From Desulfobulbaceae bacterium (GTDB lineage: Bacteria; Desulfobacterota; Desulfobulbia; Desulfobulbales; VMSU01): DNA of 39,788 nt. Made by a program: the position numbers and the translations under genes. This document shows, in pieces, positions 1 through 39,788 of this stretch. The stretch's first letter is position 1. Each line of letters begins with the position of its first letter. The notes under the pieces were generated by a model. That model saw nothing but the letters and a program-made list of their open reading frames with translations, had not been told where the DNA came from and made no database searches. The DNA is taken from positions 1-39,788 of the forward strand of contig JADGBM010000016.1 of the NCBI GenBank assembly GCA_015231515.1, written 5' to 3'.

Positions 1-142
1 TGTATTTCTTGGAATATTCTTTGAGCCAACCTGCATATGCTCCGTGATCTTCGTCAGATACAAAGCAAACCTGACGATTGTTTCCGCGTTGGATCACATG
101 AACCGGCAGATCTATTGGTGTTATTCTTGGGAGTCGTGGCAT
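1..142 (-). CDS. REP-associated tyrosine transposase (RAYT, Y1_Tnp), 5' part only
   Basis: Only the first 47 codons are inside the window; the gene runs off the left edge. The translation begins MPRLPRITPIDLPVHVIQRG and continues with NNRQVCF, which is the standard N-terminus of the IS200-like Y1 transposases found as single genomic copies beside REP-type palindromes. In that family a HUH histidine pair and one tyrosine process single-stranded REP DNA; those residues lie outside this fragment or at its edge. The ATG is at 140-142. A 19-bp tandem repeat follows at 191-239, as is common beside these genes. Family assignment is strong; whether the gene is complete cannot be seen. Confidence 0.85.
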   Translation of the reverse strand, partial: MPRLPRITPIDLPVHVIQRGNNRQVCFVSDEDHGAYAGWLKEYSKKY

Positions 143-190
143 AATTTTCTTTGTATAGGGTGTAGTAAAGTAATTCAAGGATTAATTTTA

Positions 191-239
191 CTCTGACCCT
201 ATTTATTTGCTCTGACCCTATTTATTTGCTATTTATTTG
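191..239. repeat. 19-bp tandem repeat beside the RAYT gene
   Basis: The unit CTCTGACCCTATTTATTTG occurs at 191-209 and 210-228 and is followed by an 11-base partial copy at 229-239. It lies about 50 bases upstream of the transposase start. Motifs of the TCTGACCCTATTTATT type are frequently seen next to Y1 transposase genes and may be its substrate, which is inference. Confidence 0.8.
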
Positions 240-332
240 ATGCAATATTCCAGAATTAGTTTTTGGTGGAAATAATATGATCCTGGCGGTTAATCTGGCT
301 AGGTGGCTACAGTCAAAATAAGTTTGGAGCAG

Positions 333-710
333 CTATTTCTTATACCACGTGCCTTTGTCGTCCTGGAGCAAGGTTCCAGGGGCTGCGTTTTGGTAGATTT
401 GTAAAGCTCTGCGATTGCCGACCAGATCCGGGGTTGTTCCCTGTTGTTTGGCGATTGCGCTATAGACTTTCTTTCGGTCATCATTCTCGGCAGAAACCAC
501 TGCATTGTCGGAAGCGCTGCCAATGATGCTCAGAAAACCAGTATACGTCTCACCGATTACACCACTGTCCTTCAGTTGGTTAATTTCCGGCAGTCGTGCC
601 TTCATCCTCTCCTTGAGGTCAGTGGCAGTTTCAGCGAAAACATTGCTGCTCAGAAAAAACAGAGTGGATATGAGTATGGCTAAAAGTGCATGGTTTTTAT
701 TACGAATCAT
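333..710 (-). CDS. ydbL: YdbL family (DUF1318) periplasmic protein
   Basis: This is a 125-residue secreted protein. Residues 1-26 form a signal peptide with a hydrophobic core and a likely cleavage after SSNVFA. The mature part carries the DUF1318/YdbL pattern: LKERMKARLPEINQLKDSG, ENDDRKKVYSAIAKQQGT, then the C-terminal LQDDKGTWYKK. In E. coli YdbL works with YdbH and the lipoprotein YnbE, whose multimer extends the YdbH bridge between the membranes; YdbL is thought to control YnbE assembly. Here it is the last gene of a ydbH-ynbE-ydbL operon on the minus strand, 48 bases after ynbE, the same order as in E. coli. It is slightly longer than the E. coli protein (about 108 residues). Confidence 0.88.
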   Translation of the reverse strand: MIRNKNHALLAILISTLFFLSSNVFAETATDLKERMKARLPEINQLKDSGVIGETYTGFLSIIGSASDNAVVSAENDDRKKVYSAIAKQQGTTPDLVGNRRALQIYQNAAPGTLLQDDKGTWYKK

Positions 711-758
711 TTTTTCCTCCCGGTAGTGTCATTTGAATCAATCGTCTTATTCGTGGAA

Positions 759-956
759 TCACTGGGCCTTATCAATATCGCCAAAGAAATCATCGAGCGC
801 TCTATCGACCTTAATGTTGACGTCGATGGTGATATGAATCGGTTTTATCTCTACGGGTTGCAGTGTTACTTCATGCTTACTTTCAATAGTGTGCCGAGTG
901 CAGCCCGGAAAAATCAAAAAGCATGAACAGAACACGATGATAAGAAATTTTTTCAT
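759..956 (-). CDS. ynbE: YnbE-like lipoprotein
   Basis: A 65-residue lipoprotein. The first 18 residues are a signal peptide and FPGC with Cys19 is the probable lipobox, though FPG is not a strong match before the cysteine. The rest contains LQPVEIKPIHITIDVNIKVD, the conserved core of the short YnbE family, followed by a DDFF segment. In E. coli YnbE is an outer-membrane lipoprotein that pairs its beta-strand edge with the C-terminus of YdbH to complete a lipid-conducting bridge. The gene sits 13 bases downstream of ydbH and upstream of ydbL, so position and sequence agree. Confidence 0.88.
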   Translation of the reverse strand: MKKFLIIVFCSCFLIFPGCTRHTIESKHEVTLQPVEIKPIHITIDVNIKVDRALDDFFGDIDKAQ

Positions 957-969
957 GACAATTCTCCAC

Positions 970-3537
970 CTATTTCATTAATGACTTCATTGAATCACCA
1001 TAATGTAAAACCTGATTGAGAGGAAGGCGAAAATTAACGTCAAGTTTAATACCTTGGAAGTGGGATCCTGGACTGGAGGCATCGACCCGGGCAAAGCCGC
1101 CAAACTCCTCACTGTAGACAAAGGGCAGGGGATTTGAGGGCTTACCGTTTATCTGCAAGTGAAGCAGTAGATCTTCAGCTGATTCAGAATTGATATCAAG
1201 TTTGGCCCAGTCGTAGTCGAAATTTTTTAAGGCCTCACGGGCAAGATCAATCTGGGCAAATTGGGGTGTGCCTTTAGGGATGTTATCCGTCAGCAGATCG
1301 GTGTTGGTCAGCTTGATTTTTCCACCTTCACCGGGAGTAGAGTAGAGAAAGCCGTTTTCGAGAAAGAACTTGCCATCAGTAATTCGAACCGGCACTCGGC
1401 CGTTTACCCGGCCCTGACCCTCGGAAGTAGCCACGCCCAACTGGTTGAGTAGCTTGGCAAAATGCAGGCGGTCACAAAAGAAGATCAGATCATAATCTTT
1501 TATTATTGGTGAAAAACGCATGGCAGGCGTGTAGACGTGGCCGTCGCTCCATTGGAACTGGCTTTTTTCAATAAATATTGATTCCGGTGATTCAACTTGA
1601 TATTCAACCAGCCCATTGGCGGCAGTTATTTTGCCAAATTTCAGCGACTGGAAGGAAAACTGTTGTTTGGGGCCACTTTTAATTATGGGCAGTTCCTTGA
1701 GCTGTAGCCCAAAGGATCCACCTTCAAGGGTAAAATCTTTTTCTGTTGAAGTGAGGCGGATATTTTCAATTTTGCTGTCAATCTGCCCCGAAGTTCTGCC
1801 ATCTTTGTAGAGCAGTTTGCCGTCAATCTGTAACTCGGCATCTGCCAGGAAGCCGGATAAATTGGGTGCGAATCTGCCAAGTTCAAGGCCGTTAACGGAG
1901 GTGTTGCAGGCGTTTTTTAATTGTAATTTGGCCTCAGGTTTAATCGCAAAAATATTTACATACCCAGTCAAATCAAAGCATAGGGTGTCGAGCAGGCTGT
2001 TTTGGTGACGACCGGTTATTGTGAAGCCCTGGCGCTCTTGCTTAAGGGTAAGGTCGAGATTGCCGAGATCCTGACCCGCCAAGTGAATCGTGTGGATATT
2101 GATGGCGCTTTTTGTTTCTTCCGGTTGATACGGCCAGTTGAACAGGATTTTACCTTCTGCCTTGGTTGAAAAATCTCCGCGATTGGTGACGACAAGGTTG
2201 TTAAACGGGAGCATAAATTTGCTGACGCCGTTCACGGTCTCACCGGAGACAGAAAGCTCCGGCAGCTGTGCGTAAAAGTTGGCAGCCTCTGCCGTGAGTG
2301 GCGCTAGCTCTACTGTGTAGAAGAAAGATGTTTTGTCGGCTTTACTGGTAGCAGAGAGTTTGTACTCAGTGAGCTTGGCAGATATCTTGAGGTCTCCTTG
2401 AGAAAGCGCAAAAGCAGGTTTGTTTATAGAGGTAGCCTCTACCTGCCAATTGCCTCTATAATCAGCCTCTGCGCGCAGCTGTGTGGTAACTCTTGCCGGT
2501 GCAACAGTAAGAGCTGTGGCAACGGTCTGTTCAGGAATGTCTAGTGAAAAATTGCCGTCGAAGCTGATGCCGTTTTCTGATTTCTTAAAAGCCAGGTCCA
2601 AATCACCTACCATTGCTTTTACGGAGCCATCAATTGCCAGAGATGTTGCACTTAAATGGCCAGCTTCCTTTTGGGCTGTTAGGTTGAAGAGAAACGGTTG
2701 CTGGTTTTCGAGTACCTTGCAGGTCTTTAGCTGAAGGTCGCCAAAGGTAATATCTGCTTGTTCAAGTTTTCCTGAAACCGCTGCCGAAATCAGTGAGAGT
2801 GGTTGCAAATCAAGGTGCATTTTGCTAGTAAGTGCCAGTGTGCCAGTTGCAGTGAGGCCTGTGGGCGTAACCAGGTCAGCAAAGCGAATCAAGTCAATGG
2901 AGTCAGCATTAAGACTGGTTTTTAGCTCCATGGTGTTCAGATCAATTTCGGCTACGGTCTTGATTTGCTGGCCGCGCAGCAGCACCTTGGCATGAACTAT
3001 AGCCAGTCGAGGAATGGTTTTGCTGAACTGGACATTGATGGAGGCGGGTATGGAAAAATCTCCTTTTTCAAATGAAAGGTTAATAATTGCCGGATCAATG
3101 GTAACTTCACCAAGATTGTAAAGGGCGTCAAGGTGGTGAGCGGTGAAACCAGAGGAAGAGGTTTTGTTACGCTGCCTGTCTTCTGCCGCTTGCCATGGCA
3201 AGACCAGTTTGCCATCCTGGAAGTGAAGATTCAGTTCCAGGCCTACAAGCGAAATTTTGTTGAGCTTTTTTTGCCAGAGGCTGGCTGGCGAGTAGTCAAC
3301 ACGCATGGAGTCCAGGCGGGCAAAGGGGGTTTTGGTACCAACAGCTATTTCTCTGATGTCGCTACCCAAGAGGCCAACGTGTCGTATTTTAAAGGAGATT
3401 GGGAGACTGTTTTTTGATATGGCGGTCTGGATGATCTTCTGGGCAAAAAGAGGTAGAAATTCGACAAATGCTACGCCAAGGACAAAAGTTGTCAGGCAGA
3501 GTAGGCCGATCGCGGCGGTTTTGATAATCCTTGACAT
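970..3537 (-). CDS. ydbH: YdbH-type AsmA-like intermembrane lipid transport protein
   Basis: A large (about 855-residue) protein with one N-terminal membrane anchor (AIGLLCLTTFVLGVAFVEFL) and a long periplasmic part of repeated beta-strands, as expected for the AsmA-like/YdbH family. E. coli YdbH is of similar size (879) and shares phospholipid transport to the outer membrane with TamB and YhdP. The C-terminus contains the conserved block DLLTDNIPKGTPQFAQIDLA and ends near LDVNFRLPLNQVLHYGD, the region that meets YnbE. The start is taken at the ATG at 3535-3537 (MSRIIK), preceded by GGAAC; an in-frame TTG 15 bases further upstream is possible. First gene of the operon with ynbE and ydbL. Confidence 0.88.
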   Translation of the reverse strand: MSRIIKTAAIGLLCLTTFVLGVAFVEFLPLFAQKIIQTAISKNSLPISFKIRHVGLLGSDIREIAVGTKTPFARLDSMRVDYSPASLWQKKLNKISLVGLELNLHFQDGKLVLPWQAAEDRQRNKTSSSGFTAHHLDALYNLGEVTIDPAIINLSFEKGDFSIPASINVQFSKTIPRLAIVHAKVLLRGQQIKTVAEIDLNTMELKTSLNADSIDLIRFADLVTPTGLTATGTLALTSKMHLDLQPLSLISAAVSGKLEQADITFGDLQLKTCKVLENQQPFLFNLTAQKEAGHLSATSLAIDGSVKAMVGDLDLAFKKSENGISFDGNFSLDIPEQTVATALTVAPARVTTQLRAEADYRGNWQVEATSINKPAFALSQGDLKISAKLTEYKLSATSKADKTSFFYTVELAPLTAEAANFYAQLPELSVSGETVNGVSKFMLPFNNLVVTNRGDFSTKAEGKILFNWPYQPEETKSAINIHTIHLAGQDLGNLDLTLKQERQGFTITGRHQNSLLDTLCFDLTGYVNIFAIKPEAKLQLKNACNTSVNGLELGRFAPNLSGFLADAELQIDGKLLYKDGRTSGQIDSKIENIRLTSTEKDFTLEGGSFGLQLKELPIIKSGPKQQFSFQSLKFGKITAANGLVEYQVESPESIFIEKSQFQWSDGHVYTPAMRFSPIIKDYDLIFFCDRLHFAKLLNQLGVATSEGQGRVNGRVPVRITDGKFFLENGFLYSTPGEGGKIKLTNTDLLTDNIPKGTPQFAQIDLAREALKNFDYDWAKLDINSESAEDLLLHLQINGKPSNPLPFVYSEEFGGFARVDASSPGSHFQGIKLDVNFRLPLNQVLHYGDSMKSLMK

Positions 3538-3740
3538 CAATCGGAGTTCCAAAGTCTCTTACAGTGAATTGGGGGAATGTGTGCCATAATAGAAGGTGCC
3601 ATGGTCGTTGCCCTTGGGGAATTTTGTGGTCTACCTCGATGCTGCAATTCACAGTAGCATAATCGCTACTGTCAGTCGAGGGCGATGTGCTGGTGGCTAT
3701 AGCGATTCTCTTTTTTTATTCTTTATGCTAGAAAGGGTCA

Positions 3741-4211
3741 ATGAAAACGGATTTGAAGATATATTTTGCTGGATCGATTCGTGGTGGCAGGGAAGATGCG
3801 GGGGTTTATTGGGCCATGATAGAGTTCTTGCGCACCTTTGGCGAGGTGCTGACCGAGCATGTGGGTGATCTGGATCTGACCGAAAAAGGCGATGATGGGC
3901 CAAGCGACCGCTTTATTCATGATCGGGATATGGAGTGGTTGAGGCGTTGTGATCTGGTGGTGGCCGAGGTTAGCCAACCTTCCCTGGGGGTAGGGTATGA
4001 GTTGGGATGGGCTGCCGCCTGGCATAAACCCACCCTGTGCCTGTTTCGCACCTCTCAAGCTTCACTTTCTGCCATGGTCGCGGGCAGTGCAGCCTTGGAG
4101 ACGGTTCTATATTCCAGCCTGGCAGAAGCTCAGCTGCAAATTTCTGATTTTATTCGCAAAAATTCACGTTCACTTTCTTCATCCCAGGCGCTCAAGGCAG
4201 GTGGCGAGTGA
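3741..4211 (+). CDS. 2'-deoxynucleoside 5'-phosphate N-hydrolase (DNPH1/Rcl family)
   Basis: A 156-residue protein of the nucleoside 2-deoxyribosyltransferase fold. It begins KIYFAGSIRGGR, the substrate-binding loop of the Rcl/DNPH1 group, and carries DRDMEWLRRCDLVVAEVS, followed by QPSLGVGYELGWA, in which the glutamate of GYELG is the expected nucleophile. Family members cleave the N-glycosidic bond of deoxynucleoside monophosphates, in nucleotide-pool cleaning or salvage. The ATG follows AAGGGT. Its last codons overlap the GTG start of rlhA (GTGA, 4-base overlap), so the two are probably translationally coupled. A deoxyribosyltransferase activity cannot be excluded from sequence alone. Confidence 0.85.
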   Translation: MKTDLKIYFAGSIRGGREDAGVYWAMIEFLRTFGEVLTEHVGDLDLTEKGDDGPSDRFIHDRDMEWLRRCDLVVAEVSQPSLGVGYELGWAAAWHKPTLCLFRTSQASLSAMVAGSAALETVLYSSLAEAQLQISDFIRKNSRSLSSSQALKAGGE

Positions 4212-6064
4212 AAACTCAACTTGAATTGCTGGCCCCGGCCGGAAATGCAGAGATTGGCATGGCCGCTATCGATCATGGCGCTGATGCCGTCTATATCGGT
4301 GCTCCGCAGTTTAGCGCCAGGGCTCAGGCCGGCAGGTCAATTGACGAGATTGCCGAATTGATTCAATATGCCCACCTTTTTCATGCCCGTGTCTATGTTG
4401 CTCTCAACACCATACTGACCGATCAGGAGATTCCTCAGGCCCTTGACATCATCGGTTCAGTCGATGCCATTGGTGCTGATGGGTTGATCATTCAGGATGT
4501 AGGGCTGTTGGAATTTGATCTGCCGCCCATTCCACTAATTGCCAGCACTCAAATGCATATCATGACCGCCGAGAAGGTAAAATTTCTTGAAGAGGTGGGT
4601 TTTGACAAAGTTGTCTTGGCGCGCGAGCTTTCCCTGGAGCAGATTGCGTCTATCAGGGCCCAGACCTCGGTGGAACTGGAAACGTTTGTGCATGGCGCCC
4701 TGTGTGTTTCCTACAGCGGGCAATGCTATATGAGCCAATTTGCCTGCGGGCGCAGCGCCAACAGGGGGTTGTGCGCCCAACCCTGCCGCCACTCCTATAC
4801 CTTAAAGGACGGTGATGGTAAAACGATTGTTAGCGATAAGCACCTCCTTTCCCTGAAAGACATGAACCGTTCGGCGTCTATTGCTGATCTGGTAGGGGCA
4901 GGGGTGAGCTCTTTTAAAATTGAGGGCCGCTACAAAGATATCGATTATGTGAAAAACACAACTGCCTCATACCGGTTGGCTCTTGACCGCTTTATTGAAG
5001 GAGATAAAGATTACTGCCGAGCCAGCAGCGGTAGCTGCTCGTTTGCTTTTCAGCCGGATCTGGAACGAACATTTAACCGTGGCTACACCTCCCATTATCT
5101 CACTGGAGGCAGAGAGAAACCAGCCTCCCTGGGTACCCCGAAATCCACGGGACAATTCATCGGCAAGGTTGAAGGCCTAGGACATGATTATTTCCAAATC
5201 CGCAAGCACGATCTGCAAAACGGTGATGGCCTCTGCTTTTTTACAAAAAAAGAGACTCTGGCGGGATGCCGTGTCGATCAGGTTCTTAACGGGAAGGTCT
5301 ATCCCAATAAAATGCAGGATATTGCCCTTGGCACTGGCATCTTTCGCAACTTCGATTTTGTCTTTTCTCGCCTCTTGAAGCAGTCCTTCCATTGTCGAAC
5401 CATTGCTGTAGATATGGAGTTCGTACAGGAACAAGGTGATATCTGCCTTAAAATAAAGGATGAGGATGGTGTGGCTGTCGAATACTGGTGCGAGGCTTTA
5501 TTTGAAGAAGCCCGCGACCCAGTCCGGGCCCGAACCAATATTGAAACACAGTTAGTTCGTACAGGTGAAACGCCTTTCAGAGTTGTACAGGTGGCGATAT
5601 ATCCCAAGCTGCCCGGGTTTATGCCTTTAAGCCTTCTTAATGATATTCGCCGGCAGGCTCTCGCCATGCTTACACAGGCAAGAATAGAACAGTATCAGCG
5701 AAAGTCCGTGCCGCTCATTCCCAATACTGTTGCCTATCCCGATGATGAACTTGATTTTCATAGCAACGTTTTAAACACGCATGCCGAAAAATTCTATGCC
5801 CGTCACGGAGTGCAGATCAGAGAAAGAGCCTGGGAGTCTAATGCTGATCATTCCAAAGCCCACCTCTTGGACAGGGGCGTTATGACTACCCGCTACTGTC
5901 TCCGATATCAACTGGATGCCTGTCTGAAGATGAGTGCTGGTAAGGGGAGCAACTTTATTAAACCGCCCTTGAGAATTTCGGACAGGGGGTATACCTATCG
6001 GCTTGAATTCCAATGCAGTGAGTGCCAAATGGTGGTTATCCCGGAAGAGGGCTCGTGTTGTTAG
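4208..6064 (+). CDS. rlhA: U32 family 23S rRNA hydroxylation protein, RlhA-like
   Basis: A 618-residue member of the U32 (YdcP/RlhA) family. It starts LELLAPAGNAEIGMAAIDHG and has the family signature ETFVHGALCVSYSGQCYMSQ, with cysteines in that block and in CGRSANRGLCAQPC that are expected to hold an iron-sulfur cluster. SFKIEGRYKD and a long C-terminal extension ending CSECQMVV match E. coli RlhA (653 residues) rather than the shorter TrhP (about 450). RlhA hydroxylates C2501 of 23S rRNA using a prephenate-dependent route. Cysteines in the tail (CLRYQLDACLK, CSEC) are also conserved in RlhA. The GTG start at 4208 overlaps the previous stop codon. Earlier annotations call this family collagenase-like peptidase. 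Confidence 0.9.
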   Translation: MKTQLELLAPAGNAEIGMAAIDHGADAVYIGAPQFSARAQAGRSIDEIAELIQYAHLFHARVYVALNTILTDQEIPQALDIIGSVDAIGADGLIIQDVGLLEFDLPPIPLIASTQMHIMTAEKVKFLEEVGFDKVVLARELSLEQIASIRAQTSVELETFVHGALCVSYSGQCYMSQFACGRSANRGLCAQPCRHSYTLKDGDGKTIVSDKHLLSLKDMNRSASIADLVGAGVSSFKIEGRYKDIDYVKNTTASYRLALDRFIEGDKDYCRASSGSCSFAFQPDLERTFNRGYTSHYLTGGREKPASLGTPKSTGQFIGKVEGLGHDYFQIRKHDLQNGDGLCFFTKKETLAGCRVDQVLNGKVYPNKMQDIALGTGIFRNFDFVFSRLLKQSFHCRTIAVDMEFVQEQGDICLKIKDEDGVAVEYWCEALFEEARDPVRARTNIETQLVRTGETPFRVVQVAIYPKLPGFMPLSLLNDIRRQALAMLTQARIEQYQRKSVPLIPNTVAYPDDELDFHSNVLNTHAEKFYARHGVQIRERAWESNADHSKAHLLDRGVMTTRYCLRYQLDACLKMSAGKGSNFIKPPLRISDRGYTYRLEFQCSECQMVVIPEEGSCC

Positions 6065-6632
6065 AAAAACTGTTTTGCTCGTTGTGCAGTCAGGGTGAAA
6101 ATCCCCTGAATCACCTCTCATTGCGGGTCATTTACCGGTTTTATGAAAAACTGACTTCATTGTTTTCGAGTAGGAACCCTTACTTTGCTTACCGCCATAA
6201 CGGGCAAGCCTTTGTTGGTAAAATCTGTCAGCACCCCCATCGTTTAAGGATTTCATAGGAATCTTCTCAAGATTAAAGCACAGTGCTTATTGCTAGTCTG
6301 ACGTTGTGGTACGTCTTTTTCGGCAGTTGTGGCGCGTATTTTGCTGTAAAAATCAGTAACAGCGCAGGGTGCCCCAAGTTCTGTAGGCTGTTTCTCTCCC
6401 CTTCATCCTGCCGCCTACAGTCCCCCCTGTGTTATTGTTAGAAAAATTGTTAACAGGAATCGGCGAAATGTCGATACTTATACTAGGGACTATGATTTGA
6501 GTAGGTTTTTGCACCGTTTTATTTGACTTCATCTGGAATGGCTGACGGTACGCCATCCTGGAAATATTTTGCAGACCTTTTGATTGACGAAGCGCAGAGT
6601 AGTTTTTTCACAAGACGCGGGAGGGCTGAAAA
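6065..6632. other. Gene-poor stretch between rlhA and a small Cys-rich gene
   Basis: No convincing coding sequence is seen in these 568 bases on either strand. A short hairpin (TCAGGG at 6090 pairing with CCCTGA) lies just after rlhA but lacks a T-run. A GG-N10-GC arrangement at 6539-6553 is too weak to call a sigma-54 promoter. The promoter for the small gene at 6633 must lie somewhere here. Confidence 0.5.
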
Positions 6633-6836
6633 ATGAGTGTGTGGAAATTTTCAATCCAGAAAAATGTGGTCAGTATCGGAGACAAGCAACGTCGACAACT
6701 CACTCCAAATGGCTGTAACGAGCCATACAAGGATAGGTACTGGTGTCCCAAGCTAAAGTGGTTTAGAAAGGAAAGTTGTCCGTTCGCCAATCTGCGAGAA
6801 TGTGAAAATTTTACGGCCATGTGTGGTTGCGTGTGA
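6633..6836 (+). CDS. Small cysteine-rich protein of unknown function
   Basis: A 67-residue protein I do not recognise. It has six cysteines, four of them in the C-terminal third (CPFANLRECENFTAMCGCV), which suggests metal or cluster binding or a disulfide-rich fold. There is no signal peptide or membrane segment, and it is basic. The ATG is preceded by a good ribosome-binding site (GGGAGGGC, about 8 bases upstream), the main argument that it is real. It starts a run of small Cys-containing unknown genes in the accessory zone. Confidence 0.5.
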   Translation: MSVWKFSIQKNVVSIGDKQRRQLTPNGCNEPYKDRYWCPKLKWFRKESCPFANLRECENFTAMCGCV

Positions 6837-6937
6837 CATGTGGAGTTGTTGTCCAATCTGCTCGGGGATTTTTTTTGTATGCGGTCTGCTTGATCAGGAT
6901 TAGGTTTCTCCCGGGCCCATCAACGGTGAGGTGAACT

Positions 6938-7354
6938 ATGGACGCGATTGATACTGTAAGGCTGTTAGCTGAGTTGGATGGCGAGCACTGCGGTTTAAAC
7001 CATGGGCCGGATACCAATCCGGAGGAGCATCGGGCTTGCGATTACGTTGTTATCCCTTTTGGCGATACCACAAAAGAGATTGCTACCACGGAACGTGATC
7101 TTGTTGTGCCGGTTTGTCTGGAATGCGTCCAGGCCCTGGTGGGGGAGGAGTGGACTTTGCTCTTCTGTTTTGAGTGCAATGCCAGTCGTTGGGTTTACCG
7201 GCAGCGAGCTAAAAATCAGTACCGTCATCATGCCCTCTGGCTACGTGGATGTCCGGACTGTTCCAATGAATTTGGCGGTTTGTACTTTACCGATGAAGAA
7301 AATGCGGCAATTGATGTGGGCCTGGTCTCTCACTTGAACCGTCGAGCGGCCTGA
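6938..7354 (+). CDS. Uncharacterised protein with CxxC (zinc-ribbon-like) motifs
   Basis: A 138-residue soluble protein with three CxxC pairs: CLEC, CFEC and CPDC (about residues 65-110), plus Cys at CGLNH and ACDY. The spacing is typical of a zinc ribbon or rubredoxin-like knuckle. The N-terminal half contains PEEHRACDYVVIPFGDTTKE, which looks like a conserved domain, and VPVCLECVQALVGEEWTLLF leads into the second knuckle. The ATG follows GGTGAGG. I do not know a function; a metal-binding or nucleic-acid-associated role is a guess. It ends 13 bases before one copy of the 35-bp repeat at 7368. Confidence 0.7.
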   Translation: MDAIDTVRLLAELDGEHCGLNHGPDTNPEEHRACDYVVIPFGDTTKEIATTERDLVVPVCLECVQALVGEEWTLLFCFECNASRWVYRQRAKNQYRHHALWLRGCPDCSNEFGGLYFTDEENAAIDVGLVSHLNRRAA

Positions 7355-7367
7355 CCCACACAACCTG

Positions 7368-7402
7368 AGCCATTGTCAGAAAATAACCTGGCCGTTTAAG
7401 TG
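7368..7402. repeat. 35-bp direct repeat, left copy
   Basis: The 35 bases from AGCCATTGTCAGAAAATAAC to CCGTTTAAGTG are identical to 11310-11344; with one mismatch the match extends three bases further left (CTGAGCC against CTAAGCC). Here the repeat is intergenic; the right copy supplies the last codons of the LysR gene. The two copies lie in the same orientation 3.9 kb apart. Confidence 0.95.
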
Positions 7403-7439
7403 GCATGCACCAGACAGTATGGCAATTGTTGACGGGTTG

Positions 7440-7805
7440 CTATTGAGGGGTCGGGTGTGTGCCTAGCACTTTTTGCTCTATCTCTTTTTTGGTCTGCTCG
7501 TCAGGCTCAGGATCAATCCAGTCGATGAAACTGAATACGGTGCGGTTGAAAGCGCCATTATCTGCTTTACACTTATCACAGATTGAGTCCGCTGCGTCGC
7601 GGTAAGCAATTACCTTACTGGCCGGCTCGCCATCCTTATCTACAGCAGCCATTTTACGGCATTCACAGTCTAGTCGGACAACAGCAACACCTATTGCGTC
7701 AGGGCTTCCCTCAATAATACCTGCAATCATAGCCCTTTCTGATTTGAGTGCGTGATCCTTGGCTAGTTGCTGTGAAGAGGCTTTTTTGGTTTTTTTAAGT
7801 TTCAT
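7440..7805 (-). CDS. Hypothetical protein with CxC and CxxC motifs
   Basis: A 121-residue soluble protein of unknown function. The first 30 residues are lysine-rich. The middle has VVRLDCECRKMAAVDKDGEP and then SICDKCKADNG, a CxC plus CxxC set that could bind one metal ion. The C-terminus is acidic (DPEPDEQTKKEIEQKVLG). The ribosome-binding site in front of the ATG is poor, so translation is less certain than for its neighbours. It faces away from the gene at 6938 and lies inside the segment bracketed by the 35-bp repeats. Confidence 0.55.
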   Translation of the reverse strand: MKLKKTKKASSQQLAKDHALKSERAMIAGIIEGSPDAIGVAVVRLDCECRKMAAVDKDGEPASKVIAYRDAADSICDKCKADNGAFNRTVFSFIDWIDPEPDEQTKKEIEQKVLGTHPTPQ

Positions 7806-7935
7806 CTGTTGTCTGTTCCGGTTACCTGATGGTTAGTATCTATTTATCTGCGGCGCATAAGGTATCAAAATTTGCTGTAGATGACAACTGCCTTATTCTT
7901 CTGGGGGCCTGGTTTACCTATGCAATGTTTAATTG

Positions 7936-8151
7936 TTAGCCGGTAATCTTAATCCCCTGAGCCTTGAGGTCTAAAATTATTTTCTCTTTCTGCTTTTCAT
8001 TGCAGTCGTCAATCTGGTAGCTGTGTTTTGTCCCATCATGGAAGTGGAGTATGAAGTGACCTTTACTGTCTGTTTCTGCCCTGTGGATGTACTTACTGTC
8101 CAACCAAGGGGCAATCTCTTCTAGAAATGTATTCAAGCTGCATTTTTTCAT
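7936..8151 (-). CDS. Small hypothetical protein
   Basis: A 71-residue acidic-to-neutral protein without signal peptide or membrane segment. It has the alternating pattern GHFILHFHDGTKHSYQIDDC in the middle, consistent with two or three beta-strands, flanked by helices. The ATG is preceded by a strong site (GGAGG, 6 bases upstream), which supports expression. I do not recognise the family. It lies downstream of the toxin-antitoxin pair on the same strand, separated by 71 bases. Confidence 0.6.
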   Translation of the reverse strand: MKKCSLNTFLEEIAPWLDSKYIHRAETDSKGHFILHFHDGTKHSYQIDDCNEKQKEKIILDLKAQGIKITG

Positions 8152-8222
8152 CTTAAACCTCCATTGTTTTAATTGTTGTTAACTGAAGTTTCCTAGAAAA
8201 GGTCATGCCGCCAATCTTCAGT

Positions 8223-8528
8223 TTAAGTATCGGACAGAATCAACATTCGCTCGCTGCGCCAGATTCTCACAATTCGAATTATATTATGATCACGGCGATA
8301 AACGATTCTAAAAGGCGGGCGAATTAACTCTCGAAGATACAATAAGTCAAATTCTGGAACGATGCGTCCCATGTCTGGTTGATCGACAAGTAACTCTACG
8401 TCCTTGATGACATTTCCAACTAATGTTTCACCTACGTGAGCAACCTGTTTCTCACTGTAATATTCAAGCACATCTTCCAAATCTCTAAGAGCTGATTCGG
8501 CAAATGTAATTTTGATCTTTTTAGACAT
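8223..8528 (-). CDS. RelE/ParE-superfamily toxin
   Basis: A 101-residue protein with the compact RelE/ParE fold pattern: an N-terminal strand and helix pair (KITFAESALRDLEDVLEYYS), then PDMGRIVPEFDLLYLRELIR and the terminal strands FRIVYRRDHNIIRIVRIWRSER. The GR...LRELI...FRIVYR spacing is that of ParE-type toxins, which inhibit DNA gyrase, although some members of the superfamily cleave mRNA. Which target applies here cannot be told. It starts one base after the stop of the Phd-type antitoxin, the usual antitoxin-first operon. Confidence 0.88.
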   Translation of the reverse strand: MSKKIKITFAESALRDLEDVLEYYSEKQVAHVGETLVGNVIKDVELLVDQPDMGRIVPEFDLLYLRELIRPPFRIVYRRDHNIIRIVRIWRSERMLILSDT

Positions 8529-8529
8529 C

Positions 8530-8799
8530 TTACTTAATTTTCAAGCGTTTTTTTACGTCAGCAAGACAAACTTCTCTACCTTCTTCCAGGTCAACCATTC
8601 CTTCCACAACCGCTTTCATAAAAGCCTGTTGTTCAACGCCAGCCTCGTAATCTTGTAACGCCTGGACAACAGCAACGCCTCGTCCTCTGCTCGTAAGAAC
8701 TACTGGCCTATGGACCTCTTGAACCTGCTTGACTATTTTGCCAGGATTCACTTTGAGAACGCTAACAGGGACAATATCTTCAGAAAATTTCGTATTCAT
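8530..8799 (-). CDS. Phd/YefM-type antitoxin
   Basis: An 89-residue protein with the Phd/YefM N-terminal DNA-binding domain: VPVSVLKVNPGKIVKQVQEV, then RPVVLTSRGRGVAVVQALQDYE. The acidic, variable C-terminal part (about residues 55-89) would wrap the toxin. Antitoxins of this family repress their own operon by binding the promoter with toxin as co-repressor. The ATG at 8799 is preceded by GGAGG. It is directly upstream of the ParE-like gene. Confidence 0.88.
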   Translation of the reverse strand: MNTKFSEDIVPVSVLKVNPGKIVKQVQEVHRPVVLTSRGRGVAVVQALQDYEAGVEQQAFMKAVVEGMVDLEEGREVCLADVKKRLKIK

Positions 8800-8837
8800 G
8801 TTCCCTCCTTTTACAGGTGCTGTTAATAGGTCTCATT

Positions 8838-9041
8838 TTAGCGCCTATATGTAGGGTTGTCAATTTGAATATATTTTTTGTATTGACTTTCTCTTGGTGC
8901 TCTGTTCCCATTTTTTACCAATTGTCTTTGCCGCGGGCTCGCCTTGTTTGGAGGGTCTCGTTTCGTCTCCCTCCAAAGGCCAAGATGCTCAAGAATCTTG
9001 TGAATAATCGGTTTCTCGGTGATAAAACTGAGAATCTTCAA
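8838..9041 (-). pseudogene. C-terminal remnant of an IS91/IS801-like transposase
   Basis: The open stretch reads KILSFITEKPIIHKILEHLG followed by LWRETKRDPP, which matches the tail of IS91-type transposases, where a CPxCGGxM knuckle is followed by an IxFIxxxxVIxKILxHLGLW motif. Here an in-frame TAG lies just upstream and neither the Cys knuckle nor the catalytic domain can be found, so only the last part of the gene remains. It marks an old insertion in this accessory zone. The 5' boundary given is only that of the open frame. Confidence 0.6.
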
Positions 9042-9206
9042 TTTCTATGGAGTAAGAACTTTTTCGGCTTTCGAGATAACCTCAAGTATAGAAAACATAT
9101 TTGAGATGCTCCCTGCTCTTTGTTCATCTTTTTATATAGATAACCATTCTGTTTTTGTCCCTATCGTGAGCTATGGCGTTCTCATTGGTCTGGGGTTATT
9201 TGGTAC

Positions 9207-9326
9207 TTATAAATTTTCAACTGGCAGACCAGCCTCTTTCCAGTCAGCGAAAATGGCTTGATTGATCTCCTTGTAAGAAAGTTTCATGAGTTTACGGTAG
9301 GCGTTGTAACTCCGCCCACCGGAGAA
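9207..9326 (-). pseudogene. 3' fragment of a rhodanese-like gene
   Basis: Thirty-nine in-frame codons read FSGGRSYNAYRKLMKLSYKE, then INQAIFADWKEAGLPVENL and a stop. SGGRS is the second half of the rhodanese active-site loop (CxSGGRS) and the rest matches the C-terminal helix and strand of single-domain rhodaneses. The codon that should be the catalytic Cys is TGA (9327-9329), and nothing upstream in any frame looks like the first rhodanese half; instead the transglutaminase gene ends 33 bases away. The simplest reading is a 5'-truncated relic. Confidence 0.6.
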
Positions 9327-9361
9327 TCAGGCCCGGCGTATATCGGCATGCCTTTCTCTGA

Positions 9362-10249
9362 TTACGGGGCATTGACATCGAGTATTTTTTTAAGGCTTTC
9401 TGTGTCGATCAGGCCATAGCCGGTATCTGTTTGCTGGTGAAAGGTTATGGTATATTTGAAATTGGCTGGATCGAGCCAGTCCAGTGTGGTCTCACCAGCC
9501 TGGGCAAAGGGGTACATCAGATAGTTAACAGGTTCTCCAGCTTGGGGCGGGTTCAGGATGAGATCGCGCCCTTCGCTCAGGCCGATACGGTAGGCGTCGA
9601 TGCCGCCCCAGAAGTATTTACGGTACTCTGTGGTCTTTGAATCATCGAGTTGCAGTTTTTCAACCAGCATCATCTTCCTGACATCGGCAGGGTCAATCGG
9701 GACCCAGCCATAACCAGGCAGATAGAACTCAGCCCAGCAGTGCTGCCAGGTGGTGATATCCTGAGTCTCCTTCTTTCCCATCCTGATTCCGAAAACCTAG
9801 CGGGCTGGAACACCTACGGCCCGTGCCAAGGCAATGTATATGGAGCTGATATCGGCGCACTTGCCACCCGGATCCTGGAGCAGCTGGCAGACATCGCCTG
9901 TGCCGCATCCCCTAGTATCAGGGTTGCGGTAGGTGTTCTCCACCGTCCAGTCGTAAATGGCTTTGGCTTTGGCAAGAACACCTTCCTTTCCTTTTGTTAT
10001 CGTAGCTGCCAACGATACTATCTGGTCATTAAAAGGCGCTAGGCCAGTCGGTGCCAGGTATATCGCATAATCTGCCGGATCCCAGGCCGCTTCTCTGGCC
10101 GGAAAATCACGACGTATCACCTCTTTCCCTTGTGGGTGGTGCGATAAATCAAAATCCATGGCCACTAGGCCGGAGACGGTGTTTGCCTGCGCCGGCGCTG
10201 TTATTGCCCAGAAGACAGCCAAAACTGTAAATGCAAATAAATTTTTCAT
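9362..10249 (-). pseudogene. Secreted transglutaminase-like protein, interrupted by an in-frame TAG
   Basis: Residues 1-22 form a signal peptide (ending APAQA). The transglutaminase core follows: GGKCADISSIYIALARAVGV with the catalytic Cys, WQHCWAEFYLPGYGWVPIDP with the catalytic His and Asp. Between them a TAG codon (9797-9799) sits right after GVPAR; the reading frame is unchanged and continues VFGIRMGKKET. One base change from GAG, CAG or AAG explains it. The ATG at 10249 has GGAG 11 bases upstream; a GTG at 10261 is also in frame. The gene is divergent from the LysR gene. Both halves look well conserved, so the break is recent, an error, or recoded. Confidence 0.82.
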
Positions 10250-10396
10250 GATATCTGACACTCCATTGTTAGAAATATAAAAGTACTATCTACCCTTTAA
10301 TGATTTTCTTCTTTTCTTTCATGATGAGCACGCTATATTAAAAGGAAATATTGATTAGTCAAATCGGTAATTTCTATCTATAAGGGGTCATCCATC

Positions 10397-11341
10397 ATGG
10401 ATATTCATCATCTGCGCATTTTTGCTGCGGTCTATCGTTCAAAAAGTTTTACAAAGGCTGCCCGAGAGACCAACATCTCTCAGCCTACCGTCAGTGAGCA
10501 CGTTAAAAACCTTGAAAGTGAGCTCGACTGTCGGCTCTTTGATAGGGTCGGAAAAACGATTGAGCCAACGGCTTCGGCCAGGAAGCTGTATCCAAAAGCG
10601 CTCCAAATTATTGATGAACTCTCTCTAATAAAAGCGGAGATAATTGGAGGAGAAAACGCTGTGAAGGGAGAAATTGTTTTTGGCGCTAGTACGATTCCAA
10701 GTACCTATATTCTCCCAGCCAAAATCAAACAGTTCCAAAAGATCTACCCTGATATCTTTTTTCAAATACGGATTGAAGATTCCTTGAGAATCAATCAGTT
10801 AATAATGGAAAACGAACTGTCCTGCGGCATTGTCGGTGCAAAAATTGAGACAAACTCGCTTCAATATGAACCGTTTTTTAAGGATCAGCTCATTCTTGTT
10901 GCTTCGCCCAAACTAATTCAAAAGAAAACTCTTCAGTTAAAAGAGTTGTCTAGGCTGCCATTTGTACTGAGAGAAAAAGGGTCGGGAACGAGAAAGTCGA
11001 TGGAAGAAAATTTTAAACGGATTGGCTTTGCAATTGATAAAAAACAGGTCGCGGCAGAATTCAGTTCAACAGCCGCCATTAAAGAAGCGGCAAAACATGA
11101 AATTGGTGTCGCGATTATCTCACAGATTGCTGTGCGTGATGAGTTGAAAAATGGCTCTTTGCGTGAAATTGCTATGCGAAATGAAAAAATGGAACGATAC
11201 TTTTACCTTGTTAGCCATAAGAACCGGACGCTCCCAACTCCGTATCTGAAATTCTGCCAATTCCTGAAACAGCAGAAATCTGAAACAAAATCGACCTTAA
11301 TCGGTGCTAAGCCATTGTCAGAAAATAACCTGGCCGTTTAA
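10397..11341 (+). CDS. LysR-family transcriptional regulator (selenium-metabolism-associated type)
   Basis: A 314-residue LysR regulator. Residues 1-60 form the winged HTH (FTKAARETNISQPTVSEHVK), and the rest the two-lobe effector domain, beginning GEIVFGASTIPSTYILPAKI. The phrase GASTIPSTYILP with SRINQL-like continuation and VGAKIETN is what I recall from the LysR subgroup tied to selenium metabolism, but that subfamily call is from memory. The last ten codons (KPLSENNLAV) lie inside a 35-bp sequence repeated at 7368, so the natural C-terminus may have been replaced. It is divergent from the transglutaminase gene across 147 bases and may control it. Confidence 0.85.
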   Translation: MDIHHLRIFAAVYRSKSFTKAARETNISQPTVSEHVKNLESELDCRLFDRVGKTIEPTASARKLYPKALQIIDELSLIKAEIIGGENAVKGEIVFGASTIPSTYILPAKIKQFQKIYPDIFFQIRIEDSLRINQLIMENELSCGIVGAKIETNSLQYEPFFKDQLILVASPKLIQKKTLQLKELSRLPFVLREKGSGTRKSMEENFKRIGFAIDKKQVAAEFSSTAAIKEAAKHEIGVAIISQIAVRDELKNGSLREIAMRNEKMERYFYLVSHKNRTLPTPYLKFCQFLKQQKSETKSTLIGAKPLSENNLAV

Positions 11342-11344
11342 GTG
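11310..11344. repeat. 35-bp direct repeat, right copy
   Basis: Identical over 35 bases to 7368-7402. This copy contains the stop codon of the LysR gene (TAA at 11339-11341) and encodes its last residues. The sequence between the copies holds toxin-antitoxin, gene relics and the LysR gene itself. Confidence 0.95.
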
Positions 11345-11358
11345 AGCCAGATGGCATA

Positions 11359-11412
11359 AGGAGCCGGAAGGTAGTGCATCATAAATAGCCCTGTTGGTTT
11401 TTAACGGCTCCT
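11359..11412. terminator. Inverted repeat between converging genes
   Basis: AGGAGCCG at 11359-11366 pairs with CGGCTCCT at 11405-11412 across a 38-base loop that includes a TTTTT tract. It lies between the ends of the LysR gene (plus) and the Cys-rich gene (minus) and may end transcription from either side. The left arm context TAAGGAGCCGGAA recurs in the hairpin at 30392-30457. Confidence 0.4.
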
Positions 11413-11659
11413 AACTCCTGAAATAGTTCTCAGAAACATAATAGGAGCATCCACTGCAAATGATCTTTCTGGTTGGGATGTCCACCTTTACTCCGTGATA
11501 GCGCAAGATCCTGCAGGTTGGATGGCTGCACAATGTATCTTTACGCTGCCAGCACGGGATGATTGTGTCTTTCCGGGCTGGACAATCCATTTTTTTACAT
11601 CCAATATGCTCGTGACATCTCATACATTCCACCCGCCGGTTATCAATATTTTGCTTCAA
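11411..11659 (-). CDS. Small cysteine-rich protein (CW-motif type)
   Basis: About 82 residues with ten cysteines. The order CMRCHEHIGCKKMDCPARKD, then TIIPCW, is reminiscent of the short Cys-rich module (C...C..xxCPA.....CW) found alone or at the ends of signalling proteins in Desulfobacterota. After it come LCSHPTCRIL and CSGC. A metal- or cluster-binding role is likely but unproven. The start is uncertain: the TTG at 11659 has no clear site, while an internal ATG at 11623 has GGTGGA in front and would still keep all but one cysteine. Confidence 0.6.
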   Translation of the reverse strand: MKQNIDNRRVECMRCHEHIGCKKMDCPARKDTIIPCWQRKDTLCSHPTCRILRYHGVKVDIPTRKIICSGCSYYVSENYFRS

Positions 11660-11993
11660 ACTATAAACTATGCGAAAAAAGTAAATGCGGTGAATTGTCG
11701 CAGTATTTTGTGGAACTCAGATAGTGGAAACGATTTTAAGAAAAGCTTCAATCTGTCGTAGGGCCGGAGAGGTGTTTAAACAGGAGCTGAAATCATTGAA
11801 AAGGCTGTGGGTGTAATTTTTTGAAATAAATGGTAACTGTTCGGGTGGTGCCACTAAAATAGGTACAATAAATGTTTTTTCTTTTTCACAGATGCCGTAA
11901 ACAGTTAGGTGTCACATCTGGAAGAAATAGTTTGAGTGCGTAGTTATTTCCGGTTTATCCGGATTAGGTTGTTTACTTAACATAGGAGTGACA
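11660..11993. other. Intergenic region upstream of the fdhD cluster
   Basis: No gene is seen. The stretch is AT-rich and carries a near-palindromic motif CGGTTTATCCGGATTAGG at 11951-11968, which recurs in related form at 13515-13542 (reverse, with an insertion) and at 17074-17090. The promoter of the small gene at 11994 should lie here. Confidence 0.5.
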
Positions 11994-12212
11994 ATGAGTA
12001 TGAAAAAAAAACCTGATTCTGGCTCGTCTTTAACTGATGAACAGAGGGGACAAGCCGAAGAACAACTGGTGAAAGCCGCTGAAGATGGTCGTGTGCAGTG
12101 TGCCAGTGCACTGGCAATTGCCCGGTCCTTGAAGCTCCCAAGTCGAGAGGTCGGGCAGTTGGCCGACGCGCTTGATCTGCGAATTTGCAAGTGTCAGCTT
12201 AGCTGTTTTTAA
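11994..12212 (+). CDS. Small protein with C-terminal CxCxxxCF motif, upstream of fdhD
   Basis: A 72-residue protein. After a charged start, residues 15-60 form helices (EEQLVKAAEDGRVQCASALA, then IARSLKLPSREVGQLADALD) that look like a small winged-helix or HTH unit. It ends LRICKCQLSCF, a Cys-rich tail. I recall similar small proteins ending in CQLGCF near formate dehydrogenase and molybdenum-cofactor genes in this phylum, but know of no experiment on them. The ATG at 11994 is chosen because AGGAG lies 5 bases upstream; GTG at 11988 overlaps that site. It precedes fdhD by 61 bases and is probably co-transcribed with it. Confidence 0.72.
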   Translation: MSMKKKPDSGSSLTDEQRGQAEEQLVKAAEDGRVQCASALAIARSLKLPSREVGQLADALDLRICKCQLSCF

Positions 12213-12273
12213 TACTGGATAATTTTTTCTCGAGCCTTGCTGGTTAGGCAAGGTTCCGTAGCGAGGTTCACTG

Positions 12274-13065
12274 ATGGATGCCGCAAGCGAGCTTCCAGTT
12301 ATAAAATTAGTAAATGGTCATGTTGAAGAGGTAGTTGACTTTATTGCCGTCGAACTTGCTTTTGCCTTGGTTGTTAATGGCAGGGAAATCGTCTCTCTGA
12401 TGTGTACGCCTACGGATATGGAGGCGATGGCGATTGGTTTTCTGCTCTCGGAGGGAGTGATAGTCGGCAGAGATTCCCTTGAATCTGTTACGGTTGACGA
12501 GAAGCGTTACTGGGTGTCGGTTAAGCTTAAAAATCTACCTTCTGATTGGAGTGAGCGGCTTAATAAGAAGACCATTACTTCAGGTTGTGGTCAGGGGGTA
12601 ACCTTTACTCAGGCTGCCGACCTGCGTGGTTATGGGGAGCGTAGAGACTCCCTGTGTGTGACTCTTACCCAGGTCAAACAGCTGTTCAAACAGTTTGGAC
12701 CCCTCTCAGGGCTATTTGACAAAACCGGTGGCGTACATAGTGCCGCCCTGGCCTCTCCCGAGGAGATACTTTTATTTTGTGAAGATGTTGGCAGGCATAA
12801 CGCCGTTGACAAGCTGATAGGGAAGGCTTTTCTTGCTGGGATTTCCGTCCAGGATAAAATTCTACTGTCCAGTGGCAGGATTTCTGGTGAAATAATGACC
12901 AAGGTTATTCGGAATCGTATATCAATTTTAATAACACGATCAGCGCCTACGTGCATGTCAATAAGCTATGGCGAAGATTATGGGGTGACGCTTATCGGAT
13001 TTGCCCGGGGTAATCGCATGAATGTTTACACGCATCCTCGGCGGGTTAATTTTTCTGGGGCGTGA
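12274..13065 (+). CDS. fdhD: FdhD, sulfur carrier for formate dehydrogenase activation
   Basis: A 263-residue FdhD. Diagnostic blocks are LMCTPTDMEAMAIGFLLSEG, TGGVHSAALAS, CEDVGRHNAVDKLIGKAF, LLSSGRISGEIMTKVIRNRI and GFARGNRMNVYT. FdhD passes sulfur from the cysteine desulfurase IscS to the molybdenum or tungsten bis-MGD cofactor of formate dehydrogenase. The cysteine loop reads TSGCGQGVTF: Cys105 is present, while the second Cys of the E. coli CxxC pair is replaced by Gly, a form I believe is common outside enterobacteria. A hairpin (CCTTGC/GCAAGG) lies just before the start. The tungstate transporter genes 10 kb away fit a tungsten or molybdenum formate dehydrogenase. Confidence 0.95.
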   Translation: MDAASELPVIKLVNGHVEEVVDFIAVELAFALVVNGREIVSLMCTPTDMEAMAIGFLLSEGVIVGRDSLESVTVDEKRYWVSVKLKNLPSDWSERLNKKTITSGCGQGVTFTQAADLRGYGERRDSLCVTLTQVKQLFKQFGPLSGLFDKTGGVHSAALASPEEILLFCEDVGRHNAVDKLIGKAFLAGISVQDKILLSSGRISGEIMTKVIRNRISILITRSAPTCMSISYGEDYGVTLIGFARGNRMNVYTHPRRVNFSGA

Positions 13066-13147
13066 GGTGGGTCTTACCTGAATGTTTCCTTGTCTGGAGC
13101 CCACCGGATTTTCAGTAACTGGTTCTGTCTGTTTCTTGAAGTTTTTA

Positions 13148-13176
13148 TTGACAAAAAATTCACCTTGCATTAATGG
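13148..13176 (+). promoter_or_regulatory. Probable sigma-70 promoter of the ferredoxin gene
   Basis: TTGACA at 13148-13153 is followed after 17 bases by TAATGG at 13171-13176. The -35 is perfect and the spacing optimal; the -10 is moderate. It lies 85 bases upstream of the ferredoxin ATG. Confidence 0.5.
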
Positions 13177-13260
13177 GTGATATCGTCTGAGCAAATAGTT
13201 TTGAGGCAGTTGCCAAAGTAACTGTTTCTGAAATTCATTAAATTTACGGAGGAAGTTACT

Positions 13261-13446
13261 ATGTGGGATGTACAGGTTGATAAAGATAAATGTAGTGGTG
13301 ATGAAGAGTGTGTAAACGCATGTCCAGCTCAGGTTTTGGAGATGGTTGATGGGAAAGCTGAGCCAGTGAATATTGACGAATGTCTTGGCTGTGAAACATG
13401 TGTTGAAGTTTGTCCTGAAGGTGCTATTACTGTGTCAGAGGACTAA
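13261..13446 (+). CDS. Dicluster ferredoxin with a CxxD cluster site
   Basis: A 61-residue ferredoxin with two cluster motifs. The second, CLGCETCVEVCP (Cys41, 44, 47, 51), is a normal [4Fe-4S] site. The first, CSGDEECVNACP, has Cys11, Asp14, Cys17 and Cys21: the second ligand is Asp instead of Cys. In ferredoxin III of Desulfovibrio africanus and in Pyrococcus ferredoxin such a site holds a [3Fe-4S] cluster or an Asp-ligated [4Fe-4S] cluster. The protein is an acidic electron carrier. The gene stands alone between a promoter at 13148 and a strong terminator at 13471; AGGAAG precedes the ATG. Confidence 0.95.
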   Translation: MWDVQVDKDKCSGDEECVNACPAQVLEMVDGKAEPVNIDECLGCETCVEVCPEGAITVSED

Positions 13447-13470
13447 TATTTACGCTGCATACTGTTGTTT

Positions 13471-13513
13471 GATAGGCCTACTTCCGGCTAGGAAGTAGGC
13501 CTATCTTGTTTTT
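13471..13513 (+). terminator. Strong intrinsic terminator after the ferredoxin gene
   Basis: GATAGGCCTACTTCC (13471-13485) pairs perfectly with GGAAGTAGGCCTATC (13491-13505) across a 5-base loop, followed by TTGTTTTT. It separates the ferredoxin gene from the following block. Confidence 0.95.
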
Positions 13514-13696
13514 ACCTAATCTGGATAAATCGGATAAACTGGAAATAAGTGCCTTGACGCTGGTCTTAACCACTTTAAACCAGACCGATCTCTAATTTTA
13601 TCGCCATAAAAACACGAGATAAGCGCAGACTTCGATATTTCTTGCACATAGATTAACGACAATATACTACACCCTTAAAGTTTCTCCGGAGCCGCT

Positions 13697-14128
13697 GTGT
13701 TTCGAAAATTTAAGCCCGGGGTTTCCCTCCGGACACATCACATTGTTGCCGCATCAATATGGAGTGGGGTTGGCCTCATGTTATTGTTCAGGGGTGGGTT
13801 ATATCTCATTGAGACAAGAAGCCAATGGGTTCTTGTTCTTGCAGTTGTTATTGGCACCTTAAAATCACTGTTTATTCTTGATAAATCGGCTAGAAAAAAT
13901 CTGGAAAGAATTTCTGTGAAAAAAGACGGCGCCTGCCTTGGCGGTGTATACTCTGTGAAGATGTGGGTCATGATTCTGGCGATGATCATCATGGGGAAAT
14001 TACTCCGTAGTTCTGGGCTTCCTGCTGAGCTCATCGGAGGTCTTTATGCTGCTATAGGTTGGGCACTGTTATTTTCAAGCCGTCTATTGTGGGTTTACGT
14101 GAAGAAATTCTCGGCCTGTGGTAATTGA
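13697..14128 (+). CDS. Conserved membrane protein of unknown function
   Basis: A 143-residue integral membrane protein with four predicted membrane segments, around residues 16-35, 43-60, 85-102 and 110-130. A soluble loop between segments two and three contains SARKNLERISVKKDGACLGG, and the third segment carries SVKMWVMILAMIIMGKLLRSSG. The pattern RI..KKDG.C.GG..S.K.W resembles a conserved family of small bacterial membrane proteins, but I know no function. The start is GTG at 13697, with CCGGAG 6-8 bases upstream. It runs into the alr gene with little or no gap. Confidence 0.75.
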   Translation: MFRKFKPGVSLRTHHIVAASIWSGVGLMLLFRGGLYLIETRSQWVLVLAVVIGTLKSLFILDKSARKNLERISVKKDGACLGGVYSVKMWVMILAMIIMGKLLRSSGLPAELIGGLYAAIGWALLFSSRLLWVYVKKFSACGN

Positions 14129-14138
14129 TAGTACACTT

Positions 14139-15290
14139 ATGACCACTATGACCACACATACTGATTTGTATAATACAGTTTATATCGACTGTGCCGCCCT
14201 ACAGCATAATTTTCAAGCCTTACAGGCCGTGGTCACCCCTCGGGTGCGGTTGCTGGCAATGGTTAAATCTGATGCCTACGGGCATGGCCTTGTTCATTCT
14301 GCCAAGGCGTTGTCTGAAACAGGTGCTAATGCTTTTGGTATTGCTGAGGTGGATGAGGGTGTGGCTTTGCGAGAGGCAGGGATTCAGGGAGATATCTTTG
14401 TCTTCCTGGGTTCATACTGTTTTGCGGAGCTGATTGAATATGGCCTAACCCCTGTTGTTTTTGACTTGAACAACATCCGGGCCTTGTCGGCTTACGCCGA
14501 AAAACGAAACACCACCGTTGCTGTCCACTTGAAAATAGATACAGGTATGGGGCGGCTTGGTGTAATGCCCGACGAAATTTCTTTGTATATTGACGAAATT
14601 ACTAAACTGCCCGGGGTATCACTTGCCGGGGTGTTGAGCCATTTTCCCATGGCCGATCAGCCTGACTCTCCGACCACGATGAACCAGAATGTTCTTTTTG
14701 ATCAAGAGTGTGACAATTTAAACTCAAAAGGAGCTTTTTTACCTAAAGGCACTTATCATATTGCTAACTCTGCGGCACTCCTTAATTTTCCTGAAACGCG
14801 ACATCAAATGGTGCGTCCAGGTATTTCTCTGTATGGCTGTTATCCGTCGGTTGACCCAGCGCTCCGAAACGTAGTGTCGTTGAAGCCGGTAATGTCCTTT
14901 GCGACGAAAATTGTTCAGCTCAAGACGGTGCCTGCAGATTATGGGGTAAGCTATGGGCATCTTTCCAGAACAGCACGTCCCAGCCGGCTGGCAATCTTGC
15001 CGGTGGGTTATGCCGATGGCTATCTTCGGAGTCTGACCGGCAAGGCCTCCGTAATTGTCAGGGGGCAACGGGCCCCTGTCTGTGGTAGAGTTTGCATGAA
15101 CGCAACAGTTGTTGATGTTACCGATATCTCAGCTGCTGAAGTGGGTGACGAAGTTGTCCTGATGGGTTCCCAGGCATTTGCAGATCATTCGGCCGTGATA
15201 ACTGCTGATGAAATTGCCGGGTGGATGGAAACTATTAACTACGAGGTGCTTTGTCTTTTTGGCAATAGCAACCAGCGAATTTATCGCTGA
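14139..15290 (+). CDS. alr: Alanine racemase
   Basis: A PLP-dependent racemase making D-alanine for peptidoglycan. RLLAMVKSDAYGHG contains the lysine that holds PLP, and DYGVSYGHLSRT contains the catalytic tyrosine of the C-terminal domain. Other family blocks are HLKIDTGMGRLGV, LSHFPMADQPDS, ANSAALLNFPETRHQMVRPG and CGRVCMNATVVDVT. Length (383-390 residues) is typical. The start is uncertain: ATG at 14139 or 14148, or a GTG at 14118 that would overlap the preceding gene; none has a strong ribosome-binding site. A hairpin (GGTTGAC/GTCAACC, 15303-15326) and the octamer repeat follow the gene. Confidence 0.93.
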   Translation: MTTMTTHTDLYNTVYIDCAALQHNFQALQAVVTPRVRLLAMVKSDAYGHGLVHSAKALSETGANAFGIAEVDEGVALREAGIQGDIFVFLGSYCFAELIEYGLTPVVFDLNNIRALSAYAEKRNTTVAVHLKIDTGMGRLGVMPDEISLYIDEITKLPGVSLAGVLSHFPMADQPDSPTTMNQNVLFDQECDNLNSKGAFLPKGTYHIANSAALLNFPETRHQMVRPGISLYGCYPSVDPALRNVVSLKPVMSFATKIVQLKTVPADYGVSYGHLSRTARPSRLAILPVGYADGYLRSLTGKASVIVRGQRAPVCGRVCMNATVVDVTDISAAEVGDEVVLMGSQAFADHSAVITADEIAGWMETINYEVLCLFGNSNQRIYR

Positions 15291-15344
15291 GGCCATATGA
15301 TTGGTTGACTGGAGAACTGGTCAACCTCCTATTGTGTCACCCAG

Positions 15345-15392
15345 TTAACCAATTAACCAATTAACCAATTAACTAATTAACTAATTAGCCAA
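15345..15392. repeat. Octamer tandem repeat directly upstream of argS
   Basis: Six 8-bp units run head to tail: TTAACCAA three times, TTAACTAA twice, TTAGCCAA once. The array ends 4 bases before the argS ATG and occupies the place where a ribosome-binding site would be. A related stretch sits at 37002-37026; CCAGTTAACCAAT is shared exactly in reverse orientation. Confidence 0.95.
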
Positions 15393-15396
15393 CCAA

Positions 15397-17052
15397 ATGA
15401 TACGAACTCGATTAAAAGAAATTATTGATACTGTTTTTTCTTCCGGCATTGAAAAGGGCTGCTGGGCCGATGCGGCTAAAGATGTTTATACGATCGAAAA
15501 GCCAAAATTTGATGGCCAGGGAGATTTCTCGACAAATCTTGCCTTGATTGTTGCAGGTCAGGAAAAAAAGAAACCTCGAGAGGTTGCCCAAGTTTTTGTT
15601 GATCTTTTGGGCGATTGCCCTCTGGCTGACAAAATTGAGATTGCAGGCCCTGGTTTTGTGAATTTTTTCATAAAAAAATCGGTGTGGCAGGAAGTTCTGC
15701 CCTTGGTATGTCAAGGTGGAGATGGCTTTGGGCCGTCGAATGTTGGAAAGGGTAAAAAGGTTCTGGTTGAGTTTGTCAGTGCCAATCCAACCGGCCCTTT
15801 GAGTATAGGGCATGGCCGTCAAGCTGTTCTTGGAGATGCCATTGCCCGACTGTTGGAAGCAACGGGCCATGATGTGACCAGAGAATATTACTATAATGAT
15901 GCCGGAAGGCAGATGCGGGTTCTGGCTGAGTCGCTGCGTTCACGATATCTTGAGCTGTTAGGGGAGGCGTTTGAGTTTCCCGAGGATGGCTATCAGGGCG
16001 AATATATCTACGATATTGCCAGGGATTTACAGGCCGAGGTTGGTGATTCCTTAAAGGACGAGCCTGCCGCAGAGCCATTCCAGAAGAAGGCCGAGGCTGC
16101 CATTTTCGACGATATTAATGGCACGTTAAAGCGTATGGACATTCATTTTGATAATTACTTCAATGAGCATACCCTTTACGATGACGGTCATATCGATGAT
16201 GTTGTTGCCAAACTACGGGAAAAAGGGCTGGTCTATGACGATGAAGGGGCTGTGTGGTTTAAAACGACAGAGTTCGGTATGGAACAAGATCGGGTAATTA
16301 TCAAGAGTACCGGAGAGCCAACCTATAGACTGCCGGATATTGCCTATCATCGCGAAAAATTTAAGCGTGGTTTTGAGTGGATGGTCAATATTTTTGGAGC
16401 TGACCATATCGCTACAGTGCCGGATGTAATGGCAGGGGTGAAAGCCCTTGGATATGATGAGTCATTGATCACTGTGGTCTTGCATCAGTTTGTTACCTTG
16501 CTTCGAGATGGCAAACAGGTGAAGATGTCCACTCGAAAGGCTACTTTTATCACAGTCGACGAGTTGTTGAATGAGGTTGGGGCTGATGTGGTGCGCTTTT
16601 TCTTCTTAATGCGCAAAGCTGACAGCCAACTTGAATTTGATCTGGATTTGGCCAAACAACAGAGCCAGGAAAACCCCGTCTATTATGTGCAATACGGTCA
16701 TGCGCGACTGGCGAGCATATTGCGCCAAGCCCCAGAGAAGGGCGTGCAGCGTGGTGCTGTTGAAGATGCCGATCTGACCCTGTTGGTTGAGGCGGAGGAG
16801 ATGGCTTTGCTCCAGGACATGGCCGGTTTTCCTGAACTGATTAGGGCAGCGGCTCTTGACTTGTCTCCCCATCGGATTATTTTCTACCTTCAGGAGTTGG
16901 CCGGTAAATTCCACAGCTATTATAATAAACACCGAGTTATTTCTGATGATCTGCAGTTATCTATTGCTCGGCTTTGGCTGGTCGCCAGCCTGAAAGTAGT
17001 TTTTCATAATGGCCTTAGCCTCATTGGCGTAGCGGCTCCAGATTCAATGTGA
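15397..17052 (+). CDS. argS: Arginyl-tRNA synthetase
   Basis: A 551-residue class I synthetase that charges tRNA-Arg. The N-terminal Add1 domain (residues 1-115) is followed by the catalytic signature EFVSANPTGPLSIGHGRQAV (HIGH variant), NDAGRQMRVLAESLRSRY, the GADH motif in NIFGADHIATVPDVMAG, and the KMSKS-like VKMSTRKA. The C-terminal helical anticodon-binding domain starts near NPVYYVQYGHAR. The length is normal. There is no recognisable Shine-Dalgarno sequence: the octamer repeat reaches to 4 bases before the ATG. It lies 106 bases after alr and 39 bases before the SPOR gene. Confidence 0.97.
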   Translation: MIRTRLKEIIDTVFSSGIEKGCWADAAKDVYTIEKPKFDGQGDFSTNLALIVAGQEKKKPREVAQVFVDLLGDCPLADKIEIAGPGFVNFFIKKSVWQEVLPLVCQGGDGFGPSNVGKGKKVLVEFVSANPTGPLSIGHGRQAVLGDAIARLLEATGHDVTREYYYNDAGRQMRVLAESLRSRYLELLGEAFEFPEDGYQGEYIYDIARDLQAEVGDSLKDEPAAEPFQKKAEAAIFDDINGTLKRMDIHFDNYFNEHTLYDDGHIDDVVAKLREKGLVYDDEGAVWFKTTEFGMEQDRVIIKSTGEPTYRLPDIAYHREKFKRGFEWMVNIFGADHIATVPDVMAGVKALGYDESLITVVLHQFVTLLRDGKQVKMSTRKATFITVDELLNEVGADVVRFFFLMRKADSQLEFDLDLAKQQSQENPVYYVQYGHARLASILRQAPEKGVQRGAVEDADLTLLVEAEEMALLQDMAGFPELIRAAALDLSPHRIIFYLQELAGKFHSYYNKHRVISDDLQLSIARLWLVASLKVVFHNGLSLIGVAAPDSM

Positions 17053-17091
17053 TCCAGGATCGTATCTGAAAGTCAGTTTATCTGGATTAGA

Positions 17092-17676
17092 ATGGCAACG
17101 AAAAAGAAAACGACAAAGAAAGTAAAAAAACCCCTTGTCTCTATCGAGTTGGGAGTTGGCGGATTGCTGGGGCTGTTGGTCTCCAGCTTTTGTATTTTTC
17201 TGTGGATGTTTTTGTTTGGTCTGTGGACTGGCCAGTCCGTGCTGCAAACTTCTGAGAGTTCTGACAAGGCAAAGGATCTTCCGGGCTTTGCCTCTAAAAT
17301 GTGGCATAAAAGATCAGAGGCCCAAATCACCAGGGCCGAAAGTACTAGTGAGAAAAGCCCTGAAGAGGTTCGTGATCCTGTTGTTAAAAGTGAAAATGAA
17401 ACGGCGGCGAGTCAGGATGCTTCGTTTTTTGCGGTACAGGTTTCAGCCTTTAAAGACCAGCATAGGGCGGAAAAGGCGGTACAGCAGTGGCGTGATAAAA
17501 AATATAACTCTTTTTACTTGATGCCGGATCCGCCTGACGGTAAGTTCCACCGGGTGTTTGTTGGCCATTTTGATAGTCTGGCGGAGGCTAACTCCCTGGC
17601 CGCCACCCTTGAGTCAGTTGAGCAGCGCAAGGTTTTTATCATGCTTGTAGCGGCCGACCAGAAACAGCTGCCATAA
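17092..17676 (+). CDS. Membrane-anchored SPOR-domain protein
   Basis: A 194-residue protein with a lysine-rich cytoplasmic start (MATKKKTTKKVKK), one membrane segment at about residues 22-45 and a periplasmic linker rich in Ser, Glu and Lys. The C-terminal SPOR domain spans about residues 110-190 (FFAVQVSAFKDQHRAEKAVQ ... HRVFVGHFDSLAEANSLA). SPOR domains bind glycan strands lacking stem peptides at the division septum. A cell-envelope or division role is therefore likely. The motif CAGTTTATCTGGATTAG lies just before the ATG, and no clear ribosome-binding site is seen apart from GGATTAG. Confidence 0.88.
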   Translation: MATKKKTTKKVKKPLVSIELGVGGLLGLLVSSFCIFLWMFLFGLWTGQSVLQTSESSDKAKDLPGFASKMWHKRSEAQITRAESTSEKSPEEVRDPVVKSENETAASQDASFFAVQVSAFKDQHRAEKAVQQWRDKKYNSFYLMPDPPDGKFHRVFVGHFDSLAEANSLAATLESVEQRKVFIMLVAADQKQLP

Positions 17677-17764
17677 ATATAATCGCAAGTTATCTATTTT
17701 GTGATAGGATATCTATCAAACATTTAATGCCAGCCCCTGAAAAAAACTGATTAGGATCAGCCAT

Positions 17765-18247
17765 ATGATAAGAAATGCCCGGATGAGTGATGTGAAAGCT
17801 ATCTACGATTTGCTGGCTTATTTTGCCAAGCAGGAACTCCTTCTTGGTCGCTCATTGAGTTCATTGTATGACCAGTTGCGAGATTTCAAGGTCTATACCG
17901 TCCTTGATAACGGTGAGATGGGCGGTGGGCAAGGTAAAGAGATACTTGCCGGTGCCGCAGCCCTACACGTGTGTTGGGAAAATCTGGCGGAGGTGCGGTC
18001 GTTGGTGGTGGCAAGTCAGTTTCAAGGCACAGGGATTGGGGCGGCCCTGGTGAACTCTTGTCTGGATGAGGCCGAAACACTGGGGATCACACGGATCTTT
18101 ACGCTGACCTATCAGGCAGGGTTTTTTAATAAATTTGGCTTTAAGCCAATCGATAAGAACGAGTTGCCCCATAAAATATGGAGCGATTGTCTTCAATGTC
18201 CGAAGTTTCCAGACTGTAATGAAGAAGCTTTAATCTGGGAAAATTAA
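17765..18247 (+). CDS. argA: Short-form amino-acid N-acetyltransferase (N-acetylglutamate synthase)
   Basis: A 160-residue GNAT enzyme. VRSLVVASQFQGTGIGAALV is the acetyl-CoA-binding motif A, and the C-terminal KIWSDCLQCPKFPDCNEEAL is the signature of the short ArgA group, which has the GNAT domain alone without the kinase-like regulatory domain. It makes N-acetylglutamate, the first intermediate of arginine synthesis. The neighbour argJ, two genes on, can also recycle the acetyl group, so ArgA would mainly prime the cycle. The three Cys in the tail (C-x2-C-x5-C) are part of the group signature. GGATCAG precedes the ATG. Confidence 0.88.
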   Translation: MIRNARMSDVKAIYDLLAYFAKQELLLGRSLSSLYDQLRDFKVYTVLDNGEMGGGQGKEILAGAAALHVCWENLAEVRSLVVASQFQGTGIGAALVNSCLDEAETLGITRIFTLTYQAGFFNKFGFKPIDKNELPHKIWSDCLQCPKFPDCNEEALIWEN

Positions 18248-18284
18248 ATTTTAAAAATAGAAGTCTTCACTGGAGTTAAAATAG

Positions 18285-20822
18285 ATGATAGGCAAGGTGC
18301 TAACAAAAATATTTGGTACTAAAAATGACAGGGTGCTTAAAGCAATCCAGCCCTTAGTTGACAAGATTAATGCCTTTGAGCCAGAGATACAAAAGCTCGA
18401 TGACGATGGGCTGCGTGCTAAAACTATATCGTTCAAAGAGCGGCTTGCCGCTGGAGAAACACTTGACGCTCTCTTGCCGGAGGCCTTTGCCGTTGCTCGT
18501 GAGGGTGGAAAGCGGGTCCTGAATATGCGAGCCTATGATGTGCAGCTGGTCGGTGGTATCATACTGCATCAGGGCAAAATTGCTGAGATGAAAACCGGTG
18601 AGGGCAAGACCCTGGTCGCTGTCCTGGCCGTTTACCTCAACGCCCTTGCTGGTAAAGGGGTGCATGTTGTCACCGTTAATGATTACCTGGCTAAGCGAGA
18701 CGCCGAGTGGATGGGAGAAGTCTATCGATTTCTTGGTCTCACTACCGGCATTATTGTACATGGGATTGATGATAAGACCCGGCGGCAGGCTTATCATGCC
18801 GACGTTACGTATGGAACTAACAACGAGTTCGGGTTTGATTATCTGCGCGATAATATGAAGTTTGAGATGGCTGATTTCTGCCAGCGTGAGTTTTATTTTG
18901 CGGTGGTTGACGAGGTCGATAGTATTCTTATTGATGAGGCCCGGACTCCACTTATTATCTCGGGTCCAACGGAGGCGACAACCGATCTCTATGTTCAGGT
19001 AAACAGCATAACTCCAAAGTTTCAGGTGGGCGTTCACTACGTTGTTGATGAAAAAGCAAAATCCTTGTCCTTGCAGGAAGAAGGCGTTGAACTTGCCGAA
19101 AAACTCCTGGCGGTTGATAATCTTTATGATCCTAAAAACATCGAATATCTGCACCATCTGAACCAATCGTTAAAGGCCAATGTCCTTTTTAAGAATGATG
19201 TTGACTACATTGTTAAGGATGGAGAGGTGGTCATTGTTGATGAGTTTACCGGCAGAACCATGCCAGGTAGACGTTTCAGTGATGGTCTGCATCAAGCCCT
19301 GGAGGCCAAAGAAGGTGTGAAGGTTGAAAAGGAAAACCAGACCTATGCTTCAATTACCTTCCAGAATTATTTCAGAATGTACGAAAAGCTTGCTGGTATG
19401 ACTGGTACAGCTGACACCGAAGCCCCTGAGTTTAAGAAGATTTATAATCTTGATGTTGTGCTGGTGCCAACCCATCTTAAAATGATCCGTGATGACTACG
19501 CCGATGTTATCTATAAAAATGCCAAGGCTAAATTCCGCGCCGTTGTCCGGGAGATCAGGCAGTTGCATGAGCAGGGGCGGCCCGTGTTGGTCGGCACTAT
19601 TAGTATTGACACATCCGAGATGATCTCCCGCATGCTGAAAAAAGAGAAGATTCCACATTCGGTGTTAAATGCCAAGCAGCATGACCGTGAGGCGGAGATC
19701 ATCGCTGAGGCAGGTCATCGTGGCAGGGTGACCATTGCCACCAATATGGCTGGTCGTGGAACTGATATTAAACTTGGCGAGGGAGTTGCCGATCTCGGAG
19801 GATTACATATTCTGGCCACCAGTCGGCATGAGTCTCGGAGGATTGACAACCAGCTTCGTGGCCGTTCCGGTCGACAGGGCGACCCTGGTTCATCGAGGTT
19901 CTATCTCTCTCTGGAAGACGATCTGCTGCGAATCTTTGGTTCTGATCGAATTTCAGGCATCATGGAACGTTTGGGAATGGAAGAAGATGAGCCGATTGAG
20001 CACTCGATGATTACCCGGGCCATTGAAAATGCCCAGCGTAAGGTTGAGGGGCATAACTTTGAGATTCGTAAACATCTTCTTGAGTACGACGATGTTATGA
20101 ATAAGCAGCGTGAGGTTATCTACAGCCAGCGCCGCGAGTTGTTGAAGCGTGATAATGTCAAGGAGTTAATTCTGGAGATGGTGCCGGAGCTTGTTGGGCC
20201 GATGGCGGAAATAATTGTCAATGATCAGCTTCCTTCCGAAGATTGGGACTGGGCGCATCTTGAGGAGAGCATGATTTCAAGTTTTGGTTTTTCTCATGGG
20301 ATCAGCGCTGAGGAAAAAGTTGAGATCAAGGCAGATGCACTTAGAGAGCGCGTTGTGGCGCACGTTCTTTCCGAATATGAAAAGCGCGAGCAGGAACTTG
20401 GCGAAAAAAATATGCGCCATCTTGAGCGTATGATTCTCCTGCAGGTTGTTGATAGTCACTGGAAAGATCATCTTCTTAACATAGACCATTTAAAGGAAGG
20501 TATCGGTCTGCGTGGCTATGGTCAGAAAAACCCTCTTAATGAGTATAAGAAAGAGGGTTTTGAAATGTTTATGGATCTTATGGAGACCATTAAACAGCAA
20601 ACTATTTCCACGCTGTTCATGGTGCGCCTTGTCCAGGATGATGATGTTGAGCAGTTGGCTCGTCAGCAGCGGGAGAAACAGCAGCGGATTGAAATGAATC
20701 GCAGCGATGAGGAGAAGGCCCATCAGCCGGTCATACGTGAGGGAGATAAGGTCGGCAGGAATGACCTCTGTCCTTGCGGGTCAGGGAAAAAATATAAGCG
20801 TTGTTGCGGAAAGGCTATGTAG
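18285..20822 (+). CDS. secA: Preprotein translocase ATPase SecA
   Basis: An 845-residue SecA, the motor that pushes unfolded preproteins through SecYEG. Seen in order: the N-terminal helix, [20 protein letters not shown], Walker [26 protein letters not shown], Walker [27 protein letters not shown] with [41 protein letters not shown], the scaffold and wing, and the C-terminal zinc motif [14 protein letters not shown] that binds SecB and phospholipids. The length is at the short end but complete. GGAG lies 10 bases before the ATG. It sits between argA and argJ in a housekeeping block. Confidence 0.98.
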
Positions 20823-20912
20823 GTTTTTTAGGCTTTAGGCTGTAGAATATAGCGTGAAGGGATATACTCAACTCCCTGTCTTTTTATTATTGTTTAAACA
20901 GGAACAATTGCA

Positions 20913-22106
20913 ATGAATCAGGACTTAACAGTTAAAGGGTTTTCTTTTTCGGCAGTTGAAGCGGGTATCCGGGGTAAAAAAAGGCTCGATATCGGCCTGA
21001 TTTCTTGTGAAAGGCCTGCTGCCGCTGCCGCGGTATACACCACCAGCCGTGTAAAGGCCGCTCCGGTCTTGCTTGGCATCGAGAGAATCAAGTCCGGATT
21101 TGCTCAGGCTGTGATGATTAACTCCGGCATAGCCAACGCCTGTACCGGAACCGAGGGAATGCAGAATGCCCGTAAGACTTCAGCCATGCTGGCTGAGGCC
21201 TTAAATATCTCTGAAGACCTTGTTCATGTTTCTTCAACAGGGGTCATCGGGCAGCAGTTGGAAATGGGTTGTTTCTCCAGTATCCCGCAGTTGGTTGCCA
21301 CGCGTTCTCCCGAGCGTGTTCTGGATGTTGCCCAGGCCATAATGACCACTGATACAGTTCAGAAGCTGTCAGTGAAAGAGATTGTTGTCGATGGGTGTCC
21401 GGTTAAACTGTTGGGAATCGCCAAGGGGGCCGGTATGATTATGCCCAATATGGCAACTATGCTTGGTTATATTTTAACTGATATTGACATCGCCCCAGAG
21501 GTTTTAAACAGTTTTTTAAAGGACAGCGCCGAGCGGTCGTTTAATCGAGTAACTATTGATGGAGATACCAGTACAAACGATACGGTGTTTCTGATGGCCA
21601 GCGGCCTGGCTGGGAATGCTCGCATCACCGAGAAGAGCTCTGCTGAGGCCTTGAAGTTTAAAACCGCTCTGGACGAACTTTGTCTTGATCTGGCTTTGCA
21701 GATTGTTGCTGACGGCGAAGGCGCCACCAAACTGGTGGCCATAAAGGTCGTTAATGCCCTGTCGACAATTGATGCAGAGCTGGCAGCCCGAACCATTGCC
21801 AACTCTCCATTGGTGAAAACTGCATTTTTCGGCCAGGATGCAAACTGGGGTCGAATTATTGCTGCCCTAGGACGCTCCGAAGCCGATTTTGATCCTGACC
21901 GGGTTTCAATCAGTTTTGATGATGTTGAGCTGGTTAATAGCGGCTTGTGGTGTGGAGCGGAAGCTGAAAAAAAGGCCTCTGAAGTATTAAGGAAAGATAG
22001 TTTTGATGTTACGGTTGACCTGACGACAGGCTCACACTCAGCCGTCGTTTATACCAGCGACTTCTCACTTGATTACGTCAAGATTAATGCCAACTACCGG
22101 TCATGA
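20913..22106 (+). CDS. argJ: Arginine biosynthesis bifunctional protein ArgJ
   Basis: A 397-residue glutamate N-acetyltransferase. It moves the acetyl group from N-acetylornithine to glutamate and in bifunctional members also uses acetyl-CoA. The self-cleavage site is KGAGMIMPNMATMLGYILTD with Thr182 as the nucleophile that becomes the N-terminus of the beta subunit. Other signatures: MINSGIANACTG, VSSTGVIGQQLEM, FNRVTIDGDTSTNDTVFLMA and the C-terminal YTSDFSLDYVKINANYR. Its stop overlaps the start of the following histidine kinase gene (ATGA), so the two are translationally coupled. Confidence 0.97.
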   Translation: MNQDLTVKGFSFSAVEAGIRGKKRLDIGLISCERPAAAAAVYTTSRVKAAPVLLGIERIKSGFAQAVMINSGIANACTGTEGMQNARKTSAMLAEALNISEDLVHVSSTGVIGQQLEMGCFSSIPQLVATRSPERVLDVAQAIMTTDTVQKLSVKEIVVDGCPVKLLGIAKGAGMIMPNMATMLGYILTDIDIAPEVLNSFLKDSAERSFNRVTIDGDTSTNDTVFLMASGLAGNARITEKSSAEALKFKTALDELCLDLALQIVADGEGATKLVAIKVVNALSTIDAELAARTIANSPLVKTAFFGQDANWGRIIAALGRSEADFDPDRVSISFDDVELVNSGLWCGAEAEKKASEVLRKDSFDVTVDLTTGSHSAVVYTSDFSLDYVKINANYRS

Positions 22107-23215
22107 AAAAATTTGCTTTTCTTGCTCTGATACTTGTTGTTATCGGTATTGGGGTATTGCATTTTGTCACCCCCGGCTATCTGGTTTTTTATCACGACAC
22201 CTATCGACGACTTAGCTATTTTCCCATTGTTCTTGGGGCACTGTGGTTTGGTGTTCGAGGTGGACTTACCTTAGCATTGCTGTCATCCTTCGCCTTTATC
22301 CCGCATCTTTTGTTATACATCGGTAAGGGCCCCGAGCTCTACCTTGGCGAACTTATGGAGGTAGTGCTTTATATAGCTGCCGGAACCGTCACTGGATTTA
22401 TAGCAGGCCGTGAGGCCCGTCTTCGTGAGCGCTATAAAGCGGTGGCTCAGAAACTCGAAAAATCCTACGAGAAGCTTCACGAGGAGACTGAACTTCTGAT
22501 TGAAGCGGAACAACAGTTATCGGCCAGCCAGCGTCTTTCATACCTTGGGCAGCTTTCTGCCTCTCTGGCACATGAGATAAAAAACCCGCTGAGCTCAATT
22601 CGCGGAACCGCAGAAATTTTCCTTGATGAATTCCCGGAAGGACATCCCAAACGTGAATTTGTAACCATCCTGCTCAAAGAGACGGACCGTTTGAACTCGA
22701 CAGTTGAGGAGGTTTTGAACTACTCGAAGGGGCAGCGTCAACCCGACAATTTCGTAAAAGAACCTTTGAGTCGAGTGATCGATCAAGTTCTCAAACTTCT
22801 TGAAAACCATCTACGTAAAAAATCAATTATCATTGATGTGACCGGCCGGGAAGATGCCGAAGAGTTCCTGGTTGCCGGGGCCAAGATTTCGCAGGTTTTT
22901 TTAAATATTATCTTGAATGCCATTGATGCTATTTCTGATAGCGGACTGATCAGCGTATCGCTGATCAAACAAGCAGATGGGGGTATTAAGGCCGTTATTT
23001 GTGATACTGGGTCGGGGATTCCTACTGAACGACTTGATTCCGTGTTTACGCCTTTTGTTACAGGAAAAGAGGGCGGTACCGGACTTGGCTTGTCCATTTC
23101 AAGAAAGATTATAGAAAGTTACGGTGGGTCAATTGAATGCAGAAATAATGATGATGTCGGCGCCTGCTTTACTCTCTACCTTCCTCCTCAAATTATGCCT
23201 GAAGAACGGGTATAG
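22103..23215 (+). CDS. Membrane sensor histidine kinase
   Basis: A 370-residue kinase. Residues 1-105 contain about four membrane segments (KdpD/DUF4118-like arrangement), with almost no periplasmic domain, so it may sense something in the membrane. A coiled coil (residues 110-145) leads to the HisKA domain, LGQLSASLAHEIKNPLSSIR with His157 as the phosphorylation site. The ATPase domain has the N box FLNIILNAIDAIS, the G1 box CDTGSGIP and G2 GGTGLGLSISRKIIESYGG. It overlaps argJ by 4 bases and precedes tupA by 35 bases. No response regulator is adjacent; the NtrC-type regulators at 27523 and 32037 are candidates. Confidence 0.9.
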   Translation: MKKFAFLALILVVIGIGVLHFVTPGYLVFYHDTYRRLSYFPIVLGALWFGVRGGLTLALLSSFAFIPHLLLYIGKGPELYLGELMEVVLYIAAGTVTGFIAGREARLRERYKAVAQKLEKSYEKLHEETELLIEAEQQLSASQRLSYLGQLSASLAHEIKNPLSSIRGTAEIFLDEFPEGHPKREFVTILLKETDRLNSTVEEVLNYSKGQRQPDNFVKEPLSRVIDQVLKLLENHLRKKSIIIDVTGREDAEEFLVAGAKISQVFLNIILNAIDAISDSGLISVSLIKQADGGIKAVICDTGSGIPTERLDSVFTPFVTGKEGGTGLGLSISRKIIESYGGSIECRNNDDVGACFTLYLPPQIMPEERV

Positions 23216-23250
23216 GAGAATAAAAATAAACAATTACCCATAGGTTACAA

Positions 23251-24144
23251 GTGAAAACGCACATACGGTATTACGCCTTTATTCTGATCTTCGTTCTTTT
23301 GTCGGTTGCCCAGGTTCAGGCGGCGGAAAAAATTCTTAAAATGTCAACGACAACAAGTACACAGTCTTCCGGATTATTAGACGTTCTGTTACCGGCCTTT
23401 GAACAGGAGACCGGGATTGTCGTTAAGGTTATTGCCAAAGGCACTGGTGCTGCAATTCGTGATGGCGTTGATGGTAATGTTGATCTGATTTTTGTTCATG
23501 CGAAGCAACGAGAAGAGAAATTTGTGCAGGACGGTTATGGAACGAAACGGTATGCTGTCATGCACAATGATTTTGTTGTTGTCGGTCCACCAACCGATCC
23601 CGCAGGCATTAGGGGGATGGCGAATGCCGTTGAAGCCTTCAGGAAAATAGCCGCCAGTGGCGCGCTGTTTGTGTCGCGGGGGGATGATTCCGGCACACAC
23701 ATCAAAGAGCAGTTTCTGTGGAGTAAAACTGGGTTTATGATGGAACAGGGATCAGAAACCATACTGCAAAAAGGTAAAGAGAAAAAAGTCTCCTTTGCCT
23801 ACCCAGGTGGTTTGGGGAAATGGTATTTGTCAATAGGGCAGGGCATGGGTAAAACGCTGACATTTGCCGACGAAAAAAAGGCTTATGCCTTGGCTGATCG
23901 TGGTACGTATTTAAAATATACACTTGGAAGTGATCTGCCTGTTGCCTTAGAAATTCTCAGTGAGGGAGACAGCGATCTTGTAAATCCGTATGGCGTTATC
24001 CCTGTGAATTCCAAAACGCATGCCCATGTGAATTATGAAGATGCGCAAACATTTGCAGAGTGGTTGGTTTCGGAGAATGGGCAGAAGTTGATTGATGGCT
24101 ATAAATTACTTGGTAAACAACTGTTTCTCCCGGATTCCTTATAG
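23251..24144 (+). CDS. tupA: Tungstate ABC transporter substrate-binding protein
   Basis: A 297-residue periplasmic binding protein with a signal peptide ending in VQA (residues 1-24). The mature part begins KILKMSTTTSTQSSGLLDVL; TTTSTQxSGLL is the oxyanion-binding signature of TupA. SRGDDSGTHIKEQFLW and the C-terminal NPYGVIPVNSKTHAHVNYED also match. It should bind tungstate with high affinity; distinguishing tungstate from molybdate is by family, not by measurement. The start is GTG at 23251 with a weak site (TAGG). It opens a tupABC operon, 35 bases after the histidine kinase gene. Confidence 0.93.
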   Translation: MKTHIRYYAFILIFVLLSVAQVQAAEKILKMSTTTSTQSSGLLDVLLPAFEQETGIVVKVIAKGTGAAIRDGVDGNVDLIFVHAKQREEKFVQDGYGTKRYAVMHNDFVVVGPPTDPAGIRGMANAVEAFRKIAASGALFVSRGDDSGTHIKEQFLWSKTGFMMEQGSETILQKGKEKKVSFAYPGGLGKWYLSIGQGMGKTLTFADEKKAYALADRGTYLKYTLGSDLPVALEILSEGDSDLVNPYGVIPVNSKTHAHVNYEDAQTFAEWLVSENGQKLIDGYKLLGKQLFLPDSL

Positions 24145-24233
24145 CAGGCCTGGTTGTCTGATAGGGGCTTGTATTGTGAATCGATTAGTTCCGCATTTTT
24201 CTTTTGATTACTGATTAGCGGCTTCAGACAAGC

Positions 24234-24929
24234 ATGAATTTACTCCTTGATAGCGTTGTTTCTGCCCTGCAATTAATTATCTCTTTGGATAAGGAGATAT
24301 TTTTGATTGTTTGGACTTCGTTGCGGGTAAGTCTGCTCTCGACTGTGTTTGCCAGTTTGATTGCGGTTCCTCTGGGGTTTACTATCTCCTTTAGCAAATG
24401 GTCTGGTAAACGGCTGACCATAACACTGTTAAATACACTGTTGGCCTTGCCGACAGTTGTCATTGGTCTTTTTGTCTATAGTTTCATATCCCGCCGAGGG
24501 ATGTTCGGTTCACTGGACCTGCTCTATACTCAGAACGCTATTATCATTGGGCAGGTCATTCTTATTATTCCAATTATTACAGCATTTACTCTTTCGGCTA
24601 TCAGCGGCATTGATCCGCGCTACAAGAGGACGGCCATTGCGCTGGGGGCCAATCATTTTCAGGCGGCCAGAGTGGTGTTTCGTGAGGCGCGTTTCGGGGT
24701 TATGGCAGCCGTAATTGCAGCATTTGGACGGGTGATTTCAGAAATTGGCATCAGCATGATGCTGGGCGGGAATATCAAGGGATTTACGCGGACAATGACA
24801 ACATCCATGGCCTTGGAGTACGATAAAGGGGCCTTCGTGATGGCAGTGGCCTTAGGGATAATCCTGATGAGTATCAGTTTTTTTCTAAACTTCGTATTTC
24901 ACTTCCTGCAAGGCAAAGTGCGTTCATGA
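24234..24929 (+). CDS. tupB: Tungstate ABC transporter permease
   Basis: A 231-residue membrane protein with five or six membrane segments. The conserved cytoplasmic loop of ABC permeases is EAA-like: RTAIALGANHFQAARVVFRE, followed by ARFGVMAAVIAAFGRVISEI. The N-terminal segment VSLLSTVFASLIAVPLGFTI and NTLLALPTVVIGLFVYSFIS are typical of TupB. Its last codon overlaps the ATG of tupC (ATGA). It would form the channel for tungstate with TupC as the ATPase. Confidence 0.93.
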   Translation: MNLLLDSVVSALQLIISLDKEIFLIVWTSLRVSLLSTVFASLIAVPLGFTISFSKWSGKRLTITLLNTLLALPTVVIGLFVYSFISRRGMFGSLDLLYTQNAIIIGQVILIIPIITAFTLSAISGIDPRYKRTAIALGANHFQAARVVFREARFGVMAAVIAAFGRVISEIGISMMLGGNIKGFTRTMTTSMALEYDKGAFVMAVALGIILMSISFFLNFVFHFLQGKVRS

Positions 24930-25588
24930 GTTTATACCAATTAAATAAACTCAGAAAAGAGTATGGCGGTCGTGAAGTGTTAAATATCTCTGATCTCGGT
25001 ATTGAAAAGGGCAAAATATATTCCCTGCTTGGGGCCAATGGCACAGGGAAGTCAACACTGTTAAACTTATTGGCCTTTCTAGATACGCCTTCCAGCGGAG
25101 AGATTTATTTTGATTCGCGCCGGGTAGAGTTTGGTCAAAAGAAAAATGAGCAACTCAGGCGTAAGGTAATTCTGCTGGATCAGAACCCCGTTCTTTTTTC
25201 GACCACCGTTTTCAAAAATCTTGAGTTTGGTTTGAAAGTTCGCAAGGTAGATAAGCTAGAACGAAGAGACCGCATCGAGAGGGCTCTCGACACAGTCGGT
25301 ATGCAATCGTTTATTCATGCACCGGCTGCCTGTCTGTCTGGTGGGGAGAGTCAGCGTGTTGCCCTGGCCAGGGTATTGGTTCTACAGCCGGAGGTGCTTT
25401 TATGCGATGAGCCCACTTCAAACGTTGATAAAGTCAATCAGGCTATCATCGTGGATCTGCTCAGAGAACTTAACTCCAAACAAAACATATCAATAATTTT
25501 CAGCACCCATGATCACGGTATCGCCTCGTCGCTGGCCCACAGGACAATTGAACTGGAGCAAGGGAAAATACTGCTTACTCACACATAG
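24926..25588 (+). CDS. tupC: Tungstate ABC transporter ATPase
   Basis: A 220-residue ABC ATPase. Walker A is GANGTGKSTLLN, the Q loop LDQNPVLFSTTVF, the signature LSGGESQRVALARVLVLQP, Walker B VLLCDEPTSNVD and the H loop FSTHD. It lacks the C-terminal TOBE/oxyanion domain seen in ModC, as expected for TupC. It overlaps tupB by 4 bases and is the last gene of the operon. Tungstate uptake fits the use of tungsten enzymes such as formate dehydrogenase or aldehyde oxidoreductases, and FdhD is encoded in the same window. Confidence 0.93.
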   Translation: MSLYQLNKLRKEYGGREVLNISDLGIEKGKIYSLLGANGTGKSTLLNLLAFLDTPSSGEIYFDSRRVEFGQKKNEQLRRKVILLDQNPVLFSTTVFKNLEFGLKVRKVDKLERRDRIERALDTVGMQSFIHAPAACLSGGESQRVALARVLVLQPEVLLCDEPTSNVDKVNQAIIVDLLRELNSKQNISIIFSTHDHGIASSLAHRTIELEQGKILLTHT

Positions 25589-25624
25589 AAAAAGGCGGCC
25601 ACAGAGATGACTCCATGACCGCCT
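25588..25624 (-). terminator. Hairpin with T-run on the minus strand
   Basis: AGGCGG at 25593-25598 pairs with CCGCCT at 25619-25624. Read on the minus strand the stem is followed by a T-run (25588-25594 in plus coordinates), so it fits termination of the gene relic at 25662. On the plus strand it may also slow transcription after tupC. Confidence 0.5.
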
Positions 25625-25661
25625 CAGGGGAGGGGCTTTTTATCCTAACCGCTTATCTTGA

Positions 25662-25784
25662 CTACTCAACTTTCTGGTTATAGCGATCCTTGTAGTATTG
25701 CTTCATAGCTTCAATCTTTTGGGGATCAAAGCCTTGCGTAAACCAAACGGTAACATATCGCTTGAGTGTGCTGTTACAATATGG
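25662..25784 (-). pseudogene. 3' remnant of an unidentified gene
   Basis: The minus strand has 40 open codons ending FDPQKIEAMKQYYKDRYNQK followed by VE and TAG, with a terminator-like hairpin 38 bases beyond. The composition looks like the end of a real protein (a charged amphipathic helix), but the frame is closed by TAA at 25785-25787 and there is no start codon. I do not recognise the parent. The rest of the stretch 25625-25951 shows no gene; it must hold the promoter of the kinase gene at 25952. Confidence 0.4.
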
Positions 25785-25951
25785 TTACACTATCTGTGGC
25801 GGTTGAGTTGTATCGTCTTGGTAAGCTTTGGTGTAATGCCCGCACTCCTGGAAATTACAGGCATGAAGCTGTTCTGTTGCCTGTGCGGAATGCATTTTGC
25901 TACTAGACTTACAGGTGGTGTCCGTAGTTACATTTTAAGGGTTGGAGTCAG

Positions 25952-27496
25952 ATGAAACTCAGATCAAAATTTATCCTCTCTATCGGAGCAGTTATCCTGG
26001 TCTCTTTCGGGATTACCTTTTACCGAACCTCTTCATTTCAGAATGAGTTGGTACGAGGCCTAGCTGAACGTCAAGCGCGGATGATTGCACAGCAGATTGT
26101 TTTGACTCGGAAATGGGTGGCTGATCATAACGGTTTGTTCCTGATGAAAGGACCTGGCACCAGCCCTAATCCATTTTTAGACGATCCTGAAGTTGTTGAT
26201 ACTCATGGCAATCAGTACGTGAAACGAAATCCGGCGATGGTGACTCGAGAGTTGTCCTTGTATGCAGATAAATCAGATTTTTGTCGTTTCAGGGTAACGA
26301 GTTTGAAGCCGGTGAACCCCCAAAATGCTCCGGATGACTTTGAGGCCAAAAGTCTTGCACTGTTCGAAACTGGTGTCACTGAGGTTATTGAGATTACCCA
26401 TGATAAAGGTACTCGTTTTTTACGCTTTATTAGTCCGCTGATTGTTGAGCAGGCCTGTTTAGAGTGCCACGTCAAGCATGGGTACAAAATTGGCGATGTC
26501 CGGGGCGGGCTGAGTCTGGTTATTCCTATTGAATGGGCGTATCAAGCCATAACCAGGAATAATGTTATGCTCCTACTGGTCTGCCTTGGCACTATATTTG
26601 TGGTTGGTCTGGTGATCTACCTTCTGCTCGATCAAATTGTGGTGCGCCGGCTGGCTTTTCTTTCAAAATCCATGGATTCGTTTCCAGAACTCCAGCTAGA
26701 AGATAGAGTGCTTGTTGGTGGAGGGGATGAGGTTTCTGATCTCAGTAAGAAATTTTTTGATTTGAGCGACCGCCTTATTGCTTCACAGGAGCAGCTCGAA
26801 CAGACAAGGGAGCAGGTCTACCAGGCTGAAAAAATGGCGGCCATTGGCAGGCTCTCTGCCGGTATTGCCCATGAGATAAATAATCCATTGGGCGGCATGA
26901 GAAATTGTGTCAAGTCAATGACCCAAAATCCCAGTGACAGGCAGTTGCAAAGCAGATATCTGGGGCTTCTTGACAAGGGCTTAAAGAGGGTTGAGACAAC
27001 ACTGCGGCAACTATTGAATTTTGGCAGAAAGGAGCCGTTGCGTCTTCGAGAGGTTGATGTTGATGAGCTTATTCGTGAGTGTCTGGCTTTAATGGAATAT
27101 CGATTTAAAGACATCGACTTAAACACAAATCTTAACCTGAGCGACTCGTATTTAGTCGATGTTGAGGCCTTTAGGCAGGTGATTGTAAATATTTGCTTAA
27201 ATGCCCTGCAATCGATGCCGACCGGAGGTTCACTCAAGGTTTCATCAACACTCAAGGGCGAGGCAATTGAGGTGGCTGTGACAGACACCGGGATTGGAAT
27301 TGACCAGGAAAACATTCGTGAGATTTTTGACCCGTTTTATACCTCCAAAGGTGAAGGGGAAGGGACAGGCTTGGGGCTCACAGTATCACTTGCACTTGTT
27401 CAAAAAATGAACGGCTCTATCATCGTTGAAAGTAAAAAAGGCCAAGGAAGTTGTTTTAAGATTTTGCTGCCGATTGTTTCAGGCAAGAAGGCCTGA
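25952..27496 (+). CDS. Heme-binding (DUF3365/Tll0287-like) sensor histidine kinase
   Basis: A 514-residue kinase. Residues 8-24 and 205-226 are membrane segments; between them lies a periplasmic DUF3365 domain (EVVDTHGNQYVKRNPAMVTR-like block near residue 80) with a c-type heme motif CLECH at 169-173. After a HAMP-like linker and coiled coil comes HisKA, IGRLSAGIAHEINNPLGGMR with His307, and an ATPase domain (VNICLNALQSM, DTGIGI, GTGLGLTVSLALV). Related proteins sense redox state or small ligands through the heme. GGAG precedes the ATG. The response regulator gene starts 26 bases downstream, so they form a two-component pair. Confidence 0.92.
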   Translation: MKLRSKFILSIGAVILVSFGITFYRTSSFQNELVRGLAERQARMIAQQIVLTRKWVADHNGLFLMKGPGTSPNPFLDDPEVVDTHGNQYVKRNPAMVTRELSLYADKSDFCRFRVTSLKPVNPQNAPDDFEAKSLALFETGVTEVIEITHDKGTRFLRFISPLIVEQACLECHVKHGYKIGDVRGGLSLVIPIEWAYQAITRNNVMLLLVCLGTIFVVGLVIYLLLDQIVVRRLAFLSKSMDSFPELQLEDRVLVGGGDEVSDLSKKFFDLSDRLIASQEQLEQTREQVYQAEKMAAIGRLSAGIAHEINNPLGGMRNCVKSMTQNPSDRQLQSRYLGLLDKGLKRVETTLRQLLNFGRKEPLRLREVDVDELIRECLALMEYRFKDIDLNTNLNLSDSYLVDVEAFRQVIVNICLNALQSMPTGGSLKVSSTLKGEAIEVAVTDTGIGIDQENIREIFDPFYTSKGEGEGTGLGLTVSLALVQKMNGSIIVESKKGQGSCFKILLPIVSGKKA

Positions 27497-27522
27497 AGTA
27501 AACTTACCATGAGGAATTGTTG

Positions 27523-28878
27523 ATGATTAGAATTCTTTTAGCTGAAGACGATGAAATCATGCGGATTACGCTTTATGACCGCCTGGTTGCTGATGGCTGG
27601 ACTGTTGATGATGTGGCTGATGGCACCAGCGCCTTGCTGAAAATTAAACATACAAATTATCATATTGTTATTTCAGATATACGAATGCCTGGTCTCGATG
27701 GGGTCAGTCTCCTAGGTCATATCAAAAAAAATTCCCCGCATACTGATGTGATTCTGATGACAGCCTTTGGGGAAGTTGATGATGCTGTGGTCTGCTTAAA
27801 AAAAGGGGCTTCCGATTATATCCTTAAGCCTTTTGATATGGATGATCTGAGTATCAGGGTTAATAGGCTTGTCGAGCAACAGGCCATCAGGACAAAATGT
27901 GCTGCTTTAGAGGAAGGTGTTAAGAGATTTGAAATGATCGGTGTCAGCGCCGCTATGCAGAATATTCAAAAACTCATCAGCAGCGTGGCCTTATCAAACT
28001 CAACAATACTGATTACCGGGGAAAGTGGTACAGGAAAGGAAGTGGTCGCCGCTGCCATACATGAACAGAGCTCACGACATAAAGGTCCCTATGTGAAACT
28101 GAACTGTGCTGCGATACCTGAGAATTTAATCGAATCAGAGTTGTTTGGTCATGAGAAAGGTGCCTTTACCGGGGCGGACTCGAAAAAGACAGGTAAGTTT
28201 CAACTGGCCAACGGTGGTACGATTCTTCTTGATGAGATTGGCGATATGCCGCTTGGCCTCCAGGTGAAGCTTCTAAGAGTGCTTCAGGAGCGCGAGATAG
28301 AGGTTGTTGGGGGGCGTTTTCCTATACCTGTTGATGTCCGCATTTTATGCTCTACTGCAAGAAACCTGGAGGAAGAGGTGGAGAAGGGCCGTTTTCGTTT
28401 GGACTTACTATACCGTTTAAAGGTTATTCCTATCGAGATACCGCCGCTTCGAGAGCGAAAAGATGATATTCCGGCATTATGTGAATATTTTTTATCTGAG
28501 TTCAGCAGTATGCGTGGCTTTGATCTGCACCTGTCTGAGGCAGCATTGGCTGGGTTGAATTCCTACGATTTCCCAGGGAATATACGAGAGCTAAAAAATA
28601 TACTGGAAAGGGCATCTGTTTTAACGCAGCAAACGCTTATAACTGAAGAGCTGTTCCCGGCTGGGTTAACTGGAAAAGATGATAGCTGCCTTGATCAGGA
28701 AACATTGAATCTAGCCTCGGCGATAGCCTGTGTTGAAAAACGCTGTATAGAAAGAGCCCTTTCTCTGGCAAATGGCAATAAAACAGAAGCAGCAAGGCTT
28801 CTAGGTATCAGCAGAAAGAACTTATGGGAAAAAATGAAGGCAGCAGAACAGTTGCAAGCTAAGCCTTCAGCCGCCTAG
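27523..28878 (+). CDS. NtrC-family sigma-54-dependent response regulator
   Basis: A 451-residue activator. The receiver domain (1-120) has Asp52 in SDIRMPG as the phosphorylation site, with acidic pocket Asp9/Asp10. The AAA+ domain carries Walker A GESGTGKEV, GAFTGA (sigma-54 contact loop), Walker B TILLDEIGDM and LRERKDDIP. The C-terminus has a Fis-type HTH (NGNKTEAARLLGISRKNLWE). It should activate sigma-54 promoters when phosphorylated by the heme kinase next door. The ATG at 27523 is chosen because GAGGAA lies 7 bases upstream; a TTG is also possible 6 bases earlier. Confidence 0.95.
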   Translation: MIRILLAEDDEIMRITLYDRLVADGWTVDDVADGTSALLKIKHTNYHIVISDIRMPGLDGVSLLGHIKKNSPHTDVILMTAFGEVDDAVVCLKKGASDYILKPFDMDDLSIRVNRLVEQQAIRTKCAALEEGVKRFEMIGVSAAMQNIQKLISSVALSNSTILITGESGTGKEVVAAAIHEQSSRHKGPYVKLNCAAIPENLIESELFGHEKGAFTGADSKKTGKFQLANGGTILLDEIGDMPLGLQVKLLRVLQEREIEVVGGRFPIPVDVRILCSTARNLEEEVEKGRFRLDLLYRLKVIPIEIPPLRERKDDIPALCEYFLSEFSSMRGFDLHLSEAALAGLNSYDFPGNIRELKNILERASVLTQQTLITEELFPAGLTGKDDSCLDQETLNLASAIACVEKRCIERALSLANGNKTEAARLLGISRKNLWEKMKAAEQLQAKPSAA

Positions 28879-28879
28879 T

Positions 28880-29029
28880 TCTACTTTGTCAGATCAGTGA
28901 GATGTTTATGAAATCCCCCTTCGAAGTCTCCTGCGTCGCCTATCTTCAATGGAAAGTTAATGATCCCCCACTTTGTAAAAGGGGGCCAGGGGGATTTTCT
29001 GTTACGCTCTGTTAATCTGACAAAGTAGA
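28880..29029. repeat. 150-bp palindromic (MITE-like) element between converging genes
   Basis: Terminal inverted repeats TCTACTTTGTCAGAT (28880-28894) and ATCTGACAAAGTAGA (29015-29029) are perfect. Inside are nested inverted repeats: AAATCCCCCT (28911-28920) with AGGGGGATTT (28988-28997), and CCCCCACTTTGTAAAAGGGGG near 28965-28985. GGGGGATTT palindromes of this kind are widely dispersed in bacterial genomes as non-autonomous elements. Here it fills the whole gap between the response regulator and the AIM24-family gene and may also end their transcripts. Confidence 0.85.
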
Positions 29030-29030
29030 G

Positions 29031-30017
29031 CTAACGACCGCCAATCATATTTCCCAACCCACCGAGAAGAGAACCTTCATCCTTAGCCCCGCCTCTTTGA
29101 GGCATGGCTTCAAGCATCCGTCCGGCAAGACGAGAAAAGGGGAGTGATTGCAGCCATATTTTGCCTGGGCCTGTAACTTTTGCAAAGAAAAAACCTTCTC
29201 CGCCAAAAAGAGCAGTTTTGATGCCGCCTGCTTGTTCGATGTCAAATTGTACTGATGGCTCCATGGCAACTATACAGCCGGTATCGACGTGAAGTGACTC
29301 TCCCGGTTTGAGATGCCGTTCTATTACAGTCCCCCCGGCATGAATAAAAATCTGCCCATCACCCTCAAGTTTTTGCATAACGAAGCCTTCACCACCAAAA
29401 AGACCGGTCATAATTTTGCGCTGGAAATATATGCCGATGGATACACCCTTGGCCGCGCATAAAAAACTGTCTTTCTGGCAGATAAGGCAGCCTCCGGCCT
29501 TTGCCAGAGAGACGGGGATGATGTTGCCAGGGTACGGTGCCCCGAAAGCAACATGGGCCTTGCCGGAACCATTATGAGTGAAGACTGTCATGAACAGGCT
29601 TTCACCTGTCAGCAAACGTTTCCCTGCCCCCAGGAGCTTGCCCATGAATCCGCCGCTTTGACTAGAGGCATCACCGAAAACGGTTTGCATCTGGATCGAG
29701 CTGTCTTTGTACATCATGGCACCAGCTTCTGCGACAGCCGATTCGCCGGGATCAAGCTCAACTTCAACAAACTGCATCTCTGAGCCAAATATTTTGTAAT
29801 CGATATCGTCGGCATTGAAAGCACCCGAAGAGGGCGGTGGTGCGTTGGGGGAATTATTTTTGTCAGATAACTCACTTATTGATTCAATTGGCTGCCACTG
29901 GGCCAAACCTTCACGCCAGGCATGGCCATTTTTGTTTTGCTGGACTTGCTTTAGAGCCTGGGAAAGATCCATTGGTCCAATCTGTTTACCGTTGTAAGAA
30001 AGATACCATTGTGACAT
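29031..30017 (-). CDS. AIM24/TIGR00266-family protein with N-terminal GYF_2 domain
   Basis: A 328-residue soluble protein. Residues 1-50 (WYLSYNGKQIGPMDLSQALK ... WREGLAQWQPI) form a GYF_2 domain. After a Pro/Ser-rich linker, residues 75-305 form an AIM24 beta-barrel: MQFVEVELDPGESAVAEAGA, LFMTVFTHNGSGKAHVAFGA, YPGNIIPVSLAKAGGCLICQ, GLFGGEGFVMQKLEGDGQIF and IKTALFGGEGFFFAKVTGPG. The end is Gly-rich. Bacterial members have no settled function; GYF_2 domains often mark membrane-associated proteins. GGAGG-like CGGAGGC lies upstream of the ATG. Confidence 0.88.
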   Translation of the reverse strand: MSQWYLSYNGKQIGPMDLSQALKQVQQNKNGHAWREGLAQWQPIESISELSDKNNSPNAPPPSSGAFNADDIDYKIFGSEMQFVEVELDPGESAVAEAGAMMYKDSSIQMQTVFGDASSQSGGFMGKLLGAGKRLLTGESLFMTVFTHNGSGKAHVAFGAPYPGNIIPVSLAKAGGCLICQKDSFLCAAKGVSIGIYFQRKIMTGLFGGEGFVMQKLEGDGQIFIHAGGTVIERHLKPGESLHVDTGCIVAMEPSVQFDIEQAGGIKTALFGGEGFFFAKVTGPGKIWLQSLPFSRLAGRMLEAMPQRGGAKDEGSLLGGLGNMIGGR

Positions 30018-30067
30018 TAGTTGCCTCCGCGAGAAGAAAAATTAATCAAATGCGCCGGTTTTTAAAT

Positions 30068-30104
30068 AAAAAAAGCCGGTATGTTGCACAATAGCATACC
30101 GGCT
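30068..30104 (-). terminator. Intrinsic terminator of the small SAP-type gene
   Basis: Read on the minus strand, AGCCGGTATG pairs with CATACCGGCT (30095-30104 and 30074-30083), followed by seven T (with A interruptions). It lies 28 bases beyond the stop of the gene at 30132. Confidence 0.93.
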
Positions 30105-30131
30105 TAAGAGTGTTAACTGATAATAAATGGA

Positions 30132-30317
30132 TTAATGGGTTGTGAGGCAGTCTCCCCTCCAGCAGCACTCTGTTTGGTCGCAGAAATCTTCAGCCGTCTG
30201 AAAACAGGAGAAGTTGCCTTCTTGTTCCTGAATTAAACGAATCAATTCTGATTTTTTAACTTTTCCTGGATTAAGTCCCATTACTTTTGCTCGTTTTTGA
30301 ATCTCTGTCATCTTCAT
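30132..30317 (-). CDS. Small SAP-domain-like protein
   Basis: A 61-residue protein. Residues 3-30 (MTEIQKRAKVMGLNPGKVKK, then SELIRLIQ) form a SAP/Rho-N-type helix-extended-loop-helix that usually binds nucleic acid. The C-terminal half has a Cys set (CFQTAEDFCDQTECCWRGDC) that could bind zinc or form disulfides. Proteins of this layout (SAP plus CDQ..C.WR.DC) are frequent in Desulfobacterota. The start at 30317 is chosen because AAGGGGG lies 8 bases upstream; a longer frame to 30371 has no site. A monocistronic unit with its own terminator. Confidence 0.85.
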   Translation of the reverse strand: MKMTEIQKRAKVMGLNPGKVKKSELIRLIQEQEGNFSCFQTAEDFCDQTECCWRGDCLTTH

Positions 30318-30391
30318 TGTAAGGCCCCCTTGTTTTAAAGTGTAAAAATTCATTACAGCACAGAAAAACAATATTTGTCAAAATAAAAAAA

Positions 30392-30457
30392 CTAAGGAGA
30401 CCGGAAACCCAGGGTTTAGGAGAAAGTAAGGGGTAGGGTAGGTTTCCGGCTCCTTAG
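30392..30457. repeat. Long hairpin between the SAP-type and HD-GYP genes
   Basis: CTAAGGAGACCGGAAACC (30392-30409) pairs with GGTTTCCGGCTCCTTAG (30441-30457): a 17-bp stem with one bulged A and a purine-rich 31-base loop. Thirteen bases of it (TAAGGAGCCGGAA) recur at 11357-11369. It could end the HD-GYP transcript or be a small RNA or dispersed element; no T-run follows directly. Confidence 0.7.
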
Positions 30458-30594
30458 AGGGGTATTACATAACACAACAGTAATTATTACTATTTTTAAG
30501 TCAAGGGATTATAAATGAAAATATTTTTTTAGTACCCTTGTTAAGGGGCAATTTTCCGGTATGTCCGGATTATGGTTATTAGTGAGTGGTAGTA

Positions 30595-31827
30595 CTAGGA
30601 CGAGTAGAGTTGGGGTGGGAAATTTTTAGTGTATATTTTTTTTATATCCGGCAGGCAGTTCAGGAAAACATCAACGATACGAGGGTCAAAATGGCTTCCA
30701 CGGCAGCGAATAATTTCTTCGATGGCAGCAGCAAAGGGCCAGGCATCCTTGTATGGGCGTTTGGATGTGAGTGCGTCAAAGACGTCACAAAGTGCTACGA
30801 TTCGGCCAACAAGAGGTATGTTTTTTTGGCTGAGGCCGTGTGGGTAGCCGGAACCATCCCATTTTTCGTGGTGAGTGAGGGCGATATGTTTTGCAACAGT
30901 TAGAAGGTTCGATTTATGGCCGGATAGAAGCTCTGCACCAATTTTGCTATGCTTTTGCATCATGGTGTATTCTTGGCTGTTCAGCTTGCCGGGTTTAAGG
31001 AGAATGCTGTCGGAGATACCAATTTTACCGACATCGTGCATTGGTGTAGCGTGAAAAAGAAGTTTGTTTAGATAGGGTTTAATGCCGATCTTTCCACCGA
31101 TAATTGCACTGTAATGGCCCATCTTGGTGATGTGCTGTCCGGTGCTTTGATCTCGGAATTCAGTAGCCTTGGCCAGCCGAGAAATAATGTCTAATTGTGA
31201 TTTTCTGAGTTCCAAGGATTTGAGTTTTACAAGCTTGTCAAGATGGTCGCGATGTTTGCGTAGATCTTTCTGGGTCTGTTTAAGTTGTTCTTCGGCCTGC
31301 ATCTCTTTAGTCACAAAGCTCAGAACCCCATGAGAAAGGCAGATGTTATCCTCCTTGAACACTTCAATGACGGCTTGATCTTTGAGCCATAACATTGTGC
31401 CGGCAGCTGTAGAGATCTTATAAACTGCCTCAAGTTCACCGCTATGCTTCACCTCTTCCCGAAGCCGTTGGTTCGATTTTGTCAGTTCGCTGCCGCTGAG
31501 AATTTCTTTCGTGGTTGGCTTAAGTCCTGGAGATTTATAGACACAACGGTCAACAATGCTTTTTCGTAAACGTGATGCGCAGTCCTCAGAGCTACAGCCC
31601 AGGATGCTGAGCAGTTTCCGGCCTGCGTACTCAAACCAGATATGGGGGTCACCTTCCTTCCAGGCTGAAATATAGGGAATGACAGGTGGACCGAATTGTT
31701 CAAACTCTAGAAAATTACGTATGCGTTTTGATAGGTATTTTTTAAGGAATGAAGAGTGTGTTCCGGATAGGAGATGACCCGAATAAGTAGAGTTTATAAA
31801 GTTGTGTAAAAGGTCATCTTGTTGCAT
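30595..31827 (-). CDS. HD-GYP cyclic-di-GMP phosphodiesterase
   Basis: A 410-residue cytoplasmic protein. Residues 1-170 form an uncertain sensory part, possibly PAS-like (TMLWLKDQAVIEVFKEDNIC). A coiled coil (175-215) leads to the HD-GYP domain: QHITKMGHYSAIIG, HDVGKIGISDSILLKPGKLN, HKIAL-like HIALTHHEKWDGSGYPHGLS, VALCDVFDALTSKRPYKDAW and the end near PRIVDVFLN. The HD pair and the GYP triplet are intact, so c-di-GMP hydrolysis is likely. It lacks a receiver domain. The gene is divergent from the NtrC-type regulator at 32037, across 209 AT-rich bases. Confidence 0.93.
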   Translation of the reverse strand: MQQDDLLHNFINSTYSGHLLSGTHSSFLKKYLSKRIRNFLEFEQFGPPVIPYISAWKEGDPHIWFEYAGRKLLSILGCSSEDCASRLRKSIVDRCVYKSPGLKPTTKEILSGSELTKSNQRLREEVKHSGELEAVYKISTAAGTMLWLKDQAVIEVFKEDNICLSHGVLSFVTKEMQAEEQLKQTQKDLRKHRDHLDKLVKLKSLELRKSQLDIISRLAKATEFRDQSTGQHITKMGHYSAIIGGKIGIKPYLNKLLFHATPMHDVGKIGISDSILLKPGKLNSQEYTMMQKHSKIGAELLSGHKSNLLTVAKHIALTHHEKWDGSGYPHGLSQKNIPLVGRIVALCDVFDALTSKRPYKDAWPFAAAIEEIIRCRGSHFDPRIVDVFLNCLPDIKKIYTKNFPPQLYSS

Positions 31828-32036
31828 GGCAGTAAAGTACAGTAAAAAAAAAAATAGTGAAATTAAAAAAATAATGAAATTGAATGGTTAACCTCGATTT
31901 CCCACCCTTTTTTCAGGCATTATGGCCACGACCGGTGTCATGTTTTACTAGTAGTATTAAAAAATAAAGATATTCTGATCGGTTGATGTGGTATATTTAT
32001 TTTTTAATATATCAATACAACTATTGAGGCAGCTGC

Positions 32037-33380
32037 ATGACAGGCGTAATCCTTCTTATTGACGATGATACAAGTTTGTTGCGGGTTACCGAATACAATC
32101 TGATGCACGCCGGGTTTAAAGTAGCGTGTGCCTCTTCAGGAAAAGAAGGGTTGGAGAAATTTGAAAAACTTGATCCTGCACTGATTGTCACCGATGTGAA
32201 ACTTGGAGACATGAGTGGATTGGATATTCTTCAACATATAAAAAAAGTAGGTCCGGATGTTCCCGTGATCGTGATTACGGCCTTTGGTTCCATTGAAATG
32301 GCGGTTAAAGCCATGAATATGGGGGCCTTTAATTTTATCACTAAGCCCTTTGATCGCGACACCTTGCGGCGCTCCTGTGAAAAGGCAATAGAACTCCGTT
32401 CGCTGCGTGCTCAAACGAAGGATCTTTCTGAAGAAATAAACAAACTTACCGGTACCCAGGGGATGGAGACGGCGAACTCCGCTATGGCTGAACTTCTGGA
32501 AACTGCCTTGCGGGTTGCTAATAGTGAGGCAACCGTTCTGATTACCGGGGAGTCTGGAACAGGCAAGGAAGTTCTTGCCCGTTTGATTCATCAGAATAGT
32601 CCGCGCAACAAGCAGCCTTTTGTGGCATTTAACTGTGCGGCCATACCGCCAACACTCATTGAAAGTGAACTTTTCGGCCACGTAAAGGGGGCCTTCACCG
32701 GCGCAGTAAAAAACAGAAAGGGCCGTTTCCAGACAGCTGGCGAGGGTTCAATCTTTCTTGACGAGATCGGAGAGCTCCAGGTCGAAATGCAGGCCAAACT
32801 GCTCCGGGTCATCCAGGAGCGGGAGGTGGAGCCGGTTGGTGCAGATGCCAGTGAGCCGGTAAATGCCAGGATGATTGCCGCGACAAATATTGATTTGCCA
32901 GAGGCAATTTCCAAAGGTTCGTTTCGTGAAGATCTCTTCTATCGTTTAAGTGTAATACCTCTCCATATTCCACCGCTTCGTGAACGTAAAGAGGATATTC
33001 CCGGCTTAGTGGGTCATTTTCTTCAAAAGTTGGGTGCGCCGGCAACTGTCCAGTTCAGCAAAAAGGCCATGGCTGAACTACAGCATTATGATTGGCCCGG
33101 CAATATCAGAGAGTTGCAGAACTCAGTGGAGCGTTGCGTTATCCTTCGTAAGGGAGATGTCATTGATAAGACAGGAATACGGCCTACAGCTTCCCCAAAG
33201 GGTGAGGGGTTTTCCGTGCCAGAGATACCGGAAGCAGGTATCTCTCTGGAAGAAGTTGAAAAAAGTCTCATTCAGAAGGCTCTTTTAATGAGTAAGGGCA
33301 ATCGTTCCGAAGCGGCCCGTCTTTTGAAAATTCCCCGACACGTTCTTATCTATCGGTTAGAGAAGTTTGGGATAGAGTAA
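32037..33380 (+). CDS. NtrC-family sigma-54-dependent response regulator
   Basis: A 447-residue activator. Receiver domain: acidic pocket IDDDTS and Asp53 in TDVKLGD. AAA+ domain: GESGTGKEVLARLIHQNS, GAFTGAVKNRKGRF (sigma-54 loop), SIFLDEIGEL, FREDLFYRLSVIPLHIPPLR. C-terminus: Fis-type HTH (KGNRSEAARLLKIPRHVLIY). No kinase gene is adjacent; partners could be the membrane kinase at 22103 or the kinase at the right end. A sigma-54 promoter (33547) lies 170 bases downstream in front of the metal-handling cluster, so that cluster is its most likely target. No strong ribosome-binding site; GAGGCAGC precedes the ATG. Confidence 0.95.
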   Translation: MTGVILLIDDDTSLLRVTEYNLMHAGFKVACASSGKEGLEKFEKLDPALIVTDVKLGDMSGLDILQHIKKVGPDVPVIVITAFGSIEMAVKAMNMGAFNFITKPFDRDTLRRSCEKAIELRSLRAQTKDLSEEINKLTGTQGMETANSAMAELLETALRVANSEATVLITGESGTGKEVLARLIHQNSPRNKQPFVAFNCAAIPPTLIESELFGHVKGAFTGAVKNRKGRFQTAGEGSIFLDEIGELQVEMQAKLLRVIQEREVEPVGADASEPVNARMIAATNIDLPEAISKGSFREDLFYRLSVIPLHIPPLRERKEDIPGLVGHFLQKLGAPATVQFSKKAMAELQHYDWPGNIRELQNSVERCVILRKGDVIDKTGIRPTASPKGEGFSVPEIPEAGISLEEVEKSLIQKALLMSKGNRSEAARLLKIPRHVLIYRLEKFGIE

Positions 33381-33546
33381 CTCCACTCGCTTTAGGTTTA
33401 CCCTCTTTTGTGCGACCCCCATAATCTCTAATTTACAGACTATTCTATAATTCAATTGAAGAATATTCTTTGATGTGTTGGCTTTTATCTGAAAGCCTAT
33501 ATTGATATTGTTCATGAAATCGAATGGTTATCAGGTTTTTGGCGTT

Positions 33547-33562
33547 TGGCATGAAAGGTGCT
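33547..33562 (+). promoter_or_regulatory. Sigma-54 (-24/-12) promoter of the HMA/DUF2318/ABC cluster
   Basis: TGGCATGAAAGGTGCT matches the consensus TGGCAC-N5-TTGC with the invariant GG and GC at the exact spacing (GG at 33548-33549, GC at 33560-33561). Transcription would start near 33573, about 70 bases before the ATG at 33642. An NtrC-type activator is encoded just upstream. Confidence 0.72.
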
Positions 33563-33641
33563 CTATTAGAAACTAAATTGGTTGAAAACCCTATTTAATC
33601 TTTACATACAAGAAGAGATTATAGTTTGTTTGGTGATTGAG

Positions 33642-34091
33642 ATGAGACGAATAATTATTCATACATTTTTTCTAGTGATAATTGGTTTGACTGTTGTGGT
33701 GGGTGATGGATCCGCAAAAGCTCAGGGAGTTCAACGCACAACCTTGTTGGTAGAAAATTTGGTCTGCGGTTCATGTCTTAGCCTCATTGAGGCTAATTTA
33801 AAGAAAATTCCAGGAGTACTTGGTATGAGCGCTGACTTTCAAGCAAAAACCATTATTGCTGATCATACATTGCGAATTTCTGGGGCTGATCTTGCGGAAG
33901 CACTCTCAAGCATGGGCTACCCGGCTGCCCTCTCAAGTCAGGAGGTTGTAGAGGGAACTCAGGTTGCTAAGTTTTCAAACTCTTTTGCCAGGTGCGGAGT
34001 CGGCGGTTGCAGTAGTGGAGGTTGTAATGCGACTGCCTCGGAATGGAAGAAATTGTATCGTAAGTTCATATCGAAATTGGACAACAAATAA
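33642..34091 (+). CDS. Secreted heavy-metal-associated (HMA) domain protein
   Basis: A 149-residue protein. Residues 1-28 form a signal peptide (FFLVIIGLTVVVGDGSAKAQ). Residues 33-97 are an HMA domain, TTLLVENLVCGSCLSLIEAN, with the metal-binding pair Cys42/Cys45, followed by the expected GVLGMSADFQAKTIIADH and LAEALSSMGYPA strands. A Cys-rich tail (RCGVGGCSSGGC, Cys118, 123, 128) could add a second site. It would be a periplasmic metallochaperone for copper or another soft metal. The ATG at 33642 is chosen because it gives a proper signal peptide; the frame is open upstream to 33582. First gene of the cluster. Confidence 0.85.
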   Translation: MRRIIIHTFFLVIIGLTVVVGDGSAKAQGVQRTTLLVENLVCGSCLSLIEANLKKIPGVLGMSADFQAKTIIADHTLRISGADLAEALSSMGYPAALSSQEVVEGTQVAKFSNSFARCGVGGCSSGGCNATASEWKKLYRKFISKLDNK

Positions 34092-34101
34092 GGAGATGAA
34101 C

Positions 34102-34590
34102 ATGATGAATAAAAGAATACTGACAACCACACTCTTTGTTGCGGGATTTTTAATGCTGAGCTCTTTTGCTATGGCATTTAATATTCCGTTTTTTGGCGGC
34201 GACAGTAGGTTTACAGAACTTCAACCGAAAAACGGAACAGTTTCGATTCCAGTGGCAACTATCAGCGATGGTAAGGCTCATTATTTCAAGGTGAAGGCCG
34301 ATGATGGCATCATGGTATATTTCTTTACCTTGAAAAGTGGAGATGGGGTTATTCGGGCTGCCATTGATGCCTGTGATGTCTGTTACAAGGCCGGAAAAGG
34401 ATACGTGCAGGATGGCGATTATATGATTTGTGAAAACTGTGGCCAGCGCTTTGCTTCAAACAAAATTAATGTAGTTAAGGGCGGCTGTAATCCGGCACCA
34501 TTAAATCGCGTTGTGCAGGGAGCTAACCTGGTGATCTCCATGAAGGACATTACCGCCAATAGTTGGTACTGCAAATTTAAGAAACAATAG
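34102..34590 (+). CDS. Secreted DUF2318 Cys-rich (Fe-S-type) protein
   Basis: A 162-residue protein with a signal peptide (residues 1-25). The DUF2318 core carries IRAAIDACDVCYKAGKGYVQ, YMICENCGQRFASNKIN and GGCNPAP, with cysteines 91, 94, 110, 113 and 129: two CxxC pairs and a fifth Cys. DUF2318 proteins occur in the gene sets beside FTR1/P19 iron uptake (for example Campylobacter Cj1660), often as C-terminal domains of membrane proteins; here it is a separate secreted protein. Metal or electron transfer is inferred. AGGAG lies 6 bases before the ATG. It follows the HMA gene by 10 bases. Confidence 0.9.
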   Translation: MMNKRILTTTLFVAGFLMLSSFAMAFNIPFFGGDSRFTELQPKNGTVSIPVATISDGKAHYFKVKADDGIMVYFFTLKSGDGVIRAAIDACDVCYKAGKGYVQDGDYMICENCGQRFASNKINVVKGGCNPAPLNRVVQGANLVISMKDITANSWYCKFKKQ

Positions 34591-34601
34591 AGGGGCCAAC
34601 T

Positions 34602-35039
34602 ATGGGATACGATTCTGAAAAATACCGCGATAAGCGAGATAAGGTGTTGGGTGTGAAAAACAGGGGGGTCAGTTTCGGCACATTGGCTACCGTTGTCTCT
34701 GCCATTATTATTCTGGGTTTAGGCGCAATTGTTGTGCCGAAAACGATAGGTTATTTAACGACGCGAAATCTTGATGATGCAATTTACAAAATGGCTGATT
34801 CGAGCGCCTGGCATCAGGAAATTGTCCAGGGTGTTGATGGCTTGCATGGTGTGCGAAAGGCCATGGCAGACCACCGAGAAACACGTCTGGTTGTGACCTT
34901 TAACCGTCTGAAGACGAACACCAAAACCATCGACAGTTTTTTTAAAGACAAGGGCTTAGCGGTGGATCTTTTAAATACGACAGGTCATCGACAGAGGCAG
35001 TCGACTCTTAAGAAGGAGGCCGAATTTGAAGCTCTATAA
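34602..35039 (+). CDS. One-TM protein with an HMA-like fold lacking its cysteines
   Basis: A 145-residue protein. A charged start (residues 1-22) is followed by one membrane segment (about 24-46). The soluble part reads HQEIVQGVDGLHGVRKAMAD then RLVVTFNRLKTNTKTIDSFF and KDKGLAVDLL, a beta-alpha-beta-beta-alpha-beta order with the GL-GV and KGL-V positions of an HMA domain, but no CxxC. It may be a structural partner of the HMA protein or of the permease. This reading is inference. The gene overlaps the TTG start of the permease by 14 bases; AGAGGGG precedes the ATG. Confidence 0.65.
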   Translation: MGYDSEKYRDKRDKVLGVKNRGVSFGTLATVVSAIIILGLGAIVVPKTIGYLTTRNLDDAIYKMADSSAWHQEIVQGVDGLHGVRKAMADHRETRLVVTFNRLKTNTKTIDSFFKDKGLAVDLLNTTGHRQRQSTLKKEAEFEAL

Positions 35040-36183
35040 TATCTCTTTTAACAACTTGGCCCGCCGTAAAGGCAAGATGATTTTTTTGGTGTTGGGTCTG
35101 TTTATTGGTGTTGCTTCCATTGTCGCACTGCTTGCGATTACTGAGTCAATGTCTCATGACATTGAAGAGCGCCTCGACCAGTTTGGTGCTAATATTGTTA
35201 TGGTACCAAAAAGTGACAGTCTCTCTTTGACCTATGGCGGGATCAGTGTAGCTGGTGTGCATTATGAAAGTGTTGAGTTTGACGAAGCGCGCATGGGTTT
35301 GATTCGTGAAATTGAAAACACAAAAAATATTGGTATCGTTGCGCCAAAAGTCCTGGGTAGCGCTGAGTTAAATGGCAAGAAGGTCTTGTTGATGGGCTCT
35401 GATTTTGAGCAGGAGATTGCCCTGAAGCCCTGGTGGAGTTTCGAGGGAGAGCTCCCGACTGCAGGAAAACTGTTGGTTGGCTCAGAGGCGGCTAAATCTT
35501 TTGGCCTTAAAATAGGGGATACGGTTAGTTTCAGCGGGGGTCATGACTTTACGGTTGGTGCCATCCTGATGCCGACCGGGGCCTCTGAAGATGAAATTAT
35601 GATTGGCGATCTGCACGAGGTGCAAACGGTTCTTGGTAAGGAGGGCAAAATTTCAATGGTTGAAGTTTCAGCCTTCTGCCGAGGCTGCCCTATCTCGGAT
35701 ATGGTATTGCAAATTGCCGAGAAGTTCCCCGAAGGGAAAGTAACAGCACTTAAACAGGCTGTTATGGGCAAGATGCAGGCGGTAGAGGTTTTTCAATCGT
35801 TTAGTTATGGGATTGCGTTGCTGGTTATTGTTATCGGCTCGTTGCTTGTTTTTGTAACCATGATGGGTTCTGTCAACGAACGAACCCGTGAAATTGGAAT
35901 TTTTCGGGCCATTGGTTTTCGACAAGGTCATGTCATGCAGATTATTTTGCTTGAGGCTATGGTCGTTGGGTTGATTGGCGGCATTCTCGGTTTTGCCGGT
36001 GGCAATGCCATTTCATGGGCTGTAATGCCTTATGTTATCCCCGAAGGGCAACTCCTTGGGGTAAACTGGACAATGGGTGGAGTTTCCATTTTATCGAGCG
36101 TTGCATTGAGCCTGCTGGCCAGCCTCTACCCGGCTCGCAAGGCGAGCAGTCTTGATCCGAGTGTGGCGCTGCGAGCTTTATAG
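35026..36183 (+). CDS. MacB/FtsX-like ABC transporter permease
   Basis: A 385-residue permease of the MacB/LolE/FtsX type. One N-terminal membrane segment (residues 18-40, MIFLVLGLFIGVASIVALLA) is followed by a periplasmic MacB-type domain (45-255) and three C-terminal membrane segments (262-285, 305-330, 345-370) with the cytoplasmic coupling motif NERTREIGIFRAIGFRQGHV. CRGCP near residue 220 puts a CxxC in the periplasmic domain. MacB-type permeases work as mechanical pumps without moving substrate through the membrane. The start is TTG with AAGGAGG 5-6 bases upstream, inside the previous gene. Pairs with the ATPase at 36299. Confidence 0.9.
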   Translation: MKLYNISFNNLARRKGKMIFLVLGLFIGVASIVALLAITESMSHDIEERLDQFGANIVMVPKSDSLSLTYGGISVAGVHYESVEFDEARMGLIREIENTKNIGIVAPKVLGSAELNGKKVLLMGSDFEQEIALKPWWSFEGELPTAGKLLVGSEAAKSFGLKIGDTVSFSGGHDFTVGAILMPTGASEDEIMIGDLHEVQTVLGKEGKISMVEVSAFCRGCPISDMVLQIAEKFPEGKVTALKQAVMGKMQAVEVFQSFSYGIALLVIVIGSLLVFVTMMGSVNERTREIGIFRAIGFRQGHVMQIILLEAMVVGLIGGILGFAGGNAISWAVMPYVIPEGQLLGVNWTMGGVSILSSVALSLLASLYPARKASSLDPSVALRAL

Positions 36184-36298
36184 GCGGTTATGCGGAAAGT
36201 AGTTTTTGCAGATGGATGCAGTCAGCGGTTGAGTTAAGGGTTGAAAGCGCTGTTGGTTGAGACAACAAAAAGGTTGAAAAATATATAAGGACATTATT

Positions 36299-36997
36299 AT
36301 GGCAACTTCATGCACAGAACCAGTTGAACACCTGATCGAAGTACGAGGTATTGGCAAGGATTACCAAAGTGGGGACACAAAGGTCTCGGCTATCCAGAAT
36401 ATGGACTTTTTTATTGATGATGGAGAGTTTGTAACTATCATGGGTCAGTCTGGATCAGGAAAAAGTACCCTGCTTTCTATTCTGGGCGGGTTGAATCACC
36501 CGACCAGAGGCAAGGTTCTGGTGGATAGTTTAAACTTATACGATTTGAGCAGTGAGCAGCGGGCCGACTTTCGGAGTGAATATATCGGTATTATCTTCCA
36601 GTCATTTCAGCTCATTCCGTATCTGACCGTAATTGAAAACGTGAAAATGCCCATGGCCATCACCGGCATTAAACCCAAGAAACAGGCGGAAATGGCCCAG
36701 GCTGTATTAAAGCGGGTGGGTCTTGCCAGTAAAGCAGATCGTTTGCCTGACCAGTTGTCGGGAGGGGAGCAGGAAAGGGTGGCAATTGCCCGTTCCATTG
36801 TCAATCATCCCCCGATATTGCTGGCTGATGAGCCGACTGGCAACCTTGATTCAGTTACCGCCGAGGAAATTATGCAGCTTTTGCTGGAGTTGAACAAGGA
36901 AGGCCAGACCATCATTATGGTTACTCATAATGAGGATAGCAGCAGATATTCGCAACGGACGATACGAGTCCAGGATGGGAACTGTTATGTGCAGTAG
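36299..36997 (+). CDS. LolD/MacB-type ABC ATPase
   Basis: A 232-residue ATPase of the LolD/MacB/FtsE group. Walker A is GQSGSGKSTLLSILGG, Q loop FQSFQLIPYLTVIENV, signature LSGGEQERVAIARSIVN, Walker B ILLADEPTGNLD and H loop VTHNED. The partner is the permease at 35026. A gap of 115 bases with no gene separates them, but the strand is the same and no terminator is seen. AAGGAC precedes the ATG. Last gene of the cluster that starts at the sigma-54 promoter. Confidence 0.93.
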   Translation: MATSCTEPVEHLIEVRGIGKDYQSGDTKVSAIQNMDFFIDDGEFVTIMGQSGSGKSTLLSILGGLNHPTRGKVLVDSLNLYDLSSEQRADFRSEYIGIIFQSFQLIPYLTVIENVKMPMAITGIKPKKQAEMAQAVLKRVGLASKADRLPDQLSGGEQERVAIARSIVNHPPILLADEPTGNLDSVTAEEIMQLLLELNKEGQTIIMVTHNEDSSRYSQRTIRVQDGNCYVQ

Positions 36998-37001
36998 GGG
37001 G

Positions 37002-37026
37002 ATTGGTTAACTGGTTGATTGGTTTA
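37002..37026. repeat. Second stretch of the TTGGTTAA-type octamer repeat
   Basis: ATTGGTTAACTGGTTGATTG and the following GTTTA make three degenerate octamers in the opposite orientation to the array at 15345. ATTGGTTAACTGG (37002-37014) is the exact reverse complement of 15341-15353. It directly follows the stop codon of the ATPase gene. Confidence 0.75.
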
Positions 37027-37113
37027 GTGGGTATTGGTGGTCGGTGAAAGGGGCCATTGCGGGAAGTATTTGATGTTCCTAATCGACAGATCAACTGTTT
37101 GTCCAACCACCCG

Positions 37114-38091
37114 TTACCTATTATAGCGTTCCGAGCAGGAGAGCAGGATCTCTTTTTCCTCAAGGCGCAGCACCTCTTTGGCCTGGGTGATGTCCTGACT
37201 GATTTGGGCAGCGAGTTCTTCGGGGCCACTGAATTTTTTTTCACCCCGTAAATGGCGGAGTAAATTGATTTTTATGTCTTTGCCGTAAATGTCCTGATTA
37301 AAGTCAAAAATATGTGTTTCTGCAGAGATGCTCTGGGTGTCTTCAAAGGTTGGGTTCTTGCCAATGTTTAAGACACCTCCGTAGCATTTTCCTTCGTAGA
37401 TTACCTGAGTTACATACACGCCGTGCTTTGGGCAAAGATCATCAGCGGTGATCTGTAGGTTTGCGGTGGGAAAACCAAGGAGTTTGCCGCCGCGCTGCTT
37501 ACCAATTTTTACCTCGCCGCGAATCTGGTAAAATCGGCCCAACAGTTTCTTTACATCACTCATGCGCCCTTCGTTAACAAGTTGACGAACCATAGTGCTG
37601 CTGACCAGCATATCTTCAACATAATAGGGCTCGATCACGGTGACCTTGAAACCCTTTTGTCTGCCTTGTTCCTGGAGAAAGGGGATGTTGCCCTGCCGCC
37701 CTTTGCCGAAGGCATAATCATAACCGACGACAAGCTCGTGAACTCCGATTTTAGAGATGAGAATGTTGTCGACGAAATCCTCTGCTGTCATTGCAGCAAA
37801 AGGTCTGGTAAACGGGATGATGATTAAGATGTCAATGTTTGCCAGCTCAATGAGTTCTCTCTTCTGATCACAGGTGGAGATGAGCTTAAGCCCCATGTCG
37901 GGACGCACTACTTGCAGGGGATGGGGGGCAAAGGTAATCGCCACACTGGTGCCGCCAGAGGTATACGCCTTATTCACCACCTCACCGAAAAGCATTTGAT
38001 GGCCCAGGTGTGCTCCGTCGAAGTTGCCGATTGTCACAAAGGGCTTATCGAAAGGCTGGGGGATGTCGTCAAGGTCTGTATAAATTATCAT
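37114..38091 (-). CDS. ribF: Bifunctional riboflavin kinase/FAD synthetase
   Basis: A 325-residue RibF that makes FMN and FAD. The N-terminal adenylyltransferase domain has VTIGNFDGAHLGHQMLF (the HxGH nucleotide-binding site), VVGYDYAFGKGRQGNIPFLQ and SSTMVRQLVNEG. The C-terminal riboflavin kinase domain has GKQRGGKLLGFPTANLQI (GFPTAN), HGVYVTQVIYEGKCYGGVLN and PTFED ... ETHIFDFNQDIYGK. The length matches the family. It is alone on the minus strand. No FMN riboswitch is seen in the 220 bases between it and the tRNA. Confidence 0.96.
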   Translation of the reverse strand: MIIYTDLDDIPQPFDKPFVTIGNFDGAHLGHQMLFGEVVNKAYTSGGTSVAITFAPHPLQVVRPDMGLKLISTCDQKRELIELANIDILIIIPFTRPFAAMTAEDFVDNILISKIGVHELVVGYDYAFGKGRQGNIPFLQEQGRQKGFKVTVIEPYYVEDMLVSSTMVRQLVNEGRMSDVKKLLGRFYQIRGEVKIGKQRGGKLLGFPTANLQITADDLCPKHGVYVTQVIYEGKCYGGVLNIGKNPTFEDTQSISAETHIFDFNQDIYGKDIKINLLRHLRGEKKFSGPEELAAQISQDITQAKEVLRLEEKEILLSCSERYNR

Positions 38092-38311
38092 AGCATTCTG
38101 TGGCAGGAGTTATAAGCATCTATACATACAATTTATTGCAATGGAAGGAAAGAGTTATTGGCCGATTTCGGCGGATAGATTTCAGTGAGAACTGCCGAGT
38201 TGATTTTAAAGATACCAAGATGGCGCGACTAAGAAAATTAAGTAGGAAATGTTAATTTTCTTGCAATAAGCGACAGAAAAAACTACATTGTGGCCCTTGC
38301 ATTGCTGCAAT

Positions 38312-38398
38312 GCCTCGGTGGTGGAATTGGTAGACGCGCATGGTTCAGGTCCATGTGTCCGTATGGACATGGGAGTTCGACTCTCCCCCGAGGCACCA
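38312..38398 (+). tRNA. tRNA-Leu (anticodon CAG)
   Basis: An 87-base tRNA with CCA encoded. Acceptor GCCTCGG pairs with CCGAGGC; the anticodon stem CATGG/CCATG closes the loop TTCAGGT (anticodon CAG, codon CTG). A long variable arm (GTCC/GGAC) marks it as class II, and the T arm is GGGAG-TTCGACT-CTCCC. It lies between ribF and a terminator. Confidence 0.97.
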
Positions 38399-38408
38399 AC
38401 AGATTTAT

Positions 38409-38444
38409 AAGGGATTTGGCTATTTGGCCGAGTCCCTTTTTTTT
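38409..38444 (+). terminator. Intrinsic terminator after tRNA-Leu
   Basis: AAGGGATTTGGC (38409-38420) pairs with GCCGAGTCCCTT (38427-38438, with two G-T pairs), followed by a run of T to 38444. Confidence 0.92.
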
Positions 38445-38448
38445 ATTT

Positions 38449-38580
38449 CGTCACTGTGAGGAGCGCAGCGACGCGGCCAGGCCAAAGAGGTGTCAACCTG
38501 CAATTTCCTGCATTACCATACTTCGCTCGCAATGAAGACATTTATTGCCGTCACTGCGAGGAGCGCAGCGACGCGGCAGT
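38449..38580. repeat. Dispersed GC-rich repeats, two direct copies exactly 100 bp apart plus a partial inverted copy
   Basis: CGTCACTGTGAGGAGCGCAG (from 38449) and CGTCACTGCGAGGAGCGCAG (from 38549) both continue CGACGCGGC; they are identical apart from one base. Between them CTTCGCTCGCAATGA (38521-38535) is a partial copy in the other orientation. Sequences of the TCACTGCGAGGAGCG..GCGACG type are known as widespread intergenic repeats in many bacteria. Confidence 0.85.
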
Positions 38581-38933
38581 CCAGAGAGTTATTAGAACCA
38601 GATCTTGGGGAATAAGAAAGTGATATCTCAAGACCTGGTGCCTTACCACACGACCCAAAACTATTGTCTATCGTGTTTCAGGTAGAAAGAAAATTTGTTT
38701 GTTGGCCTTCTTGATATTGTCGCCAGCCTTGGCGAGTTCTTCTGGGGTTTTACCTTATATATCAGAGAATTTGGTGTTTGTAAGATGCTGTTTTTACGTA
38801 TAAAGTTAACCAATTGATAGCGATTTTCCTTGTCTGATATGACAAAGTGGTAGGGAGTATTTACTCATTAAGATTGCTGGATGAATACTTTTTAACCATA
38901 ACATTTTATTGGACTCCATTTTTTCACGGTTGG
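38581..38933. other. Gene-poor stretch with a possible coding relic
   Basis: No intact gene is seen. On the minus strand 38668-38754 has 28 open codons reading GKTPEELAKAGDNIKKANKQ and then IFFLPETR before a stop; it looks protein-like but has no start and a stop codon directly upstream. The promoter-side signals for the kinase gene are not here, since that gene runs in from the right. Confidence 0.4.
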
Positions 38934-39788
38934 TTAGTTGTTGCGACAGAGTTTTAAATAAAAAGTTGTGCCGGTTTCCTCCTGTGAAATGAAGTACACT
39001 TTCCCCCCGAGTATCTCTTCACCAAATAATTTCATGGAATAGGTGCCAAGCCCTCTACCTTTCATGTTTTTGGTGCTGAAGTTTTTTTGGAATATCCGCT
39101 GTTTTAGAGACTCTTCAATTACTTTTTTATTCCAAACTGCAAACATAATTTCGTCTTGCTGGGGGTATTCAGCCCAGATCTGCACCTCATCTCCTTCATC
39201 AGACGCTTCAAGGGCATTAATGAGCATATTCGTTAAGATCTTGATGATGATATATCGGTCAGACGATATGGCTTTATCTGATCCGGCAGGAATAACCGAA
39301 AGGCTTTTGTTGTTGGCTGAAGGATGCAGTCTTAAGCCGTCACATGTCTCAGTGAGAATGGAACTGACCGGGATATTCTCTTTGGAATATTGAAAATCAC
39401 CAAGTTCTCCGTGAGCAAGTATTCGCTGGAGCACAACTTCTTTGTAAAGATTCTGAGCGCTTTTGTTGATAATAGACGCTGTTTTCAGTGTCTCTCCTGA
39501 GCTGTTCAGGGCCAGGATTTCGGAATATCCTAAAAGGGCGGTTAAAATATTGGTAAGATCATGAAAAAACACTCTTTGGAGGGTAGCGAGTTTTTGCTGC
39601 GCAGAAAGGTCCTGCATGAATAACAGGACAAAGCGATGACCAGATAGGAGTATCGGTGCGGCTCGAACGCCAAGGTAGAGGTCGCTGGCTATTCCATTTT
39701 TTTTAACTTCCGCGATGCAAATTTTTTCTACGGGTTTGTTCAGCTTTAGGCTGGAAACAATAGCGATAACGGCACCGCATGTTTGGCA
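38934..39788 (-). CDS. Sensor histidine kinase with N-terminal PAS-like domain, 5' end outside the window
   Basis: The frame is open to the right edge (285 codons), so the ATG at 39617 is internal. Upstream of it the sequence CQTCGAVIAIVSSLKLNKPV and IASDLYLGVRAAPILLSGHR is a PAS-like sensor with a CxxC. The kinase core has RVFFHDLTNILTALLGYSEI (phospho-His in FFHDL), an ATPase N box ILTNMLINALEASDEGD and the G box GRGLGTYSMKLFGEEILGG; the G1 box is weak. It ends with a normal KLCRNN stop. The partner regulator is not in view, but the orphan NtrC-type regulator at 32037 is possible. Confidence 0.87.
   Translation of the reverse strand, partial: CQTCGAVIAIVSSLKLNKPVEKICIAEVKKNGIASDLYLGVRAAPILLSGHRFVLLFMQDLSAQQKLATLQRVFFHDLTNILTALLGYSEILALNSSGETLKTASIINKSAQNLYKEVVLQRILAHGELGDFQYSKENIPVSSILTETCDGLRLHPSANNKSLSVIPAGSDKAISSDRYIIIKILTNMLINALEASDEGDEVQIWAEYPQQDEIMFAVWNKKVIEESLKQRIFQKNFSTKNMKGRGLGTYSMKLFGEEILGGKVYFISQEETGTTFYLKLCRNN

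Follow-up and report, generated by a model that had tools for sequence, protein, structure and literature searches.

A transglutaminase gene interrupted by an in-frame TAG codon in a Desulfobulbaceae bacterium is very probably a recent pseudogene of a double-rhodanese fusion

The window analysed is the whole stretch of 39,788 nucleotides from contig JADGBM010000016.1 of the Desulfobulbaceae assembly GCA_015231515.1. Its minus strand contains a frame running from 10249 to 9362, with a signal-peptide-like start at 10249 (recognized by eye, without a predictor) and a TAA at 9362-9364. The frame comprises a transglutaminase core identified as PF01841 (96 bits with the stop entered as X, also recorded as 98.6 bits; cut-off 23) at 9368-10117, minus strand. 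Codon 151 is a TAG at 9797-9799, minus strand, placed as in the original prediction between the two halves of the core: in the numbering of the window frame, Cys131 lies 5' of the TAG, and His170 and Asp186 lie 3' of it. Members of the transglutaminase-like superfamily (PF01841) share a core with Cys, His and Asp in that order. The window copy presents the profile and the three residues, but it differs in the TAG that breaks the continuous frame between Cys131 and His170 and in an N-domain that is mostly deleted. The frame is kept and both flanks are conserved, as had been claimed, with 97 relatives aligning at 55-75% identity over stretches that span both sides of the TAG; given these matches and the PF01841 core, chance does not account for the open frame. 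Between codons 152 and 200 the options for reinitiation are in-frame ATG codons at 157, 193 and 194, all located past the Cys and lacking a signal-peptide-like stretch. Promoter-like sites (3 versus a shuffled mean of 2.0) and terminator-like sites (2 versus 1.6) were in no clear excess.

The set of relatives comprises 17 strong loci (L012-L028) from 57 related genomes, none of the same genus as the source, and 80 loci retained from 161 in a genome collection. The weak matches of the 57-genome search were dropped, 12 of them being L029-L040 (27-39% identity) and the others having no locus. Comparison of the residue at the TAG position, proposed in the original prediction, identified a sense codon, Glu in all 97 relatives; after dropping five duplicate loci, the remaining 92 contain 59 GAG and 33 GAA. 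L046 is an open frame of 566 codons formed by the N-domain, the transglutaminase core (PF01841) and two rhodanese domains (PF00581 in two stretches). Open fusions of about 565 amino acids occur among the closest relatives in L046, L047, L012 and L013, all from Desulfobacterota MAGs, the last three being 69-76% identical to L046 and the window core 70-77% identical to the four. L014, about as close (75%), stops after the core. By coverage of L046, 14 of the 97 are fusions, 3 stop matching within the rhodanese part and 80 have no tail in the same frame, some of these being cut by contig ends. One of the 14 fusions, L100, shows two stops in the alignment.

Other forms of the tail were identified in several relatives. 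In L045, L049 and L050, three related MAG copies, the match to the rhodanese tail breaks off early, and L020 presents a short out-of-frame tail remnant (L020:210-305, L046 residues 536-563) directly after the core. Tail loss may be recurrent in the family, assembly errors being a possible source of some cases. L015 and L081, two loci identical in the core, resemble a split fusion: the transglutaminase gene has no tail, and upstream of it, in a different frame (L015:504-1166, L081:4001-4663), is a double-rhodanese stretch with 63% identity to the L046 tail.

The window copy shares the segment order of the four open fusions; these read through about 565 codons, whereas three deletions and two in-frame stops interrupt the window copy. 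With L046 as the tblastn query, the window returned the pieces 4-48, 100/110-364 (with one TAG), 447-457 and 528/529-564, ordered and in two frames, so that N-domain, core and two rhodanese domains are present as segments and not as one frame. The first segment (10118-10249, minus strand) contains the start, the signal-peptide-like stretch and the first strand of the N-domain, 44 codons to GKEV, with 56-57% identity to L046 4-48. It is followed at 10117-10118 by the junction of deletion 1, an in-frame loss of about 64 codons (L046 49-112), and by the core, 77% identical to L046 110-364. The junction of deletion 2 (9359-9367) marks a net loss of about 237 bases (about 79 codons) comprising most of the first rhodanese, and the in-frame TAA at 9362-9364 lies within it. 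The remnant EKGMPIYAGPD (9326-9358), from the end of the first rhodanese or the linker, matches L046 447-457 in 11 of 11 residues. At 9324-9325 deletion 3 removes a net of about 211 bases (about 70 codons) of the second rhodanese and changes the frame, leaving an out-of-frame remnant of its C-terminus at 9207-9323 (86-89% identity to L046 528/529-564) with a TAA near the family terminus. The final 36 residues of the family are still recognizable there, behind two in-frame stops, and for this reason the ancestor is taken to be the fusion form. Deletion sizes were calculated by hand from the L046 and window coordinates, and all these segments and junctions lie on the minus strand.

A model of L046 (mean pLDDT 85.2) gives the N-domain six strands, of which deletion 1 removes about five. 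The deleted stretch is covered in one piece in 95 of 98 loci and in two adjoining or overlapping pieces in L067 and L078; it is absent from the window copy, and none of the 97 relatives lacks it. The position of the junction rests on the tblastn pieces. In the MAFFT DNA alignment the first window segment came out misplaced, with no clean gap, and that alignment served only for reading the junctions by eye. The breakpoint is ambiguous, as the relatives have KEV- or EEV-like codons at both ends. GAGGTG was identified by eye at both ends of the deleted stretch in L012, the second end being less perfect in L045 and L046, which suggests short direct repeats as the source of deletion 1.

The original prediction described a transglutaminase gene readable from signal peptide to domain end and otherwise intact. 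The signal-peptide-like start and the core are there, but about 64 codons of the N-domain between them are gone, and the description as intact does not survive the comparison with L046, given the three deletions, the second in-frame stop and the out-of-frame C-terminal remnant. With a nonsense codon, a large in-frame loss and two tail deletions accompanied by a stop and a frame change, the window copy is very probably a recent pseudogene, and its TAG a nonsense codon of the ordinary kind. The ancestor would most likely have been a protein of about 565 amino acids with a signal peptide, a domain of six beta strands, a transglutaminase-like core with Cys, His and Asp, and two rhodanese domains, whose export we infer from the start of the frame. 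Its function would have been lost in this lineage through the three internal deletions and the nonsense codon. If the gene is transcribed, translation would terminate after 150 residues, and the product, which would lack the catalytic His and Asp as well as most of the N-domain, would not be expected to be an active enzyme. An intact second copy was not found elsewhere in the own assembly, a draft of 225 contigs and 95% completeness in which read errors or missing genes are possible.

The TAG had been attributed to a fresh nonsense mutation or a sequencing error. Either fits the codon itself, which is Glu in every relative and lies in a core whose conserved columns show no trace of long decay, but neither accounts for a gene broken beyond the TAG. 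An error of sequencing or assembly at this base, in a gene broken anyway by deletions, is quite unlikely: the codon is one base from the Glu codon of the relatives and the assembly is a draft, but no sign of error appeared in the analysis, and a true nonsense codon is unsurprising in a gene with other lesions. Correction of the TAG as an error would leave the gene broken, since the three deletions would remain. Apparently a gene should be set against the full architecture of its relatives before a single stop is taken as its only defect.

The age of the decay was estimated from near-invariant columns, defined as those on which at least 97% of the covering relatives agree. Excluding the TAG column, none of 61 such columns is changed in the window copy, which corresponds, assuming free drift, to a neutral divergence of at most about 2.2% per site (95%). 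The test has limited power because 49 of 93 sequences, the window copy included, score 0. This count was relied on because in pairwise dN/dS comparisons dS was saturated or undefined, and it suggests that the decay is recent. The differences in the out-of-frame tail at codon positions 1, 2 and 3 were 2, 1 and 18 against L047; 4, 2 and 20 against L046; 3, 2 and 18 against L048; and 4, 2 and 17 against L012. They sit mainly at third positions, so that selection on the protein probably acted on the tail until a short time ago.

The core without excess change at conserved columns and the frame open across deletion 1 speak against the pseudogene reading, as they fit an enzyme that was trimmed and working before the TAG arose. 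The deletions could have left a trimmed transglutaminase, still made and useful, with the TAG arising afterwards as an independent and very recent nonsense mutation. Deletion 1 is in frame, the TAA at 9362-9364 would end a trimmed protein just past the core, the 61 columns are unchanged, and many relatives (80 of 97 loci, with the reservation on contig ends given above) have no rhodanese tail in frame with the core. Against this, the domain that loses about five of its six strands to deletion 1 is retained by all 97 relatives, and identity to L046 is no lower in the out-of-frame tail (86-89%) than in the core (77%), so that deletion 3, too, looks recent. Such a two-step history is unlikely, if less so than a sequencing error, and the recent pseudogene with deletions and an ordinary nonsense codon is preferred.

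Translation of the TAG as pyrrolysine, which the original prediction noted for some Desulfobacterota and wished to see excluded, is rejected for this gene, in view of the lack of pyl machinery above cut-off, the Glu column, the presence of RF1 and the common use of TAG as a terminator. The profile search of the own genome covered PylS, PylB and PylD; the best scores were 28.1 bits for PylS (cut-off 178.15), 73 for PylB (348.2) and 20.4 for PylD (150.05). MttB had no match in the genome. No CUA anticodon was present among the 37 tRNAs detected, an incomplete set with none labelled Ile, obtained with a general tRNA model that could miss an aberrant tRNA-Pyl. RF1 was identified (527.8 bits, cut-off 423.25), and TAG terminates 12 of 26 hand-picked long open reading frames of the window. 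The absence of pyl genes is strong and not absolute, because the assembly is 95% complete, no tRNA is labelled Ile and PylC was outside the search. Within the order, 5 of the 257 genomes do have PylS above its cut-off; these belong to two other families, and in the own family none of the 10 genomes listed, the own genome included, has PylS above cut-off. Reading of the TAG as pyrrolysine or by another amber suppressor is thus extremely improbable, the more so in a gene broken further on and at a column where no relative conserves a TAG. MttB is an example of a pyrrolysine-containing protein; with such proteins the window copy has in common an in-frame TAG in a conserved region, and it differs in the pyl machinery, which was not found, in the Glu of the relatives and in the lesions elsewhere in the gene. 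The recoding lead is settled in this way: although the frame around the TAG is conserved and a few genomes of the order carry PylS, the gene has multiple other lesions.

A short tRNA-Pyl-like pattern, with as many as 2 mismatches allowed, matched the own genome 7 times and a reversed control 38 times. L164 and L166 aside, ARAGORN finds no tRNA in three of the 7 matches (L162, L163 and L167), and the other two fall within genes that it calls tRNA-Phe and tRNA-Trp.

Among the solved folds that the L046 model matches are 3isr, a putative cysteine protease from Cytophaga hutchinsonii, and 6g49, the periplasmic domain of TgpA. The second is matched by sequence as well, and the alignment of 3isr probably corresponds to the transglutaminase part. 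A literature search for transglutaminase and rhodanese in Desulfobacterota returned no paper, and the titles and abstract openings of the literature found do not mention a fusion of transglutaminase-like and rhodanese domains.

A divergent and open LysR regulator gene is located at 10397-11341, plus strand, outside the pseudogene itself, and belongs to the selenium metabolism-associated subfamily (NF040786, 297.5 bits, cut-off 250). It is possibly a regulator of the transglutaminase gene. PMC5322559 describes a LysR subfamily tied to selenium use. A divergent LysR within 800 bases was identified in 17 of the 97 relatives, among them L021 and L105, whose cores are identical; 72 have none, and the loci of 8 are too short for a judgement. 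All 10 scanned of the 17 passed the NF040786 cut-off: L021, L075, L077, L079, L087, L106, L107, L109, L116 and L118. No divergent LysR was seen at the 14 fusion loci. The core of the family is fused to two rhodanese domains in some lineages and faces a selenium-type LysR regulator in others. Tentatively, and with a low probability, an exported transglutaminase with or without the rhodanese tail could form part of a selenium-associated LysR regulon in relatives labelled Desulfobulbaceae and Geobacter, this lineage having just lost the enzyme and kept the regulator.

A gene for a double-cubane-cluster reductase was identified after the transglutaminase gene in L046 (6447-8491), L047 (6729-8779) and L050 (6233-7528), and in L046 and L047 it is followed by an activase gene. 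The LysR and double-cubane-cluster neighbours are leads on the role of the family and not on the TAG. Downstream of the pseudogene, the minus strand of the window contains, at 8223-8799, a Phd/YefM-type antitoxin (8528-8799) and then a ParE-type toxin (8223-8528). Finally, two rhodanese-like matches with in-frame TGA codons were identified in the own genome, G000:C95:4079-4495 (L171, two codons) and G000:C29:13754-14038 (L172, one codon), which are possibly selenoproteins.
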